DNA of 64,000 nucleotides from Deltaproteobacteria bacterium (GTDB lineage Bacteria > Desulfobacterota > Syntrophia > Syntrophales > JACQWR01), in the NCBI GenBank assembly GCA_016209105.1, contig JACQWR010000024.1, positions 62,001 to 126,000 on the forward strand, in the 5' to 3' direction. A program made the position numbers and the translations under genes. Shown piece by piece: positions 1 to 64,000 of the stretch (position 1 is the first letter of the stretch; every line of letters starts with the position of its first letter). The notes beneath the pieces were generated by a model. It was not told the DNA's origin, did not search any database, and saw only the letters and a list, made by a program, of their open reading frames with translations.

Positions 1-44
1 GATGCGGACGCCAGGATGAATCTCCCCGCGGTAACCAGTGTCAT
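1..44 (-). CDS. 5' end of an unidentified gene running off the window
   Basis: Only the first 14 codons are present. An ATG at 42-44 on the minus strand is preceded by a strong AGGAGG ribosome-binding site, and the reading frame stays open to the window edge (M-T-L-V-T-A-G-R-F-I-L-A-S-A). The hydrophobic start could be a signal peptide or membrane segment, but too little is visible to name a product. It is divergent from the membrane protein at 175. Confidence 0.45.
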   Translation of the reverse strand, partial: MTLVTAGRFILASA

Positions 45-174
45 TGTTTCTTTTTCCTCCTGCACCTTGCTGCCTTATAGAAGATTGCGCCACGGGTGTC
101 AATATGTCCATAGTGGTAGTGTTTCGGTTTAAAATTTATTGTCGCAAATATTAAAAAATGATAAGGTTTCACGC

Positions 175-1008
175 ATGTGGACGTTGCTCACAAGTTGGTT
201 CACCGTTGCAGTGGTTGTTCCTGTGCTCATCACCATCGGGCTTGGGGTGCTGAGCATGAATCCACCAGAATATATAATTGCCTATATATGCTTTACAGTT
301 ACGGCACTACTTCTATTAGCTCGTACTGGTTGGTGGCTAGCGTTTGAGCAATCGGGTAGTAAAGTCCAAGTGGTTCTCTTCGCTTTTGTAATCTTGGGGA
401 GTATAAGTGCTCTATGGTCCATTTCAATGAAATGGGTAAAAGAACGAGAACATAATTTCTTAACTCCTACTAGCAAAACTGAACAACCACCCGCAGAAAA
501 AAGAAGCGCAGCACCGGTAGCTTTTAAAAAACATATACCGCAGCTTGTGCCTCCATCGAAACAAACAGAACAAGGAATGTCTAAGAGCATTGTTCTCCCA
601 CAGGAAAACCGATTCCCACTTGTTGATGTTGAATTAGAACGCGTTAAAGCTGAAGATTCTGAAGTCCAGTTTGCCTATGATATTTTCGTACACAACAAAA
701 GCAATGTGACTATATCGCAGATCCATATTTTGAGGATGATTAATCCTGAAAAGAATAAACAGAGAATAGCCGTTCATGAACGCCCCCAAACAAAGTTAGC
801 TCCATTTCAAGAACAGATCAATGTACTTAGTCCGGATGAACGGAGGAAAATCCGTAGGGAACGTTCGCCGTCCTATGAATATGCGGTCGTCAGTGTCATA
901 TATGGCGATGATTCTGGCAAACGGTACAAGTGTATTTTTGAAGGTGACAGAGATGGTTTGCGCCTCACAGATAAATCTCTAATTGCAACGAATTCTTCCC
1001 AAAAATAG
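175..1008 (+). CDS. Hypothetical protein with three N-terminal membrane segments
   Basis: I do not recognise this family. The protein (277 residues from the ATG at 175) has three hydrophobic segments at about residues 8-28, 33-51 and 64-83. A Lys/Pro-rich linker and a soluble C-terminal half of about 150 residues follow. The second half (from about residue 145) reads like a beta-rich domain. The frame is open from a TTG at 139, but the ATG at 175 has AAGG eight bases upstream and is preferred. Its base composition is visibly more AT-rich than dinB next door, which suggests a recent arrival or weak selection. It stands alone between a divergent partial gene and a repeat. Confidence 0.55.
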   Translation: MWTLLTSWFTVAVVVPVLITIGLGVLSMNPPEYIIAYICFTVTALLLLARTGWWLAFEQSGSKVQVVLFAFVILGSISALWSISMKWVKEREHNFLTPTSKTEQPPAEKRSAAPVAFKKHIPQLVPPSKQTEQGMSKSIVLPQENRFPLVDVELERVKAEDSEVQFAYDIFVHNKSNVTISQIHILRMINPEKNKQRIAVHERPQTKLAPFQEQINVLSPDERRKIRRERSPSYEYAVVSVIYGDDSGKRYKCIFEGDRDGLRLTDKSLIATNSSQK

Positions 1009-1104
1009 TTTCTGCAAGTATCGTCTCCTAACAACTACACAATTTCATCCCAGCCAAACCGTAGCAGTGCACATCCTGACGGCTTGCTGAAAAAAATTGC
1101 TTTG

Positions 1105-1228
1105 CAGGCTGCTCAAAAATGTCCAGATGCAAGGCCCCTGAAATACTTCGCCATGAGGCGTACTTTCCTGTACGTTGAATGGCGAAGGATGAAGGAAACA
1201 CAGCAGATGGGCGTTTTTCAGCAGCCTG
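1105..1228. repeat. Dispersed inverted-end repeat, uninterrupted copy (empty site)
   Basis: A 124-bp repeat bounded by inverted ends CAGGCTGCTCAAAAA and TTTTTCAGCAGCCTG. It abuts the 3' end of dinB. A second copy at 46210-46439 has the same sequence but is split by an inserted 111-bp element, so this copy is its empty-site reference. I recall similar repeats in deltaproteobacterial genomes, but I cannot confirm that here. There is no coding capacity; it is MITE-like. Confidence 0.7.
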
Positions 1229-2545
1229 TTATCGGACGCGCACATGGAGGACGGGCAGGCCCAGATGACGGTGTTCCCGCTCTCCGGGAAGGACGGTCTC
1301 TTCCCGCATCGTGGGGTCTCCCCGCCTGCCCTTCCCCTTCACCTCGATGGCGTGCGATCCCCCCAAATGAAGGGTATGCTTGCCGTACCTCCCATTCAGG
1401 CCGTCCACGGCCCGGTAAAGCTCCTCCACCTTCTCCACCCCTATCGGATCTTCAAACAGGGAATACTGCACGGGGCGGGTGGGCGCCAATTCGGCGAGGA
1501 CGATGCCCGTCGCGCGGTACAGCGTCCCGCTCCGGAAGAGGAGGCCGAAGAGTTCCCGGAGGGATTCGGAAAGTTCGAGGGGATGGAATGAGGGGCGATC
1601 GAGCCTCATCTCTCCCGCCGTAGAGTCGAAATCCTGTTTCCTCAGAATAGCGGTGATGTTCCGTGGAGCAAGACCGTAGCGCCTTGCCTTCAGACAGGCC
1701 GCTTCCAGGTTCCGCATCAGGTGAGCAAAGAGGTATTCCGGCTCCGAAATCGGGGGCGCAAATGTCCTTGTTCTGCTGATGGAGAAACGGGCGCTCCGCT
1801 CCTCAGCGGAAACGGGATATACCGATTCGCCCCGCAGTTCCCGCCAGATCTCCCTGCCCGGCTTGGTCAGGCGTTCCTCAACTGTTCGCTCGGAAAGGCA
1901 GGCGAACTGGAGCGCCGTCCGCACCCCCAGCTTCTCCAGATAAGCGGTCGTGGCGGGGCCGATGCCCCATATTGCCCCGCAGGGAATCTCCCGCAGGTAA
2001 GAGGCAATCGCCCTGCCGCTGATAACGGTAAGACCGTCCGGTTTCCGGTGCTTGGAGGCAACCTTGGCGAGCACCTTGGTAATACTCAGTCCCACCGAGA
2101 CGCCGATGCCCACCTCTCGCTTGATCTCATCCTTGACCCGGCCGGCGATGGTCTCGTAGGAAGCGTGCAGGGCGCGGCGCATGCCCGTAATATCGGCGAA
2201 GGCCTCATCAATGGAGTATTCCTCAACCTGGGGGGTGAAACGCCGGATGACGCTGAACATCCGCCGCGAAAACAGACTGTAGCTCTCATAGTCGGAGGGC
2301 AGGACGATGAGCCCCGGACAGAGAAGCCTTGCCTGCCGGAGGGGAATGCCCCGCTTGACCCCCTTTTTCTTGGCAGCATAGCTGGCGCAGGCGACGATCC
2401 CGCGTTCCGCCCCCGTGATGATGGGTTTGCCCCTTAGGTGCGGATGCATGGCCTCCTCGCAGGAGGCAAAGAAGGCATCGCCGTCCACATGCAGGATCGC
2501 CCGGGGCCATGATCGGAGGGTAAACAATGGGCTTGTCTTTTCCAT
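1229..2545 (-). CDS. dinB: DNA polymerase IV (Y-family translesion polymerase)
   Basis: A translesion polymerase that copies damaged templates without proofreading. Catalytic carboxylates are visible in the palm: HVDGDAFFASCEE near residue 20 and YSIDEAF near residue 110. Helix-hairpin-helix and little-finger regions follow. QYSLF near residue 365 fits the Qx(S/D)LF beta-clamp-binding motif. At 438 residues it is somewhat longer than E. coli Pol IV (351), with a basic C-terminal tail ending in RVR. The ATG at 2543-2545 lies 13 bases from a palindromic SOS-type box (2559-2574), so the gene is very likely LexA-regulated. It is a single-gene unit ending next to a dispersed repeat. The family assignment is secure; PolIV versus another DinB subgroup is by overall similarity. 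Confidence 0.95.
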   Translation of the reverse strand: MEKTSPLFTLRSWPRAILHVDGDAFFASCEEAMHPHLRGKPIITGAERGIVACASYAAKKKGVKRGIPLRQARLLCPGLIVLPSDYESYSLFSRRMFSVIRRFTPQVEEYSIDEAFADITGMRRALHASYETIAGRVKDEIKREVGIGVSVGLSITKVLAKVASKHRKPDGLTVISGRAIASYLREIPCGAIWGIGPATTAYLEKLGVRTALQFACLSERTVEERLTKPGREIWRELRGESVYPVSAEERSARFSISRTRTFAPPISEPEYLFAHLMRNLEAACLKARRYGLAPRNITAILRKQDFDSTAGEMRLDRPSFHPLELSESLRELFGLLFRSGTLYRATGIVLAELAPTRPVQYSLFEDPIGVEKVEELYRAVDGLNGRYGKHTLHLGGSHAIEVKGKGRRGDPTMREETVLPGEREHRHLGLPVLHVRVR

Positions 2546-2558
2546 TGCCGCATGTTAG

Positions 2559-2574
2559 TAGAACGCACGTTCTA
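2559..2574. promoter_or_regulatory. SOS (LexA) box upstream of dinB
   Basis: A perfect palindrome TAGAACGCACGTTCTA of the GAAC-N4-GTTC class, typical of Gram-positive-style LexA operators. It lies just upstream of the dinB start codon, where it would overlap the promoter. The same 16-mer with only the centre changed precedes the recA gene block at 8009. Binding by LexA is inferred; no lexA gene is in the window. Confidence 0.75.
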
Positions 2575-2678
2575 TTGTCAAGACCTTTCTCCTGTAGCCC
2601 GATATGGCGCATGGAAACTCATTGGAAAAAAAGAAAAGATCAACCGGTTGCTGCCGGGAAGTGAGATCATCTTTGAAT

Positions 2679-2790
2679 TTGACAGTAAGCACATTCCCCG
2701 TAGCTTGCTGCGGGGTAAGCGAACGAATGTTGAAAATTACTATTCCTTAAGAATCGAAGCTTCTCCGCAGAATACTGCGGAGAGCTTCAA
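2679..2790 (+). repeat. REP-like structured repeat, copy 1
   Basis: Begins directly after GAAT (2675-2678) with a TCGGCAGCGAGCG-like left end, a CCCCG..CGGGG hairpin, the linker ATTCCTTAAGAATCGAAG and a CTCCGCAG..CTGCGGAG hairpin, and ends CTTCAA. It lies between dinB and the restriction gene. The remaining bases up to 2985 hold nothing I can identify. Confidence 0.8.
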
Positions 2791-2985
2791 TGGCGGCAGG
2801 ACGTGGAAAAAATCCCCACGCTTATCGGGTCAATTGGCGCGAGCCCTTTTTAAGATTTTCGACGATATCTGGGACATCATCAATGCCCGCAACCAGAAAG
2901 ATAGCATTATAACCTTAACCTTCCAGTTCGCACGAAATGGTCATCCGAGTGCATGAGACATTGTGCAGGGCACTTTCATTCCCCC

Positions 2986-3951
2986 TTACAGGTTTAATAT
3001 CCATTCACAGATCGTCGTCAGTTGCTCATCGTTGGTCAGATTTGCGGCGTTATCCATTATCCCCTTCTGCAGTTGTTTGTATATTTCCACAGCCATGCTG
3101 TTTTCAATCGCTGCGCCGATAAAGAACGTCCGAGGCTCTGGCTTTAATTTTCTAAAGCTTTTTCTTATCCTTTCTAACGCAGAATTTGCGGTTTTCCAAT
3201 GTTCGTCCGCCCCTGCCGGATCAATGCCGCCTTTCAACTCGCCCAAAGCAATATATCTTTCACTGTTATGTATAATAGATTGCTTGCCGCGTTTTAAGTC
3301 CTCAACGGTGCCATGGAGGATTGAAAGGTCAACATTTTTTCTTACAGCCGGAATTGTGATGTTCATAATCAGGAGACGATGCTTATTGTCTTTTGACCAA
3401 TAGAGACCTTTGATGCGTTTTTCTATCCCCGTGTCATCTCCCGGTTTTGCAAGCCATGAATTCGTGTCGGAGTCATTCCATCGGTAGTCTACACCCGATA
3501 TGTTGAATACCGACAGCAATGACCGCAGGAACTTTCTTTCTCCTAACACCCCCGCTAAATTTCTTGCTTTCCCGCCTAAGGCGTCTCCCTTCGTCAGAAG
3601 ATAACGGTAAACAAGTTCATCGATAAAACTTTCGCCGGCGGGCTCAAGAAATTTCTCGATAAGTCCTTTTATTGCAAGAATCTTATCTTCCTTCGTCAAG
3701 TGGTTTAAAGATTTATCGGAAAGCCCCGACGCAGTAAGCAGGCCGGCTCTCAGGTCTTCAACCTGCAACAGGCCATTCGGTTCTTTAACCCTGCTGGCTA
3801 TGGCTTTAAGGGCCTTGGCTTCTTCGACATAGGGAACGGCGAGATAGTTTTTCTCCAGTGCAAGCGCTATGAAGCCTGATCGGGTTTTTTCTCGCGGCGT
3901 TACCAAGTCCGCCGCGCTTTTAATAAGGGTGGTTTTTATCTTTTTTGCCAT
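2986..3951 (-). CDS. AvaI/BsoBI-type restriction endonuclease
   Basis: A type II endonuclease closely resembling BsoBI along its full length (321 residues against 323). From the ATG at 3951, the catalytic residues fall almost where BsoBI has them: D208 (KNVDLS), E238-x-K240 (GELKGGIDPAGADEHWK) and H251. The block FLEPAGESFIDEL near residue 101 is also family-typical. BsoBI and AvaI cut C/YCGRG, so the same specificity is predicted but not proven. An in-frame GTG at 3963 is possible; ATG is preferred. The gene overlaps the end of its methyltransferase partner by 16 bases, so the two are translationally coupled with the methylase first. No sign of inactivation is seen. Confidence 0.93.
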   Translation of the reverse strand: MAKKIKTTLIKSAADLVTPREKTRSGFIALALEKNYLAVPYVEEAKALKAIASRVKEPNGLLQVEDLRAGLLTASGLSDKSLNHLTKEDKILAIKGLIEKFLEPAGESFIDELVYRYLLTKGDALGGKARNLAGVLGERKFLRSLLSVFNISGVDYRWNDSDTNSWLAKPGDDTGIEKRIKGLYWSKDNKHRLLIMNITIPAVRKNVDLSILHGTVEDLKRGKQSIIHNSERYIALGELKGGIDPAGADEHWKTANSALERIRKSFRKLKPEPRTFFIGAAIENSMAVEIYKQLQKGIMDNAANLTNDEQLTTICEWILNL

Positions 3952-5360
3952 AAATATACGCACTTCCGGATTTCGGTTCTCCCGTAGTTGCCCATCTGCT
4001 GGCTGCTGTTCCCCTTGCCTTTGGGTAAAACAAATATCTTCTTAATTTTGAAATCGAGATTCTCCGCAAATTCGGAAAGGATTAAATCAACAGGAATCTC
4101 TTCCCCGCCGTAGCGAACGTTATCATTTATCATGACACAGTAACCGCCGCTTCTTAAGACCCTTGCCATTTCACAAATAACAAAACATAATTCCAGAAAA
4201 TAGTTCTTCACCATTCTCGGGATATTGCTGTTATTAAGCTTCTCCAATTTATTCAACACGTCAAGAACCGAATTCACCTCGCCCATTGCTGCAGAATTGT
4301 CGTAAACGCTAAGGACCTTCTCAAAAATTCCGGGTTTGCCTATGGATGTATAAAATTGATTTAAGCGGTCGATCTTTTCTTTGTTCTCGACAGTGCAGGA
4401 GAGCATTGATTGGCGTAAATTGCGAACCTGATCGTTATCATATCCAAGATAAACCAGTTCCAAGGCATAGGTTCTCGTGTAGTCATAACGATTGCAGTAA
4501 GGCGGGGAAGTAATGATGAAATCAAAATAACCATCTTCAAGCTTCGGCAGTTCTTCCAAGCAAGATCCTTCGGCAATGGTTACCGGATATTTATCTTTTC
4601 CGCTGTTCTCAAACTGTTCAAAGAGGGAGACAGCGTTGCCGACAGAGAGGTCATGGATAATATCATGGAGTTTTCGCTGAACCGCTTCTTGAAAGGTCAG
4701 GATTTTCCCTTTGTCAAACGGCTTGCCCGCAAGCTGCCTTTGGGAGCGGTAATCCCACCGCAAATACTGCCCGTCTTTTCTTGTGTAGCTGATTGCTTCC
4801 AATTCGGCAAAAGCTGCAAAACGTAATATACTCTGAATGCTTTGATCTTGAATCTTTGAACAATAGCTCAAATACTTATTGAGATAAACTTCCGCCTCTT
4901 CGGGAAAGGCGTCTTTCGTAATTGAAATATGGTTCAGGTGGCTGTCGTAATGACGGATTCTGGCGAGGTCACTCCAGATATTCTTCACAACGGCTTTCAG
5001 GCGTTGAACATCAACTTCGTTAAGGGCTTGCCGCGTCTTTACAACGAAAGAGCCGACGGGCAGGAGTTCTATCCCGTATGATTGCCATCCAAGTTCCTGC
5101 CCGGCAAAAAGTGTTGTTCCGGCACCTGAAAAAGGATCCAAAACTCTTCCCGGCTTTGGAGAGTACTCGGTCAAAAAGTATTTTACCAGACTGGCCGAGA
5201 AGCCTTCTTTGTATTTGAACCAGCGGTACACCGGCTCTTCTTTGTTTGCTTGGAAACTGACGACTTTGCGGGTTAAATTATTGGCAGTCTCCAACCTGTC
5301 CGCAAATCGGTGATAGAGTTTTTGCCGCTCGGTAAGAAAAAGTTCTGCTGCTTGTTCCAT
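3936..5360 (-). CDS. DNA amino-methyltransferase of the restriction-modification pair
   Basis: Protects host DNA from the neighbouring BsoBI-like nuclease by methylating an exocyclic amino group, probably N4-cytosine as in AvaI-type systems (inferred). The SAM-binding motif DPFSGAGTT is at residues 75-83 and the catalytic TSPPY motif at 284-288. About 200 residues lie between them, presumably the target-recognition region. This SAM-first order differs from the common beta-class N4 methylases, in which TSPPY comes first. The length is 474 residues. It is transcribed before the nuclease gene, the safe order for a horizontally acquired pair. No controller (C) protein gene is next to it, and 236 bp with no recognisable gene lie upstream. 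Confidence 0.9.
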   Translation of the reverse strand: MEQAAELFLTERQKLYHRFADRLETANNLTRKVVSFQANKEEPVYRWFKYKEGFSASLVKYFLTEYSPKPGRVLDPFSGAGTTLFAGQELGWQSYGIELLPVGSFVVKTRQALNEVDVQRLKAVVKNIWSDLARIRHYDSHLNHISITKDAFPEEAEVYLNKYLSYCSKIQDQSIQSILRFAAFAELEAISYTRKDGQYLRWDYRSQRQLAGKPFDKGKILTFQEAVQRKLHDIIHDLSVGNAVSLFEQFENSGKDKYPVTIAEGSCLEELPKLEDGYFDFIITSPPYCNRYDYTRTYALELVYLGYDNDQVRNLRQSMLSCTVENKEKIDRLNQFYTSIGKPGIFEKVLSVYDNSAAMGEVNSVLDVLNKLEKLNNSNIPRMVKNYFLELCFVICEMARVLRSGGYCVMINDNVRYGGEEIPVDLILSEFAENLDFKIKKIFVLPKGKGNSSQQMGNYGRTEIRKCVYLWQKR

Positions 5361-5596
5361 GTTAAGAGTTTAACATTTTATTATTGAGAAGGATATAGAA
5401 ACTATCGGTATGGTCTCATTTTGTATCTTGCATAATTTCCTGTTCTCTCTTGATCACTCTGGAGAGCTGGATTGATCGGCGATCGGGTAGAGCCGACCGT
5501 ATGCGTCAGGTACGGACACGAAGTGAAACAATAAATCCGTCCCTTTTTTCTTCGTAAATTATGACCCAATGGAAGGGTATGAGGAGGGAGCCGCCG

Positions 5597-7726
5597 TTAC
5601 GATGTCCTAATTTGAAAGATCTTATGAATTCCCGTAATGTTTTTGAGTTCAAAGAGGCCGATATAGCGCATATCATATTTTTTATCGGTTTTTATGCCAT
5701 GGGCGACAGCCTCTGTGACCAGAATACGGTCTTGAACCGGAAAATCACCTGCCGAAATACCACCATCCACCTCTATAAGATCCTGCCCTTTGAGACCCTC
5801 AACCCTGAACGGGATGTTCACGTTGGTTCCGTGGCGATCTCCATCCGGACGAATGCGAACAGCGCCGAAGTGTATCCCGAATCTCAAATGAATCTCAGGC
5901 CCATCGGTTATGTTTGCATTGTAATTCTGGGTCTCTCGTAAGATCTCAACCGCCGCATCCACTGCTTGCTCGGTGTGTGGAAAGCCGACCAAAAAACCAT
6001 CACCGGTGCTCTTTACGAAATGAGAATCACAGCGCTGAAAGATAGGAAACATGATTCCCTCAAGGGCATTCTTGATCTGGTAGGTTGCCTCGTCTCCAAA
6101 GAGGTCCATCATTCGGGACGATTCGCATATGTCAACGACCATGACCGCTTCAGGGATCTCCTTTCCACCCGATGGGGCATTGAGCGCCTTCATGCGTTGC
6201 GCGGTGTCGTGGTAATTCTGGTCGGCAGACAGGATTTCACCAAACAACGATCGGGCCTGGTGTTTGAGGCCTGCTTCCTGACATGCTACACCAAGATCGT
6301 AAAAACGGGATTTTATCGAATCGTCTGAGCAGGGGATTGTGGCGAGTTTCTTGATATGTGCCTCTGCAGCTTCCAATTTTTTCACGCCTAAGAAGTAGAA
6401 CGCAAGGCGGAATCGCGCATCGTTTTCATGGGCCCCACTCGATTGGATGATCTCTTCGAGGAGCGGGACAGCTCTGTCGGGTTCCTTCTTTTGCTCCTCG
6501 TAAACCTTGACAAGGTCCAGGCGTATACGATTTAGTTCGTCTCCCGCGATCTTTCCGCCAGCGATCATGTTTTCATAAATATCAATTCGGCGGTCGGATA
6601 TCTGTTTGTTCAAAATGTCTATTCTCTTTGAAATACCGGGATCAACCTTTTCGAAGCTCGCCAGACGATCAATCAACCCAATGGCTTGATCTATTTCCCC
6701 CGCAGCTAAATGGATCGCGATGGATTTCTCGAGGACTTCAAACAATCCCGACTGGAAATCCTTGCTGTTGGGCCTGATCCTGAGCAGTTGTTCACAGGCT
6801 TCAATTGCCTCGGGAAAACACTCGTTCTTTAGATTATGGGAGATGGCCTCCTTCAGTGTCTCTTCATCTTCTTCCCGCCTCTTACGCAAGTCATCATGTA
6901 TGGCGCGATACCGGTCCTCGTTTTTACCGTCCAAGAGAATTGCTTTTTTGATGCACGCCTCCGCCTTTGGAATTTCCCCTCTGTCCCAGAAAATTTTTGC
7001 CTGAAGAATTTGGAGACGGGGATCGTCAGGCCTTTTTGCCAGTTCTTCTTTGACGATCGAAAATGCCTTATCCGGTTCCCCGCTAAAGAGGTAAAAATAC
7101 ATCAGCGTGAAGAGAAATCTGTCCGTGGCCTTGCCCGTTTTGCGCACAGCCTCAAAGGTTGAAGTGATACTAGGCAGTTGCTTTAAACTTTGATACGCAT
7201 TGAATAATGATCGGTAAACAGCCTCGTTGAGTGGATCCCTGTCAGCGAGTTCAAACAGTGCATTCGTGGCTTCGCTCTCATGACGCGGACAGTTTTCAGC
7301 CATGCCCTCGTATTCTTTTGCGGCAGCTTCCAGGTTCTTCCTGTTGATATAAATCTCTGCGGAAAGGCTATATTTTTTGGAAAAATAGGGGCCGAGGGCC
7401 TTGAGCTTGTTGAAAATTTTGAGCGCATCGTCGTGCTTGTTTTGCCGATAGTAGAGCTCACCGAGTACCTCATAGTATCTCATGTACCGGGGGCCAAGCT
7501 TTTCAACCTGAACAGCAAAATCCTCGGAGGGCGAAATCTTCAGGATGGACTCGCACGTAGAGAGGGCGCGAGCATAGTCTTTTTTGTTATAGTGGGCATG
7601 GGCTAAATCGTTCAGGACCTTGATATCATTTTGGTCTTGCATCAATTCTAACTCGCCATACTTTATGACCCCATCCCAGTCTCCGTCTCGGTAAGCTTTT
7701 CGACGTTGATCTGTATATTTTGACAC
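5597..7726 (-). CDS. TPR-repeat protein with C-terminal class III nucleotide cyclase domain
   Basis: Residues 1 to about 500 are a series of helical TPR-like repeats; residues 526-709 are a class III cyclase domain. The catalytic set appears complete: metal-binding D532 (VVDICESS) and D576 (KSTGDGF), purine-selecting K572 with Asp in GDRHGTNVN, and transition-state N637 and R641 (NIPFR). The Lys/Asp pair predicts ATP as substrate, so cAMP is the likely product. No signal peptide or membrane segment is visible, so it should be cytoplasmic and controlled through TPR contacts. It is a single-gene unit. A cNMP-binding protein is encoded at 60805-61374, but a link between the two is only a guess. 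Confidence 0.9.
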   Translation of the reverse strand: MSKYTDQRRKAYRDGDWDGVIKYGELELMQDQNDIKVLNDLAHAHYNKKDYARALSTCESILKISPSEDFAVQVEKLGPRYMRYYEVLGELYYRQNKHDDALKIFNKLKALGPYFSKKYSLSAEIYINRKNLEAAAKEYEGMAENCPRHESEATNALFELADRDPLNEAVYRSLFNAYQSLKQLPSITSTFEAVRKTGKATDRFLFTLMYFYLFSGEPDKAFSIVKEELAKRPDDPRLQILQAKIFWDRGEIPKAEACIKKAILLDGKNEDRYRAIHDDLRKRREEDEETLKEAISHNLKNECFPEAIEACEQLLRIRPNSKDFQSGLFEVLEKSIAIHLAAGEIDQAIGLIDRLASFEKVDPGISKRIDILNKQISDRRIDIYENMIAGGKIAGDELNRIRLDLVKVYEEQKKEPDRAVPLLEEIIQSSGAHENDARFRLAFYFLGVKKLEAAEAHIKKLATIPCSDDSIKSRFYDLGVACQEAGLKHQARSLFGEILSADQNYHDTAQRMKALNAPSGGKEIPEAVMVVDICESSRMMDLFGDEATYQIKNALEGIMFPIFQRCDSHFVKSTGDGFLVGFPHTEQAVDAAVEILRETQNYNANITDGPEIHLRFGIHFGAVRIRPDGDRHGTNVNIPFRVEGLKGQDLIEVDGGISAGDFPVQDRILVTEAVAHGIKTDKKYDMRYIGLFELKNITGIHKIFQIRTS

Positions 7727-7982
7727 GTCTCCTACTCCCTATTCCCGGTGCGGGTAATGTAATACGTTTGATAAGCACCTGCTTTTGATGGGAGGGAGTA
7801 TAGGAAGAACGGCCTTGCATGTCAAGGAGATCATGGACACAAAACGTGGTATGCGGCCTTGATGACCAGCGCGGCTTCGCTTAACCCTAATTTTACCGTC
7901 TCCATCACGCCCGCTCGGATGCGGCAAAAAAGCAGTTTTACTATTCCGCGCTCCCCGTTAAAACACCCCTCAAAATATTCCC

Positions 7983-8024
7983 TTGACATTTTCCGGCCGC
8001 CATAGTAGTAGAACGAACGTTCTA
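7983..8024 (+). promoter_or_regulatory. Promoter with overlapping SOS box before the pgpA-cinA-thpR-recA-recX-alaS block
   Basis: A -35 TTGACA at 7983-7988 is followed after 17 bases by a weak -10 (TAGTAG, 8006-8011). The palindrome TAGAACGAACGTTCTA at 8009-8024 overlaps the -10 and the expected start, the classic position for LexA repression. It shares its GAAC-N4-GTTC arms with the box at dinB. The preceding intergenic stretch (7727-7982) shows no gene. Confidence 0.7.
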
Positions 8025-8052
8025 TGAAAACGTATTCCGGGCCGGAACCTCC

Positions 8053-8634
8053 ATGAAGCCGGTCGCTCCGGAAAAGCCGCAGGAACAGCGGGATGAGCGG
8101 CGGGACGCCAAATCCTTCAAAGCCGTTGACAGGACAGGGAAAAGAGGATATTACTCCGCCAAAAAGAGGTGCCTTCTGAACGAACGATTTGTAAAGGTCA
8201 CGGCGACCGGTTTCGGGAGCGGGTACGCACCCTTTATGCCGGGAACCGTGGGAACACTCATCGCCGTACCTCTGTACCTGATGTTTTCGTTCCTCTCCTG
8301 GCCTCTGTACCTGCTGTCGGCATTGGCCTTCGCCTGTCTGGCGTGCATCATATCCGGAGAAGCGGAAACAATTTTCCACGAGAAGGACGCGCCCCGCATC
8401 GTGATTGACGAGATGGCCGGCTTCCTCTGTACCATGTTTCTCGTTACCCCGACGGCGGCGCATGTTCTTTGGGGATTTATTTTTTTCCGCTTTTTCGATA
8501 TCGTGAAACCCTTTCCCGCGCGCACGATCCAGGATAGGCTCTCCGGCGGGTACGGCATTGTGGGCGACGATCTCGTGGCGGGCATCTATGGCAGCGCGGC
8601 GCTTGCCGTCCTGATGAAATTCTGGGATCTGTAA
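8053..8634 (+). CDS. pgpA: Phosphatidylglycerophosphatase A
   Basis: A membrane phosphatase that makes phosphatidylglycerol from phosphatidylglycerol-phosphate. The family hallmark IVIDEMAGFLCTM is near residues 116-128, followed by FFRFFDIVKPFPARTIQ and GGYGIVGDDLVAGIY. About four hydrophobic segments are present. The ATG at 8053 gives a basic extension of roughly 40 residues before the usual family start at ERFVKVTATGFGSGYAP. The ribosome-binding site is poor, so the true start could be a rarer codon downstream. It is the first gene after the SOS box, 13 bases ahead of cinA. Placing a phospholipid enzyme under SOS control is probably incidental to its position in the recA transcript. Confidence 0.85.
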   Translation: MKPVAPEKPQEQRDERRDAKSFKAVDRTGKRGYYSAKKRCLLNERFVKVTATGFGSGYAPFMPGTVGTLIAVPLYLMFSFLSWPLYLLSALAFACLACIISGEAETIFHEKDAPRIVIDEMAGFLCTMFLVTPTAAHVLWGFIFFRFFDIVKPFPARTIQDRLSGGYGIVGDDLVAGIYGSAALAVLMKFWDL

Positions 8635-8647
8635 CGGAAATCCGCTC

Positions 8648-9901
8648 ATGAACGTAGGCATACTAACCATCGGCAACGAACTGATCAGCGGCAAGACCCC
8701 GGACACGAATTCTTCCTTCATCGCCCGCGAGATAAACCGCCAGGGCTGGGAAGTGGCGATGATGATGTCCGTGGGAGACGATACGAGGGAGATCGGAAAG
8801 GCGCTTGCCCATGTCCTTGCCGCCGCCGATGCCGTAATCGTTACCGGCGGACTGGGTCCCACGGTGGACGACATTACGACGGAAGCAGTCGCCGCCGCCT
8901 TTGGCCTTGGTCTTACCATGGACGAGCAGGCACTCGGGCATATCAGGGAACGGTTCGCAACACGGCATCGCCGCTGGACAGAGAACAATGCCAAGCAGGC
9001 CCAGTTTCCCGATGGCGCCGAACCGATCGAGAACACGGTGGGAACCGCCTGGGGCTTCTTACTAAAGAGAAATGGAAAAATCGTCGCCGTCATGCCCGGC
9101 GTGCCTGCGGAAGCCCGGCAGATGCTTACCGGCGGCCTAATCCCCCGCCTGCGGAGAGAGTTCCCCGCAGCGGCGCGTCATGTAGCGGGAAGGCTTATGA
9201 AGCTCTCCGGAATCACCGAATCGGCCGTGGACGATACGCTGGCCGACGTGGATTTTGCCGGCATGTGCGTGGGCATCGGGTTCTATCCCCGTTTCCCCGA
9301 GATCGAAATCGCCCTCACGGCGCGGGATGCCGATGGGGAACGGGCGGAGGAAAGAATCAGGGCCGCCGAGGCGGAAGTCAAAGGGCGGCTCGGGAGATAC
9401 ATATTCGCCGTTGGCGGCGACACCCTGGAGGCGGTGGTGGCCGCCCTGCTGACGGAAAAACGCCTGACCCTCGCGGTTGCCGAATCCTGCACGGGCGGTC
9501 TGATCACCGACCGTCTCACGGATGTGCCCGGCAGTTCCGCCTTCCTGGATCGGGCCGTGGTTACGTACAGCAACGCCTCGAAGACGGAACTCCTCAATGT
9601 GCCGCAAGAGGTGATCGCCAAATTCGGCGCCGTGAGCCGCGAGACGGCCTCGCTCATGGCGGAGGGGGTGCGGCGGCTCGGCCATACCGATCTGGGGCTT
9701 GCCGTCACGGGCATCGCCGGCCCTGCCGGCGGCACGGACCTAAAGCCGGTCGGCACCGTCTTTATCGCCCTGGCGGATGGAAGAGAAACGCGCTGCCGCG
9801 ATCACTTTCTCCGCTGGGATCGGCGGCGGGTCAAGGTATCCGCCTCCCAGCAGGCGCTCCTCCTGCTCAAGGACTATCTCTGCGGGGCCGGACATGACTG
9901 A
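8648..9901 (+). CDS. cinA: CinA: NMN deamidase / competence-damage inducible protein
   Basis: Two domains. The N-terminal MoaB/MogA-like fold (TIGNELISGKTPDTNSSF; GGLGPTVDDIT) is linked to ADP-ribose pyrophosphatase activity in homologues. The C-terminal PncC domain (AVAESCTGGLITDRLT at about residue 275; GIAGPAGGT) deamidates nicotinamide mononucleotide in pyridine nucleotide recycling. It has the full family length of 417 residues. The stop overlaps the start of thpR by eight bases, showing tight coupling. cinA-recA linkage is well known in Firmicutes. Confidence 0.93.
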   Translation: MNVGILTIGNELISGKTPDTNSSFIAREINRQGWEVAMMMSVGDDTREIGKALAHVLAAADAVIVTGGLGPTVDDITTEAVAAAFGLGLTMDEQALGHIRERFATRHRRWTENNAKQAQFPDGAEPIENTVGTAWGFLLKRNGKIVAVMPGVPAEARQMLTGGLIPRLRREFPAAARHVAGRLMKLSGITESAVDDTLADVDFAGMCVGIGFYPRFPEIEIALTARDADGERAEERIRAAEAEVKGRLGRYIFAVGGDTLEAVVAALLTEKRLTLAVAESCTGGLITDRLTDVPGSSAFLDRAVVTYSNASKTELLNVPQEVIAKFGAVSRETASLMAEGVRRLGHTDLGLAVTGIAGPAGGTDLKPVGTVFIALADGRETRCRDHFLRWDRRRVKVSASQQALLLLKDYLCGAGHD

Positions 9902-10475
9902 TGAGAAACCGGTCCGGTCCTTTCTGGCGCTCGATCCGCCGCCGGAGCTCCTGGAGAACATAAGCGGCATCCAGGGACGCCTGAAAAGAATCCTGCACGG
10001 GGACATCCGGTGGGCGAACCCGGCGGGCATACACCTGACATTGAAATTCTTCGGAGATATCTCCGGCAGTGAAGTCGCCGCCATCTCCCGCACCGTGGCC
10101 GCCATTACGGACCAGACGGCGCCTTTCGACCTTGAAGCGCGTGATCTGGGGGTACTCCCCTCCGAAAAGAGGGCCCGCATTATCTGGCTTGGAATGACGG
10201 GAAACGTGGCAGCGCTGATGCGGCTCCAGAAGGAGACGGACGAGGCGCTCACGGCATGCGGCTTCGGAAAAGAGGAACGCTCCTTTAAACCGCACCTGAC
10301 GCTGGGAAGAATCAAGTCGTCCCTCGGTGCAGGCGATCTGGACGTTCTCAAGGAACACCGAGACGACTATGTCGCCGGTTCCTTCACGGCAAACGGACTG
10401 TCCCTCTTCAAGAGCGACCTGACGCCGCGGGGGGCTGTCTACACGGAGATGGCCCGCTTCCCCTTCGGGGGATGA
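9894..10475 (+). CDS. thpR: RNA 2',3'-cyclic phosphodiesterase (LigT/ThpR)
   Basis: A 2H-phosphoesterase that opens 2',3'-cyclic phosphate RNA ends. It was formerly called 2'-5' RNA ligase. Both HxT motifs are present: HLTL at residues 47-50 and HLTL at 134-137, using the ATG at 9894 (protein starts MTDEKPVRSFLAL). This start overlaps the end of cinA and gives the usual family length of 193 residues. A longer upstream frame inside cinA is not needed. A 118-bp gap separates it from recA, long enough for a second promoter, although I see no clear one. Confidence 0.9.
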   Translation: MTDEKPVRSFLALDPPPELLENISGIQGRLKRILHGDIRWANPAGIHLTLKFFGDISGSEVAAISRTVAAITDQTAPFDLEARDLGVLPSEKRARIIWLGMTGNVAALMRLQKETDEALTACGFGKEERSFKPHLTLGRIKSSLGAGDLDVLKEHRDDYVAGSFTANGLSLFKSDLTPRGAVYTEMARFPFGG

Positions 10476-10593
10476 GAAAAGGCGGGAAGTCAGCGACGTT
10501 TTGATTGTTATAGACTCCCTTTGCGTTTACCCTTGCGGGGGCAGGACGGGAGTGACAGGATTTTGAACGTTTTGCAAAGTACGGGAGGTGCGT

Positions 10594-11616
10594 ATGGCAG
10601 CAGACATGGACAGAGGCAAGGCGGTGGATCTGGCCATTGCCCAGATTGAACGGCAGTTCGGAAAAGGTTCCATCATGAGACTGGGCGGCGGGGAGGACAT
10701 CCCCGACATTCCCGCCATCTCCACCGGCTCGCTCAGCCTGGATATCGCCCTGGGGACGGGCGGCGTCCCCCGGGGCCGCATCATCGAGATTTACGGCCCC
10801 GAATCGGGCGGCAAGACCACGCTGGCGCTCCACATCGTGGCAGAAGCGCAGAAGCAGAGCGGACTGGCCGCCTTCATAGACGCCGAGCATGCCCTGGACG
10901 TAAATTACGCGCGAAAGATCGGCGTGAACACGGACGATCTTCTCATCTCCCAGCCCGATACGGGGGAACAGGCGCTCGAAATAGCCGAAACGCTCGTGCG
11001 GAGCGGCGCCCTCGACGTCCTCGTGGTGGATTCCGTGGCGGCCCTCGTCCCCAAGGCGGAGATCGAGGGGGAAATGGGAGACGCCCAGATGGGGCTCCAG
11101 GCGCGGCTCATGTCCCAGGCGCTGCGCAAGCTCACGGGCAGCATCAGCAAATCGAAGACCACGGTGGTCTTCATCAACCAGCTCCGCATGAAGATCGGCG
11201 TTTTCTTCGGCAATCCGGAGACAACCACGGGCGGGAATGCACTGAAGTTCTACTCCACCATGCGACTCGACATCCGGAAGGTCACCGCCATTAAGCAAGG
11301 CCAGGACGTCATCGGGTTCCGGACGCGGGTCAAGGTCGTCAAAAACAAGGTGGCCCCGCCTTTCCGGGAAACGGAATTCGACATCATCTTCGGGGAAGGC
11401 ATCTCGCGGGAAGGCGACATCCTCGATCTGGCCGCCGAGAACGGCATCATCGAAAAGAGCGGCGCCTGGTATTCCTACAAAGGCGAGCGGCTCGGCCAGG
11501 GACGGGACAACACGAGAATTTTCCTGAAGGAGAATCCCGATACCCTCAAGGAAGTCGAGGTCGCCGTCCGGGAAAAATTCGGCATCAAGTCCCGCGCCCC
11601 GGAAGAGCAATCCTGA
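10594..11616 (+). CDS. recA: RecA recombinase
   Basis: An ATP-dependent strand-exchange protein and co-protease for LexA. From the ATG at 10594 (GGGAGG five bases upstream) it has 340 residues. The Walker A motif reads GPESGGKTT (residues 68-76, Gly where most RecA proteins have Ser), Walker B is LVVDSV, and loop L2 contains [17 protein letters not shown]. The C-terminus is short and only mildly acidic (RAPEEQS). It is directly followed by recX with a one-base overlap (TGATG), and probably shares the SOS-boxed promoter at 7983 through the preceding genes. Confidence 0.98.
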
Positions 11617-12092
11617 TGGAGAATGACCGCCTCCGGGAAAAAGCCCGGCAGAGGGCCTTCCGCCTGCTCGCGCTCAGGGCGAGGAGTGAAAAGGAGCTGC
11701 GGGCGAAGCTCACGGAAAAAGGCTTTGACGGCGAAACCGTGGACCGGGTGGTGGCGGAATTGCATGAATTACATTATCTTGATGACCGCTCCTTCGCCCG
11801 CGAATGGGCACGGAACCTCGCCGTCAATCGGCTCCTGGGGAACCGGCGGATAGAGGCAAGCCTCCGGGAAAAGGGCATCCCCGCCGATGCAGCGCGGCAG
11901 GTAACGGATACGGTACGGGAAGAGATCAGCGAGAAAGAAGCCATACGCCGGATCGTCCGGAAGAAGACGAAGGGACAGAAGCACGCGACGTCCGACGATA
12001 AGGAAAAGAGAAGACTGGCACGCAGCCTGATGGGAAAGGGATTCCCTCCAGGCTTGATTTTTGAGATACTCTCGATTCGGGAAGAGGAGTGA
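11616..12092 (+). CDS. recX: RecX regulatory protein
   Basis: Binds RecA filaments and limits RecA activity. It has three-helix repeats typical of the family (RAFRLLALRARSEKELRAKL; YLDDRSFAREWA; LLGNRRIEASLREKGI) over 158 residues. The start codon shares its A with the recA stop (TGATG), so the two are translationally coupled and likely made in fixed ratio. The last repeat, RRLARSLMGKGFPPGLIFEIL, is intact. Confidence 0.93.
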   Translation: MENDRLREKARQRAFRLLALRARSEKELRAKLTEKGFDGETVDRVVAELHELHYLDDRSFAREWARNLAVNRLLGNRRIEASLREKGIPADAARQVTDTVREEISEKEAIRRIVRKKTKGQKHATSDDKEKRRLARSLMGKGFPPGLIFEILSIREEE

Positions 12093-12096
12093 AGGT

Positions 12097-14733
12097 ATGG
12101 CAATGACAGGCGGCGCAATCAGGGAAAGTTTTTTGAAATTCTTCGAGGGAAAGGGGCACGCACGGGTGGCCAGCTCCTCCCTCATCCCGAAGGACGATCC
12201 CACGCTGCTCTTCACGAACGCGGGCATGGTGCAGTTTAAGAACTGTTTCCTGGGGATTGAAGACCGGGGATACCGGCGGGCAGCCACGTCCCAGAAATGC
12301 GTTCGGGCGGGAGGAAAGCACAACGACCTGGAGAACGTGGGCGTGACGGCGCGCCACCATACCTTCTTCGAGATGCTGGGGAATTTCTCTTTCGGCGATT
12401 ACTTCAAGGAGGAGGCCATCGTCTGGGCATGGGAATATCTGACGGACGTCATGAGCCTGTCCAAGGAAAAACTCTGGGTCACCATCTACCGGGACGACGA
12501 CGAGGCCTTCCGCATCTGGCGGGAAAGGATCGGACTCCCCGCGGAGCGCATCGTGCGCATGGGAGAGGAAACGAACTTCTGGATGATGGGAGAAACGGGA
12601 CCCTGCGGCCCCTGTTCCGAGATCCTCTACGACCAGGGCGCGACAGCGGGGTGCGGTAAGCCCGACTGCAACATCGAATGCGGGTGCGACCGGTATCTGG
12701 AGATCTGGAACCTCGTCTTCACCCAGTTCGACCGCGACGAATCGGGGAACATGACCCCCCTGCCGAAACCGAATATTGACACGGGCATGGGACTGGAGCG
12801 CCTGGCCGCCGTCGTCCAGGGGGTAACAAGCAACTACGATTCCGATCTGTTCGGCGACATCATCGGCGCCATCGAACGCATCAGCGGCAAGACCTATCGT
12901 CAAAACGCGGAAGATGACATCTCCATCCGGGTCATTGCCGATCACAGCCGCGCCGTTACCTTTCTCATCGGCGACGGCATCCTCCCCGGCAATGAGGGCC
13001 GGGGGTATGTCCTGAGACGGATACTCAGGCGCGCGGCGCGCCACGGCAAATTGCTCGGAATCAACAAACCATTCCTTCACGAGGTCGGCAAAGTCGTGAT
13101 TGAGGTCAACCATGAAACATACCCGGACTTGGAGAACAAGGCCTCTTACATTGAAAAGGTGGTAGTGAACGAAGAACAACGCTTTATCGAAACCCTCGAT
13201 GCCGGCCTAAAGATGCTCCAGGATGAGGTGGCGAAACTCAAGGCAAAAAAGAGAAAGACCTTGCCGGGAGACGTGGTTTTCCGGCTCTACGACACCTATG
13301 GATTTCCCACGGACCTCACGGCAGATATCATCCGCCGGGACGGCCTTACGTTGGATCAGGAAGGTTTTGAACGCGCCATGACCGCCCAGCGGGAAAAGGC
13401 CCGGGAATCATGGAAGGGCAGCGGCGAAGAGGCCCTCTCCGAACGATACCGCCAACTCTCCGCCGGGGGGATAAACACCTCCTTCTCCGGCTACGAAGGG
13501 GTAACGGAAGCCGAATCACCGGTTACCGCCATTCTCAGAGAAGGCCTTCCCGTGGAAAGCCTCTCGGCGGGAGACGAAGGGGAGGTCATTACCCACGAGA
13601 CCCCCTTCTACGGAGAAAGCGGCGGCCAAGTGGGAGATCGGGGCGTCATTGAGGGGAAGTCTTTCCGCTTCCTCGTGTCCGACACCGTGCGGCCCCTCGA
13701 TCACCTGATTGTCCACAGGGGCAGGCTGGAATCGGGGAATATCAAAGTCGGCGACAATGTGCTGCTCCGGGTCGCCGGGGATAGTCGGAGGGCGGTCGCG
13801 GCCAATCATTCCGCCACGCATATCCTCCAGGCCGCCATGAAAATAGTTTTGGGCGATCACGTCAAGCAGTCCGGTTCGTTCGTGAATGCCGAACGTTTGC
13901 GCTTCGACTTCACCCATTTTTCCAAAATCGAGGACGAGGAACTGGCGAAGATAGAAATGCTGGCAAACGAGTACATCAGGATGAATCTGCCGGTAAGCAC
14001 GGGTGTCCTGCCCCTGGAAGAGGCCTTGAAAAGCGGCGCTACGGCCGTTTTCGGCGAGAAATACGGCGAGAGCGTCCGGGTCGTGGCGATGGGTGATGTG
14101 AGCAGCGAACTGTGCGGCGGCACGCACGTGGCAAAAACCGGCGACATCGGTTACCTGAAGATCATCCATGAATCTGCCATCGCGGCGGGGGTCAGACGCA
14201 TTGAGGCGCTGACCGGCCATGCTGCCGTAAGTTACGCCCGCGACATGGAGACAGAAATGAAAAAAGCGGCGGCCCTCCTGAAGGCAAGCCCCTCCGCCAT
14301 AGCAGAGAGGGTGGAAAGAATTCTCCGGCGTGAGAGGGACCTGGAACGGGAAATCGAAACCCTGCGGGGGAAACTCGCGGTTCGGGATTCTTCCGACCTT
14401 CTCGGCAGCGCGAAAGAAATCAAAGGCGTGCGTGTCGTGACTACCATCGTTGACGCCGCAGACGCAAAGACCCTGCGGGACTTCGGCGACAAGCTAAAGG
14501 ACAGACTTCAGTCAGGCATAATCCTGCTCGGGAGCAGGACGGGAGAAAAGGCCATGCTCCTGTGCATGGTCACGAAGGACCTGACAAACCGCTACCAGGC
14601 AGGGAGTATTATCAGAGAAATAGCCCCCATCGTAGGGGGAAGCGGCGGCGGACGCTCCGATATGGCGCAGGCCGGGGGCACGAAACCGGAAAACCTGGGG
14701 CAGGCGCTTTCACGGCTTGAGGAACTCCTGTAG
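12097..14733 (+). CDS. alaS: Alanyl-tRNA synthetase
   Basis: Class II synthetase charging tRNA-Ala, with editing. From the ATG at 12097 (GAAGG upstream, four bases after the recX stop) it has 878 residues, normal for bacterial AlaRS. Visible landmarks are motif 1 around FTNAGMVQFKNCFLG, the Cys-rich stretch in the catalytic domain, and the editing-domain zinc ligands HSATH (about residue 570) with CGGTH (about residue 670). The C-terminal DHHA1-type domain ends GGSGGGRSDMAQAGG. A longer in-frame extension inside recX is less likely. It ends the SOS-preceded gene block. Confidence 0.98.
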   Translation: MAMTGGAIRESFLKFFEGKGHARVASSSLIPKDDPTLLFTNAGMVQFKNCFLGIEDRGYRRAATSQKCVRAGGKHNDLENVGVTARHHTFFEMLGNFSFGDYFKEEAIVWAWEYLTDVMSLSKEKLWVTIYRDDDEAFRIWRERIGLPAERIVRMGEETNFWMMGETGPCGPCSEILYDQGATAGCGKPDCNIECGCDRYLEIWNLVFTQFDRDESGNMTPLPKPNIDTGMGLERLAAVVQGVTSNYDSDLFGDIIGAIERISGKTYRQNAEDDISIRVIADHSRAVTFLIGDGILPGNEGRGYVLRRILRRAARHGKLLGINKPFLHEVGKVVIEVNHETYPDLENKASYIEKVVVNEEQRFIETLDAGLKMLQDEVAKLKAKKRKTLPGDVVFRLYDTYGFPTDLTADIIRRDGLTLDQEGFERAMTAQREKARESWKGSGEEALSERYRQLSAGGINTSFSGYEGVTEAESPVTAILREGLPVESLSAGDEGEVITHETPFYGESGGQVGDRGVIEGKSFRFLVSDTVRPLDHLIVHRGRLESGNIKVGDNVLLRVAGDSRRAVAANHSATHILQAAMKIVLGDHVKQSGSFVNAERLRFDFTHFSKIEDEELAKIEMLANEYIRMNLPVSTGVLPLEEALKSGATAVFGEKYGESVRVVAMGDVSSELCGGTHVAKTGDIGYLKIIHESAIAAGVRRIEALTGHAAVSYARDMETEMKKAAALLKASPSAIAERVERILRRERDLEREIETLRGKLAVRDSSDLLGSAKEIKGVRVVTTIVDAADAKTLRDFGDKLKDRLQSGIILLGSRTGEKAMLLCMVTKDLTNRYQAGSIIREIAPIVGGSGGGRSDMAQAGGTKPENLGQALSRLEELL

Positions 14734-14768
14734 CCGTCCCACCCGCAAACCGATTATCCTCAGGCAGA

Positions 14769-15260
14769 CTATCGGAACTTGTTGATTATCTTTATCGCAA
14801 AAGCGCGTCCATCTTCCAGATCTGCGGCATCGGGGTGCCCTTCGGCGCTCTGGGCTTCTTCCGCCCAAGCCTGATGTTCCTGCTGCTTTTTGATTGCGTC
14901 CAGAAGCTTCGTATCCACGGCGCCTCGAGAGCCGAACGTTCCGATAATTTTCACGCCGGTTGCCAGGGACAGGGCATGTTCAAATGCCTGCCGGGGGAAA
15001 AGACCTCCCCTGAGGGAACCGTGGGTGGAAAAGAAGGCGACCTTCTGCCCGGGAAGCAGTTTTTTGAAGAAAGGCTGCACCTTGCCGGGCACGCTATGGG
15101 CATGAACGGGAAATCCGCAAAAAATAATATCGTATCCCTCTACGCTCTTCACCTCCCCGATGGGAATCAGGTCTTTTTCAACATCTATAGCATCGTAGAT
15201 CGCCCGGGCGAGCTTTTCCGTATTTCCCGTCTGAGAATAGTAGGTAACCAGCACCTTCAT
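14769..15260 (-). CDS. Flavodoxin-family protein
   Basis: A small FMN protein. The phosphate-binding loop YYSQTGNTEKLARAI is at residues 8-22, and the isoalloxazine loops show as FCGFPVHAHSVPGK and FSTHGSLRGG. The length of 163 residues fits a short-chain flavodoxin. It converges on alaS and has no evident partner; it could be an electron carrier or a flavodoxin-like reductase. The C-terminal third is Gln/Glu-rich and not diagnostic. Confidence 0.85.
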   Translation of the reverse strand: MKVLVTYYSQTGNTEKLARAIYDAIDVEKDLIPIGEVKSVEGYDIIFCGFPVHAHSVPGKVQPFFKKLLPGQKVAFFSTHGSLRGGLFPRQAFEHALSLATGVKIIGTFGSRGAVDTKLLDAIKKQQEHQAWAEEAQSAEGHPDAADLEDGRAFAIKIINKFR

Positions 15261-15466
15261 AACACCCCTGCCTCCTTATCCGCTAAAATTTTGCCGAAAC
15301 ATTTACCGTTTTTCTTCACCCTTTGCAAGGAATTCGTGAATACCTGAAGACACTGCGCAGTCCCCCTGCCCGCTAACTTATTAGTGTCCATCAGGAACCT
15401 TCGGAACGAGACATAACGTTGCCAGTTCGGAAATGAGCAATTTTTCATCCTAACACGGAATGGGAA

Positions 15467-15946
15467 CTATTTATCTTTATGTTCGTTTTCAATGTATATA
15501 TGCTGACGAGGCGTATAAATAGTGACCCGGTTGTTCCCCTCGACCTTGACGGAGGTTATAGCAAAAAGAGCGGAATACCAGACGCCGATCTCGCGTCCCC
15601 CCGTATCCCGCATGGACCACCCCGACAGGAATAATCCTGTTTCGCTTGCCCTCTTCTGCATGCCCTCAACCAGATCCCGGAGCTTTTTCGGCGTCATCTC
15701 TATCTTTCTCCATAGAGACTCCTCCAGGGTATAATTCTTCTTCAGCCCCATAATCGCGTTGGGATGCACATCGGAACCGCTGATGTAATAATTGATATCC
15801 GGATTTACCTGGTACGTTTCAAAAACCTGCGTAATGGCCTTGTCAGGTTCGAAATTGCCGTAATTTTTAGATAACGTTCCGGCGCAGGCTATGCAGGCGA
15901 AGGTAAAACATACCGCCATGAAAAATTTTAGTGATCTTGTTTTCAT
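15467..15946 (-). CDS. Putative lipoprotein of unknown function
   Basis: 159 residues with a basic start, a hydrophobic core and Cys21 in CIACAG, giving a plausible but not perfect lipobox. The mature part has no family I recognise. It contains EMTPKKLRDLVEGMQKRA and a beta-rich end (VTIYTPRQHIYIENEH). It stands alone. The region upstream (15947-16013) carries a likely promoter zone but nothing distinct. Confidence 0.6.
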   Translation of the reverse strand: MKTRSLKFFMAVCFTFACIACAGTLSKNYGNFEPDKAITQVFETYQVNPDINYYISGSDVHPNAIMGLKKNYTLEESLWRKIEMTPKKLRDLVEGMQKRASETGLFLSGWSMRDTGGREIGVWYSALFAITSVKVEGNNRVTIYTPRQHIYIENEHKDK

Positions 15947-16013
15947 TTTCCTGTCTCCTCTCTCCTAAGGAAAAACAACGGCTTTCTTCCTATGATAATT
16001 ACGCCAAAGGAAA

Positions 16014-16126
16014 AGTCAAGCGAGCGCATTCCCCGCAGCTTGCCGCGGGGTCAGCGAGCGAATGATGAATGATAGTGTTCCTTGGGAATCGAAGATTCTC
16101 CGCAGCTTGCTCAAGGAGAGCTTCAA
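16014..16126 (+). repeat. REP-like structured repeat, copy 2
   Basis: Left end AGCGAGCGCATT, hairpin CCCCGCAG..CCGCGGGG, linker with TGTTCCTTGGGAATCGAAGA, second hairpin CTCCGCAGCTTGCTCAAGGAG, and end CTTCAA. The second stem is partly rewritten. It lies between the lipoprotein and the small CxxC gene. Confidence 0.75.
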
Positions 16127-16156
16127 GCCGGTACGGGACAAGGCGCCCCGTCAATC

Positions 16157-16342
16157 CTATTTCTGTTTCGGCAGGAAAAAGCGACAATCCGCACCGGAAG
16201 AGAGAAGGACCTCTACACAGGGAAGCTTCAGGGATCTGAAACCAAGCCCCTTACACCCATAAGGAAATTTCAGGTTATGGGTGATATAGAAGTGACCGCA
16301 GGCGGCGCAGTTTATCCTCTCCGGCGGCAGTCCTTCGTCCAT
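16157..16342 (-). CDS. Small CxxC protein (61 residues), possible zinc ribbon
   Basis: A short gene just downstream of the M16C protease on the same strand. The protein begins with INCAACGHFYITHNLKFPYG and contains five cysteines (about residues 12, 15, 30, 42 and 53). I recall similar small conserved proteins with a C-x2-C, FPYGCK and GFxS pattern in deltaproteobacteria; this is memory, not a search. A GGGGGGAAGA ribosome-binding site precedes the ATG. The function is unknown; metal or nucleic-acid binding is possible. Confidence 0.6.
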   Translation of the reverse strand: MDEGLPPERINCAACGHFYITHNLKFPYGCKGLGFRSLKLPCVEVLLSSGADCRFFLPKQK

Positions 16343-16389
16343 TCTTCCCCCCCGTCAAACCTTCGCCCAACTTTTTTCCGACAGAACCT

Positions 16390-19368
16390 TCATACAAGCG
16401 CCTCGAGAACAAGCTCGGGGCTGAGATTCTCATTGGCCTTTTTGAGCTCTTCCTCCGCCGCATATATGGCCACGACCGCAGATGCCGCGGCGGGAAGGAA
16501 ATAGCCGATTGCCGCCTCCTGCACATTCTCCGGGGTCATATCCAGTATCTCTTCACGCAGCTTCTGTCGCGCCTTGTCATCCAGCCCCGCGAAGGAACGT
16601 ATCATCGCCGCATAACCGCGTCCGGAAGGATCCATCGGCCTGTCGAGAGTGCCGATCGTGCCGGTAATCGCCTTCTCAAGATCGGTCTTTTCCATCCTGC
16701 CTCTGGAAATGAAATCCACGGCGTCACGGTAAACCTTAAGCGTCTCCGCTATATGGGGATCACGATAGGAAAGGAAAGCGAACAGACCGTTCATTGCGTC
16801 GTACTGGCACATGCCCCCGTACGCCCCGCCCTGCACCCTGATATGCCGGTACAGGTAGCCGTTTGAAAGATGCCGTGCCGCCACGTGCAGGGAAGCCGCC
16901 AATGGATCGGTATAGGGCGGCGCGGACATGGCCATGACCACATAGGACACCCGGGCCGGAATGGCGATACCGGTATGAACGGGCACAAGCGCCGGTATAT
17001 CAGGCATTCCTTCCTGTCCCCCACCGGGGATCCTCTCCACAAGACCGGAAAGCGCCGCCGACAGGAGATCAAGCCCCTCCGTGTCGGCGGTCATATTGAT
17101 AAGCAGTTTTTCCCGGCGGATGACCCTATCGCGCAGCCGCGTCAGTTTCTCTGCCAGCTTCTCTTTCCCCTTGTCAAATTCGTCGGCAATACCGCTGATG
17201 AAACGAAGCTGCGTCCGGCCATGCCACTGTTCATCGCGACGGGCAGGCAGGGAGAACGAAACCCCCGCGGAACGCCGGGCAAAGACATGGCCGGAGGGCA
17301 CAACGGCGGCGTGAAGACCGTTTTTCTTTTCCGCAATGAGGTCACGCATCCGGCTCACCGGAGAAAGGTCTCCCGCGGCAAGGATGTCGGCAAGGATTGC
17401 CACGGCCCCCCCCACGTTCCGGTGCAGGGCGCCTGCCTGAAAGATCATTTTCTGCCAGTTCCCCTTCCCGTCGGCGGCAATCCCCGCAGTCAAATGACAG
17501 CCCAACCCGCCGGTTGTAAGAGAAATGCGCTTGGCCATCTCCTCGTAGTCAAGGCCTGCCGCACCCATGCCGGTCATGAGCCTGCACAGAAGGGGGAGCA
17601 GCGGCTGCTCCTCTTCGGGAATGTCCGACACGTCGAATGCCAGATCCAGGTAGGCGATCCCGTTCGAAAAAATATCATGACGCATACAGGGGACGTTTTC
17701 CATAAGCGCCGAGGCCGTGGGAATCGTTTCGACGGCGCGGGGAATATCGCTGATTGCCAATTTCGGAAGGGTGGCCGCCGCTTCGGGGCTGTCGGGCTCC
17801 GTCTGGAATTTGTGCAAGGCAAGGGCATTCTCTTTTATCTCCTCAATCTGCCGGGATTCGAGAGCGGCCTTTCGCCGCGCCATTTCTTTCCGGAATTTCC
17901 CTTCCCGCTCTTCGGCAACGGTATTGCTCGGTTCCAGAACGGAAAGGAGGCGGTGCCGGTTGTCCAGAAACCAGACGCGCACCATGTCCTGGAAAAGATC
18001 GGGACGCTTTTCCCACTCCCTGCGCACGGCGCCGATGGCACGGGGAAAATTGAGGCCGGCCAGGGGATCGCCGTCATAAAGCCAGGTATGATAGACACGC
18101 CCCATGAGTACAATCCCGTACGGGTAGGAAGAGCGCACGATTTCCCTGCCGTGGAATTCAACTTGATGCAGGGTCCCCTCCACCAACTGCCGGTCAAAAC
18201 CCCGGTGAGACAGGTCCTGCAGTGTATCAAGAACCAGTTTCTCGATAGCGGACGCCCGGTCCGGCTCCGTGCCCCTCAAGCCCACCGTGAAGACACTCTG
18301 GCGAAAGTCGCTTTCTGTTCCCGTCACCGGGGACAAGTCCTCGCCGAGACCGGAATCTATCAGCGCCTTGCGCAGGGGGCCGGCGGCGCTGCCCACGAGA
18401 ATGCCGCAGGTTATCTGGATGAGAAGCGCCGTCTGGGTATCTCTGTTCTCCGCAAGCAGCCAGCTTACGTTTACCGCCGTCTTTTTGCCGCGATCCTCTC
18501 CCCTGCCGATGGGGTAGGCGCCGCGAACGCTGCGGGACTCGCTCCAGCGGACTTGACTCGCAACGGTGGAATCCACCCGCACCCGGTCAAACCCCTCCAG
18601 CATTTCAGCAAGGAATTCCAGATGATCCTTTGTGGAGATGTCGCCGTACAGAAAAAAGCGGGCATTCGACGGTGAATAGTGGGTGTGGTGAAATTCCCGA
18701 AACTGTTCGTAGGTAAGTTTGGGAATCACGTCCGGGTCTCCCCCCGCATCAAAGGCGTAGGCGTTATCGGGAAAGATGTTCTCCTGAATAATCTTGAACA
18801 TCAGATTATCGGGAGACGAATAGGCCCCCTTCATTTCATTATAAACGATGCCGGAGATGTTCAGTTTTCCCGACGGGTCCTCCGGCGTTACAAATTCGTA
18901 ATGGTGTCCCTCCTGGTTGAACGTCTCCCTGAGAAGACGGGGCTTGAGAACAAGATCCGTATAGACGCGGGCGAGATTGAAATAATCGGCCCGCACCCGG
19001 CTGGCGACCGGATAAATGGTCTTGTCGGGATAGGTGAAGGCATTAATGAAGGTCTGGAGAGTGCCCTTCATCAATTCATTGAAGGCATCCTTAACGGGAT
19101 AGCGGTCTGAACCCGCCAGCACGGAATGTTCCAGGATATGGGGAACGCCCGTGGAGTCCTCAGGCGGGGTGCGAAACCCTATGGAATAGAGATTCTCCGC
19201 GTCGTCGCAGTGGAGATGGAGCACCCGTGCGCCGGTTTTCTCGTGTTCGATCTCATACGCCGTAACCCTGATATCGGGAATCTGCTCCACCCGGAGAACC
19301 CGGAAACCGTTTAGCGCATCCCCCGCCTGGAGCGCCGGCGCCGGGCAATTATTATGAGTTGTTGCCAT
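16390..19368 (-). CDS. M16C metallopeptidase (presequence-protease / insulysin family)
   Basis: A large zinc peptidase of the PreP type that degrades short peptides in an enclosed chamber. The inverted zinc motif HILEH is at residues 77-81, with the downstream Glu ligand in YNEMKGAYSSPDN near residue 180. The 992-residue length with two halves matches M16C. The ATG at 19368 is chosen because GGGGGAAGG lies seven bases upstream; a frame extension to 19404 has no such site. No signal peptide is visible, so it is probably cytoplasmic. It is followed by the small CxxC gene. Confidence 0.93.
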   Translation of the reverse strand: MATTHNNCPAPALQAGDALNGFRVLRVEQIPDIRVTAYEIEHEKTGARVLHLHCDDAENLYSIGFRTPPEDSTGVPHILEHSVLAGSDRYPVKDAFNELMKGTLQTFINAFTYPDKTIYPVASRVRADYFNLARVYTDLVLKPRLLRETFNQEGHHYEFVTPEDPSGKLNISGIVYNEMKGAYSSPDNLMFKIIQENIFPDNAYAFDAGGDPDVIPKLTYEQFREFHHTHYSPSNARFFLYGDISTKDHLEFLAEMLEGFDRVRVDSTVASQVRWSESRSVRGAYPIGRGEDRGKKTAVNVSWLLAENRDTQTALLIQITCGILVGSAAGPLRKALIDSGLGEDLSPVTGTESDFRQSVFTVGLRGTEPDRASAIEKLVLDTLQDLSHRGFDRQLVEGTLHQVEFHGREIVRSSYPYGIVLMGRVYHTWLYDGDPLAGLNFPRAIGAVRREWEKRPDLFQDMVRVWFLDNRHRLLSVLEPSNTVAEEREGKFRKEMARRKAALESRQIEEIKENALALHKFQTEPDSPEAAATLPKLAISDIPRAVETIPTASALMENVPCMRHDIFSNGIAYLDLAFDVSDIPEEEQPLLPLLCRLMTGMGAAGLDYEEMAKRISLTTGGLGCHLTAGIAADGKGNWQKMIFQAGALHRNVGGAVAILADILAAGDLSPVSRMRDLIAEKKNGLHAAVVPSGHVFARRSAGVSFSLPARRDEQWHGRTQLRFISGIADEFDKGKEKLAEKLTRLRDRVIRREKLLINMTADTEGLDLLSAALSGLVERIPGGGQEGMPDIPALVPVHTGIAIPARVSYVVMAMSAPPYTDPLAASLHVAARHLSNGYLYRHIRVQGGAYGGMCQYDAMNGLFAFLSYRDPHIAETLKVYRDAVDFISRGRMEKTDLEKAITGTIGTLDRPMDPSGRGYAAMIRSFAGLDDKARQKLREEILDMTPENVQEAAIGYFLPAAASAVVAIYAAEEELKKANENLSPELVLEALV

Positions 19369-19442
19369 GCGTTGCCTTCCCCCTTGCAGTGTAGAATTGC
19401 CCAATAACCTATCAGAATGTTTTTTTTATTGCGAGTCTCTTT

Positions 19443-19484
19443 TGAAGTTCTCCGCAGCAAGCTGCGGGGTAAAGCGAGCGAATT
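19443..19484 (+). repeat. Degenerate REP-like repeat, copy 3
   Basis: A collapsed copy joining GAAGTTCTCCGCAGCAAGCTG to GCGGGGTAAAGCGAGCGAAT, so parts of the two hairpins are fused. It is recognisable only by these blocks. Confidence 0.45.
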
Positions 19485-19542
19485 CCGCAAGCCTCTCCGG
19501 CTGAACGGCCTGCCCGCCATGTCTCCGCCGCAGCAGGGACAC

Positions 19543-19568
19543 AAAAAAAGGGGGGACAAGGTCCCCCC
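19543..19568 (-). terminator. Intrinsic terminator after tRNA-Glu
   Basis: On the minus strand, GGGGGGAC-CTT-GTCCCCCC is followed by seven T. It lies about 90 bases downstream of tRNA-Glu. Confidence 0.75.
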
Positions 19569-19660
19569 GATTGAACGCTCCTTGTTCCCCGTTATCGTGA
19601 CAACAGGCTCTTCTTCGCTTCCGCCAGAACGGTCACGGCATACTTCCTGTGAGATTATTT

Positions 19661-19736
19661 TGGCGTCCCCACGGGGAGTCGAACCCCGGTTACAGGCGTG
19701 AAAGGCCCGTGTCCTAGGCCACTAGACGATGGGGAC
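19661..19736 (-). tRNA. tRNA-Glu (anticodon UUC)
   Basis: A complete 76-nt cloverleaf including an encoded CCA end (19661-19663). The acceptor stem is GTCCCCA/TGGGGAC, the T arm contains GGTTCGACTCC, and the anticodon loop is CCTTTCACG with anticodon TTC. It is a single gene, and a terminator follows on the same strand. Confidence 0.97.
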
Positions 19737-19837
19737 ATGCACATCATATACGCTGTGTTAACTCATGAAGACAGGATACAGATGTTCGTTTCGGATTTTT
19801 CACAAGTGGGCGCTTATATACTTTTCGCGGGGGGATG

Positions 19838-22000
19838 TCAAGGGGCAAATGGCAAGCCGGGTGGTACGTTCCCCACCTCCTCAAATACCACCGGCTCCCG
19901 CAAAATGACCTCCCGCGCTTTCACGGCAAGACCGGCCATTTCGGGATGCGTATCCTTGAGCGAGGCAATCTGCCGCAGATTATCGGCCGTCCTCAGTACC
20001 AGCATGGCCAGGTCCCCGTCGGCAATGCCTGTTTTCTGCACGATTTCATCCCAGTCTTCCCCCCTCGCCCAGTCATAGATCACGGAACTTGTCCAAAGGT
20101 AAAGGGGATTGGCGGAGAATCCCGCCGCCGCCATGCGCTTCGCCAGCGCCCGGATAGCCGTGTTGACCCGCCGATACGCCTCCGTCAGCCTCCGGGTAAT
20201 TTTTTTATGGGTTATCTCTATATCCTGATCCCCATCATAGACAAAGGGGGCAACCAGTGCGGCCAGGAGTTTTTCATCCCCGCGGGGGAACGCCTCTTTC
20301 TTCAGGCATTCGGCAATAAGGAGGGGATGATCCAGCCTCAATTTCGAGGCCCAGCCGCCTGTCTCGGTCAGCCGGTCACGGTCATCAACAAAGCCCTCCG
20401 CTTTTAAAAAGGCAAGATGGCGACGAAAATCATCCCAGAGGTTCAGCCCCTGCGTCACGGCCTTATCCCGACCCTGCCGGGGTTGCTGATAAGCGGCCAG
20501 AGATTTCTCGAAGATGGCCCGTATATCCTCGGGCGTCTGGGAAAAGAGCAGGTTCAGGATCATGGAGAAATCGTTGCGGATCTGGCTCACGATATCGTCG
20601 GGTTTTCTAAACAACAGCTTTTTTAAGTGTATGATGTCCATGAACCTGCCGGGCACGGCCAGCATGAAACCGATCTTGTCCTGCCCCCGCCTGCCGGCCC
20701 TGCCCGTCATCTGGTGAAACTCCGTGCCGCTTAACGGGCTGAACTCGGCCCCATTGAATAGATCGGAATTGAACAGGACAATGGTCCGGGCCGGATAGTT
20801 CACCCCCGCCGCCACGGTGGAAGTGGCAAAAATGGCGCGCAGGTGCCCTTTTTTCATCATCGTTTCCACGAGAAATTTCCAGGCCGGCAGCTGGCCGCCG
20901 TGATGGGCCGCAACCCGTGCCGCGTTCAGATAATGCAGTTGCCGGTGATTGCGAAGGTAGGGAACCTTCTCCAGCAACGCTTCCAGGTCGGTAAAAAAAC
21001 CTTGATCCTCGTCTGGTTCCGCACCACCCCGGCAGGTGGCAACCGCCGCATTGCACTCCGACCGCGATTTAAGGAAAAAGATGGCGGGGAGAAGATTGAA
21101 TGTTTCGAGGACGCGGATTATCTCCCCAAAATGGGGAGGGTTGTCCCGTCCCCGGCGTCTCCCGTGCTGTCGCCCCTCCTCAAGAAATCCCTTCACCCGG
21201 GCATACAGCCGGTCTTTCTCCAGGTACGGCATGATCCTGCCCGATGGATGGAGAAAAAGCGGATAGAGGGGAACGGGCCTTTTTTCTTCCCTAATGACGA
21301 CGCAATCTTTGCCCCGTATAGAGGAAAGCCAACGGGCCAACTCATCGCCGTTGCCGATGGTTGCGGAAAGCAAAAGAACATTGATCCGCGTGGGAAGATA
21401 GATGAGTATCTCCTCCCATACCACGCCACGGTCCCGGTCCCCCAGGTAATGGGCCTCGTCGAGTACGATGAGATCGCACTCCAGATTGCCGCCCGAGTGC
21501 ATGACGTCGTAGAGCTGGTTCCTCAGTATCTCCGTAGTGCCCACGATGATCGGAGCATCGGCGTTTTCTTTCGTATCGCCGGTAAGAATCCCCACGTTGC
21601 AGCTTTCAAACTGATCGCAGAACTCGACCCAACGGGCGTTGCTCAGCGCCTTCAGGGGGGAAGCGTACCAGCACTTGCCACCGGCGTTGAATACGGCCAG
21701 GATCGCCTGTTCGGCGATCCACGTTTTCCCCGTCCCCGTGGGCGCAATCACCAGGCAGTCCGTTCTTTTCACCGCATCCAGGGCATCGAGTTGGAACTGG
21801 TCGGGAACAAAGGGGGTCTGGGACGGCGTTCCAATCCTGGCGAAGACGTTTTTCAACACCGGCTCCGCCTCCGGCCGTATTCTCGGGGAACCATGGCTTT
21901 TCTTTTTCCCGTGAAATTTCACCGTAGCGGACTTCCCGTAGCGGCGACGTTTCTTTCCTGCCTGTCTGTTCTCCGTTGTATGCTTTGTCCCTTCCGGCAT
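19838..22000 (-). CDS. Ski2-like DEAD/DEAH-box helicase
   Basis: A superfamily 2 RNA/DNA helicase. It has Walker A APTGTGKT at residues 86-93, the DEAH box at 181-184, motif III SAT (LLLSATIG) and motif VI QMTGRAGRRGQDK. The order and spacing, plus a helical C-terminal region with RRLTEAYRRVNTAIRALAKRM, resemble Ski2/Mtr4-type enzymes. The first 45 residues are very basic (KKRRRYGK; HGKKKSHG), suggesting nucleic-acid contact. The length is 720 residues. It is not in an operon. The biological role of bacterial members is not well defined. Confidence 0.9.
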   Translation of the reverse strand: MPEGTKHTTENRQAGKKRRRYGKSATVKFHGKKKSHGSPRIRPEAEPVLKNVFARIGTPSQTPFVPDQFQLDALDAVKRTDCLVIAPTGTGKTWIAEQAILAVFNAGGKCWYASPLKALSNARWVEFCDQFESCNVGILTGDTKENADAPIIVGTTEILRNQLYDVMHSGGNLECDLIVLDEAHYLGDRDRGVVWEEILIYLPTRINVLLLSATIGNGDELARWLSSIRGKDCVVIREEKRPVPLYPLFLHPSGRIMPYLEKDRLYARVKGFLEEGRQHGRRRGRDNPPHFGEIIRVLETFNLLPAIFFLKSRSECNAAVATCRGGAEPDEDQGFFTDLEALLEKVPYLRNHRQLHYLNAARVAAHHGGQLPAWKFLVETMMKKGHLRAIFATSTVAAGVNYPARTIVLFNSDLFNGAEFSPLSGTEFHQMTGRAGRRGQDKIGFMLAVPGRFMDIIHLKKLLFRKPDDIVSQIRNDFSMILNLLFSQTPEDIRAIFEKSLAAYQQPRQGRDKAVTQGLNLWDDFRRHLAFLKAEGFVDDRDRLTETGGWASKLRLDHPLLIAECLKKEAFPRGDEKLLAALVAPFVYDGDQDIEITHKKITRRLTEAYRRVNTAIRALAKRMAAAGFSANPLYLWTSSVIYDWARGEDWDEIVQKTGIADGDLAMLVLRTADNLRQIASLKDTHPEMAGLAVKAREVILREPVVFEEVGNVPPGLPFAP

Positions 22001-22175
22001 GGCGCACTTCTACCATAATCGCCGGCAGCGGTAAAGGCAATTGGCGGACTGGTCGGAAAGGCAACCCCTGAGAGGCGTACTCGCTTCTGTTCCGCCAACA
22101 TGAGAATGTTCTAAATCACCAAAGGAGAAATGTCCTATTGCAAGGTTATAATTTCCCCTGGCGAAGGGGGTAATT

Positions 22176-22644
22176 ATGATCGAGAGGAACATTACCGTTA
22201 TGAGCATCGGAGAGGTAAGGCGACTCAAAGCCGTGCAGTCAAGCATAGGTGGACAGGTAACCCAGAAGACGGTAGCGGCGATTCTTGGTCTGAGCGAGCG
22301 TCAGGTTCGGAGACTGGTAAGGGATGTCAGGGAGCGGGGGGATAGAGGCATTATACACGCGTTGCGAGGACGGCAATCAAACCGGGGGCTTTCTGAGGAG
22401 GTTCGCGGGAGGGGTGTTATCCCTTTACCAGGCGCGATATCCAGATTTTTGGCCTACGCTTGCGACGGAGAAGCTTTTGGAATGTGAGGGAATCAAGATC
22501 AGCGATGAGACGTTGAGGAAGTGGCTGATCGAGGAGGGATTCTGGAAGGAGAGGCGGCGCATGGTCGAGTTGGTGCGAGCCGGGAGGAGCCCAGAAGCGT
22601 TGTCCAGAGAGTTTGAACCCACGGCCTATCATAGATTCTCTTGA
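22176..22644 (+). pseudogene. Frameshifted and truncated ISNCY-like transposase
   Basis: The first reading frame (22176 to about 22410) encodes the N-terminal helix-turn-helix of an ISNCY-type transposase (TQKTVAAILGLSERQVRRLV). The sequence continues in another frame (to 22644) with YPDFWPTLATEKLLECEGI and ISDETLRKWLIEEGFWKERR. The DDE catalytic core is absent, so it is a dead remnant. It marks the left edge of the catabolic island. Confidence 0.75.
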
Positions 22645-22669
22645 CATACTATCGCATTCCTTCTACACT
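22641..22669 (+). promoter_or_regulatory. Sigma-70-type promoter at the edge of the IS remnant
   Basis: TTGACA (22641-22646), a 17-base spacer, then TACACT (22664-22669). It begins within the last codons of the broken transposase and reads toward the Bug receptor gene at 22924. Activity is inferred. Confidence 0.45.
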
Positions 22670-22923
22670 TACGTTCGTTTAAAATAAGTTTTCCTCAACA
22701 CTCTTACCACCATCGGTCGGAATGCAGCATCCTGCATGTACCACCGTTCAGGCGGCACGTTTCATGGCGATGCTGAATAGTGAGAGAAACCTGTGCAGGT
22801 AAATCATGTTTTGTTAAGAGAGATTTACCGGATTCTTGTCTCGTATCCGTGTATCAGATTTTACAAGTATACGTTGGCATCTTCCCAAAAAATGGCAACG
22901 GAAAAATACGGAAGGAGGAGAAT

Positions 22924-23937
22924 ATGAATCATTTTACACCGGGACGGAGGGATTTTCTCAAGTTATTGGGCATGGGAGGCGGAGCGGCTTTGTTAAGCGG
23001 CATACCGATGCCTTACAGTTTCGCCAAGGACATTTATCCATCGCAAAGAATCAGCTGGATAATTCCCGTTAAACCGGGAGGCGGCATGGACCTGGTTGCC
23101 CGCAGCATTATCGTTTATCTGCAGGGTGCCCTGCGGGAAACAGTCAAAGAAGCCAAGGGCGCAACCGTGGTGGCTAAAAATGTCCCTGAAGCGGGAGGAA
23201 GAAGAGCTTACAGTTCTATTTTTAATGCCAGACCGGACGGATACACCATCGGCGATTTCAACAGCGCATTCGTGACCGACAGCATTGTCGACAAAATAGA
23301 TTTTGATTACACCAAATATACCTTTCTGGTAAGGACGGGAGCGGCGGAACGGGTGATTGTCGCCAGAAAAAATACCTTTAAAACCTGGGACGAATTATTC
23401 AAGGCCGGAAAAACAAAGGAACTGAAAATGGCCGCCTCCAATTTTGGACGGGGTTACCACGTGGCCTGCATTTTGGTTAAGGAGGCGACCAAGCTGCCGG
23501 CGCGCCTCATCAACTTCCCCGGTTCAGCGGAGAATATGAATGCCCTGGTGCGCGGCGACGTGGATATTGCCATGCTCACCCAGGAATCCGCCAAGGCCAT
23601 GGTTGCTGCGGGAGAATTCAAGGCGCTCTTGTACATTGCCGAAAAAAGCGCTTATCCGGGCGTCCCTTCCATTGCCGATATCGGCCATCCCGAACTGGCA
23701 GAACCCCTGAAGCTGCAACGCCTGGTAATCGGTCCGCCGAACCTCCCCAAACCCATCAAGGACGTCCTGATCGCGGCTTTCAAAAAGGTGTTGAACAATA
23801 AGGAATTTCTGGAACACGCAAAGAAAATAGACTTCGATGCCGATCCTCTCTACGGCGCCGATGCGGAAAATCTCGCCAAAAAGCTCTTTGCGTACTACAC
23901 AAGCCAGACACCGCTCTTGAAAAAATATCTCCTGTAA
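22924..23937 (+). CDS. Bug/TctC-family solute-binding protein, Tat-exported
   Basis: A periplasmic receptor of the tripartite tricarboxylate transporter class, binding an organic acid or related solute. It starts MNHFTPGRRDFLKLLGMG with a twin-arginine signal (RRDFLK). The start at 22924 follows GGAGGAGA. The mature protein shows the family opening ISWIIPVKPGGGMDLVAR, the middle ARPDGYTIGDFN and INFPGSAENMNALVRGDVD. The length is 337 residues. No TctA/TctB membrane genes are near, so it is an orphan receptor. A strong terminator follows, making it a single-gene unit. Confidence 0.87.
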   Translation: MNHFTPGRRDFLKLLGMGGGAALLSGIPMPYSFAKDIYPSQRISWIIPVKPGGGMDLVARSIIVYLQGALRETVKEAKGATVVAKNVPEAGGRRAYSSIFNARPDGYTIGDFNSAFVTDSIVDKIDFDYTKYTFLVRTGAAERVIVARKNTFKTWDELFKAGKTKELKMAASNFGRGYHVACILVKEATKLPARLINFPGSAENMNALVRGDVDIAMLTQESAKAMVAAGEFKALLYIAEKSAYPGVPSIADIGHPELAEPLKLQRLVIGPPNLPKPIKDVLIAAFKKVLNNKEFLEHAKKIDFDADPLYGADAENLAKKLFAYYTSQTPLLKKYLL

Positions 23938-23968
23938 TTAAACAGATTTCCTATCTATTTTGCTGCAG

Positions 23969-24006
23969 AGAACTCCCCCAAAATACTTTTGGGGGAGTTC
24001 TTTTTG
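23969..24006 (+). terminator. Intrinsic terminator
   Basis: GAACTCCCCC-AAAATACTTTT-GGGGGAGTTC followed by six T, about 32 bases after the Bug receptor stop. Confidence 0.88.
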
Positions 24007-24150
24007 GCGCGCCGGGCAGGGCGCGTAACGTGTCGGCACGGTTTGGTTGAGTATGGTGCTTCACCAATGACTTGGAGAAGGACAGCCGCTTCGCTCCACC
24101 CCTTTCTCGATCACCGTTACCGCATCCCACATTTTGCGGTCATTTTTCAA

Positions 24151-24179
24151 TTGACATACCATGCCGTTAGTCTTATGCT
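24151..24179 (+). promoter_or_regulatory. Sigma-70-type promoter
   Basis: TTGACA (24151-24156), a 17-base spacer, then TATGCT (24174-24179). It reads toward the isochorismatase-like gene with a leader of about 300 nt that includes a half REP-like repeat. The rest of 24007-24481 shows no gene. Confidence 0.5.
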
Positions 24180-24390
24180 TCCCCTAACAGAAAAGAAGCT
24201 CCTATTCAGAAAGTAAAGATCCGTTTGGCGTCATCTCGTACTCACTTTGATAAAACAGTGTAACCATCATTTAACCGTAAAGTAAACTCGCAACGTACGC
24301 TGTGCGCGGCTCGACTTCGCGGACAGGGCATTGAACCCCGCCATTAGCGGAAGAGTTGCCTCGCGCCCCCGTGGAAACCCAGCAGAAGGT

Positions 24391-24430
24391 CCCCCCCGCG
24401 TCAAGACGCGGGGAATGCGTTCGCTGCCGA
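24391..24430 (-). repeat. Half REP-like repeat, copy 4
   Basis: The left-end part only, on the minus strand: after GAAT it reads TCGGCAGCGAACGCATTCC and then the hairpin CCCCGCGTCTTGACGCGGGG. The second hairpin is missing. Confidence 0.7.
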
Positions 24431-24481
24431 ATTCAATGACTTTTTAAACGTAATCATTATTCAAGAAGGGAGGAAAATATC

Positions 24482-25315
24482 ATGAGAAGAAAAGTATTTT
24501 TGTCCATCGTAATTTTAGCGGGTTTGGGGTTAATGTTTCTCCTTAATGATGCGTTGCAAAGCGCTGCTCAGCCTGTCTGGGCTGCGAGCACCGGTGAAGA
24601 AGTTGCGAAAAAAGGGGCAAGTACCCTCGATCCCTTTGAGGACCATTGCTGGAAAGACGTAATGAGTCCGGAAATCCTCGAAATCTATACAGCATACAAA
24701 AGAGATACCTATATCGGCAAACGCCCGGCCCTGGTGGCGATTGACTTATACAGACAAGTCTTCGACGGAGGACCGCTGCCGGTGTATGAAGCATTTAAAA
24801 AGTTTCCGAGTTCATGCGGAATTAATGCCTGGAACGCCGTGAAGCCCATCCAAGAGGTTTTCGCGCTGGCGCGCGCCAACAAATTCCCTGTCTTCTACAC
24901 AACGGGAGACGCACGAAAACAGGCCAAGCCGAAAATGGTAGAGGCCACCCAGCGCCAAACCCGCAGCAAGGACCCTGGCCGCGGGTATGAAATTATGGAT
25001 GAATTTAAGCCGGAGCCGCAAGATGTGATCATTACCAAACAGAGAGCCAGCGGATTCTTCGGCACTCCTTTAGCCGCCCACCTCGTCCAACTGGGCATCG
25101 ACACGGTGATTATTGTAGGAGAAAGCACCAGCGGTTGCGTTCGGGCGAGCGTCGCCGATGCCTATTCGCATGGGTTCCACGTGGTTGTCGTTGAAGAAGG
25201 CGTTTTTGACAGAAGCACCCTGAACCACAAGGTCAACCTTTTTGACATGCATCACAAATATGCCGATGTTATGAGCTTAGAAGAATTTAAGAAACACATC
25301 GAGAAAAGAAAATAA
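24482..25315 (+). CDS. Exported isochorismatase-like cysteine hydrolase
   Basis: Cys-hydrolase fold shared by isochorismatases, nicotinamidases and N-carbamoylsarcosine or ureidoacrylate amidohydrolases. The triad is visible: D88 (LVAIDLYRQ), K186 (IITKQRASGFFGT) and C219 (GESTSGCVRASVADA). An N-terminal hydrophobic stretch (residues 6-35, ending PVWAAS) looks like a signal peptide, which is unusual for this family. It lies upstream of the exported hydrolase and inside the nitrilase/UbiD island, so an amide or carbamoyl substrate is the best guess. The actual reaction is unknown. It has a good GGAGG site before the ATG. Confidence 0.85.
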   Translation: MRRKVFLSIVILAGLGLMFLLNDALQSAAQPVWAASTGEEVAKKGASTLDPFEDHCWKDVMSPEILEIYTAYKRDTYIGKRPALVAIDLYRQVFDGGPLPVYEAFKKFPSSCGINAWNAVKPIQEVFALARANKFPVFYTTGDARKQAKPKMVEATQRQTRSKDPGRGYEIMDEFKPEPQDVIITKQRASGFFGTPLAAHLVQLGIDTVIIVGESTSGCVRASVADAYSHGFHVVVVEEGVFDRSTLNHKVNLFDMHHKYADVMSLEEFKKHIEKRK

Positions 25316-25330
25316 ATAAAAACGGAACCG

Positions 25331-25724
25331 GCAAAGGAAAAACCGAAACCGAAGATGGACGATCCGGAGGAAATCCAAAGTATGTCGGACAACAACTAAT
25401 CAGGAATGGGCGGATGTTTGTTTTGTGCCTGTAGAAAATCGGAAGAAACGCACAAGAAGAAAAGCAAGCATTCATCAAACCAATCCGACGCTCTAACCAA
25501 AGGAGGTACGACATGAAACAGAGAAGGCTTCATTTATCCATGTTTTGCGTTGTGGCCGTGTTCTTTGCTTTGTTTGAATTGGCCGGGGCAGCGGATAATC
25601 CGATTATTGGGGTGCTGGATAAGGACATCCCCTATGCGATGGTATCGCCCGATTTATTTGGTAAATTGGGTGAAGACTTGAAGCTGCCCGACGGCGGAAA
25701 GCACATAAAGGAATTGGCGGACAA
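25331..25724 (+). repeat. 394-bp direct repeat, copy A
   Basis: Aligns without gaps to 39062-39455, with about ten mismatches by hand count. It contains the last codons of a nitrilase gene (orphaned here, 25331-25399, in frame KPKPKMDDPEEI), the intergenic region, and the first 71 codons of the exported hydrolase. In this copy the hydrolase is complete and the nitrilase is only a tail. Confidence 0.93.
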
Positions 25725-26913
25725 GGCCCCTGGCGGGGCATTTGATCCCAGGGATATGGAGAAGATTCCGTCCAAGGCCCTCGGATACAAGGCAAAGTGG
25801 TCGGTCATCCGGTATACCTATTATGGACTCGATTGGGACATTACGGGACTCCGCTTGGAAAGCCTTGACTCAAAAGCCAAGAAGCTTCCCTGGTTGGTCA
25901 TCATCAATGGCGGATCGGCAAACTTCTATGAATTTTTTATAGACCCCTTCAATCGTCCGGGATTAGGTCAGTATCTCGCCCAGAAAATTAACGTTCTCCT
26001 GGTAACGATTCCCGGTAATTTCAAATACGGGGGATGGGAATTACCTCCTTCACAGAGGGCTGCTCAGTATCTGCTTGACAAGGATCTTTCGCCCGAAGAA
26101 AACAAGGCAAGAAATGCAATTTACACAAACAGGATGGAAATCGAGGGTTTGAAGCGCCTGATCCTCAAGGAGACAAGCGGCGATATCCTCATCACGGGAC
26201 ATTCTACATCGGGAGAACTGGCCTTTTTATCCATGGGCGAAAAGGAGCTGGCGAGGAGGTTAAAAGGACGTTTTCTCGGATGGGGAAGCGGAGGTCCTTC
26301 GAATCTCAGGAAGGAATGGGAGGAAAAAGTCGGCAAGAGAGAAAAAAGTATCAAAGAATTGTCTCAATATCCCCCTCTCTGGAAGCTGCGAACCCGCGAT
26401 GCTGAAGGTTATGTTAACAGTGGATATATCGGTCCCCTAAACCCATGCGGAAAAGAGGGCATGAAAGATCTGGAAGTAGCGGAAAAGTGGCTTTCAAAGA
26501 TTGAGAGGAATCGCCCCAATTTTAAACAGGTATTGCAAGACTTGGAGCACCGGGGGATGGTAGAATTGCGATCCAAGTTGGAAGGCGAAATGAAAGAAGC
26601 CCTCTCTGCCACCACGTTACCGGTGAAATTGGAGAATGTATCTAAAGACCTTTTTGCCACAAATAACGCGCCGATCACGGGTTACAAAAAAATGGTCTGG
26701 GTTAATGGAAAATGGGACGAAGGACACTGGCATAAAACAAGTTCCGAAAAGGCCCGGGAACTAACTATCGCCAATCAATTTCGAGAAAGAAATCCTCAAG
26801 CGGCAATCCGGATCCTGGTGTTCGATCTGCCCATGACCCATTACGGTCATATCGAGAAACCCAGAGAGGTTGCCGGTGGACTGATTGCTGCTGTCCAGTG
26901 GCTGGCCAAATGA
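25513..26913 (+). CDS. Exported alpha/beta-hydrolase-like protein
   Basis: 466 residues with a clear signal peptide (cleavage after ELAGA, residue 26). A nucleophile elbow GHSTSG places Ser231 in a G-x-S-x-S-G context, and a likely oxyanion strand WLVIINGGSANFY is near residue 127. I do not recognise a specific family, so the reaction is open (esterase, amidase or lipase-like). The ATG at 25513 has AAAGGAGG upstream. A truncated second copy lies at 39244. A large hairpin follows its stop. Confidence 0.7.
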   Translation: MKQRRLHLSMFCVVAVFFALFELAGAADNPIIGVLDKDIPYAMVSPDLFGKLGEDLKLPDGGKHIKELADKAPGGAFDPRDMEKIPSKALGYKAKWSVIRYTYYGLDWDITGLRLESLDSKAKKLPWLVIINGGSANFYEFFIDPFNRPGLGQYLAQKINVLLVTIPGNFKYGGWELPPSQRAAQYLLDKDLSPEENKARNAIYTNRMEIEGLKRLILKETSGDILITGHSTSGELAFLSMGEKELARRLKGRFLGWGSGGPSNLRKEWEEKVGKREKSIKELSQYPPLWKLRTRDAEGYVNSGYIGPLNPCGKEGMKDLEVAEKWLSKIERNRPNFKQVLQDLEHRGMVELRSKLEGEMKEALSATTLPVKLENVSKDLFATNNAPITGYKKMVWVNGKWDEGHWHKTSSEKARELTIANQFRERNPQAAIRILVFDLPMTHYGHIEKPREVAGGLIAAVQWLAK

Positions 26914-26928
26914 TCGTTTAAAATTGCT

Positions 26929-26968
26929 TTGAAATTAAAGGTAGGGTCCCGCCCTGCCTTTAATTCAA
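26929..26968. terminator. Large hairpin, possible bidirectional terminator
   Basis: TTGAAATTAAAGGTAGGG pairs with CCCTGCCTTTAATTCAA around a short loop, 15 bases after the hydrolase stop. Neither side has a long U-tract, so termination is only likely. Confidence 0.45.
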
Positions 26969-27073
26969 GTTCTCCGCTTCAAGTTACGGAGAATCTTTAT
27001 CTAAGAAGTATTGCCGTTCGGCATTCGTTCGCCTTCCCCCTGAGCACGCTCAAGGGGAAGGCGAACGCTGCCA
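26969..27073 (-). repeat. Diverged REP-like repeat, copy 5
   Basis: Minus-strand copy in which both hairpins have been rewritten (CCCCTTGAGCGTGCTCAGGGGG; TCCGTAACTTGAAGCGGAGA) while their pairing is kept. The flanking GCGAACGAATG is recognisable. Confidence 0.55.
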
Positions 27074-27138
27074 GTCCCAATCAACCCAAGCAAATCAAGT
27101 GTCGAATAGTAGTGCGGCTGTTTCCAGTTTCTTAAAAC

Positions 27139-28677
27139 TTACCGTTTATATTTTTTCCCGTAGGGGATCCCCAGTTTTTTCATTCTGCTTCTCAAGGTGC
27201 TCGGATTTACTCCGAGCAGGGCGGCAGCGCCCTTGGACCCATGCACGATGCCCTTCGCCCTTGCCAAACCTCGCCGGATATGAAGGGCGCAAACTTCGTC
27301 AAGATTGAGCGATCCGTCCCACAGCTCTACAGAGGTTGATGGATCGGCGCTTCTTCTTTTGCCCACCATAACGGTAAACGTAAGGGGGCCGCTTTTATTC
27401 AAAATCATTTCCCGTTCCACCACGTTTTCCAGTTCCCTGACGTTTCCCGGCCAGTTATACGCTATCAGGCGATCAATTGCCCCCTGGGCAACTTCCGGGA
27501 TCTGAGGCAACTTTAACTCTTTGGTCTTTTTATTGATAAAGTGATAAACGAGCGACGGGATATCTTCTTTTCTTTCTCTCAATGGCGGCACTTTGAGGGG
27601 AAAGACGTTGATACGAAACCACAGATCCTCACGGAACTGATTTGTTTTGACCATGTCCCGCAAATTTCGGTGCGTGGCGGCAATAATCCTTATATCCAGC
27701 GGTATTGATTTTGTTCCTCCTACCCGCTCGATTACCTTTTCCTCAAGAACACGCAGCATCCTCACCTGAGCCTGAGGCGACAGTTCGCCGATCTCGTCAA
27801 GAAAGATGGTTCCCTGATTCGCGCGCTCAAAACGCCCCCGTTTTTGTTCTATGGCGCCGGTAAAAGCCCCTTTCTCATGTCCGAAAAGTTCACTGTCCAT
27901 AAGGGTTTCGGGAATGGCACCGCTATTGACCGTTATGAAGGGTCCCTTCCTCCGGGGCGACAAATGATGGATGGCGCCGGCTATGACCCCCTTCCCCACC
28001 CCGCTTTCTCCCAGCAGTAGGACGGGACTTTCGAGTGACGCTACTTTCCTGATCATTTCCATGACATCCTTCAAGCCGAAGGCGCCGCCGATGATTTCAT
28101 CGCTTGACATACGGAACAACTCTTGATGGAGATATCGGTTGTCGTCCGTCAGCATATCTTTCAGCTGGAGAACCTCCTGGTACCTGAGTGCGTTGGACAG
28201 GGCGATGGCAAAAGGTTCGTTTAACAGAGACAACAGTCGGGCATTCTCCTCGGTATATCTATCTCTGCCATTTGCCACAAGGGTCAGGGAACCCAGTCTC
28301 TTACCTTCGATTACACAGCGCAGAATAAGAAATGACGATTCCGTCAATTTGAGAGTTTCGGCAATTTTTTTGATAACCGGATCCGCTTCGGGCCGGTTGA
28401 CAACTCTTACATTGGGCACACCCGGCTTTTCAAAACTGTCCCGGCCTTCACGACCTAAAGGTATTATTATTTCCAGACGCCTACTCCCCGACGCTTTCAC
28501 TTCGGCCATGGTTCTTAAGGCGCCGAAGTTCTGTTCGTACAGGTGCAGGAAGATTGCATCTACGGGCATAAAGTTCCCCAAATAATCCAATGCCCGCTGC
28601 AAGGCCGTTTCGATATCGAGGCTGCTGCATATCAGCATCGTCATCTGATGAAAAAAATCGTGTTCTTCAATGTCCAT
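27139..28677 (-). CDS. Sigma-54-dependent activator (GAF-AAA+-Fis)
   Basis: An enhancer-binding protein that opens sigma-54 promoters. It has an N-terminal GAF sensor (residues 15-170), then AAA+ with Walker A GESGVGKG, the sigma-54 contact loop GAFTGA, Walker B IFLDEIGEL and WPGNVRELENVV. It ends with a C-terminal Fis-type helix-turn-helix (KGAAALLGVNPSTLRSRMKKLGI). The ATG at 28677 is chosen because GGAG lies six bases upstream; two upstream ATGs are possible. It is divergent from the DASS transporter operon. The four dyads and the sigma-54 promoter in the shared intergenic region are its obvious targets. The ligand of the GAF domain is probably the substrate handled by the island (inferred). 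Confidence 0.92.
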   Translation of the reverse strand: MDIEEHDFFHQMTMLICSSLDIETALQRALDYLGNFMPVDAIFLHLYEQNFGALRTMAEVKASGSRRLEIIIPLGREGRDSFEKPGVPNVRVVNRPEADPVIKKIAETLKLTESSFLILRCVIEGKRLGSLTLVANGRDRYTEENARLLSLLNEPFAIALSNALRYQEVLQLKDMLTDDNRYLHQELFRMSSDEIIGGAFGLKDVMEMIRKVASLESPVLLLGESGVGKGVIAGAIHHLSPRRKGPFITVNSGAIPETLMDSELFGHEKGAFTGAIEQKRGRFERANQGTIFLDEIGELSPQAQVRMLRVLEEKVIERVGGTKSIPLDIRIIAATHRNLRDMVKTNQFREDLWFRINVFPLKVPPLRERKEDIPSLVYHFINKKTKELKLPQIPEVAQGAIDRLIAYNWPGNVRELENVVEREMILNKSGPLTFTVMVGKRRSADPSTSVELWDGSLNLDEVCALHIRRGLARAKGIVHGSKGAAALLGVNPSTLRSRMKKLGIPYGKKYKR

Positions 28678-28819
28678 AGTTTTCTCCATGAGCGGTACCG
28701 ATAACATTTTAATATTACAACTAATTCTTATATCTTTGCTGGTATATACTTTTCATTTAAGCATGCTCTTCAACGTTGTCAATTGCAGCCGACACAAACA
28801 CGACACCTTTCTTGTTGCG

Positions 28820-28906
28820 TTATTTCGCAATAAAACACGCTTATCGCGAAATAACGCGATCTATTTGCGATTATTCGCAGTTTTGAAAAACGCTATTACG
28901 CAATAA
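28820..28906. promoter_or_regulatory. Four clustered dyad sites, likely enhancer of the sigma-54 promoter
   Basis: Four variants of the dyad TTATTNCGNAATAA: TTATTTCGCAATAA (28820-28833), TTATCGCGAAATAA (28841-28854), TATTTGCGATTATT (28862-28875) and TATTACGCAATAA (28894-28906). The first three lie exactly 21 bp apart (two helical turns) and the fourth 32 bp further on (three turns). They sit 25-110 bp upstream of the sigma-54 promoter. Confidence 0.65.
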
Positions 28907-28930
28907 GATGATATTACAACTATTTTATCT

Positions 28931-28946
28931 TGGTACGACTTATGCT
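28931..28946 (+). promoter_or_regulatory. Sigma-54 (-24/-12) promoter
   Basis: TGGTACGACTTATGCT differs from TGGCACGNNNNTTGCW at two positions and keeps GG at -24 and GC at -12. It reads into the small protein and the DASS transporter. It lies inside the N-terminal extension of a longer open frame, which argues that the gene starts downstream at 28983. Confidence 0.68.
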
Positions 28947-28982
28947 CATGCATATCATAAAACGAGGGCAAAGGTCAACGAG

Positions 28983-29327
28983 ATGAAATGGATGGAGGTA
29001 ATAAAGCTCCGGGCTACCGAAAAAAAACCCGAACTCGTGGAGCAGATGCTCATGGAGCTGATAACGGAATTTGGCAAAACAAGCGGTATGAAGGACATGA
29101 AAATGTACCGTAACGCCCTGTTGGAAAATGATGCATGTATCCTTATTTATTGGGCATCAGGAAAAGCAGAGCCGCAGGGAAGCGCCACGGGTCTCTGCAT
29201 TGCCCATATCCTTAAAGAGTTCGGTATGGTTTCCCATTCTATCTGGGTAGAGGGGAAATCTACGGAGAGGCTGAAAAAACAGACAAATACACATGACGTT
29301 GGTTTATTGGAATCAATTGAAATTTAA
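28983..29327 (+). CDS. Small conserved-looking protein, possible dimeric alpha/beta barrel
   Basis: 114 residues from the ATG at 28983. No signal or membrane segment is seen. The pattern MEVIKLRATEKKPELVEQML, a middle strand ACILIYWASG and later helices could fit a ferredoxin-like or ABM-type fold, but I do not recognise it. It is the first gene after the sigma-54 promoter and is followed 13 bases later by the DASS transporter, so it is likely part of the same function. An upstream start at 28908 is rejected because the promoter lies within it. Confidence 0.6.
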   Translation: MKWMEVIKLRATEKKPELVEQMLMELITEFGKTSGMKDMKMYRNALLENDACILIYWASGKAEPQGSATGLCIAHILKEFGMVSHSIWVEGKSTERLKKQTNTHDVGLLESIEI

Positions 29328-29340
29328 AGGAGGAGTTACG

Positions 29341-30798
29341 ATGACTACAAAAGTACTGGATGGAGCTTTACCCCATGAAGGAAGTAAAGCCGGGAAAACC
29401 TCATATGCTCCCTGGCGACTGTTCATTGCTGCAATCGGCATAATCGGGATGATTGCGCTCATGCTCTTCCTGCCCGACGATATCGGTTTAAGCCCTGCGG
29501 GGAAAAAGGCCATAGCCGTGATGTGGTTAATGGTTTTATGGTGGATCAGCGGCGTGTGCAGTATTTTGACCACCTCCTTCCTGGGAATCGCCTTGCTGCT
29601 GATATTTAAGGTTGCCAGCATCAAGGTTGTCTTTTCCGGTTTTTCCGACTCGACCGTGGTCTTCCTGGTCTTCGGTTTCGCCATTGCCAGCGCTATAACC
29701 AAGACCGGCCTGGGTAAAAGGATCGCCTATGCCATCATGGCCAAAACCCGTCCCCGGTATGGCAGCATATTGGTTACGTTCGCCATAATTTCCGTGCTGC
29801 TCGCTGCCATTATTCCTTCCGGAACGGCCAGAACAGTCCTCATGGGCGCGCTGGGCATGATGCTGCTGCCGGTATTCGGACAATCGGAGGAGAAAATGAG
29901 CAATGTGGGGCGGGGCATCTTCACCTTGCTGGGACTGACTGGTTATGCAGGATCATCGGCATACCTGACCGGCGGTGCGGGCATTATCCTCACGGTGGGA
30001 TTGCTGCAAAAAGCCGGTTACAGCATAACCTACCTGCAATGGCTCATAATCGCCTTCCCGGCGATCCTCATCGGTTCTGTTGCCCTGGCCCTCATTATGC
30101 CAAGGCTGTTTAAGCCGGAAGTAAGCGTAGTGGATGAGCAACATTTTAAAGAGTTCCAATCGGAACTTACGAGTCTTGGACCGATGAGCACCAACGAGAA
30201 GAAAACGGCGATCATTATGGGGATCGTGTTGTTTCTCTGGGTCATCGGCGATTTTATCAAATTAAGCTTTATTATTGTCGGCGTGGCCGGCGCAGTGGCC
30301 TTGATGTTTCCCTTTGTCAATGCCATTGATGATAACGACTTTAACAAGAGGGTTTCCTGGGATGCCATCTATTTTATCGGCGTTTGCATGACGTTGGGCT
30401 CCGTTCTGACCGATACGAAAGTAACAGAATTTCTGGCAACAGCCATTAATCCCTTAATGGCTTCTTCATCGCTGACAGTGTTTTGTTTGAAGATCTGGCT
30501 GGTTGCCACGCTGGTCCATTTTATTCTGCCCAGTTCATTGCCCGCATTTGCAACGTGTCTGCCCCTCACCATCGCTTCAGCTCAGGTTCAGAATTACAGC
30601 GTCCTAATACCCGTTGCAGTTTTTGTCATCAGCTATAGCGGCATAGCGATGGTTTACCAGCAGGCCCACGCCGCCATTGCGTACGGTTTTAAGCAGTTTG
30701 ACGCGGCGGATTTCTACAAGCCGGGGCTATGCCTCCTGCTCATTTGGTTGGTTCTGACGCCGATCCTTGTCTTTTATTTATCCCTGTTGGGGTTTTAA
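29341..30798 (+). CDS. DASS/SLC13-type anion transporter
   Basis: An inner-membrane carrier of the divalent anion:Na+ symporter family (CitT/SdcS type), likely moving a dicarboxylate or aromatic acid. It has 485 residues and about 11-12 membrane segments. Two re-entrant Ser/Thr/Pro-rich motifs are visible: IPSGTARTVLMGALGMMLLP near residue 160 and ILPSSLPAFATCLPLTIAS near residue 400. The ATG at 29341 follows AAAGGAGGAG. It is co-transcribed with the small gene upstream from the sigma-54 promoter, and UbiD starts 164 bases later. Confidence 0.88.
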   Translation: MTTKVLDGALPHEGSKAGKTSYAPWRLFIAAIGIIGMIALMLFLPDDIGLSPAGKKAIAVMWLMVLWWISGVCSILTTSFLGIALLLIFKVASIKVVFSGFSDSTVVFLVFGFAIASAITKTGLGKRIAYAIMAKTRPRYGSILVTFAIISVLLAAIIPSGTARTVLMGALGMMLLPVFGQSEEKMSNVGRGIFTLLGLTGYAGSSAYLTGGAGIILTVGLLQKAGYSITYLQWLIIAFPAILIGSVALALIMPRLFKPEVSVVDEQHFKEFQSELTSLGPMSTNEKKTAIIMGIVLFLWVIGDFIKLSFIIVGVAGAVALMFPFVNAIDDNDFNKRVSWDAIYFIGVCMTLGSVLTDTKVTEFLATAINPLMASSSLTVFCLKIWLVATLVHFILPSSLPAFATCLPLTIASAQVQNYSVLIPVAVFVISYSGIAMVYQQAHAAIAYGFKQFDAADFYKPGLCLLLIWLVLTPILVFYLSLLGF

Positions 30799-30962
30799 AT
30801 AAGCGGTAATTCGGTTTTTTTTGCAACGGACGGCGTTTGAATATTTTACAGGGGGTGACATATGACATAGACATAACGTGCAAAAATGATTGAACAAGGA
30901 AGGAAAGTTTACAAATACCGTAAGACTTTTTAAAGCCATCTAATGAAAGGAAGGAAAAAGAG

Positions 30963-32402
30963 ATGAATGTGAAGTATCGAGATTTACGTGAATGGCTCAA
31001 ATTGGTGGAGAAGCAAGGAGAGCTCAAGGTTGTGGAGGGGGCAACATGGCAGGAAGACATCGGCATGGCCACGGAGTTGCTGAACCATACTGCGGGGGCG
31101 CCCGCCGCCATCTTTGACAATATTCCGGGTTGTCCTAAAGGCTATCGCGTTTTGACCAACGCCCTGAAAAGCGACAACAGGTTGGCCATAACCTTCGGGT
31201 TGCCGCTGGGCATGCCCAAGTTTGAACTCAGCAACGAACTGTTTAAAAAGTTGCAAGATCTCAAACCCCTGCCCCCGGTTTATGTAAAAGAAGGGCCGAT
31301 CATGGAAAATGTCCTGGAAGGCGATAAAATTGACATAACGAAGTTCCCTACCCCGAAGTGGCATGAAGCTGACGGAGGCCGTTACATAGGGACAGGCTCC
31401 TACGATATCACCATTGACCCCGATGAAAAATGGGTCAACCTCGGCACTTACCGGGTAATGATATCCGACAAGAATCACGTGTTTTTCTACATTTCCCCCG
31501 GCAAGCACGGCCGTATCCATCGTGATAAATTTTACGCCCGGAAAGAACCCTGCCCTGTTGTCGTGGTGGTCGGCGGCGACCCGCTTCTGTACCTGGCCGC
31601 TTCGAATGAGCTGCCCTATGCCTTGAGCGAGTACGATTGGGCCGGCGGCGTCCGGGGAGAACCTTTTGAGGTAATCAAAGGCAAATACACCGGTCTGCCG
31701 ATTCCCGCGCAGGCCGAGATTGCCATTGAGGGATTTGCCCACTATGATGACCTGGTGGAAGAAGGGCCCTTTGGCGAATGGACTGGTTACTACGCCAGTG
31801 CATCAAGGAAGGAAACCAGAATCGAAATAAAAGCGATTTATCACAGGAACGACCCGATTATTCTGGGAAGCCCCCCGAACCGTCCGCCCGATGAATTGGC
31901 CTTCTACCGCGCCTTCATGCGGTCGCCGCTTCTGAAGGAAGAAATGGAAAAAGCCGGTATTCCGGACGTCGTTGCAACATGGTGCCATGAAGTCGGCGGC
32001 GCCAGGCTTTTCTTGGCCATTTCCATCAAACAGAGATACCCCGGTCATGCCACCCAGGCGGGGCACGTTGCATCCCAGTGTCACGTGGGAGCATATTGCG
32101 GCCGTTACGTGGTGGTCGTTGACGAGGATATCGACGTGACCGATCTGGAGGAGGTGATCTGGGCGATGTCCACCCGCTCCGATCCGGCAACCTCCATTGA
32201 TATTATCCACCGGGCCTGGAGTACCCACCTCGATCCGAGGATCCCGACGGATGCGAAAGAAAAGGGAGCGCTGTGGAACTCCCGGGCAATCATTGACGCT
32301 TGCAGACCTTATGAATGGAGAAGCACATTCCCCAGAGTGAATATGCCGAGCCCGGAAGTAAAGAAAAAGACCATTGAAAAATGGGGCTATCTGGTTAAAT
32401 AA
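30963..32402 (+). CDS. UbiD-family (de)carboxylase
   Basis: A prenylated-FMN enzyme that reversibly decarboxylates aromatic or unsaturated acids. It has the full UbiD length (479 residues) and family motifs: GSYDITIDPDEKWVNLGTYR, the substrate-site EGPFGEWTGYY near residue 263, and VVDEDIDVTDLEEVIWAMST with RSDPATSIDII. It needs prFMN from a UbiX partner, which is not in the window. It lies between the DASS transporter and the TAXI/TRAP genes, which suggests action on an imported acid. The substrate is not predictable from sequence. A strong ribosome-binding site (AAGGAAGG) precedes the ATG. Confidence 0.93.
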   Translation: MNVKYRDLREWLKLVEKQGELKVVEGATWQEDIGMATELLNHTAGAPAAIFDNIPGCPKGYRVLTNALKSDNRLAITFGLPLGMPKFELSNELFKKLQDLKPLPPVYVKEGPIMENVLEGDKIDITKFPTPKWHEADGGRYIGTGSYDITIDPDEKWVNLGTYRVMISDKNHVFFYISPGKHGRIHRDKFYARKEPCPVVVVVGGDPLLYLAASNELPYALSEYDWAGGVRGEPFEVIKGKYTGLPIPAQAEIAIEGFAHYDDLVEEGPFGEWTGYYASASRKETRIEIKAIYHRNDPIILGSPPNRPPDELAFYRAFMRSPLLKEEMEKAGIPDVVATWCHEVGGARLFLAISIKQRYPGHATQAGHVASQCHVGAYCGRYVVVVDEDIDVTDLEEVIWAMSTRSDPATSIDIIHRAWSTHLDPRIPTDAKEKGALWNSRAIIDACRPYEWRSTFPRVNMPSPEVKKKTIEKWGYLVK

Positions 32403-32415
32403 GTAGTCTCCGAAT

Positions 32416-32528
32416 TCGGCAGCGCTCGCTTATTCCACGGCTTGCTGCGGGGTAAGCGAGCAAATGCCCAACGATACTGTTCCTGAAGAATCGAAGATTC
32501 TCTTTGAGCGTGATTAAGGAGAGTTTCA
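32416..32528 (+). repeat. REP-like structured repeat, copy 6
   Basis: Starts immediately after CGAAT (32411-32415) with TCGGCAGCGCTCGC, then the hairpin CCACGGCTTGCTGCGGGG, linker and second hairpin. It sits just after the UbiD stop. Confidence 0.8.
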
Positions 32529-32530
32529 CT

Positions 32531-32573
32531 GTTGGCCGGAACCTTTTGCGGATTCCGGCCAACATGTTTTTTA
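32531..32573 (+). terminator. Intrinsic terminator
   Basis: GTTGGCCGGAA pairs with TTCCGGCCAAC around a 11-base loop, then ATGTTTTTTAA. It ends the UbiD transcript. The following stretch to 32796 holds no gene I would accept. Confidence 0.82.
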
Positions 32574-32796
32574 AGAGATAGCCGATTCATCTGCGCCGGC
32601 TGCGTCCGACTGTACCACCTTGTCCATCTTGAGCAGCGGCCCGGATAAAGAGCTGATTTTCTCTACCCACATCAGAAGTCTGCTCGACCTTTTTTTCTCC
32701 GGGTTTATCCAACTGAGAAAAAATTCATTGCCGACAAAAAAATTTACCTGCTCAATTTTTTTCTTGACAAACAATTCTTAGCATGGCAGACACTAA

Positions 32797-32823
32797 TTGG
32801 TATGAGGTCAGTGGTCATACCAA
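32797..32823. promoter_or_regulatory. Long inverted repeat, candidate operator
   Basis: Perfect 9-bp arms TTGGTATGA and TCATACCAA separated by nine bases, 133 bp before the TAXI receptor. A TTGACA (32764-32769) lies upstream. The FadR-type regulator at 40853 is a possible binder, since GntR operators often contain TGGT..ACCA. This is inference. Confidence 0.4.
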
Positions 32824-32955
32824 AATAAGCAGCGTTTCATAAGTCTGCTTAGGCCTGTCGGGAGTAGAAACAACTCAAAATCAATGTCTATAAAGCATTA
32901 CCCGGGTTCGTTATTTGACTGATGTCTAACTACGTTAAAATAAGGGGGATGGGTT

Positions 32956-33978
32956 ATGAAAGTTAAATGGCTTGTTTATGGAGTGGTAATTATGGTGCTC
33001 ATGCTTGGTGCGGGAAACGCTTCCGCTAAGGATCAGCCGCAGGTCAAAGGCGCTTCGAAGAAATCGGAGCAGCCCCGCATTTCCAAGGGGAAAAAGATCG
33101 TGGCCAATTTGCGTTGGGCTACCGCCTCGTCGGGCGGGGCGTGGCCGATTTTGGGAGCTGCCATGCTTGAGGATCTCAGAAAGGCCAATCCCGGTATCAA
33201 CGGCACCTGCGTACCCGGCAATGCGACGGGAAATATCATGGGGGTTCATCAAGGCAAATATGAGCTTGGGTTTACCATGGCAGAGACCGCCGCCCAAGCC
33301 TGGAACGGCGAAGGCTACTTTAATAAAGAAAAAATTCAGGACATTCGCGCTATCGCCGCCTTATATCCCAATGTTACGCAAATGGCCGTGTGGGAAGCGT
33401 CTACCATAAAAAAGATAGAAGATTTGAAAGGCAAAAAAGTCAGCCCGGGTCCCCGAGGCAATACCTGCGAGACCGTATTCGCACGCATTCTGAAGCTCTA
33501 CGGCATGTCGTACAAAGATATGCGGGTAGAGTTTCTTTCCTTTGACGATGCGGCGCAGCAGATGATTGACGGTCACCTGGATTGTCTGGCCTTTACGACG
33601 GTGTATGTGCCCTTTCCGTCCATAATCAATGTCAATTCCCAGCGGCAGATCAGGTTATTGTCCCTGCCGGACGAAAAAGTCGCTGCACTGGCCAAGCTTC
33701 AGGGTATCGAGCCTTACGTGCTGCCAACGGGAACGCATAAAGGAGTCAACTATCCCGTCAAAGGGATTGCGACGCGGAATTTCATTTGTGCAAAAAAAGA
33801 CCTGCCGGATGACATTGCCTATGAACTCGCCAAAACTGTTGCGGAAAATATGGAACGCTATGGCACCGTGATCAACACCATGAAAACGGTAAAACCGGAG
33901 GATCTGGCAAGAGACACGGGCGTCCCCATGCACCCGGGGGCGCAGAAATACTATCGGGAACAGGGTTGGATCAAATGA
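32956..33978 (+). CDS. TAXI-family TRAP solute receptor
   Basis: A periplasmic binding protein for a TRAP importer. A signal peptide (ends GNASAKD) is followed by the TAXI landmarks ATASSGGAWPILGAAMLEDL, GNIMGVHQGKYELGF, DLKGKKVSPGPRGNTCET and FTTVYVPFPSIINV. The length is 340 residues. The fused-permease gene starts 48 bases downstream, so the two form a complete TAXI-TRAP system. It is preceded by a candidate operator dyad at 32797. Confidence 0.92.
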   Translation: MKVKWLVYGVVIMVLMLGAGNASAKDQPQVKGASKKSEQPRISKGKKIVANLRWATASSGGAWPILGAAMLEDLRKANPGINGTCVPGNATGNIMGVHQGKYELGFTMAETAAQAWNGEGYFNKEKIQDIRAIAALYPNVTQMAVWEASTIKKIEDLKGKKVSPGPRGNTCETVFARILKLYGMSYKDMRVEFLSFDDAAQQMIDGHLDCLAFTTVYVPFPSIINVNSQRQIRLLSLPDEKVAALAKLQGIEPYVLPTGTHKGVNYPVKGIATRNFICAKKDLPDDIAYELAKTVAENMERYGTVINTMKTVKPEDLARDTGVPMHPGAQKYYREQGWIK

Positions 33979-34026
33979 GATCAGGTTTTTGTTAACTGTT
34001 TTGCCGGATAGGAAGGGGGGAAACGT

Positions 34027-35931
34027 ATGGTTGCAGTTACTTGGCGGGAATACCTGGAAAGACACAAAGGCTATCGGGGAATCATCGCGGTGATTGCCGT
34101 TGCCCTGGTTCTTTTTCAGCTTTACACCGGTCTTTTCGGCAGTCTGGAAGCCTTAAAACAGCGGGCCATACACCTTGGCTTCGGTTTGGCGCTGGTTTTT
34201 CTGGTTTTTCCCACGGCCCGGAACAAGGATGATAAGAAACAGCCCGGCTGGTTGGACCTGATTTTCGTTTTGGCCAGTGTGGCGGCGATCGGCTATATTT
34301 TGTGGTGCTACGACTGGGTGAACACCGAGCGTTTCAGTCTGATTAGCCCGCTTACCGCGCCGGAAAAAATCCTCGGCGTGGCGTTCATTCTGGTTGTCCT
34401 GGAAGCAACACGCCGGATGGCAGGGAACGCCATGGTTATTGTAGCGCTGGTCTTTTTGGCTTATCCCTTCGTCAGCCCTTACCTGCCGGGACTCCTGCGG
34501 TCAGTGCCGATGAGCTGGATGGAACTCCTGGACTTTCAGTACTTGGGGACGTCAGGCGTTTTTGGCACCCCTGTCGGCGTTTCAGCCACAGACATTGCCC
34601 TTTATATCATTTTCGGCGCTATCCTGGTGCGCAGCGGGGGAACAGAGCTGATTAACAACCTGGCCGCCGCATTAACCGGCAATTCCCGGGGCGGGCCGGC
34701 CAAAGTGGCGGTAGTGGCAAGCTCGCTGATGGGCACCATCAGCGGCAGTGGTACGGCCAATGTTGCTACTGTGGGGGTGGTAACCATCCCCATGATGAAA
34801 AAAGCGGGTTATCCGTCTGTTTCCGCGGGGGCCATTGAGGCCGTAGCATCCACGGGCGGGCAGATCATGCCTCCGGTCATGGGGGCTGCTGCCTTCGTCA
34901 TGTCCGCCTTTACCGGAATTCCCTATATCACCATCTGCCGCTATGCCATTTTCCCGGCCATTCTCTACTATGCGGGCCTTTTTGCGGCCGTGCATCTGCA
35001 GGCGGTGCGATACAACATACGCGGGATAAAATCAGAAATTACCTTGAAAGAAACCCTGCGCAACTACGGGCACATGTTAATACCCATCTTTGCGCTGATT
35101 ATTACCCTCTTTGTTGGGTTTACACCCCGGCTGGCGGCGGGGGTGGCCGTGGTCATCGCCGTGATCTGCAGCCAACTGCGGGTTACCACCCGACTGGGGT
35201 TTTGGGGCATCCTGGAAGCCTTTGAGGATGGCGCCAAGGGACTACTGATCGTCATTGTGGCCACCGCGACCGCCGGAATCATAGTAGGGGTAATCGATCT
35301 CACCTCCCTGGGACAGCGGTTGGGGGCGGGATTTGTCTACCTTGCCGGGGGCCAGCTTGTACCGGCTTTGGTTTTGGGAATGCTGCTGGCCATCTTACTG
35401 GGGATGGGCATGCCGACCACACCGGCCTATATCATTCAGGCTTCCACCGTAATTCCGGCGCTGATCCATATGGGGCTGCCGGTTCATGTCGCTCACATGT
35501 TTGCGTTCTACTTCTGCTGCCTTTCTTTAATCACCCCGCCGGTGGCCATTACTGCTTACGCGGCTTCGGCCATCGCCGGAGCCGACATGTGGAAAACAGG
35601 CTGGGTGGCATTCCGATTAGGGTTAGCCGCCTATATTGTCCCTTTCATGTTTGTCTTCGGCCAGTCGCTGCTGTTGGTGGGAACTGCAGGGGAAATCATG
35701 ATCACGGTGGTGACGGCGCTCGTCGGCGTTTGCTTTCTCGCCGTTGCCGGCGAGGGATACCTCTGGCGTTCCCTTTCCCCGCTGGAAAGAGTGATCGCCC
35801 TGGTGACAGCCCTGCTGCTGATCGCCCCGTCTGTCGCAACGACAATCCCCGGTGTGATTTTAGGGGGAGCGCTGTTGTCCTGGAACTATTACCGGAGGCG
35901 GGAAAACAAAGAAAGCCTCATTGTGTCTTAG
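34027..35931 (+). CDS. TRAP transporter fused permease (4TM + 12TM)
   Basis: Membrane partner of the TAXI receptor upstream. At 634 residues it combines the small DctQ-like and large DctM-like subunits in one chain, as usual for TAXI systems. The DctM part shows SSLMGTISGSGTANVATVGV with TIPMMKKAGYP, ASTGGQIMPPVMGAAAFVM and LGMGMPTTPAYI. About 16 hydrophobic segments are present. Transport is driven by Na+ or H+. The nitrilase gene follows 71 bases later, probably in the same transcript. Confidence 0.94.
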   Translation: MVAVTWREYLERHKGYRGIIAVIAVALVLFQLYTGLFGSLEALKQRAIHLGFGLALVFLVFPTARNKDDKKQPGWLDLIFVLASVAAIGYILWCYDWVNTERFSLISPLTAPEKILGVAFILVVLEATRRMAGNAMVIVALVFLAYPFVSPYLPGLLRSVPMSWMELLDFQYLGTSGVFGTPVGVSATDIALYIIFGAILVRSGGTELINNLAAALTGNSRGGPAKVAVVASSLMGTISGSGTANVATVGVVTIPMMKKAGYPSVSAGAIEAVASTGGQIMPPVMGAAAFVMSAFTGIPYITICRYAIFPAILYYAGLFAAVHLQAVRYNIRGIKSEITLKETLRNYGHMLIPIFALIITLFVGFTPRLAAGVAVVIAVICSQLRVTTRLGFWGILEAFEDGAKGLLIVIVATATAGIIVGVIDLTSLGQRLGAGFVYLAGGQLVPALVLGMLLAILLGMGMPTTPAYIIQASTVIPALIHMGLPVHVAHMFAFYFCCLSLITPPVAITAYAASAIAGADMWKTGWVAFRLGLAAYIVPFMFVFGQSLLLVGTAGEIMITVVTALVGVCFLAVAGEGYLWRSLSPLERVIALVTALLLIAPSVATTIPGVILGGALLSWNYYRRRENKESLIVS

Positions 35932-36002
35932 TGCAATATCCTTAGAGAAGATAACTTTCAGCTCCTCTTTACGGGGAAATAAATGGCAAAGGAGGTAATA
36001 GA

Positions 36003-36956
36003 ATGGGCGATACATACCCTGTCGTCAGACTGGCCGCCGCTCAGGCAGCCCCGGTTTTCCTGAACCGTGAAGCCACGGTGGCCAAGGCCTGTCAGCTTAT
36101 CATCGAGGCGGGAAAGAACGGAGCAAAGATAATCGGTTTTCCTGAATGCTACATCCCGGCCTTCCCTCACTGGTTTGAGTTCTATCGCAGAGACCACGCA
36201 AAGGTCAGGCATTTCTACAAGGAACTTTTTAAAAACTCCGTCGTCATTCCCAGCCCGGCTACGGACGACCTCTGCGCGGCGGCGAAAGAAGCCGGCATTA
36301 CCGTTGTCATGGGCGTAAACGAGAAGGGGGCGGGCACGATGGGGACGATGTACAACACCCAGCTTTTCATCAGCAGTGAGGGAAAAATCCTGGGCAAGCA
36401 CCGCAAGATCGTGCCCACCCTTACGGAGCGGCTGGTGCACGGCCAGGGCGACGGCAGCACCTTGAATGTCTTCCCGACGGAGTTTGGCGAGGTAGGGGGC
36501 CTTATCTGCGGAGAAAATACCAACAGCCTCGCGCGCTATGCCCTAATTGCCAAAGGCGAGAAGGTGCACGTGGCTTCCTGGCCTGCATTTCCCACCAAGC
36601 CCAAACATCTGGAAAATATCGACACACGGGTAAGATACCATGCGTATGAAGCCAAGAACTTTGTCATCAGCGCTACCAGCATTTTCAGCGAAGAGATGAA
36701 GGACATCATCGGCATCGACCCCAAAGATCGCGATAGCTTCGTGGGCGATGGCGGTCACTCCGGCATCGTCGGTCCGGAGGGCGATTATATCGCCGGCCCC
36801 GTAACCGGCGAATGCATCGTCTATGCCGATGCCGATTTTGAACAGATGATCGAGGGCAAAATGACTCATGATACCATAGGTCATTATAACCGCTTTGATA
36901 TCTTCAAGTTTACCCTCAACGAGGAGGAACTTACACCCTTAAGAAAAGAGAAATAA
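36003..36956 (+). CDS. Nitrilase-superfamily C-N hydrolase, first copy
   Basis: Hydrolyses a nitrile to the acid plus ammonia, or possibly an amide. The Glu-Lys-Cys triad is E48 (GFPECY), K135 (GKHRKIVPT) and C169 (GGLICGENTNSLARYAL). True nitrilases usually have Cys-Trp-Glu; here it is Cys-Gly-Glu, so the substrate class is less certain. VHVASWPAFP after the Cys is nitrilase-like. The length is 317 residues and it is cytoplasmic. A paralogue lies at 38063 with a Bug receptor gene between. An AAAGGAGG site precedes the ATG. Confidence 0.92.
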   Translation: MGDTYPVVRLAAAQAAPVFLNREATVAKACQLIIEAGKNGAKIIGFPECYIPAFPHWFEFYRRDHAKVRHFYKELFKNSVVIPSPATDDLCAAAKEAGITVVMGVNEKGAGTMGTMYNTQLFISSEGKILGKHRKIVPTLTERLVHGQGDGSTLNVFPTEFGEVGGLICGENTNSLARYALIAKGEKVHVASWPAFPTKPKHLENIDTRVRYHAYEAKNFVISATSIFSEEMKDIIGIDPKDRDSFVGDGGHSGIVGPEGDYIAGPVTGECIVYADADFEQMIEGKMTHDTIGHYNRFDIFKFTLNEEELTPLRKEK

Positions 36957-36972
36957 TTGAGCAGGAGGGATC

Positions 36973-38001
36973 ATGAATAAAAAATATCTGTTTTCCGCAA
37001 TCGTTTTTGTCGTTTTTTCTCTCGTTTCCGTGACTGCCTTTGGCGCATCATCGTTTTATGACGGTAAGACCATTCGCATTGTAGTGGGCTATTCAGCGGG
37101 AGGCGGTTATGATACCTATGCCAGAGTAATCTCCCGCCATATCGGGAAGCATATTCCGGGAAACCCGACCGTTATCGTGGAAAACATGACGGGAGCGGGG
37201 AGTTTGATTGCCGCCAATTACCTGTACCGGGTTGCCAAACCGGATGGGCTCACGATAGGACACTTTACCGGTGGTCTCTTCTTTAAACAGGTATTGCAAC
37301 AGCCGGGTGTTGAATTCGACGCGCGAAAATTTGTTTTCCTGGGCGCCGCCGCAAAGGAAGAAGGCGTCTATGCCTTTTCAAAAAAGAGCGGCATCACAAG
37401 CATGGAAAAATGGATGGCCGCAAAGACACCGTTAAAAATGGGCGGGGTGGCTCCCGGCTCCAACTCTCCGGATAACATCATACGGATATTGAAGGCAGCG
37501 CTGGGGCTTCCGATCCAGTTGGTTTCCGGCTACAAGGGTTCTCCGGAAGTCCGCCTGGCAATAGAGCAGGGTGAACTTGCAGGCTCCGCCTTGGGTTGGA
37601 CCGCTATGCGCTCCACTTGGCGAAAGTCTCTGGAAAGCGGCGACATAGCCGTCGTGCTGCAGGCAGTGCCGAAACCCTTTCCCGATCTTCCCAAAGTCCC
37701 CCTCGCCATCAACTATGCCAAGACCGACGAGGCGCGCCAGTTGATCGAGGTAGGCATTCACAGCCCCAGCGTCTTTGTCAGACCCTTCGCTCTGCCTCCC
37801 GGAACACCACGGGAGCAAACACAAATTCTCGCCAAGGCTTTCACCGATACGCTGAAGGACAAGGGATTCCTTGCCGAAGCGGAAAAGGCCAATCTGGATA
37901 TCGAACCGGTGAGCGTCTCTGAACTGGAAAAATCGGTCGCTTCCCTATTCAAGCTGGACAGTGCTATGCTGACAAAACTTAAGGATATTCTTTTCAAATA
38001 G
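36973..38001 (+). CDS. Bug/TctC-family solute-binding protein
   Basis: A periplasmic receptor with a Sec signal peptide (ends TAFGAS). The family opening is TIRIVVGYSAGGGYDTYARV, followed by VENMTGAGSLIAANYLY and AKPDGLTIGHF. The length is 342 residues. It lies 16 bases after the first nitrilase and 61 bases before the second, so it is probably co-expressed and likely binds the substrate or product of those enzymes. No TctAB partner is present in the window. Confidence 0.9.
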   Translation: MNKKYLFSAIVFVVFSLVSVTAFGASSFYDGKTIRIVVGYSAGGGYDTYARVISRHIGKHIPGNPTVIVENMTGAGSLIAANYLYRVAKPDGLTIGHFTGGLFFKQVLQQPGVEFDARKFVFLGAAAKEEGVYAFSKKSGITSMEKWMAAKTPLKMGGVAPGSNSPDNIIRILKAALGLPIQLVSGYKGSPEVRLAIEQGELAGSALGWTAMRSTWRKSLESGDIAVVLQAVPKPFPDLPKVPLAINYAKTDEARQLIEVGIHSPSVFVRPFALPPGTPREQTQILAKAFTDTLKDKGFLAEAEKANLDIEPVSVSELEKSVASLFKLDSAMLTKLKDILFK

Positions 38002-38062
38002 AGGAGAAAGAATAAGACCGGAGAGCAATTAACCATTAAGTGAAGGAAAGGAGATGGGGGCT

Positions 38063-39130
38063 ATGGCGGATATATTTGCAGACATAAAAGTGGCGGCCGT
38101 TCAGGCGGCACCTGTTTATATGGACAGGGAAGCAACGGTGGAAAAGACCTGCCGTCTGATCGAGGAAGCGGGCAATGAAGGCGCAAAAATCGTTGCTTTC
38201 CCCGAATGCTTCATTTCCGGCTACCCTTACTTCTATCTGACGCTCCTCAGCAATCCTTTTCTGGAGGAGAAAAAACGGTTTGTGGAACTCTACCAGAGCG
38301 GAGTCGAAGTGCCAAGTCCGGCAACGGATAAACTCTGCAACGCCGCCCGGAAAGCTGACGTCTACGCCGTGATCGGCATAAATGAACGAGATCCCCTCTC
38401 TATGGGTACGCTTTTCAATTCCCAGCTATTCATCGATAACAAGGGAAATATCATGGGAGTTCACCGGAAGTTAGCTCCCACCATCTTTGAAAAACTGGTT
38501 TACGCCAGAGGAGACGGAAGCTGCTTGAATGTTTTTAAGACTGATTTCGGCGAAATGGGCGGCCTGATTTGCGGCGAACACACGGGCAGCCTGGCCAAAT
38601 TTTCCCTCATCGCGAGAGGCGAGAAAATCCATATCGCCAGTTGGGCGGGATTTCCACCGGAGATTTTTCCCAGCAATAATAACGAATCAGTGCTCTTCCG
38701 GAGCAGGCAGCACGCCCATGAGGGGAAATTGTTTGTCATCAGTTCCGCCGGTCATTTTTCCCAGGAGATGAAGGATCAGCTATGCCATACGGAAGAGGAA
38801 AAGGCGCGAGTGCACACCGGGGGAGGCTGCTCCGCCATCATCGGCGTAAACGGGGAATTTCTGGGAGGCCCTCTGTATGACCAGGAGGGAATCGTCTATG
38901 CCGACATCAACTTTAGAAGCATTGTAGAGGCTAAGCTGAGACACGACGTGCTCGGACATTATGCGCGTTTCGACGTGCTGTCTCTGAACTTTAACGATGA
39001 AAAACTGGTTCCCATCCACTATGGCCGGGGAACTTCCACCCGGCATAACAACCTTGATACAGCAAAGGAAAAACCGAAACCGAAGATGGACGATCCAGAG
39101 GAAATCCACAGTATGTCGGACAACGACTAA
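38063..39130 (+). CDS. Nitrilase-superfamily C-N hydrolase, second copy
   Basis: A paralogue of the enzyme at 36003 with triad E48 (AFPECF), K136 (GVHRKLAPT) and C170 (GGLICGEHTGSLAKF). Again it has Gly instead of Trp after the Cys. The ATG at 38063 is chosen because AGGAG lies nine bases upstream; the ATG at 38054 is too close to it. The 355 residues include a charged C-terminal tail (KEKPKPKMDDPEEIHSMSDND) that falls inside the 394-bp repeat. The same tail is found as an orphan at 25331-25399. It was originally followed by the exported hydrolase gene, which is now truncated. Confidence 0.92.
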   Translation: MADIFADIKVAAVQAAPVYMDREATVEKTCRLIEEAGNEGAKIVAFPECFISGYPYFYLTLLSNPFLEEKKRFVELYQSGVEVPSPATDKLCNAARKADVYAVIGINERDPLSMGTLFNSQLFIDNKGNIMGVHRKLAPTIFEKLVYARGDGSCLNVFKTDFGEMGGLICGEHTGSLAKFSLIARGEKIHIASWAGFPPEIFPSNNNESVLFRSRQHAHEGKLFVISSAGHFSQEMKDQLCHTEEEKARVHTGGGCSAIIGVNGEFLGGPLYDQEGIVYADINFRSIVEAKLRHDVLGHYARFDVLSLNFNDEKLVPIHYGRGTSTRHNNLDTAKEKPKPKMDDPEEIHSMSDND

Positions 39131-39455
39131 TCGGGAATGGGCGGATGTTTGTTTTGTGCCTGTAGAAAATCGGAAGAAACGCACAAGAAGAAAAGCAAGC
39201 ATTCATCAAACCAATCTGACGCTCTAACCAAAGGAGGTACGACGTGAAACAGAGAAGGCTTCATTTATCCATGTTTTGCGTTGTGGCCGTGTTCTTTGCT
39301 TTGTTTGAATTGGCTAGGGCAGCGGATAATCCGATTATTGGAGTGCTGGATAAGGACATCCCCTATGCGATGGTATCGCCCGATTTATTTGGTAAATTGG
39401 GTGAAGACTTGAAGCTGCCCGACAGCGGAAAGCACATAAAGGAATTGGCGGACAA
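39062..39455 (+). repeat. 394-bp direct repeat, copy B
   Basis: Gap-free partner of 25331-25724. Here the nitrilase is complete and the hydrolase is cut after its 71st codon. One of the mismatches changes the hydrolase start from ATG to GTG. Confidence 0.93.
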
Positions 39456-39480
39456 AAATACAGGAAGACTCAGTTGTTAG
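39244..39480 (+). pseudogene. Truncated copy of the exported hydrolase gene
   Basis: Encodes the signal peptide and first 71 residues of the 25513 hydrolase almost unchanged (ELARA instead of ELAGA at the cleavage site). It then runs seven unrelated residues to a stop at 39478-39480. The catalytic Ser231 is lost, so it cannot be active. The start is GTG where the full copy has ATG. Confidence 0.88.
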
Positions 39481-39526
39481 CGACCCAGTAGTGATGAGTT
39501 TTATTTTTTCCAAAAAGGAGGCAATG

Positions 39527-40483
39527 ATGGGTAAAAAATCGAGGGTAATATGCATCGCCATTCTTGCTTGGACACTGGCCTTTTATTGCATGCCAGCGGT
39601 AAGTGCAGATTTTCCGGAAAAGATGATCAAATTGATTGTCACCGCGGCAGCAGGCGGCGGAGAAGACACGGAGGCCCGTGCTATCGCACCCTTCGTTGAA
39701 AAACATCTTGGACAGAAAATCATCATTGAGAATCAACCGGGGGCAGGAGGAAAGATCGCTTTTACAAAGTTTCAAAAGACTGAACCAGACGGTTACAACC
39801 TCATAACCTATACCTTCCCCAAAAGCATCATCATGGAATTTTCCGGTAAAGTTGATTATAAAACCAGCGACTTTACTCCAATCTTCGCCTGGTCCCGTTC
39901 CGACCAGTGTCTTGTAGTTCATGTCGATAACTGGGAAAACGCTAATGAGTTCATAAAGGCCGCGAAGGCCAAGACCTTGTCAGGGGGGCTTTCCGGGAGA
40001 GGAAGCACGTCTCATCTTACGGGGCTTATTGCCCTCGATAAACTGGGAATCAAGGCCAACTGGGTGCCTTACGAGGGTTCCGCCGGAAGCGTCAGCGCCG
40101 TGGCCGGGAAGCATATTGATTTTACGATTACTCAGCCTACCTCCGCCGGTTCCCTCATCCAGGCGGGGAAACTAAGGGCACTGCTTCTCTTCAGCGACCA
40201 GCGCGATCCCTATATGCCCGACGTTCCGATTCCGAAAGAACTGGGCATTAACATGGATTTCATACCCGCACTGCGAGGTGTGGAGGCTCCGCCCAAGACA
40301 TCCCCCGCCATTGTAAAAATTCTGGAAGAGGCATTCAGCAAGGCTGCCAGGGAGCCAGGGTTTATTGAGATTGCCAAGAAGAGGAAAATAGCGCTCTATT
40401 CCACCGATAGCCGTGAGTTCGGCAAGATCATATCCAAGGCGTATCCCAGAATTGGAGCATTTCAGCAGATGCTGAAAGAGTAA
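39527..40483 (+). CDS. Bug/TctC-family solute-binding protein
   Basis: The third orphan receptor of the island. A Sec signal peptide (ends AVSADFP) precedes IKLIVTAAAGGGEDTEARAI, IIENQPGAGGKIAFTKFQKT and VPYEGSAGSVSAVAGKHIDF. AAGGAG six bases before the ATG at 39527 selects this start over 39491 and 39524. The length is 318 residues. It begins 46 bases after the truncated hydrolase and ends at a strong terminator. Confidence 0.88.
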   Translation: MGKKSRVICIAILAWTLAFYCMPAVSADFPEKMIKLIVTAAAGGGEDTEARAIAPFVEKHLGQKIIIENQPGAGGKIAFTKFQKTEPDGYNLITYTFPKSIIMEFSGKVDYKTSDFTPIFAWSRSDQCLVVHVDNWENANEFIKAAKAKTLSGGLSGRGSTSHLTGLIALDKLGIKANWVPYEGSAGSVSAVAGKHIDFTITQPTSAGSLIQAGKLRALLLFSDQRDPYMPDVPIPKELGINMDFIPALRGVEAPPKTSPAIVKILEEAFSKAAREPGFIEIAKKRKIALYSTDSREFGKIISKAYPRIGAFQQMLKE

Positions 40484-40494
40484 CAGATAACCTG

Positions 40495-40533
40495 AGCCCT
40501 CCTGGAACTGCATCCCCAGTTCCAGGAGGGCTT
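40495..40533 (+). terminator. Intrinsic terminator
   Basis: AGCCCTCCTGGAACT pairs perfectly with AGTTCCAGGAGGGCT. The U-tract is short (TTATC). It closes the nitrilase-Bug transcript. From 40534 to 40807 I see no gene. Confidence 0.75.
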
Positions 40534-40807
40534 ATCACCGATAAAAAATGAATGAATCATGGCAAAGAATGTAAAGAGCAACGCCTGTCCAAAACATCAG
40601 TATGGGTAAGTATTTTTATTATTATCGTCTTGGCCTTTAATGGAACACAACCATCAAAGGAATTATCTACCCTAAGAACTTAAAATATGGATCGGGTATT
40701 GTTCCGCGGTATTATACTGAGGAGGACAAGGGTAGATTTTGGAGAGCTTTGGGCAGCGGCATAAAAATATTCTCCATACATTTTCGCACACCCGATGGTG
40801 GTTAGGG

Positions 40808-40836
40808 TTGACAAACGATTTTTGAATTGGTAGGAA
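40808..40836 (+). promoter_or_regulatory. Sigma-70-type promoter of the GntR gene
   Basis: TTGACA (40808-40813), a 17-base spacer and a weak -10 TAGGAA (40831-40836), 16 bases before the ATG. The short leader suggests possible autoregulation. Confidence 0.4.
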
Positions 40837-40852
40837 GTCTGACATCACGACA

Positions 40853-41575
40853 ATGGTGGGGTATCCTGTGGGTCTATTTAAATCGGTCAAAAGTGGGAAC
40901 ATCTCGGAACTGATTGCTCGCCAGATAAAAAGTGCCATTCTCAACGGTACGATGAAGCCGGGGGATAGACTTCCTCCGGAGCGGGATATGGCGGAGCAGT
41001 TTCAGACTAGTCGCGTCTCCGTTCGGGAAGCCCTCAAACGTTTGGAGGCTGCCGGGCTGCTGACTATTAAACGGGGTTCCGGGGTATATGCTTCTGGGAT
41101 CAACTCCAAGCCTATGACCGACTCTCTTTCTTCGATCCTTAAAATTCAGAAAACTTCTATTCATGAGCTGATCGAGGCAAGAATCATATTCGAACCGCAT
41201 ATTGTTCGGTTAGCGACTGAAAGGATAACACCGGAAGATTTTCAAGAATTAGACAACAATATTGCGGAAGCCTCAAGAATCATTAGATCCAATGTCTCGG
41301 CCAGCTCAATAAACATTGAGTTTCATTCAATCATTGCACGAGCAACCCATAATCTCGTCATTGCCTTAACCATGGAGAACATGTTCAATGTTACGAAGGA
41401 ATGGTTTTTAGAGCGAAGCGGTGATTCAAAAAAGATGATGAAGCTCTCCAGGCAATCAATTCTCTATCATAAAAGAATTTTAGAGGCCCTTCGTGAGCGA
41501 AATTCTCAAAAAGTCTATGAATTGATGTTAAAACACACCCTTCTGATTAAGGAACATCAACACACGTTAAAGTAA
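40853..41575 (+). CDS. GntR-family regulator, FadR/FCD subfamily
   Basis: A winged helix-turn-helix at residues 12-80 (LPPERDMAEQFQTSRVSVRE; GLLTIKRGSGVYAS) is joined to a helical FCD ligand-binding domain. The FCD domain has metal-ligand-type positions (HSIIARATHNLV; HKRILEALRERN). It has 240 residues. Members usually repress carboxylate-catabolism genes until the acid is present. It lies at the right end of the nitrilase/Bug cluster and probably controls it; the dyad at 32797 is one candidate operator. Confidence 0.92.
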   Translation: MVGYPVGLFKSVKSGNISELIARQIKSAILNGTMKPGDRLPPERDMAEQFQTSRVSVREALKRLEAAGLLTIKRGSGVYASGINSKPMTDSLSSILKIQKTSIHELIEARIIFEPHIVRLATERITPEDFQELDNNIAEASRIIRSNVSASSINIEFHSIIARATHNLVIALTMENMFNVTKEWFLERSGDSKKMMKLSRQSILYHKRILEALRERNSQKVYELMLKHTLLIKEHQHTLK

Positions 41576-41687
41576 TAAGAATCCCTCACCCCCTTTGCCG
41601 GCTCACTCCGATAGCTTGAATCAGCATGTAATACTATGGTTCAACATGCAAGGGTTAAACATCAAAAAAATCTTCCGGTTTACTTAT

Positions 41688-42953
41688 TTACACCCCCTTT
41701 TCACTTTCCGTGCCTGGATGTGCCGGTTCTTTTACCAGCATCACCAGCAGATTGGATATAAACACCGTAGCCGCCAGGAAATAAAAAGTAGCCATCAGAC
41801 TCCATACATCGGCAATCCATCCCCCCACCACCGGCGCCACGGCGGCAAGAACGGACTGAAAAGTAAACTGTATGCCAATGGCGGTTCCGCCTAACTCCTG
41901 GGGCGCCACCTCCATCGTCCAGGCAAAAAGCACGGGCCTGAGCGAGTAGAGGAAGAAGCCGACCACACCCAAAAAGAGGACAAACAGCCAAGGGACATCA
42001 AGGATGGCGAGAAGGAAGATCGCAATACTGGTGGAAAAAAGCGCCATCGTCGTAACTTTTTTTCTCCCGTATCGATCCGAGGCATGCCCCGAAACCGGCG
42101 CAGCGACAATGCCCGCAACTTGGATAACACTCAGGTAAACCCCACTCAGCCAAGGGGAAAGATGCTGTACCTGCATGAAAAAGCTGGGCAGGAAGGTGGA
42201 GAGTCCGTTCTGGGTCAGGGAACGCACGCCATTGATGAGAGAGAGGATAACAACATGAGGATTTATGATCAGTTTCCTAAGGCCGGCAAAATATTCCTTT
42301 ACGGACAGGGGCTTCTTTTCCTTCTTTGCGCCGTCCTTCAGGATGTTTTTTGCTTCCTCGGCAGCCGCCCTCCGCGAGGCTTCTCCCAACATCCACCATA
42401 TGAGGACGCCGAGGGCCAGACCGGGCACAAAGCTGACCATAAGGATAGCGCGCCAGCTCATCCAGGCCAGAAGGATTCCGGTCAGGAAAGGACCGAGGGC
42501 ATCGCCGACGTTCGCCGCCGAGGCATGCCATCCCATGGCCCATCCTTTTTTCTTCGGATATAAATCGCTCAGCACCGATATGGCCGCCGGATGCCAGAGA
42601 TTGTTTCCCGTGCCGATAATGATCATGCAGAGGAGAAGGACATTGTAGTTGCTTGACAGTCCCACAAATATATAGGGAAGCCCCACCCAGATAAGGGAAA
42701 TAGTCATCAGGAGCTCCCTGCGCCTGAACATGTCTGACAGCATGCCGCTGGGAAAGTTGGCCACCGCACTGGCAACATAACGTACGGTTATCAGGAGACC
42801 CATCTCCGTATAGGTCAAATTCAGTTCATCCTTGATGAGGGGCAGCAGGAGATAGAAGGTCGCCGGAAACCAGTGGGTGTAAGCATGACCGATACTTGTT
42901 GCCCAGACAGCCAGATAGTTATGGTTCGAATTGGAAACGTCTTTTGCGGCCAT
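41688..42953 (-). CDS. Major facilitator superfamily transporter
   Basis: 421 residues and 12 membrane segments in two halves. The loop 2-3 MFS motif appears as GMLSDMFRRRELLM near residue 75, with a repeat at GHASDRYGRKKVTTMAL in the second half. It is likely an anion:cation or organic-acid type carrier. The substrate is unknown. It converges on the GntR gene, so it may be the right boundary of the island or part of it. Confidence 0.92.
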   Translation of the reverse strand: MAAKDVSNSNHNYLAVWATSIGHAYTHWFPATFYLLLPLIKDELNLTYTEMGLLITVRYVASAVANFPSGMLSDMFRRRELLMTISLIWVGLPYIFVGLSSNYNVLLLCMIIIGTGNNLWHPAAISVLSDLYPKKKGWAMGWHASAANVGDALGPFLTGILLAWMSWRAILMVSFVPGLALGVLIWWMLGEASRRAAAEEAKNILKDGAKKEKKPLSVKEYFAGLRKLIINPHVVILSLINGVRSLTQNGLSTFLPSFFMQVQHLSPWLSGVYLSVIQVAGIVAAPVSGHASDRYGRKKVTTMALFSTSIAIFLLAILDVPWLFVLFLGVVGFFLYSLRPVLFAWTMEVAPQELGGTAIGIQFTFQSVLAAVAPVVGGWIADVWSLMATFYFLAATVFISNLLVMLVKEPAHPGTESEKGV

Positions 42954-42980
42954 TAATTAATTTACCCTCCTTGATTGAAT

Positions 42981-43092
42981 TCGCTCGCTCAGCATTCCCC
43001 GCGGCTTGCCGCGGGGTAAGCAAGCTCATGCTTAACCATTCCTGTTCCTTAAGAATCGAAGATTCTCCGCAGCGTGCTGTAGAGCGCTTCAA
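42981..43092 (+). repeat. REP-like structured repeat, copy 7
   Basis: Follows TTGAAT (42975-42980). The left end is TCGCTCGCTCAGCATT, then a perfect CCCCGCGG-CTTG-CCGCGGGG hairpin, the linker with TGTTCCTTAAGAATCGAAGA and the second hairpin, ending CTTCAA before TTGAAAAG. Confidence 0.85.
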
Positions 43093-43110
43093 TTGAAAAG
43101 ATATTATTTT

Positions 43111-43323
43111 TTAGCAGCAGTATCCCCGTCGTTCAGGACGTCGAGACCTTGAAGCCCCTGCGAGGATACTGATAGGCTGTTGGGTCTTGGGTTTGCTCTG
43201 GACGGTAAAAGCCCCAAAGTTTACCGGCAGAAGTTCCCCCGACTGCTCCGGCATCTTGAGAATCCCCTCCGAAACGGCGTTAACAACTTTTTCAGCGTTC
43301 TCTTCAGTCAGCCCCGTGGCCAA
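43111..43323 (-). pseudogene. Possible decayed HU-like DNA-binding gene
   Basis: The frame reads LATGLTEENAEKVVNAVSEG and then LLPVNFGAFTVQSKPKTQ. This recalls HU helix 2 and the GFGxF strand, but the DNA-binding arm and C-terminal half do not match. The start region lies in another frame (an ATG near 43345 with MSREE) and no ATG opens this frame. It is probably a relic; confidence is low. The rest of 42954-43546 holds repeats only. Confidence 0.35.
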
Positions 43324-43399
43324 CCAGACATTCTTCCCGACTCATTGATACTGAACTGAATTGATTGAGAATTGAAACATTGCTTTTTCGCAGCGGTAG

Positions 43400-43444
43400 T
43401 ATACGAAGAACCCTCTCGTGAGTCAAAGGAATATTTGCCGCAGG
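43400..43444. repeat. Short repeat shared with the transposase relic
   Basis: About 45 bp (TATACGAAGAAC ... GTCAAAGGAATATTTGCC) matches 47595-47640 inside the REP-associated transposase relic, with few differences. It may be another fragment of the same transposase. Confidence 0.45.
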
Positions 43445-43546
43445 ATTCAGCTTTTCTCTCTCTCTTTTCATACTGGGTAAAAATATTGACTTTTCGGCGT
43501 GTAAACGCTACAGGGAGTCATCATCTCATGCTCCCTGAGTGAATCG

Positions 43547-43651
43547 CGAGCGCATTCTCCGCGGTCTGCCGCGGGGAAAGCAAGCGAATGGTTAATAGAA
43601 CGATTCCTTAAGGATCGAAGTTTCTCCGCGGCGTGCTGTGGAAAACTTCAA
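43547..43651 (+). repeat. REP-like structured repeat, copy 8
   Basis: Follows GTGAAT (43541-43546). CGCGAGCGCATT, hairpin CTCCGCGGTCTGCCGCGGGG, linker, second hairpin CTCCGCGGCGTGCTGTGGAA, end CTTCAA followed by TTG. Confidence 0.82.
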
Positions 43652-43835
43652 TTGAAACCTTTCCATATCCTGCGGGCGTCTCCGATCCCTCGGAAATGAC
43701 GCCGTTGAGCGTTCGCCCGCTTATCCCGTGAGCACGTTGCAAGACAGCACAGTACGCGCACGTTGCCGCACACAAATAGAGGTCGGCGTTACCGTTTACT
43801 TTATACAACGCTCGTCGAAGGGACTGGTGGAGAGT

Positions 43836-45179
43836 ATGCGGGAAAAAGGTGCAGAACCCCGAAAAACGCTTTCCGTGATTGACGGCGTTGCTCTTATTAT
43901 CGGGATCGTTGTCGGCACGGGTATCTTCAAGACCCCTTCCCTCGTTGCCGCCAATACGGGAGACGATCTTCAATTTTTTTCGGCATGGGTTCTGGGAGGA
44001 CTCGTTTCCCTGATCGGCGCACTGTGCTATGCGGAACTGGCCATAACCTATCCTCACACCGGGGGGGATTACCATTACCTTGCGCGTGCTTTCGGTCAGG
44101 ATGCGGCCTTTCTCTTCGGATGGGCACGGATGACCGTCATTCAGCCCGGTTCCATTGCCATGCTGGCCTTCGTTTTCGGTGACTACCTCTCTCAACTCCT
44201 GCCCCCGGTTTTTCCGCCCTCACTCTGCGCAATCCTGGCGATTCTCATCATGACCTCTCTGAATGTAGCGGGCACGCGGCAGGGGACGTGGACGCAAAAC
44301 GCGCTCACGGCTGCAAAGATTGCCGGCCTGGCAGCAGTGCTGGCGGCAGGAATGGCTTTCGCGCCGTCTTTGCCCGTGACGGCAGCAAGCACTCCCCCCA
44401 TGGACGGATCGTTCGGACTCGCCATGGTCTTCGTTCTCCTGACGTTCGGCGGCTGGAACGAGGCCGCATATATTTCCGCCGAACTGCGTGCAGGAAAGCG
44501 AACCATGCTCCCGATTCTGCTGTGGGGCGTCGGAGCCGTAACGGCAATCTATCTCCTTGCCGGTTTTGCTTACCTCAAAGGTTTGGGACTGCCTGCCCTG
44601 GCCCGCTCGGAGGTGGTAGCGGCCGATCTGATGCGGAATATCTTCGGTGAGGGAGGGGCCGGCTTCGTCAGCGTTCTTATCGCCGTTTCCGCGCTGGGGG
44701 CGATAAATGCCAACATTCTCACTGGAGCCCGTACCAATTATGCCCTCGGACGGGACTTTCCCCTGTTCGACGTTCTGGGCCGCTGGCGGGAAAAGACAAA
44801 TACGCCGGCCAATGCCCTTCTATTTCAAGGCGCCATCGCCTCGGCGCTGGTACTGCTGGGCGCATTCACCCGCAAAGGTTTTGTAACCATGGTAGAATTC
44901 ACCGCCCCCGTATTCTGGCTTTTTTTTCTTCTTACCGGCATCTCTCTTTTTGTGTTGCGCCGGCGGGAACCGGAGATTTCGCGTCCCTTTACGACACCCC
45001 TCTTTCCCCTTACCCCCCTGCTGTTCTGTGCCACCTGCATCTACATGCTACGGGCAAGCATTGCCTATACGGGTATCGGGGCGCTGGTCGGCCTGGTCGT
45101 GCTTTTCACCGGAATACTATTCCTGTTGCCGGCACGGTCCAAACGAAAAAACCGGGCAATGCCCGAGGCGCTTGATTGA
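43836..45179 (+). CDS. APC-superfamily amino acid permease
   Basis: 447 residues and 12 membrane segments. The first segment carries the substrate-binding unwound motif IIGIVVGTGIFKTPS, and the next reads GALCYAELAITYPHTGGDYH, both typical of APC amino-acid transporters. The ATG at 43836 has GGTGGAGAG just upstream; an earlier in-frame start at 43728 would add a non-conserved extension. It stands between REP-like repeats with no operon partner. The substrate is unknown. Confidence 0.88.
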   Translation: MREKGAEPRKTLSVIDGVALIIGIVVGTGIFKTPSLVAANTGDDLQFFSAWVLGGLVSLIGALCYAELAITYPHTGGDYHYLARAFGQDAAFLFGWARMTVIQPGSIAMLAFVFGDYLSQLLPPVFPPSLCAILAILIMTSLNVAGTRQGTWTQNALTAAKIAGLAAVLAAGMAFAPSLPVTAASTPPMDGSFGLAMVFVLLTFGGWNEAAYISAELRAGKRTMLPILLWGVGAVTAIYLLAGFAYLKGLGLPALARSEVVAADLMRNIFGEGGAGFVSVLIAVSALGAINANILTGARTNYALGRDFPLFDVLGRWREKTNTPANALLFQGAIASALVLLGAFTRKGFVTMVEFTAPVFWLFFLLTGISLFVLRRREPEISRPFTTPLFPLTPLLFCATCIYMLRASIAYTGIGALVGLVVLFTGILFLLPARSKRKNRAMPEALD

Positions 45180-45282
45180 ATTGAGGCTCCCCGCTCAAAG
45201 AGCGGGGCTTCCCGGCAAGGAGTATTTATTTTCATTGCGCCCCGTGACCCCGCTAAAAGGCAGGCTCGCGGGGACGCCCCCG

Positions 45283-45350
45283 GTCGGTAGCGAGTGCATT
45301 CCCCGTAGCGTAAGCTCGCGGTGGGGTACGCGAGCGAATAATTAACAGGA
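45283..45350 (+). repeat. Half REP-like repeat, copy 9
   Basis: CGGTAGCGAGTGCATTCC, hairpin CCCCGTAGCGTAAGCTCGCG-GTGGGG and GCGAGCGAATAATTAAC. The second hairpin is absent; the sequence runs directly into the ribosome-binding site of the following gene. Confidence 0.65.
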
Positions 45351-45360
45351 GGGAAAGACC

Positions 45361-46209
45361 ATGCATGCACGTCAAAAGTGGTGTTTCAGCACGTTGGCGC
45401 TGTTTCTGGTCGTTTTCAGCGTCATCGGGTTCGCTTCCGCAGAGGGCGATCCGGATATTCATTATGTGCCCACTCCCCAGTACGTCGTCAATGAACTGTT
45501 GGAGATCGCGGAAACAAACAAGGACGATATCGTGTACGATCTTGGTTGCGGGGACGGACGTTTTGTCATTACGGCAGCGAAAAAGTATGGGGCTCGTGGA
45601 GTAGGCATTGACATTGATCCTGAGCGTATCCGTGAAAGCCAGACGAACGCCATGAACGCCGGTGTCGCCGATCGGGTAAAATTTATCGAAGCGGATCTCT
45701 TTAAGACGGACGTCAGCCGGGCCACCATCGTCGCCCTGTACCTTCTCCCCCAATTGAATCTCCGCCTGCGTCCGAAATTATTCAAAGAACTGAAACCGGG
45801 CACACGCATCGTGTCCCACGACTTCGATATGGACGACTGGACCCCGGATATTGCGGGAGGGCTGGGCAGCAGCTTGTACTACTTATGGATTCTGCCGGCG
45901 GATGTAGAGGGAACATGGAACGTAAAGATTTCTCCCACGTCAGGGATCGCTCATGACTACCAGGTGCAGCTAACTCAGAAATTCCAGGAACTCATGGGGA
46001 GGACAATTTCCCGTAAAGAAGAAATAGAGATTTCCAGTCTCAAACTGAAGGGCGATGCCATAAGCTTTTTTTTAAGTGAAAGAATCAATCAGTGGAAAGT
46101 AGACATGCATTTCAAGGGCCGCGTCGAAGGGGATTCCCTGTCCGGCAGCGTACAGATCGAAGGAGGCCCCTACACAGGCTTGCATACCTGGACCGCAGTA
46201 AGAAACTAA
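45361..46209 (+). CDS. SAM-methyltransferase-like protein with signal peptide
   Basis: A clear Sec signal peptide (LALFLVVFSVIGFASAEG) precedes a class I methyltransferase core: VYDLGCGDGRFVITAAKKYG at about residue 58, then VGIDIDPERIRES and VKFIEADLF. The C-terminal third (from about 175) is a beta-rich domain that ends GGPYTGLHTWTAVRN. It has 282 residues. SAM is not normally available outside the cytoplasm, so an exported methyltransferase is puzzling; it may bind something else or be inner-membrane anchored. A paralogue faces it at 46479. Both have the opening VPTPQYVVNELL or VATPQQVVIEML. Confidence 0.8.
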   Translation: MHARQKWCFSTLALFLVVFSVIGFASAEGDPDIHYVPTPQYVVNELLEIAETNKDDIVYDLGCGDGRFVITAAKKYGARGVGIDIDPERIRESQTNAMNAGVADRVKFIEADLFKTDVSRATIVALYLLPQLNLRLRPKLFKELKPGTRIVSHDFDMDDWTPDIAGGLGSSLYYLWILPADVEGTWNVKISPTSGIAHDYQVQLTQKFQELMGRTISRKEEIEISSLKLKGDAISFFLSERINQWKVDMHFKGRVEGDSLSGSVQIEGGPYTGLHTWTAVRN

Positions 46210-46439
46210 CAGGCTGCTGAAAAATGCCCATCTGCGGCTCTGTTCCTTCGCCATTGAAGCTTCTCCACAGCGCTACGGAGAAGCTTCGATTCCCAAGAAA
46301 TCATCTTTTCATTATTCGCTCGCTTACCCCGTGGCAAGCCACGGGGAGTGCGCTCGCTGCCGAATTCAACGTACCGACAAGTACGCTTCCTGGCTCAGGA
46401 TTTTTGGGGCCTTGCACCTGGACATTTTTGAGCAGCCTG
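46210..46439. repeat. Dispersed inverted-end repeat, interrupted copy (filled site)
   Basis: Same family as 1105-1228, in reverse orientation, starting CAGGCTGCTGAAAAA and ending TTTTTGAGCAGCCTG. It is split at CCATT/CAACGTAC by a 111-bp REP-like element. Without the insert it is 119 bp. Confidence 0.85.
46256..46366 (-). repeat. REP-like structured repeat, copy 10, with defined insertion boundaries
   Basis: Read on the minus strand, TTGAAT of the target is kept on the left. The element starts TCGGCAGCGAGCGC, carries the CCCCGTGGCTTGCCACGGGG and CTCCGTAGCGCTGTGGAG hairpins and ends GAAGCTTCAAT against target GGCGAAGG. Its length by comparison with 1105-1228 is 111 bp. There is at most a 3-bp ambiguity (AAT). 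Confidence 0.92.
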
Positions 46440-46478
46440 TAGCGTAGATTTTTTCAGCGACTTGCTAACAGGTTTTTG

Positions 46479-47363
46479 TCAGAAATGGCGCTTTGCCGTC
46501 CACGGGTAACGCCCCGCAGATGGTCCCCCCGAAATTTCCAGATTGCCTTCGATGGTGTCGCCATGCACCCGCCCATCGAAGCGCATGGCTGCTGTTTCCC
46601 GATCCGCCGGATCACTGCACGTAAAACTCAGGCGCTCGCCCGTTAACCGGACCTCCCCCAGGGGATACTTTTTCTCCCCCACGCCCATTTGACCGCTGAT
46701 CTCCTGGAATCTCTGAGCAAGAGACAAGATATAGTCCCGCCTGCCAGCGGCGGCTGGTAAGGTCCAGCGCCACATTCCTGAAACCTCTGCGGGAACGACC
46801 CAGTAGTAAAATACCGCATCCCGAACATAGGTCAGATCAGGGTAATGATACCTTACCCCGCGCAGGCGGCCAATGCTGTCCGGCTTCCAGTCACCCATGT
46901 CAAAATCGTGGGACACAATACGGGTGCCTGCCTTGAGTTCACGAAAAAATTTCGGGCGCAACTTCACGTTCAACTCCGGGGTCAAATAGAGACTGACTAC
47001 CGTCGCCTTACTCAGTTTGGTCCGGAATAAATCTCCTTCAATAAATTTGACGCGATCGGTTACCCCCGCTTTTCCCGCATTCCTGTTGCTGAGCCTGATA
47101 AGAGCAGGATCAATGTCCACACCGACACCGCCGGCGCCGAACATCTGTGCGGCGGTGATAACGATACGCCCATCCCCGCAGCCAAGGTCATACACGATGT
47201 CGTCTTTCGTCACGTTCGCCATTTTGAGCATCTCGATCACAACTTGCTGGGGGGTGGCCACAAATTCCACATCGGTCTCATGTTTCTGCGCACAACCGGA
47301 AAAACAATACATGAAGGCAATTATTGCCGGCAGGAGAAACCACATTCTTCGTCGAAGCAGCAT
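46479..47363 (-). CDS. SAM-methyltransferase-like lipoprotein
   Basis: A paralogue of the protein at 45361, in convergent orientation. The signal ends MYCFSGCAQK, a good lipobox with Cys24, so it should be membrane-anchored outside the cytoplasm. The methyltransferase core shows VYDLGCGDGRIVITAAQMFG, VGVDIDPALIRLS and VKFIEGDLF; the same beta-rich tail ends GGPSAGRYPWTAKRHF. It has 294 residues. Retention of the SAM motif in both copies argues for a working site, but the cofactor outside the cytoplasm is unexplained. Confidence 0.8.
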   Translation of the reverse strand: MLLRRRMWFLLPAIIAFMYCFSGCAQKHETDVEFVATPQQVVIEMLKMANVTKDDIVYDLGCGDGRIVITAAQMFGAGGVGVDIDPALIRLSNRNAGKAGVTDRVKFIEGDLFRTKLSKATVVSLYLTPELNVKLRPKFFRELKAGTRIVSHDFDMGDWKPDSIGRLRGVRYHYPDLTYVRDAVFYYWVVPAEVSGMWRWTLPAAAGRRDYILSLAQRFQEISGQMGVGEKKYPLGEVRLTGERLSFTCSDPADRETAAMRFDGRVHGDTIEGNLEISGGPSAGRYPWTAKRHF

Positions 47364-47388
47364 CGCACTATCCTCAAATTAGATGGAT

Positions 47389-47419
47389 GAAACAAGAAAA
47401 CCCCCTGCCAGGGGGCTTT
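47389..47419 (-). terminator. Probable intrinsic terminator
   Basis: On the minus strand, AGCCCCCT-GGC-AGGGGGT is followed by TTTCTTGTTT. It lies after the transposase relic and before the methyltransferase gene on the same strand. Confidence 0.5.
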
Positions 47420-47421
47420 GC

Positions 47422-47690
47422 TCATCCCCATTTTTCCCAACATTTCCGCACGATTTGTTTCTCCTGTAGAAACGAAAGTCCCCCATAGAGCATTTCGCTG
47501 CGGACCACTTGTTTGCCGCGCTCCGCGCAATCTCCAGCGGCTTTCGGTACATCGCTGATAAATAATAAATGATAATGATTAGGCATGGTTCTTTTATACG
47601 AAGAACAACCGTATGTGTCAAAGAAATATTTGCCACATCCTGATGGGGTGTGTTGCCCCTGATCAGGGAAGAGATGTACTCCTCTGCTAA
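47422..47690 (-). pseudogene. Relic of a REP-associated tyrosine (Y1, HUH) transposase
   Basis: The minus strand encodes MPNHYHLLFISDVPKAAG around 47540-47586. H-Y-H in this context is the HUH metal site of IS200/REP-associated transposases (typically MxNHxHLL). The flanks do not match a full protein, there is no Tyr nucleophile region I can place, and a neighbouring frame holds part of the homology, so it is broken. It lies about 140 bp from REP-like copy 11. The stretch 47691-47829 shows nothing else. Confidence 0.5.
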
Positions 47691-47829
47691 GCAAACATAT
47701 TCCCTCTATGGCGTCCCGGCAGGGGTTGACAGACTGCAAACCTGTGGTTAATTTACCGTTAACTTTCTCGAAACAAAAAATCGAAATCGGGAACTTCACC
47801 CGCATCACTTGCGTTTGTTCTGTCTGAAT

Positions 47830-47911
47830 TCGGTAGCGAGCGAATGCTGAACGCTCTTGTTCCTTAAAGAATCGAAGATTCTCCTTGAGCTTGCTCTAAG
47901 GAGAGCTTCAA
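47830..47911 (+). repeat. REP-like structured repeat, copy 11, first hairpin deleted
   Basis: Follows TGAAT (47825-47829). It reads TCGGTAGCGAGCGAATGCTG, jumping across the first hairpin exactly at the AGCGAGCG direct repeats that flank it in other copies. The second hairpin and the CTTCAA end are present. Confidence 0.82.
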
Positions 47912-47981
47912 TTGTTCGGAAACGCGAGTGTAGGCAGGGGTTATTTATAACCAGAGGAAAAACCAATAGAGCGGAGCACAT

Positions 47982-50570
47982 ATGAGATTTGACAAATTTA
48001 CCTTAAAAGTGCAGGAAGCCCTGCAGGAAGCTCAGACGCTGGCCGGCAGTTACGGCCATCAGGGCATAGAACCGGAACACCTTTTAGCGGCATTATTAGA
48101 ACAACCGGAAGGCATTGCCGGCGACATCGTGAAGAAATTGGGCGCCGATCCTAAACGTCTCGGCAACGAGGGACGGAAGGCGCTCGACAATCTTCCGAAA
48201 GTGACAGGGGCGGGTGGCGGCCAGAGCTACATCACCCCCCGGCTGAACAAGGTTATGGATGCCGCCCTCTCCGAGGCGGCGCGTCTCACGGATGAATACG
48301 CCAGCGCGGAACATATCCTGATCGCCATCGCCGATGAAAAGGAAGGCCAAGCAGCGCGGATCCTCCGCGGGGCCAGCATTACCAGGGACAGTATCTTCAA
48401 GGTGCTCGTTGACATCAGGGGCAACCAGCGGGTTACCGATCCCAATCCAGAAGGCAAATACCAGGCACTTAAACGATACGCCAAGGATTTCAATGAGATG
48501 GCCAGAAAAGGCTCCTTCGATCCCGTTATCGGCAGGGACGAAGAAATCCGGAGGATCATGCAGGTTCTTTCGCGGCGGACCAAAAACAATCCCGTGCTCA
48601 TCGGGGAACCGGGCGTGGGGAAAACCGCTATCGTGGAGGGGCTGGCACAGCGAATCGTCAACGGCGACGTGCCGGAAAATCTGAAAGATAAACGCGTCGT
48701 CGGCCTCGATATCGGGGGACTCTTAGCCGGCGCCAAATACCGGGGCGAATTCGAAGAACGACTCAAGGCCGTGCTGAAGGAAGTGACGGATGCCCAGGGG
48801 GAGATCATACTCTTTATTGACGAAATCCATACCGTCGTGGGCGCCGGAGCAGCCGAGGGAGCGGTGGATGCCTCCAACATGCTGAAACCCGCCCTGGCGC
48901 GGGGGGAGTTGCGCTGCGTAGGCGCCACCACGCTTAACGAATATCGCAAACATATAGAAAAAGATCCTGCGCTGGAACGACGATTCCAGCCCATTTTTGT
49001 ACAGGAGCCTTCCGTGGAGGACACCATTGCCATCTTGAGGGGGCTGAAGGAACGCTATGAGGTTCACCACGGGGTCAGGATAAAGGACGCGGCGATTATT
49101 GCCGCAGCCAATTTGTCCAACCGTTATATCAGCGATCGCTTTCTTCCCGACAAGGCCGTAGATCTGATTGATGAAGCTGCTTCCCGCTTGCGGATCGAAC
49201 TTGACAGCCTGCCGGCGGAAATAGACGTGATGGAGCGAAAAGTGATCCAGCTCGCCATCGAGCGGCAGTCCCTGAAGAACGAGACGGACAAAACCTCCGT
49301 GGAAAGGCGCGACAAAATTGACCGGGAACTCGCCGACCTTAAGGAATCCATGGACAAGATGAAGCTCCACTGGACAAGTGAAAAAGAAGCCATCAAAAAG
49401 ATACAAACCATCAAAGGAAACATCGAAAACTATAAGACCGAGGAATTGAATGCCCAGCGTGAGGGTGATCTCGCCAAGGCCGCGGAAATCCGCTATGGAA
49501 AACTCGTGGAGCTGAACAAGGAACTGGAACAGGAGCACACAAGGCTTGCAGACCTGCAAAAAGACAAAAAAATGCTCAAGGAAGAGGTAGATGAGGAAGA
49601 CGTGGCGGAAGTGGTGGCCAGTTGGACGGGCATTCCCGTGGCACGGATGATGGAAAGCGATATCCAGAAACTCATCCACATGGAAGAACGACTCAAGCTT
49701 AGGGTTGTGGGGCAGGATGAGGGTATCAATGCCGTATCCAATGCCCTCAAACGGGCACGATCGGGCCTGCAGGAACCGACCCGTCCCATCGGATCCTTTA
49801 TTTTTCTCGGCCCCACGGGTGTGGGAAAAACCGAGCTGGCAAGGGCGCTTGCCGAATTTATGTTCGACAAAGAACAGGCGATGGTCAGGATTGATATGTC
49901 GGAATTTATGGAAAAACACGCTGTCGCGCGGCTGATCGGGGCTCCCCCCGGCTATGTGGGTTATGAGGAGGGAGGATACCTGACAGAGGCGGTGCGGAGA
50001 AGGCCCTATGCGGTGCTCCTTTTTGACGAAATCGAAAAAGCCCATCCCGACGTCTTCAATATCCTCCTGCAAATCCTCGATGACGGCAGATTGACGGATG
50101 GCCACGGGAGAACAGTTGATTTCAAGAACACGATCAACATCATGACCTCCAACGTGGGCAGCCAGTGGATACAGGATCCCCTGTTAAGTGACGAGCAAAA
50201 AAGGGACCGGGCGATGGAGGCCCTCCGGGTCACGTTCAAACCGGAATTCCTGAACAGGATAGACGACATTATCATGTTCAGAACGCTGAGCCGGGAGGAC
50301 CTTGACCGGATCATCCGGATACAGATTGGGCTTATTCAAAGGAGATTGGAGGAACGCAAACTTTCTATTGAATTGACAGACAAGGCAATTAGTTATATAG
50401 CCAAACTGGGATACAGTCCCGACTACGGCGCCAGGCCGCTGAAAAGGGTGCTCCAGAAACTTGTCCTGGATACCTTGGCGGCAAAGATACTGGAAGGCGC
50501 TTTTACGGAAGGCGATCATGTCGTCATCAATCCGACTGCCGACGGAAAGCTGGACTTCAGCAAGAAATAA
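47982..50570 (+). CDS. clpB: ClpB disaggregase
   Basis: A Hsp100 ATPase that, with DnaK, pulls proteins out of aggregates. It has 862 residues with a Clp N-domain repeat pair ([20 protein letters not shown]), first AAA+ (GEPGVGKT near residue 210; [13 protein letters not shown]), a coiled-coil middle domain (about 410-530) and second AAA+ (GPTGVGKT near 609; [13 protein letters not shown]). The domain set and length are complete. Upstream lie a REP-like copy and no clear heat-shock promoter that I can identify. htpX follows 85 bases later, a plausible stress pair. Confidence 0.97.
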
Positions 50571-50655
50571 CCATCCCGTCGCCGCCCGATAAGAAGAAAC
50601 GGGGCTCGGCACGGAAAAGCAATGGGGTAATCGTCATAATAAGAGGAGGGTTCGC

Positions 50656-51507
50656 ATGAACAACACGTTTAAAACCGCCCTGCTGCTGGGCGCTCTGACG
50701 GGGCTTTTACTGCTTATCGGGGGATATTTCGGCGGCAGGAACGGCGTGGTTATCGCCTTTATCTTTGCCGTGGTGATGAACTTCGGAAGTTACTGGTTTT
50801 CCGACAAATTGGTGCTGCGCATGTATCACGCTCAGGAAGTGTCGGAAAATGAGGCGCCGGAGATTTATGCCGTGGTGCGGAACCTGGCCTTGAAGGCTTC
50901 TCTTCCGATGCCGCGGGTCTATATCATTCCCGGCGACACGCCCAACGCCTTTGCCACCGGCAGGGATGAAAATCACGCCGTCGTGGCCGTCACGGAAGGC
51001 ATATTGCGGATACTGAATCGGGAGGAACTGGAAGGGGTCCTGGCCCACGAACTTACCCATATTAAGAATAAAGATATGCTCGTGGGCTCTATCGCGGCAA
51101 CACTGGCCGGCGCCATCGTCATGCTGGCCAACATGGCCCAGTGGGCCGCGATCTTCGGAGGCGGCCGTCACGATGACGGCGAAGAAGGCGGCGGTACGAT
51201 CGGTCTTATCGTAATGGCAATACTTGCTCCCCTTGCGGCCACCATTATCCAGATGGCAATCTCCCGGTCGCGGGAATATCTTGCCGACGCGGGCGGTGCA
51301 AAGATTTCCGGCAAACCCTACAGCCTGGCCAGCGCCCTGGAAAAATTATCGAGAGCTTCCGCAGCGATCCCCATGAACGCCAATCCCTCCACGGCACATA
51401 TGTTCATTGTAAACCCGCTGACGGCCAGATCACTCATGAATCTTTTCAGCACTCATCCCCCTATCGAGGAGAGGATCGCCAGACTCCGGAGCATGAGGCC
51501 CGCATAA
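50656..51507 (+). CDS. htpX: HtpX-type membrane zinc protease
   Basis: An inner-membrane M48 peptidase in membrane protein quality control. Two N-terminal membrane segments are followed by the zinc motif HELTH ([13 protein letters not shown], near residue 134). Two further hydrophobic segments and the third ligand region [11 protein letters not shown] follow. It has 283 residues, normal for the family. It lies downstream of clpB in the same direction and has a GAGGAGGG site before the ATG. Confidence 0.94.
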
Positions 51508-51584
51508 GCGTTTGTTCGGCGCGCAGGGAAAAGAAAAAAATATCCCGCATCCGTTACCGCTGCAGACCATGGAGAGGTTAGCAA

Positions 51585-52046
51585 ATGGAAGAAGACGAAA
51601 AAAAAGAAAAGTCATTTGTGGTTAGGGACAGACGCCTCTTCAACGAGTCAGGCCAGCCCCGCGCCGAGGCAATGTCAACAGCGGAAGCCGCCACGGCCAC
51701 GGGAAATGTAGAAACGGAGGAACCGTCGCCTGAGGTCAAGAAACAATCTCAGCCCGAGGGTAAGGAAGAACCCCAGCCGCAGGAAGCCGAACCGGTTCCG
51801 GAGGTCAATTTCTACAACTTCATCCTCTCACTGAGTTCCACCGCCATGTATCACTTCGGTGATTTTTCCGATCCGGCAACAAGGGAATCACAAAGAAACC
51901 TGGCAGCAGCGAAACAGACGATTGATCTCCTTTCCCTGTTGCAGGAAAAAACGAAAGGGAACCTCAATCCAGATGAAAAGAACCTGCTGGAGGGGATCCT
52001 GTATGAACTCCGTATCCGCTATGTGAAGGAAACGACCGAAGGATGA
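51585..52046 (+). CDS. DUF1844-family protein
   Basis: 153 residues. The first half is low-complexity, rich in Glu, Gln and Pro. The second half holds the conserved block FYNFILSLSSTAMYHFGDFS and then AAKQTIDLLSLLQEKTKGNL, ending with a helix, as in DUF1844. The function is unknown. Its stop overlaps the start of ispE by four bases (ATGA), so the two are translationally coupled. Confidence 0.85.
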   Translation: MEEDEKKEKSFVVRDRRLFNESGQPRAEAMSTAEAATATGNVETEEPSPEVKKQSQPEGKEEPQPQEAEPVPEVNFYNFILSLSSTAMYHFGDFSDPATRESQRNLAAAKQTIDLLSLLQEKTKGNLNPDEKNLLEGILYELRIRYVKETTEG

Positions 52047-52888
52047 TAAAAAAATTATCCCCGGCAAAGGTCAACCTGCACCTGAAAGTGCTCAGGAAAA
52101 GGGGGGACGGCTATCACGATATAGCGACGCTGCTGCAAAAGATAAGCCTTTATGATGAAATACATTTTCATACTCGTAAAGAAGGAATAGCCCTACGATG
52201 TCCCGACAGTTCCCTCCCGGAGAATGCGGATAACCTCGTTTACCGGGCCGCACAGGCGCTTTTCGCACGGGCCTCCTATACCGGAGGGATCGAGATAACC
52301 GTAATAAAGCATATCCCGGTGGCGGCCGGTCTGGGGGGCGGGAGCTCCGATGCGGCAACGGTGTTGACCACGCTCAATGACATGCTGGGGTTTAACTACC
52401 CCGATGACGAGCTGATGAAAATGGGCGTAAAACTGGGGGCGGATGTCCCCTTTTTTATTGCCGGAAATGCGGCCTGGGCTTTCGGCATCGGTGACCGCCT
52501 TAAGGCCGCGGAAAATATCCCTTTCCTCTGGTTTGTCCTCGTAAATCCACGCGTTGAACTATCCACAAAATTGGTCTATGAGAAACTCAATTTAAGATTG
52601 ACAAAAAAGACAATACATTATAAAGTTCCTCGCTTTTATACGACCGCTGATTTGATCAGCGGACTTCATAATGATCTGGAAATGGTCACGTTGTCACTTC
52701 ATCCTGCTTTGCAACGCATAAAGGACCTCCTGGTAGAGTTCGGTGCGCTGGGTGCATTGGTGTCGGGCAGCGGTCCCACCGTTTTCGGCGTATTTGAAAA
52801 GGAAGAAGCGGCACGAAAAGCGGAGGAAGCCCTGAAGAAAGCGGAAGCGGACGCATGGTCCGTGTTCCTGGCACACTCCCTCGGGTAG
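52043..52888 (+). CDS. ispE: 4-diphosphocytidyl-2-C-methyl-D-erythritol kinase
   Basis: A GHMP kinase of the non-mevalonate isoprenoid pathway. It phosphorylates CDP-methylerythritol. The N-terminal PAKVNLHLKVLRKRGDGYH, the ATP loop PVAAGLGGGSSDAATVL near residue 93 and the late ALVSGSGPTVFGVFE are all present. It has 281 residues. It overlaps the DUF1844 gene and precedes tRNA-Gln and prs, a common bacterial order. Confidence 0.96.
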   Translation: MIKKLSPAKVNLHLKVLRKRGDGYHDIATLLQKISLYDEIHFHTRKEGIALRCPDSSLPENADNLVYRAAQALFARASYTGGIEITVIKHIPVAAGLGGGSSDAATVLTTLNDMLGFNYPDDELMKMGVKLGADVPFFIAGNAAWAFGIGDRLKAAENIPFLWFVLVNPRVELSTKLVYEKLNLRLTKKTIHYKVPRFYTTADLISGLHNDLEMVTLSLHPALQRIKDLLVEFGALGALVSGSGPTVFGVFEKEEAARKAEEALKKAEADAWSVFLAHSLG

Positions 52889-52925
52889 GGGAAATGCCAC
52901 CTTCCCCCGTACGGGGGGTTTTGCA

Positions 52926-53037
52926 TTGAATCCATCCGCAGTAACCTGTGGAGAGTATTCGATTCTTAAGGAACGGTACTGTTGCCATTCGCTCGCTTAC
53001 CCCAAAGCCAAGCTATGGGAAATGCGCTCGCTACCGA
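52926..53037 (-). repeat. REP-like structured repeat, copy 12
   Basis: A minus-strand copy whose GAAT-adjacent end stops eight bases before tRNA-Gln. The first stem has decayed (CCCATAGCTTGGCTTTGGGG), and the linker and second hairpin are recognisable. It is between ispE and the tRNA gene. Confidence 0.8.
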
Positions 53038-53045
53038 ATTCATAA

Positions 53046-53120
53046 TGGGGCGTCGTCAAGCGGTAAGACACAAGATTTTGGTTCTTGCATTCGGAGGTTC
53101 GAATCCTCCCGCCCCAGCCA
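53046..53120 (+). tRNA. tRNA-Gln (anticodon UUG)
   Basis: A complete 75-nt cloverleaf with encoded CCA. The acceptor is TGGGGCG/CGCCCCA, the T arm GAGGTTCGAATCCTC, and the anticodon loop ATTTTGGTT with TTG. It is 31 bases upstream of prs, matching the ispE-tRNA-prs order seen in many bacteria. Confidence 0.97.
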
Positions 53121-53151
53121 ATATCAATGGTCTCATGCTGAAAGGATTCAG

Positions 53152-54093
53152 ATGCTCGAAAAGATAAGAGTTTTTTCCGGAAATGCAAGTTTGCCTCTCG
53201 CTCGCAAGATCTGTGAGAACTTGGGGGTGCCACTAGGCAAAGCAAACGTAACGACGTTCAGCGACGGCGAGACGCGGGTGGAAATCAATGAGAATGTTCG
53301 GGGCATGGATGTTTTTATTGTCCAATCCACCTGTTCACCCGTAAACGTAAGCTGCATGGAGCTCCTTATCATGATTGATGCCATGAAGAGGGCCTCCGCA
53401 GACCGCATAACCGCGGTAATACCCTATTACGGGTACGCCAGGCAGGACAGAAAGGTTGCGCCTCGTGCGCCCATTACGGCAAAGCTCGTGGCAGATCTGA
53501 TCACTACGGCAGGGGCTAACCGGGTGCTTGCCATGGATCTGCATGCGGGACAGATCCAGGGATTTTTCAATATCCCCGTGGATAATCTCTTCGCCACTCC
53601 GGTTCTCTTGGATTACATGCGAAAAAATTACCAGGACAACACGGTCATCGTTTCTCCCGATACGGGCGGTGTGGAACGGGCAAGGGCATTCGGAACCAGA
53701 CTCGGCGCAAATCTTGCGATAATAGACAAAAGAAGAGAGGGACCCAATGAAGCACAGGTTATGAACATCATCGGCAACGTAAAAGATAAAAGGGTCATCC
53801 TTCTCGACGATATGATAGACACTGCGGGTACCGTGGTGCAGGCGGCAAAGGCCCTGAAAAAGGAAGGCGCAACGGAGGTTTCCGTCTGCTGCACCCATCC
53901 CGTTCTCTCCGGGCCCTCCATGGAACGGATTGAAAAATCAAACATAAAGGAAGTTATCGTTACGGATACCATCTCCCTGAACGAAAAAGCGCAGGCCTGC
54001 AACCGTATCAAGGTCCTTTCCGTCGCCGGTCTTTTAAGCGAAGCCGTACGGCGCATCTATTATAATGATTCGGTGAGTTCACTGTTTATTTAG
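53152..54093 (+). CDS. prs: Ribose-phosphate pyrophosphokinase
   Basis: Makes PRPP from ribose 5-phosphate and ATP for nucleotide, His and Trp synthesis. The ATG at 53152 gives [19 protein letters not shown] and 313 residues. Family blocks are [20 protein letters not shown] (ATP flexible loop region), [15 protein letters not shown] and the PRPP loop [13 protein letters not shown] longer open frame through the tRNA is not real. It is followed by rplY and pth. Confidence 0.97.
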
Positions 54094-54135
54094 TAAGTTA
54101 GAAATTATCCCGTTAATCGGGGTTAGGAGGCATTA

Positions 54136-54795
54136 ATGGAAATATGTGATTTAAAGGCCAGCATCCGCAAGGAATCCAAAAAAGGACCGGCCAGAAGACT
54201 GAGACAGCAGGGCATGCTCCCTGCGGTATTTTACGGTCGTGGAAGCGCTTCACTCCTGTTGTCGCTCAGTTCTTCCGACCTGCTGAAGTTAAGAAAGCAG
54301 AAAGCGGAAAACGTGTTCATCAAGCTGATTATTGATGACGGCGGTAAGAAGGTTGAGAAACTTTCCATGATTAAGGAGTTGCAGATTGAACCGGTGAGCA
54401 GAAGCTTCGTTCACGCCGATTTTTACGAAATCAGCATGGATCACGAGCTCACCCTGGACATCCCTCTTCACTTTGTGGGAACACCGATAGGTGTTGAAAA
54501 CGGCGGGGAACTGCAACATGTAAAAAGAGAGCTCCGGGTATCCTGTCTTCCCACAAAACTGCCGGAGTTTATCGAGATGGATATCAGCAGCTTGGATATC
54601 GGCGACTCGTTCAAGGTGAAGGACATTGCCGCTATCGAGGGGGTGACGGTATTAGATCACGAGGACGCTTCTGTCGTTACCGTGACGGCCATAAGGGTAG
54701 CCAAAGTAACAACGGAGGAAGCGGTCGTGGAAGAAACTGGGGAAACCGCTGAAGGCGGAGAAGTGAAAGCGGAGGAGAAGGAGAAGGGAAGCTAA
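54136..54795 (+). CDS. rplY: 50S ribosomal protein L25/CTC
   Basis: A 5S rRNA-binding protein of the long CTC type. The L25 domain occupies residues 1-95 (ARRLRQQGMLPAVFYGRG; VLIKELQ-like SMIKELQIEPVSRSFVHADF), and the beta-rich TL5/CTC domain follows to about 185. The tail is strongly acidic (EEAVVEETGETAEGGEV). It has 219 residues. It is in the usual order prs-rplY-pth. Confidence 0.96.
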   Translation: MEICDLKASIRKESKKGPARRLRQQGMLPAVFYGRGSASLLLSLSSSDLLKLRKQKAENVFIKLIIDDGGKKVEKLSMIKELQIEPVSRSFVHADFYEISMDHELTLDIPLHFVGTPIGVENGGELQHVKRELRVSCLPTKLPEFIEMDISSLDIGDSFKVKDIAAIEGVTVLDHEDASVVTVTAIRVAKVTTEEAVVEETGETAEGGEVKAEEKEKGS

Positions 54796-54879
54796 GCGGA
54801 CGCGGTTTACGGGAAGAGCGACCGTTAGCGGCGGCCGTCACCGTTGTCGCTCACGCTCCCTTCTTGAAGGAGGTCTCCG

Positions 54880-55467
54880 GTGAAGCTTATTGTCGGGCTG
54901 GGAAACCCAGGCGCCCGGTACCAGTTCACTAGGCACAATATGGGGTTTCTGGTACTCGATCAACTGGCCCGCGAGCTGGACATACCGGTAAGCCAGAAGG
55001 GATTTGACTCCTATTTCGGAAAAGGGAAGATCGGGCGCACCCCCCTCTTCCTTGCAAAACCTCAGATTTACATGAATTTAAGCGGTATTGCGGTAAAAAA
55101 AATTGTTGATTACTTCAAAACCGATATTAAAAACTTAATCATCATCCATGATGATCTGGACCTGCCTTTTGAAGTAATTCGTATAAAGGCAGGAGGCGGC
55201 CACGGGGGTCATAAAGGACTGATATCAATCATTGATCATCTGGGAGCGGATTTCACCAGGATACGGCTGGGCATAGGGAAACCGCTCCGGAAAACAATGG
55301 TCGAGGATTATGTCCTCTCCCCCTTCAACGGCGATGAAATGGCAAGGCTGTCCCGTCTCACCTCAATTGCGGGCGAGGCGGTACGAGAAGTTGTCTCCTC
55401 GGGAATTCAGGCAGCCAGGCAGAAATTCAATCGCAGGGCCATAGAAAATCTAATCAAGGAGGCTTAA
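54880..55467 (+). CDS. pth: Peptidyl-tRNA hydrolase
   Basis: Releases peptides from prematurely dropped peptidyl-tRNA. The start is GTG at 54880 with AAGGAGG upstream. Motifs: GLGNPGARYQFTRHNMGF (Asn and His catalytic), FLAKPQIYMNLSG, IIHDDLDLPF and GGGHGGHKGL. It has 195 residues. hppA begins four bases after the stop, replacing the ychF usually found next in other proteobacteria. Confidence 0.96.
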   Translation: MKLIVGLGNPGARYQFTRHNMGFLVLDQLARELDIPVSQKGFDSYFGKGKIGRTPLFLAKPQIYMNLSGIAVKKIVDYFKTDIKNLIIIHDDLDLPFEVIRIKAGGGHGGHKGLISIIDHLGADFTRIRLGIGKPLRKTMVEDYVLSPFNGDEMARLSRLTSIAGEAVREVVSSGIQAARQKFNRRAIENLIKEA

Positions 55468-55470
55468 ACA

Positions 55471-57927
55471 ATGACTATCAGCAAACGCATTTCTCTCATT
55501 CTTCCGTTTACGATTATCGGTATCTTACTGTTAATCGCGGCTGCCCCGGCGGCCTTTGCAGGTGAGGCGGACATCAATCTACCCGATTTGACCAATGTCG
55601 TTTTCAACATCTTCGGCAGTTCCGTACAGGGAACAACCATCCTCAACTGGGGACTGATCATCTGCATCATCGGCATGATTTTCGGTGTCATCCAGTACAA
55701 TCAGACCAAGAGCCTGCCAGCCCATCGTTCCATGCTCGACGTGTCGAACACGATCTGGGAAACCTGTAAAACCTATCTTACCCAGCAGGGAAAGTTTCTT
55801 TCCGCACTCTGGGCACTCATCGCGATTTGCATCATTTACTACTTTGCCGGATTGCAGGGCGCTCCAGCATCGAATGTAATTATTATCCTGATCGCCTCCA
55901 TCATGGGGATCCTGGGATCGTACGGCGTCGCCTGGTTTGGCATCCGGATCAACACCGTCGCCAATTCTCGTGCGGCTTTCGCCTCTCTGCGCGGCATTCC
56001 GCTGGATATCGTCAATATCTGTCTCCGTTCGGGTATGAGCGTGGGCCTGCTCCTGGTGAGCGTGGAACTCTTTTTCATGATCTGCATCCTGGCCTATATT
56101 CCGAAAGAACTGGCGGGACCCTGTTTCATCGGTTTTGCCATCGGGGAGTCCCTCGGCGCCAGCGCGCTCAGGATCTGCGGCGGTATCTTCACCAAGATTG
56201 CGGATATCGGCTCCGACCTCATGAAAATCGTCTTCCACCTTCCCGAAGACGACCCGAAGAATCCGGGCGTCATCGCGGACTGCACGGGTGACAACGCGGG
56301 AGACAGCGTCGGCCCTACGGCTGACGGGTTTGAGACCTACGGGGTAACCGGGGTCGCCCTCATTGCCTTTCTTGCTCTGGCGCTCTTCAGCAACCCCGCC
56401 ATGGGCGGCAAGCTCATCATCTGGATCTTTGCCATGCGTATCCTGATGATCCTCACCTCGCTCGTTTCCTACTTCGTCAACGACGTGGCAAGTAAATCGC
56501 TCTTCGGCGACAAGAAAGAATTCGACTTCGAGGTACCGCTCACGAACCTCGTGTGGCTCACCTCGGCAATTTCCATTATCGTCACCTTCGTCGCCAGTTA
56601 TGTACTTCTCTCGGATCTGACGGGCGTGCAGAGCTCCCTCTGGTGGACGCTTTCCATCATCATCAGCTGCGGAACCGTTGCCGGCGCCCTGATCCCGGAA
56701 TTTACGAAGGTCTTCACCAGCACCAAATCCCGGCATTGCGAGGAAGTGGTCAATTCCTCTCGCCAGGGCGGGGCATCCCTGAATATTCTCTCCGGGTTTG
56801 TGGCGGGTAACTTCTCAGCTTTCTGGGAAGGGCTTGTCATCCTCCTGCTCATGTTTGTTGCATACCTCGTCTCCGGCAACGAATCCATCACGACGCTCAT
56901 GCCGGCGGATTTAAAATTCGCCGCACCGGTTTTCGCCTTCGGTCTGGTGGCCTTCGGTTTCCTCGGCATGGGACCCGTAACCATCGCCGTGGACAGCTTC
57001 GGTCCCGTATCGGACAATGCCCAGTCCATCTACGAACTTTCCATGATCGAACAGATCCCGGATGTGAAGAACGTAATAAAAAAGGAATTCGGCTTCGAGC
57101 CGAACTTTAAAGAATCCAAGGATTACCTGGAAGCGGCAGACGGGGGAGGAAACACGTTCAAAGCCACGGCCAAGCCGGTGCTGATCGGAACGGCGGTGGT
57201 GGGCGCCACCACGATGGTCTTCGGCATCATCATCCTCCTGGACCGCCTCTTCGGTGACGTGGAGGCGCATTTAAGCCTCGTACAGCCAGAGGTTATCCTC
57301 GGTCTCCTCATGGGCGGATGCGTGATCTACTGGTTCACCGGCGCTTCTTGCCAGGCCGTTGTCACGGGATCCTACCAGGCCGTCGTCTTCATCAAAAATA
57401 ACATCAAATTGAGTGACAAGTCGGCATCGATCGCAGACAGCAAGGAAGTGGTTAAGATTTGTACCCAGTATGCCCAGAAAGGGATGATCAATATCTTCGT
57501 GGTCATTTTCTTCATGGCCCTGGCACTCTCTTTCTTCGATCCTTATTTCTTCATCGGCTACCTCGTGGGTATCGCCTTCTTCGGCCTTTTCCAAGCCATC
57601 TTCATGGCCAACGCGGGAGGCTGCTGGGATAACGCAAAGAAGATCGTGGAAGTTGACCTGAAGGAAAAGAACACGCCGCTGCACGAGGCGACCGTCGTCG
57701 GTGATACCGTTGGTGACCCCTTCAAGGATACCTCGTCGGTTTCCCTGAACCCCGTTATCAAGTTTACTACCCTCTTTGGCCTGCTCGCCGTGGAAATCGC
57801 CGTAGAAATGCAACGGTCTGGCCTTACGGGACTCAAGATGACACTGGCCGCGGTTTTCTTCCTGATCGCACTGGTTTTCGTCTATCGTTCGTTCTATAAT
57901 ATGAGAATTTCTTCAGAAAAGCTGTAA
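55471..57927 (+). CDS. hppA: Membrane proton-pumping pyrophosphatase
   Basis: Couples PPi hydrolysis to ion pumping, a known energy-saving device in syntrophic and fermentative anaerobes. It has 818 residues and about 16 membrane segments. The PPi site is seen in IADCTGDNAGDSVGPTADGF near residue 268 and in GDTVGDPFKDTSSVSLNP near 742. The segment GNTFKATAKP (about 565) has Lys where K+-dependent enzymes have Ala (GNTTAA), which points to the K+-independent, H+-pumping type. A signal-like N-terminus is present (AAPAAFAGEAD). It directly follows pth and ends at a strong terminator. Confidence 0.95.
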   Translation: MTISKRISLILPFTIIGILLLIAAAPAAFAGEADINLPDLTNVVFNIFGSSVQGTTILNWGLIICIIGMIFGVIQYNQTKSLPAHRSMLDVSNTIWETCKTYLTQQGKFLSALWALIAICIIYYFAGLQGAPASNVIIILIASIMGILGSYGVAWFGIRINTVANSRAAFASLRGIPLDIVNICLRSGMSVGLLLVSVELFFMICILAYIPKELAGPCFIGFAIGESLGASALRICGGIFTKIADIGSDLMKIVFHLPEDDPKNPGVIADCTGDNAGDSVGPTADGFETYGVTGVALIAFLALALFSNPAMGGKLIIWIFAMRILMILTSLVSYFVNDVASKSLFGDKKEFDFEVPLTNLVWLTSAISIIVTFVASYVLLSDLTGVQSSLWWTLSIIISCGTVAGALIPEFTKVFTSTKSRHCEEVVNSSRQGGASLNILSGFVAGNFSAFWEGLVILLLMFVAYLVSGNESITTLMPADLKFAAPVFAFGLVAFGFLGMGPVTIAVDSFGPVSDNAQSIYELSMIEQIPDVKNVIKKEFGFEPNFKESKDYLEAADGGGNTFKATAKPVLIGTAVVGATTMVFGIIILLDRLFGDVEAHLSLVQPEVILGLLMGGCVIYWFTGASCQAVVTGSYQAVVFIKNNIKLSDKSASIADSKEVVKICTQYAQKGMINIFVVIFFMALALSFFDPYFFIGYLVGIAFFGLFQAIFMANAGGCWDNAKKIVEVDLKEKNTPLHEATVVGDTVGDPFKDTSSVSLNPVIKFTTLFGLLAVEIAVEMQRSGLTGLKMTLAAVFFLIALVFVYRSFYNMRISSEKL

Positions 57928-57953
57928 ACCAAAGTAGTTTGATAATAAAAAGG

Positions 57954-57984
57954 ACGCCCCGTCTTATAGCGGGGCGTTTTTTTT
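57954..57984 (+). terminator. Intrinsic terminator of the prs-rplY-pth-hppA run
   Basis: ACGCCCC-loop-GGGGCGT followed by seven to eight T, about 27 bases after hppA. Confidence 0.92.
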
Positions 57985-58021
57985 ATTTAAGAGAAAGGCG
58001 TTTAAATTATCTGTCGGTAAA

Positions 58022-58232
58022 ATAAAAAAATGGCGGATGGAAAAGGAGGGATCCTAAAAACCATCCGCCACTATGTAAACTGAGAGGTTTTGTGCGGTCG
58101 TGCCTCCCAGATTATCTGAGGGGGCCGGTGGATGGAGAGGAGGGTATGAACCATCCACCGAATTTAAAACTCACAGATTATCTTAACGGTTAGTGCCAAT
58201 CTGCCAGATTTTCAATTTTCAAAAAACGATTG
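58022..58232 (-). ncRNA. Candidate sigma-54-dependent small RNA with two CCCUCC-loop hairpins
   Basis: An RNA of about 210 nt is predicted on the minus strand, from a start near 58232 (12 bases after the sigma-54 -12 element) to the U-tract at 58024-58030. Hairpin 1: CGGTGGATGG/CCATCCACCG (arms at 58151-58160 and 58126-58135), loop UUCAUACCCUCCUCU. Hairpin 2: TGGCGGATGG/CCATCCGCCA (58061-58070 and 58031-58040), loop containing GAUCCCUCCUUUU, followed by UUUUUUU, so it also serves as terminator. The two hairpins differ at two stem positions and both differences are compensated. A middle stem (58080-58087 with 58103-58110) is fully paired only on the minus strand, where one pair is G-U; the plus strand would have A-C. 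Both loops expose a perfect complement to the Shine-Dalgarno GGAGG. No reading frame of note is present. Confidence 0.65.
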
Positions 58233-58242
58233 CCTAATATAT

Positions 58243-58258
58243 AGCAAAAGGAATGCCA
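58243..58258 (-). promoter_or_regulatory. Sigma-54 (-24/-12) promoter of the small RNA
   Basis: On the minus strand TGGCATTCCTTTTGCT: GG at -24 and GC at -12 with correct spacing, and TTGCT matching the -12 block exactly. It differs from TGGCACGNNNNTTGCW only at CG (here TT). Confidence 0.68.
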
Positions 58259-58418
58259 CATTAAGAAAATAATATCTTGCAGGAAAAGATAAAAAGTGAT
58301 TTTAATTAAAACATAATGATGACGTCATATTACAGTTGAAAAAAGATGAAATATTTCTTCGGAAAGACGTTTTTCCATTCGTTCTTGGGGAAAAATAAAG
58401 CAGGATAAAGGAGAGAAT

Positions 58419-58521
58419 GTGCGATTTATGCACTAAGAAAAAGAAATAAAAACAAGAAAGCCCTTCTATACAAAGAAACAGCCGCTGTGCGATAAACGCA
58501 CCATATGTGCGATAAATGCAC
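58419..58521. promoter_or_regulatory. Three dyad sites, likely enhancer for the sigma-54 promoter
   Basis: Three 15-bp near-palindromes with identical GTGCG..GCAC arms: GTGCGATTTATGCAC (58419-58433), GTGCGATAAACGCAC (58487-58501) and GTGCGATAAATGCAC (58507-58521). The last is extended by perfect CCATAT/ATATGG arms to 58501-58527. They lie about 170-265 bp upstream of the promoter at 58243, normal for sigma-54 enhancers. The last two are 20 bp apart. Confidence 0.6.
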
Positions 58522-58565
58522 ATATGGTAACTTAAAGTTATTATTGATATTCCTGAGGAACATCA

Positions 58566-60737
58566 TCATTTCTCATTCGCTCGTTTGCCCTGCGGCAAGC
58601 CGCTGGGTAGGAGCTTGTTGCCGAATTCAATAAAACCATTGATTTTTTTCTGTTCACGCATGAATTTATAACGGGAAATGCCCAAGAGGGTGGCTGCTTT
58701 CGTCTTTCTACCCATACTCAAATCAAGAGCCCTAACGAGAACCTTCTTTTTGGTATCATTGAGAATTTTCTCTATCAAACTCTCATATTTCAATCCATTC
58801 TCGGATAACCGTGTTAGTATATCATCAAGGCTATCCTTAACTAAGCCCTGGTTTACTCTGATCTCTGCGGGAAGGTTTTCCGGAACAATCACATCCCCTA
58901 CATCATGGAGAATCATGATTCGTTCAATGATGTTTTTCAATTCCCGGACATTGCCCGGCCAGTGGTAGTTTTTCAGAATTTGCTCGGCATCCTTGTCAAA
59001 GCCTTTAACCTTCTTCATGAATTTTTTATTGAACTCCTCGACATAATACCGGGCCAGAAGAATGATATCGTCCACCCGCTCCCGGAGCGGCGGGATCAGA
59101 ATGGGTACGACACTGATCCGATAGTAGAGGTCTTCACGGAAGCTTCCTTGGGCAACCATGCGATTCAGATCCTTGTTCGTGGCAAAAACGAAGCGGATAT
59201 CCACGGGAATTTCTTCATTTCCTCCCAGCCTGCGGATGTATCCGTCTTCCAGAACTCGCAGGAACTTCGCCTGCAGATGCACGCTCATGTCCCCGATCTC
59301 ATCCAAGAGCATGGTGCCGCCGTTCGCATATTCCAGGAGGCCTATTTTTCTCTTCCTTGCATCAGTAAAAGCGCCCTGCTCGTAGCCGAACAATTCACTC
59401 TCCAGCAGCGTGCCCGGTATGGCGGCGCAGTTTACCTCAACAAAGGGCTTGGAACTCCTGTTGCTCTGCCGGTGTATGGCCCGGGCAGTCAACTCCTTGC
59501 CCGTGCCGCTCTCCCCCTGAATCAGGATGTTGGTATTATGTCCGGCAACATCTTCGATCACATGAAAAAGATCGAGCATCTTCTTTGACTGGCCGAGAAT
59601 ATTGTGAAACCCCAGCAGGATGTCTTCCCGCTCCTTGAGCTTTTTGACCTCGGTTTTCAGGGTCTTGGCCTCAAGGTAGAGCATGGCCTGCATGATGGCG
59701 TTGTCGTATGCAGTAATGGCATTTTTCACCAGGATATCCAGGACGTGAACCTGGTCCTGGGAATAGCTGCCGGAAACCTTTGCAATATAAAGCGCCCCTT
59801 CAAACTTGTTTACGGTACAGAAGGGGATGGCTATCTCCACAGGATGGCCGGCAAAAAGTCCTTCCCTTGTTGAAGGCGACTTCAATGCCACCGTTTTATC
59901 CGCTATCGCCTGCCTGATGACCCCGTATCCCATTTTCTGCTCGTAGATTTCCTTGTCTTGAGAGATCGCCTCCCCGTCTTTGACGATATAACGGCCCTTG
60001 AGCATGTCATGGAAACAGAAAAGAGCCTTCTGGGCGTGGGTGATCCTGAGAGCGCTCTCTATCATGATGTCATGGATACGATAATCGAGGACGTAATTGG
60101 AATTCATCGAAGAGACCGCTTCCTGGAGGATTATCAACTGGCGTATCTTCTCCGCATTCGTTTCAAAGAGCGTCATATTGTAAATAATGATGCTCATCTG
60201 GTTGGCGAAGGTAAGGAAAAGGTCTATCTCCTCGGGATAAATCCTGGTTCCTTCGCGGCGCCAAGCAACGATACTGCCGATTACCTCATCGCCGATCTTG
60301 AGAGGCGCGCAAAAAAGAGCCCCCCGGTCATCAATGTTTGCCAGTACCCGGTCTGTTTCCGTCATCCGCGGATCAGTCGCCGCATCTGCAATGGTAATCG
60401 GCTGGCCCGTCTTTGTAACCTTGGCTGATATGCAGTCGTTCTCATAGACATCAATGGCGAGGGAAAATGCCTTTTGCGCCTCCTCTGGGGGATAGTTTTT
60501 CACCACCTTCGTTTCCAAATAGCGTTTCGTTTCATCAAAAAGGCGGATAATGCCCCGGTCGAATCCTATCGTATCCACCGTTTCATCCAGAATTTTTGAA
60601 AGAATCTCGTCAACCTTTGAGGGCGCGGTGAGGAAGGTGCTGATATGGAAAATGCTCTTGAGCAGTTTGTCCTTGTCCAGCAAAGACACGGAAGCTTCCG
60701 CACCATCAGGTATCGTAATAGGGGTTATGGTTTCCAT
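58566..60737 (-). CDS. Sigma-54-dependent activator (GAF-GAF-AAA+-Fis)
   Basis: An enhancer-binding protein of 723 residues from the ATG at 60737 (GAGGG upstream); an in-frame GTG at 60800 is possible. Two GAF-like sensor regions (about 20-175 and 190-345) precede AAA+ with GESGTGKE, the GAFTDA version of the sigma-54 contact loop (Asp for Gly) and WPGNVRELKNIIERI. A Fis-type helix-turn-helix (RKTKAATLLGISRYKFMREQ) follows. The last 19 or so residues (FGNKLLPSGLPQGKRANEK) are encoded by an inserted REP-like half repeat, so the original C-terminus was shorter or different. Downstream on the same strand lie three dyads and a sigma-54 promoter for a small RNA, its most likely target. The cNMP-binding gene ends just upstream. 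Confidence 0.93.
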   Translation of the reverse strand: METITPITIPDGAEASVSLLDKDKLLKSIFHISTFLTAPSKVDEILSKILDETVDTIGFDRGIIRLFDETKRYLETKVVKNYPPEEAQKAFSLAIDVYENDCISAKVTKTGQPITIADAATDPRMTETDRVLANIDDRGALFCAPLKIGDEVIGSIVAWRREGTRIYPEEIDLFLTFANQMSIIIYNMTLFETNAEKIRQLIILQEAVSSMNSNYVLDYRIHDIMIESALRITHAQKALFCFHDMLKGRYIVKDGEAISQDKEIYEQKMGYGVIRQAIADKTVALKSPSTREGLFAGHPVEIAIPFCTVNKFEGALYIAKVSGSYSQDQVHVLDILVKNAITAYDNAIMQAMLYLEAKTLKTEVKKLKEREDILLGFHNILGQSKKMLDLFHVIEDVAGHNTNILIQGESGTGKELTARAIHRQSNRSSKPFVEVNCAAIPGTLLESELFGYEQGAFTDARKRKIGLLEYANGGTMLLDEIGDMSVHLQAKFLRVLEDGYIRRLGGNEEIPVDIRFVFATNKDLNRMVAQGSFREDLYYRISVVPILIPPLRERVDDIILLARYYVEEFNKKFMKKVKGFDKDAEQILKNYHWPGNVRELKNIIERIMILHDVGDVIVPENLPAEIRVNQGLVKDSLDDILTRLSENGLKYESLIEKILNDTKKKVLVRALDLSMGRKTKAATLLGISRYKFMREQKKINGFIEFGNKLLPSGLPQGKRANEK
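58570..58624 (-). repeat. Half REP-like repeat inside the end of the activator gene, copy 13
   Basis: On the minus strand after TTGAAT: TCGGCAACAAGCTCC, hairpin CCCAGCGG-CTTG-CCGCAGGG and AAACGAGCGAATG. It is read through by the activator frame, which stops at 58566-58568. Confidence 0.8.
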
Positions 60738-60804
60738 GGAAAATATTCCCTCAAAAAGTGATACTCCCCGCTCATAAGACGGGACCTGCAGGGTGTGCAC
60801 CCGG

Positions 60805-61374
60805 TCAGGATTCTTTCAAAACGATGCTCAGCACAGTGGTAAGTTTAACCGTATCCTCATCGGCCTTCCTGAGTCTTGCGCTGATGATCCTTGCCAGATT
60901 CATAAATATCCGATACCCCAGCTCATGGTCCGTCCCGGTAAGGTTCAGAAAGGCATCCCTTGTTATTTCATAGAGCGTACATTTTGTCACCGCCCGTATT
61001 GTTGCCGTTCTCTTCAATTGCTCCAGCAGGGCGATTTCTCCGAAAACGGCATGGTCCTCTGCCGTGAGTTTCGTAAAAACCTTGCTCTTTTCCCTATCCT
61101 CATCCATATCACTCATAATCAGGCTTTTCACCACCTCCACGATGCCATCCAGGATGATGTACATCGTGTCCCCCTCTTCGCCCTCCCTTGCGATAACCTC
61201 ATCCTCCGCAAAGGTGACGAGGCGGCAGACATCCAACACCTTTCTGATCTGCACCTGGCTCAGATTTCTGAAGAGCTCCGTCTCCTGCAGGAATGATATA
61301 TCCTTTTCCGCTAAGAACTCCATAGTACGGCTTGTCTCCCGCTTCTGTTCGGTGATGACGCCCGCGAAGCTCAT
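60805..61374 (-). CDS. Cyclic-nucleotide-binding-domain protein without HTH
   Basis: 189 residues carrying one cNMP-binding beta-roll (residues 30-150). The phosphate-binding cassette reads FGEIALLEQLKRTATIRAV, keeping the Gly-Glu and Arg needed for cAMP or cGMP. No DNA-binding domain follows; the C-terminal helix (IFMNLARIISARLRKADEDT) looks like a dimer or partner interface. It is on the same strand as, and just upstream of, the GAF activator, and downstream of the K+ channel gene, so these three may form a signalling unit. Confidence 0.87.
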   Translation of the reverse strand: MSFAGVITEQKRETSRTMEFLAEKDISFLQETELFRNLSQVQIRKVLDVCRLVTFAEDEVIAREGEEGDTMYIILDGIVEVVKSLIMSDMDEDREKSKVFTKLTAEDHAVFGEIALLEQLKRTATIRAVTKCTLYEITRDAFLNLTGTDHELGYRIFMNLARIISARLRKADEDTVKLTTVLSIVLKES

Positions 61375-61418
61375 GCCTACGGGACGTGTCCTGCAAAATA
61401 TGCTTACCGTTACCCCTT

Positions 61419-62591
61419 CTACGGCATGCCTCGGGAAATAACCACGGCAAAATCATCACCCGTTATGACATAATCGTCCTCCGGATTAATGATGCCCTTC
61501 GTTTCATCCCGTTCGTAATAGAAATCTTTCTTCGCCTCCTGGATCTTTTCCCTGATGAAGTTGTCAATCATGGAGGTATTGTCCGAAAGCAAGTCCGCCA
61601 GTTTTACCGCCTTCTTTTCCTTCAAGAGTCCGATCAGAATAGCGTGTTTTTTCTCCCGATAAAAGACCGACAACTCCCTAAATGTCTTACCCACAAAAAC
61701 ACGGGGGATTTCAACCCGCCTGAGCTTGTTGGCGTCTCCCAGCGACAGCATGCCGGAAAACACGCCGGGAATCCCCGGCGAATTTACGGCGCTTGCCAGA
61801 AGAGAACCCACGTGTTCTCCCCGCACGATGATCTCGTCCACGTTGGCCCTTCTCAAGTGCGGCTTGTTCTCCCCGTGAAAGAGTTCGGCGATCATCTTAA
61901 TCTGCGGAGCAAGCGATTTGATAGCGAGGGCCGCCAGTGTCGTCCGTTCATCAGTGTTTTCCTGAGAATGGCGGCCGGAGGTGTCGGCCATGATAAGGGC
62001 AAATGACGCCTTGGCCACATTGGCCCGCAGAAGGACATCCTCATGAACGTAGTTGCCTCGGAGAAACCTGAGCTTGTATTTACTATATTTCAATTTGAGC
62101 GAATCAATCTCGTCAATGGACAGTTCGTTGATCAGGACTATGGGCGTTTCTTTCTGAGAGCCGTAAACGGTAAGGCCGGAGATAACCTCCTCGGTATTAT
62201 TATTCCAGCCGCAGATAATGATGTGCCCCTTTTCATTGACCGTTTCCAAACCCCTTCCCTCCCTTATCTTTTTCTCCACAAATACGGAAGCAATGGTCGC
62301 GGTAAACAGCGACATCAGACCAACACCGGAAAAAATCAGCACCATTCCCACAACTCTTCCGCCCGGCGACAGGGGATACTTGTCCCCGTAACCGACCGTG
62401 CCCATCGTCACAATCGCCCACCAGATGCCGTCCCAAAGGGAACCTATGTTGGCATCGCCGTGCGCGTGCTCGAAATAATGAACACCGACGGCGCTCAAAA
62501 CAATTAATGCCACCGTAGCGGCAGTAATCTGGAAGAAACGTACGGTTGTCAAATCCCGGAGCGCTTTCAATACTTTCAAAAAAGGCGACAT
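61419..62591 (-). CDS. K+ channel with RCK (TrkA-N/TrkA-C) domain
   Basis: Two membrane helices around a pore loop with the selectivity filter TVGYGD (residues 65-70, in VTMGTVGYGDKYP). A cytoplasmic Rossmann-type RCK domain follows (GHIIICGWNNNTEEV near 120) and a C-terminal TrkA-C-like region. It resembles MthK-type ligand-gated channels. The ATG at 62591 is preferred (GAGAGG upstream) over a basic extension from 62657. It has 390 residues. It precedes the cNMP-binding gene on the same strand by 44 bases. Confidence 0.92.
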   Translation of the reverse strand: MSPFLKVLKALRDLTTVRFFQITAATVALIVLSAVGVHYFEHAHGDANIGSLWDGIWWAIVTMGTVGYGDKYPLSPGGRVVGMVLIFSGVGLMSLFTATIASVFVEKKIREGRGLETVNEKGHIIICGWNNNTEEVISGLTVYGSQKETPIVLINELSIDEIDSLKLKYSKYKLRFLRGNYVHEDVLLRANVAKASFALIMADTSGRHSQENTDERTTLAALAIKSLAPQIKMIAELFHGENKPHLRRANVDEIIVRGEHVGSLLASAVNSPGIPGVFSGMLSLGDANKLRRVEIPRVFVGKTFRELSVFYREKKHAILIGLLKEKKAVKLADLLSDNTSMIDNFIREKIQEAKKDFYYERDETKGIINPEDDYVITGDDFAVVISRGMP

Positions 62592-62639
62592 GGGAAGCCT
62601 CTCATCCGGGAAATTTGCCCCCGGCAGACGTGGCCGCAT

Positions 62640-62756
62640 CCGGCAACAAGCGCGCATTCCCCGCAGCTCATAACGACGGATTTCGCGAGCGAATGCTTAC
62701 TGATCCTATTTCTCAAGAATAGAGATTCTCCTCCGTTTGCTCAAGGAGAGCTTCAA
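62640..62756 (+). repeat. REP-like structured repeat, copy 14
   Basis: CGGCAACAAGCGCGCATTCC at the left, first stem partly decayed (CCCCGCAGCTCATAACG), GCGAGCGAATG, linker TATTTCTCAAGAATAGAGA, second hairpin CTCCTCCGTTTGCTCAAGGAG, end CTTCAA. It lies five bases from the fusA stop. Confidence 0.78.
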
Positions 62757-62760
62757 CATA

Positions 62761-64000
62761 TCAGTTCCTGTCGTAGGCAAGGAACTGCATGGAAAATACA
62801 GCCCTGCCCTGGGTAGCGGAACGAAGATCGGTAGAATATCCGAACAGAGCCCGCAAGGGGACTTTGGCCCTGATCTCACTGACCGGCCCTTTGGCCATTA
62901 CCGCCTGTATTTCCCCTTTCCTGGCATTGATGTCGCCAATGACTTCGCCGATAAATTCGCCGGGAGTGATAATATCCACCATCATGATCGGCTCCAGGAG
63001 AATAGGATCAGCCGCCTGGCAACCGTTCCGAAAGGCGGTTGCCGCCGCGATCCGGTACCCCAGCACCGTGGAATCTCCATCCCGGAAGGATCCGCCTGTC
63101 ATCCAGACCTTGATGTCCACCACGGGATATCCACCCACGACACCGCTCAGCGTCGCTTCCCGGATGCCGTCTTCAACCGCTGCAAGGAATTCTTCGGAAA
63201 GCAGCGGTTCTTCCATCTGCCGGAAGATAGTGATGCCGCTCCCCCTCTCTGACGGCTCCAGCGTAAGCTTCACGTGGCCGAAATGCGTCTTCTCCCCCAG
63301 TTCCTTCTCGAAACGCCCTTCCGTCTCAACCGTTTTCTGAATCGTTTCCCGGTAAACCACCCTCGGCCTGCCTACGTTCACATGGGCATTGAACTCCCGG
63401 GTAAGTCGGTCAATGAGAATCTCCAGGTGGAGTTCCCCCATGCCGGAGAGAACGGTCTGGGCGGTCTCATCCTCGTACTTCACCCTGATCGTGGGATCCT
63501 CTTCCATCAGCTTTACCAAGGCCGTGGTCAACTTCTCCTGATCCGACGGTGTCTTCGCTTCGATTGCCTGACTGATCACCGGCTCATAAAAATCAATGGG
63601 CTCCAGGAGAATCGGGTGCGCCTCGTCGCAGATGGTATCACCCGTCGTGGTATCCTTGAGTCCGATGACGGCGATGATCTCGCCCGCGCCGACCCGCTCC
63701 ACCCGTTCTCGCTTGTTTGCATGCATTTTCAGAAGCCTGGCCACTTTTTCCTTCTTGCGCCTACTGGCATTATAAATCTCCACCCCGGTTTTCATGCTTC
63801 CCGAATAGATTCGCACGTACGTCATCTTCCGGCCCTCGTCCTGCATAACCTTGAAAGCGAGAGCGGCCAGCGGTTCCTTTTCACTGCTTGCGCGCGTCTC
63901 CTCGGCGCCGGTCACGGGATTCACGCCCTTTAGGGGCGGCACCTCTTCCGGGGATGGGAGGTACTGTACGACGGCATCTAAAACCGGCTGAACCCCCTTG
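62761..64000 (-). CDS. fusA: Elongation factor G, 3' part only
   Basis: The frame is open through the right edge of the window (first visible codons K-G-V-Q-P-V-L-D-A-V-V), so the GTPase domain is missing and only about 412 residues are seen. Domain II and III-V features are clear: TYVRIYSGSMKTG, LSGMGELHLEILIDRL near the middle and GYSTDLRSATQGRAVFSMQF at the end. It is the standard translocation factor; a second EF-G paralogue type cannot be excluded without the N-terminus. A REP-like copy follows the stop. Confidence 0.94.
   Translation of the reverse strand, partial: KGVQPVLDAVVQYLPSPEEVPPLKGVNPVTGAEETRASSEKEPLAALAFKVMQDEGRKMTYVRIYSGSMKTGVEIYNASRRKKEKVARLLKMHANKRERVERVGAGEIIAVIGLKDTTTGDTICDEAHPILLEPIDFYEPVISQAIEAKTPSDQEKLTTALVKLMEEDPTIRVKYEDETAQTVLSGMGELHLEILIDRLTREFNAHVNVGRPRVVYRETIQKTVETEGRFEKELGEKTHFGHVKLTLEPSERGSGITIFRQMEEPLLSEEFLAAVEDGIREATLSGVVGGYPVVDIKVWMTGGSFRDGDSTVLGYRIAAATAFRNGCQAADPILLEPIMMVDIITPGEFIGEVIGDINARKGEIQAVMAKGPVSEIRAKVPLRALFGYSTDLRSATQGRAVFSMQFLAYDRN

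Follow-up and report, generated by a model that had tools for sequence, protein, structure and literature searches.

The 64,000-nucleotide stretch analysed here (the window) carries, on the minus strand from 58521 to 58020, three dyads, a -24/-12 promoter, the hairpins A, M and B and a T-tract, in this order. The set sits between two convergent genes ending at 57927 and 58566, the former of which we take to be hppA. Re-examination of the sequence gave the same coordinates, element order and strand as an earlier sequence-only reading, including its -24/-12 promoter and its terminator U-tract, present as T7 directly after hairpin B. The features were as follows.

58566 to 60800, minus strand: sigma-54 activator (Pfam: one GAF domain, AAA+ sigma-54 interaction domain, weak Fis-type HTH)
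58507 to 58521, minus strand: upstream dyad 1, GTGCATTTATCGCAC, a likely activator (enhancer) site
58487 to 58501, minus strand: upstream dyad 2, GTGCGTTTATCGCAC
58419 to 58433, minus strand: upstream dyad 3, GTGCATAAATCGCAC
58244 to 58259, minus strand: sigma-54 type promoter, TGGCATTCCTTTTGCT, with transcription expected to start near 58233
58020 to 58233, minus strand: predicted RNA of about 214 nt (fold z = -5.0, covariation)
58126 to 58160, minus strand: hairpin A, loop UUCAUACCCUCCUCU (arms 58160-58151 and 58135-58126; CCCUCC at 58144-58139)
58120 to 58124, minus strand: CCCCC tract 3' of hairpin A (CCCC conserved among the aligned loci)
58080 to 58110, minus strand: middle hairpin M, CUGGGAGG / CCUCUCAG (arms 58110-58103 and 58087-58080; covariation)
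58024 to 58070, minus strand: hairpin B and T7, terminator (arms 58070-58061 and 58040-58031; CCCUCC at 58050-58045)

The dyads belong to the class GTGC-N7-GCAC. They had been described as three identical-armed copies; all three lie upstream of the promoter, but they are not identical, the copies agreeing with the reference at 76% and 88% over 17 nt. The pattern occurred at 54 places in the own genome against 65 for the reversed control and was therefore not over-represented, and no second cluster of three dyads was found among the places listed. The activator had been taken for a GAF-GAF protein, whereas Pfam found one GAF domain, not two, and no receiver domain. Upstream of the activator gene (60805-62657, minus strand), a cyclic-nucleotide-binding-domain protein and a potassium channel with a TrkA-N domain are encoded, to which the signal of the activator might relate.

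Linkage to the activator and distribution in the order

Of 60 genomes, 43 had an orthologue of the activator (E <= 1e-100), which gave 44 places; the downstream DNA was read at 43 of them. Hairpin A was present in 35 of the 43 loci; none was found beside the activator in L008, L013, L017, L019, L036 and L041, and the contigs of L012 and L027 end too early. The activator and the RNA occurred together in 42 of the 60 genomes, the activator only in one, the RNA only in four and neither in 13 (Fisher 6e-9, kinship ignored). The contig is cut in the activator-only genome (G046), and two of the four RNA-only genomes hold an activator fragment at a contig end. Homologues of the RNA thus mostly sit next to the same activator. 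In L036, inspection by eye showed a dyad and a sigma-54 type promoter below the activator, followed by a universal-stress-protein-like frame instead of the RNA.

The promoter seen in the window was conserved in relatives beside the orthologous activator, as were the dyads. Among the 35 related upstream stretches, 33 contained GTGC-N7-GCAC and 22 had at least two such dyads, and the strict sigma-54 promoter pattern was present in 25; base shuffles would give 0.1 stretches with the dyad and 0.25 with the promoter. Nine of the ten stretches without the strict pattern contained a near-consensus promoter by eye; no promoter was found by eye in L044, which has a run of N at that place. A GAGACC...GGTCTC pair flanking the 5' leader just below the promoter was seen by eye in L003, L018, L021-L023, L027 and L029; it is possibly a further RNA element, and none was seen in the window.

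A covariance model of hairpin A (R1) was built from the alignment A1, 35 rows from loci beside activator orthologues, which match it by construction. Within the same order, which record titles identify as Syntrophales, the model matched 86 of 149 genomes, indicating that the RNA has homologues among relatives. In a draw of 395 genomes from the phylum, 12 were matched, eight from the same order and four weakly outside it (E 9e-4 to 9e-3), where about four are expected by chance. The exact pattern occurred in 36 stretches among all genome contigs, 34 of them labelled Deltaproteobacteria, Syntrophales or similar (one Pseudomonadota); the labels included Syntrophales, Syntrophaceae, Syntrophus and unplaced Deltaproteobacteria. 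Exact-pattern stretches in Hymenobacter and Peptococcaceae were rejected, as the hairpin pattern gave no match there.

Some genomes hold additional copies of the RNA, a point absent from the sequence-only reading. Twenty further loci were fetched, and the hairpin pattern detected a copy in 13 of them; a strict promoter lay within 600 nt in five of the 13 and a dyad within 900 nt in seven, some of the contigs ending there. In four genomes of one genus (G019, G035, G047 and G056), RNA and activator are at separate places, and the RNA is accompanied in all four by promoter, dyad and small ORF. In the closed 3,179,300-base genome G035:C1, the activator match near 1969277 (L041) covers residues 3-501 only, and the DNA beyond it resembles a transposase gene by eye. 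About 1.4 Mb from this match, near 584583 (L169), stands the RNA module together with its promoter, dyad and small ORF. At L178 (G022:C194), two hairpin-A copies were observed about 300 nt apart near a GTPase-like frame (by eye), and no strict sigma-54 site was found within 500 nt upstream.

In many relatives, a small ORF of 65-79 codons (19 aligned) lies between the promoter and hairpin A and carries two FF motifs, like EYDFFIS and DQSxxFFLPD. A profile of this ORF gave 37 matches in 32 of 100 genomes and no match in the window's own genome. Judged by eye from positions, all but one of the 37 precede a hairpin match by about 15-105 nt, and the remaining one (G046) is at a contig end; in G060 and G080 the model match below the ORF is probably hairpin B. 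The pN/pS ratio was 0.27-0.62 in 12 of 12 pairs compared, as for a coding frame, and a Pfam scan of two of the small FF-motif proteins found no family. As the ORF shares the predicted transcript in many relatives, the RNA often resembles a 3' UTR more than a free-standing transcript.

Loop complementarity and competing readings of the hairpins

The complementarity of the loops to ribosome-binding sites, pointed out in the sequence-only reading, was confirmed. The hairpin A loop of the window is ACCCUCCUCU, the core making up six of its bases. Among the aligned loci, the loop was exactly CCCUCCUUU in 32 of 35. The own genome contains a GGATCACCTCCTTT place with which this loop has eight bases, CCUCCUUU, in common; the place has the usual 16S 3' end and is presumed to be the 16S tail. 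Two observations on hairpin B count against an anti-Shine-Dalgarno role: its loop in the window partly pairs with itself (AGGA with UCCU), and the hairpin or its loop deviates in a number of relatives. A search for Hfq was negative in all 21 genomes of the order that were examined and positive in 5 of 14 controls.

Target prediction was based on perfect 9-nt sites in one genome, with expression level uncontrolled. The own genome contained 28 perfect AAAGGAGGG-N3-9-ATG sites, compared with 2 for the reversed pattern, and the Pfam scan of all 25 frames of at least 40 aa after these sites identified six TctC receptors and one NMT1-like binding protein. TctC genes stood behind 4 of 77 AAAGGAGG[ACT] sites (by position, counted by eye), so that 6 of 28 compares with 4 of 77 at Fisher p = 0.02, post hoc and in one genome; two of the 77 places overlap, which leaves p at 0.02 either way, and p rose to 0.06 once the chance levels from the reversed controls (2/28 and 19/77) were removed. 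A G followed GGAGG in 9 of 16 TctC genes and in 4 of 13 window genes (p = 0.26, not significant), a comparison drawn from 30 TctC loci, 5 of them with the wrong frame. The perfect sites thus give a weak, post hoc lead to TctC solute receptors as candidate targets. Because anti-Shine-Dalgarno complementarity is generic, target specificity is putative. The window's genome (G000) had 35 TctC solute-receptor matches in 2.7 Mb, seemingly a large set.

We consider it fairly probable that the locus encodes a trans-acting anti-Shine-Dalgarno sRNA, independent of Hfq and under a dedicated GAF-type sigma-54 activator, which blocks translation of certain mRNAs. The small ORF was examined for its own Shine-Dalgarno pairing at 14 of 16 starts, L015 and L030 being left out as their starts were unclear. 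At twelve of the 14, no duplex with the 16S tail reached -5 kcal/mol, whereas 37 of 42 window frames had one that did, although the window starts were picked for the best Shine-Dalgarno sequence, which favours the window frames. Being mostly without a Shine-Dalgarno sequence, the small ORF would escape the effect of the RNA. A bolder form of the idea, which we regard as doubtful, makes the RNA a ribosome mimic: the 16S octamer CCUCCUUU in the loops would compete with the 30S subunit for the strongest Shine-Dalgarno sites upon the GAF signal, throttling a wide range of strongly translated genes, beginning with solute receptors; the partner small protein, whose gene on the same transcript mostly lacks a Shine-Dalgarno sequence, would be spared by design.

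The hairpins themselves were analysed in two alignments. The A1 consensus was CGGUGGGUGGUUUU..UUCCCUCCUUUCCACCCACCGACCCCCU. Of its stem cells, 99.1% were paired, and changes at both partners of a pair affected 21; none of 500 shuffles was as high for either value. Three of ten pairs had changed, a value reached by 78 of 500 shuffles, and the number of pair types was reached by 369 of 500; shuffles often attain these two values because few positions vary. The second alignment, A3, comprised 14 of the 35 loci, picked for standard architecture and containing all of A, M and B. All three hairpins covaried in it, with both partners changed in 11 of 30 pairs, a value found in none of 500 shuffles. 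Hairpins A and B thus covary as had been described (A1, A3), but a count of two was incomplete, as the third conserved hairpin M lies between them; M is absent from the window's own minimum-energy fold. The compensated stem difference reported between A and B was also found, as U-A versus C-G. CCCC follows the hairpin A stem on its 3' side in 34 of 35 aligned loci. Conservation, covariation and strand bias in relatives indicate that the hairpins are under selection.

The stems are more fixed than pairing by the loops needs, which counts against the anti-Shine-Dalgarno reading; six 5' arm positions of hairpin A were G in 35 of 35 loci, and nine inner stem pairs varied by transitions only. For this reason we kept protein titration as the main rival of anti-Shine-Dalgarno repression, while judging it unlikely. 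The GGYGGRYGG stem and the CCCUCC loop would then form a protein-binding module that sequesters an RNA-binding protein or translation factor, like CsrB/RsmZ for CsrA. Besides these invariant G and transition-only pairs, the two similar hairpins per RNA would fit such a module, as would the hairpin B stem sequence, kept in several relatives although the loop differs. A loop that is itself the anti-Shine-Dalgarno sequence argues the other way, and there is no known candidate protein. Furthermore, the CsrA core GGA, carried by CsrA-sponge RNAs such as CsrB/RsmZ in several hairpin loops, is located here in the stems of A and B on the minus strand rather than in loops.

We thought it quite improbable that hairpins A, M and B are solely a 3'-UTR element that protects or terminates the small-protein message with no role in trans. 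This would agree with the T-tract that ends hairpin B and with the small-ORF matches, 36 of which immediately precede a hairpin match while the 37th sits at a contig end; yet the hairpins are kept without the ORF in the window's genome and others (e.g. L020-L025), and a terminator needs no fixed CCCUCCUUU loop.

The minus strand folded with z = -5.0 and the plus strand with z = -4.0, none of 200 shuffles folding as well in either case; the plus-strand value counts against an anti-Shine-Dalgarno role on the minus strand. As both strands fold better than shuffles, the strand cannot be told from folding alone. The contrast of G-U on the minus strand with A-C on the other, earlier noted in the window, was found there and extended to relatives, with 18 G-U against 3 A-C cells in A3 and 6 against 1 in A1. 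G-U being far above A-C (18 to 3), the functional strand is the minus strand. A plus-strand CsrA-type sponge with GGA loops (AAAGGAGGG), which the plus-strand fold and its GGAGGG loops would suit, was rejected as highly improbable on this count, the promoter, T-tract and small ORF likewise indicating the minus strand.

Relation to known systems and proposed mechanism

The RNA had not been recognised from its sequence, and Rfam agreed, with no match at gathering in the window or 20 related loci; a permissive scan of the region gave three chance-level matches (E up to 5), Qrr not among them. Literature searches found nothing on this RNA; among the papers searched, none joined Syntrophus aciditrophicus with sRNA, and none Syntrophales with small regulatory RNA. 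Qrr RNAs under LuxO in Vibrio have sigma-54 promoters, one adjoining or controlling activator and, in some genomes, several copies, and they need Hfq. The present RNA would resemble them in its conserved sigma-54 type promoter sequence with a linked activator, and likewise has several copies in some genomes; it differs in having no Qrr Rfam match (window and 20 related loci) and no Hfq found in 21 of 21 genomes. The Qrr-like design proposed earlier may apply to the sigma-54 type promoter and its linked activator. NfeR1, AbcR and CcsR are equally close in design.

The cited passages describe anti-Shine-Dalgarno motifs in hairpin loops of NfeR1 / alpha-r14 ('cuckoo') and AbcR1/2 of alphaproteobacteria, Hfq independence of NfeR1, and repression by NfeR1 and AbcR of mRNAs for periplasmic binding and transport proteins, the tested NfeR1 targets encoding periplasmic binding proteins (PMC10746234, PMC8844928). 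Insofar as these passages portray NfeR1 and alpha-r14, the present RNA shares with them an anti-Shine-Dalgarno motif in hairpin loops. Alpha-r14 is described there with CCUCCUCCC in each of three hairpin loops, whereas here CCCUCCUUU occurs in 32 of 35 loci and M has no such loop. By the same descriptions, the alphaproteobacterial RNAs belong to another phylum and have highly variable stems, in contrast to the nearly fixed stems here, and the present RNA differs further in its sigma-54 promoter with dedicated activator and in having no Rfam match.

At the CIN1 locus of Rhodobacter, as outlined in the portion cited, the small protein CcaF1 (71 aa) is cotranscribed with the tandem sRNAs CcsR1-4, followed by a 3' terminator (PMC10253847). 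On that outline, the likeness is a small protein gene and tandem hairpins on one transcript, here a predicted one, with a terminator at the 3' end. CcsR loops carry CCUCC motifs. CIN1 is presented with an RpoH promoter and a DUF1127 protein, whereas the present locus has a sigma-54 type promoter and an FF-motif protein without a Pfam match (two scanned); also unlike CIN1, the window's own genome has no small-ORF match. The Pxr sRNA gene of Myxococcus, in the sections cited, lies just downstream of an NtrC-like regulator gene and has its own sigma-54 promoter and three stem-loops, and function is lost when a C in the first loop is changed to A (PMC5568312, PMC5684412, PMC11928866). By that description the two loci are alike in an RNA below an NtrC-type regulator gene, the sigma-54 promoter and three stem-loops; the Pxr regulator is given as a member of a two-component system, whereas a GAF-type activator with no receiver domain found is present here. 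The RNA lacks defining features of Qrr, alpha-r14, CIN1 and Pxr and constitutes a new RNA family of the anti-Shine-Dalgarno-loop sRNA kind. The best reading is that it would work like NfeR1/alpha-r14 and CcsR and, like Qrr and Pxr, would be controlled by an NtrC-type activator.

We infer transcription of the RNA and binding of the activator: the dedicated GAF-type sigma-54 activator would bind the GTGC-N7-GCAC dyads and fire the -24/-12 promoter, yielding a structured RNA of about 214 nt that would end in its own terminator. In part of the order, the same transcript would also encode the small FF-motif protein. The hairpin loops, perhaps together with the CCCCC tract, would display CCCUCC, mostly as CCCUCCUUU in relatives, which closely matches the 16S rRNA anti-Shine-Dalgarno tail. 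Pairing in trans, repression and a target set are proposed: by base-pairing to AAAGGAGGG-type ribosome-binding sites, the loops would keep certain mRNAs from being translated, with no need for Hfq. The RNA is conserved in this order of syntrophic bacteria, apparently switched on by a dedicated sensor, and probably blocks translation of selected genes. If true, this would give organisms that live close to life's energetic limit a first proposed post-transcriptional switch, and would be an independent case of the design joining a small protein to anti-Shine-Dalgarno hairpins known from alphaproteobacteria.
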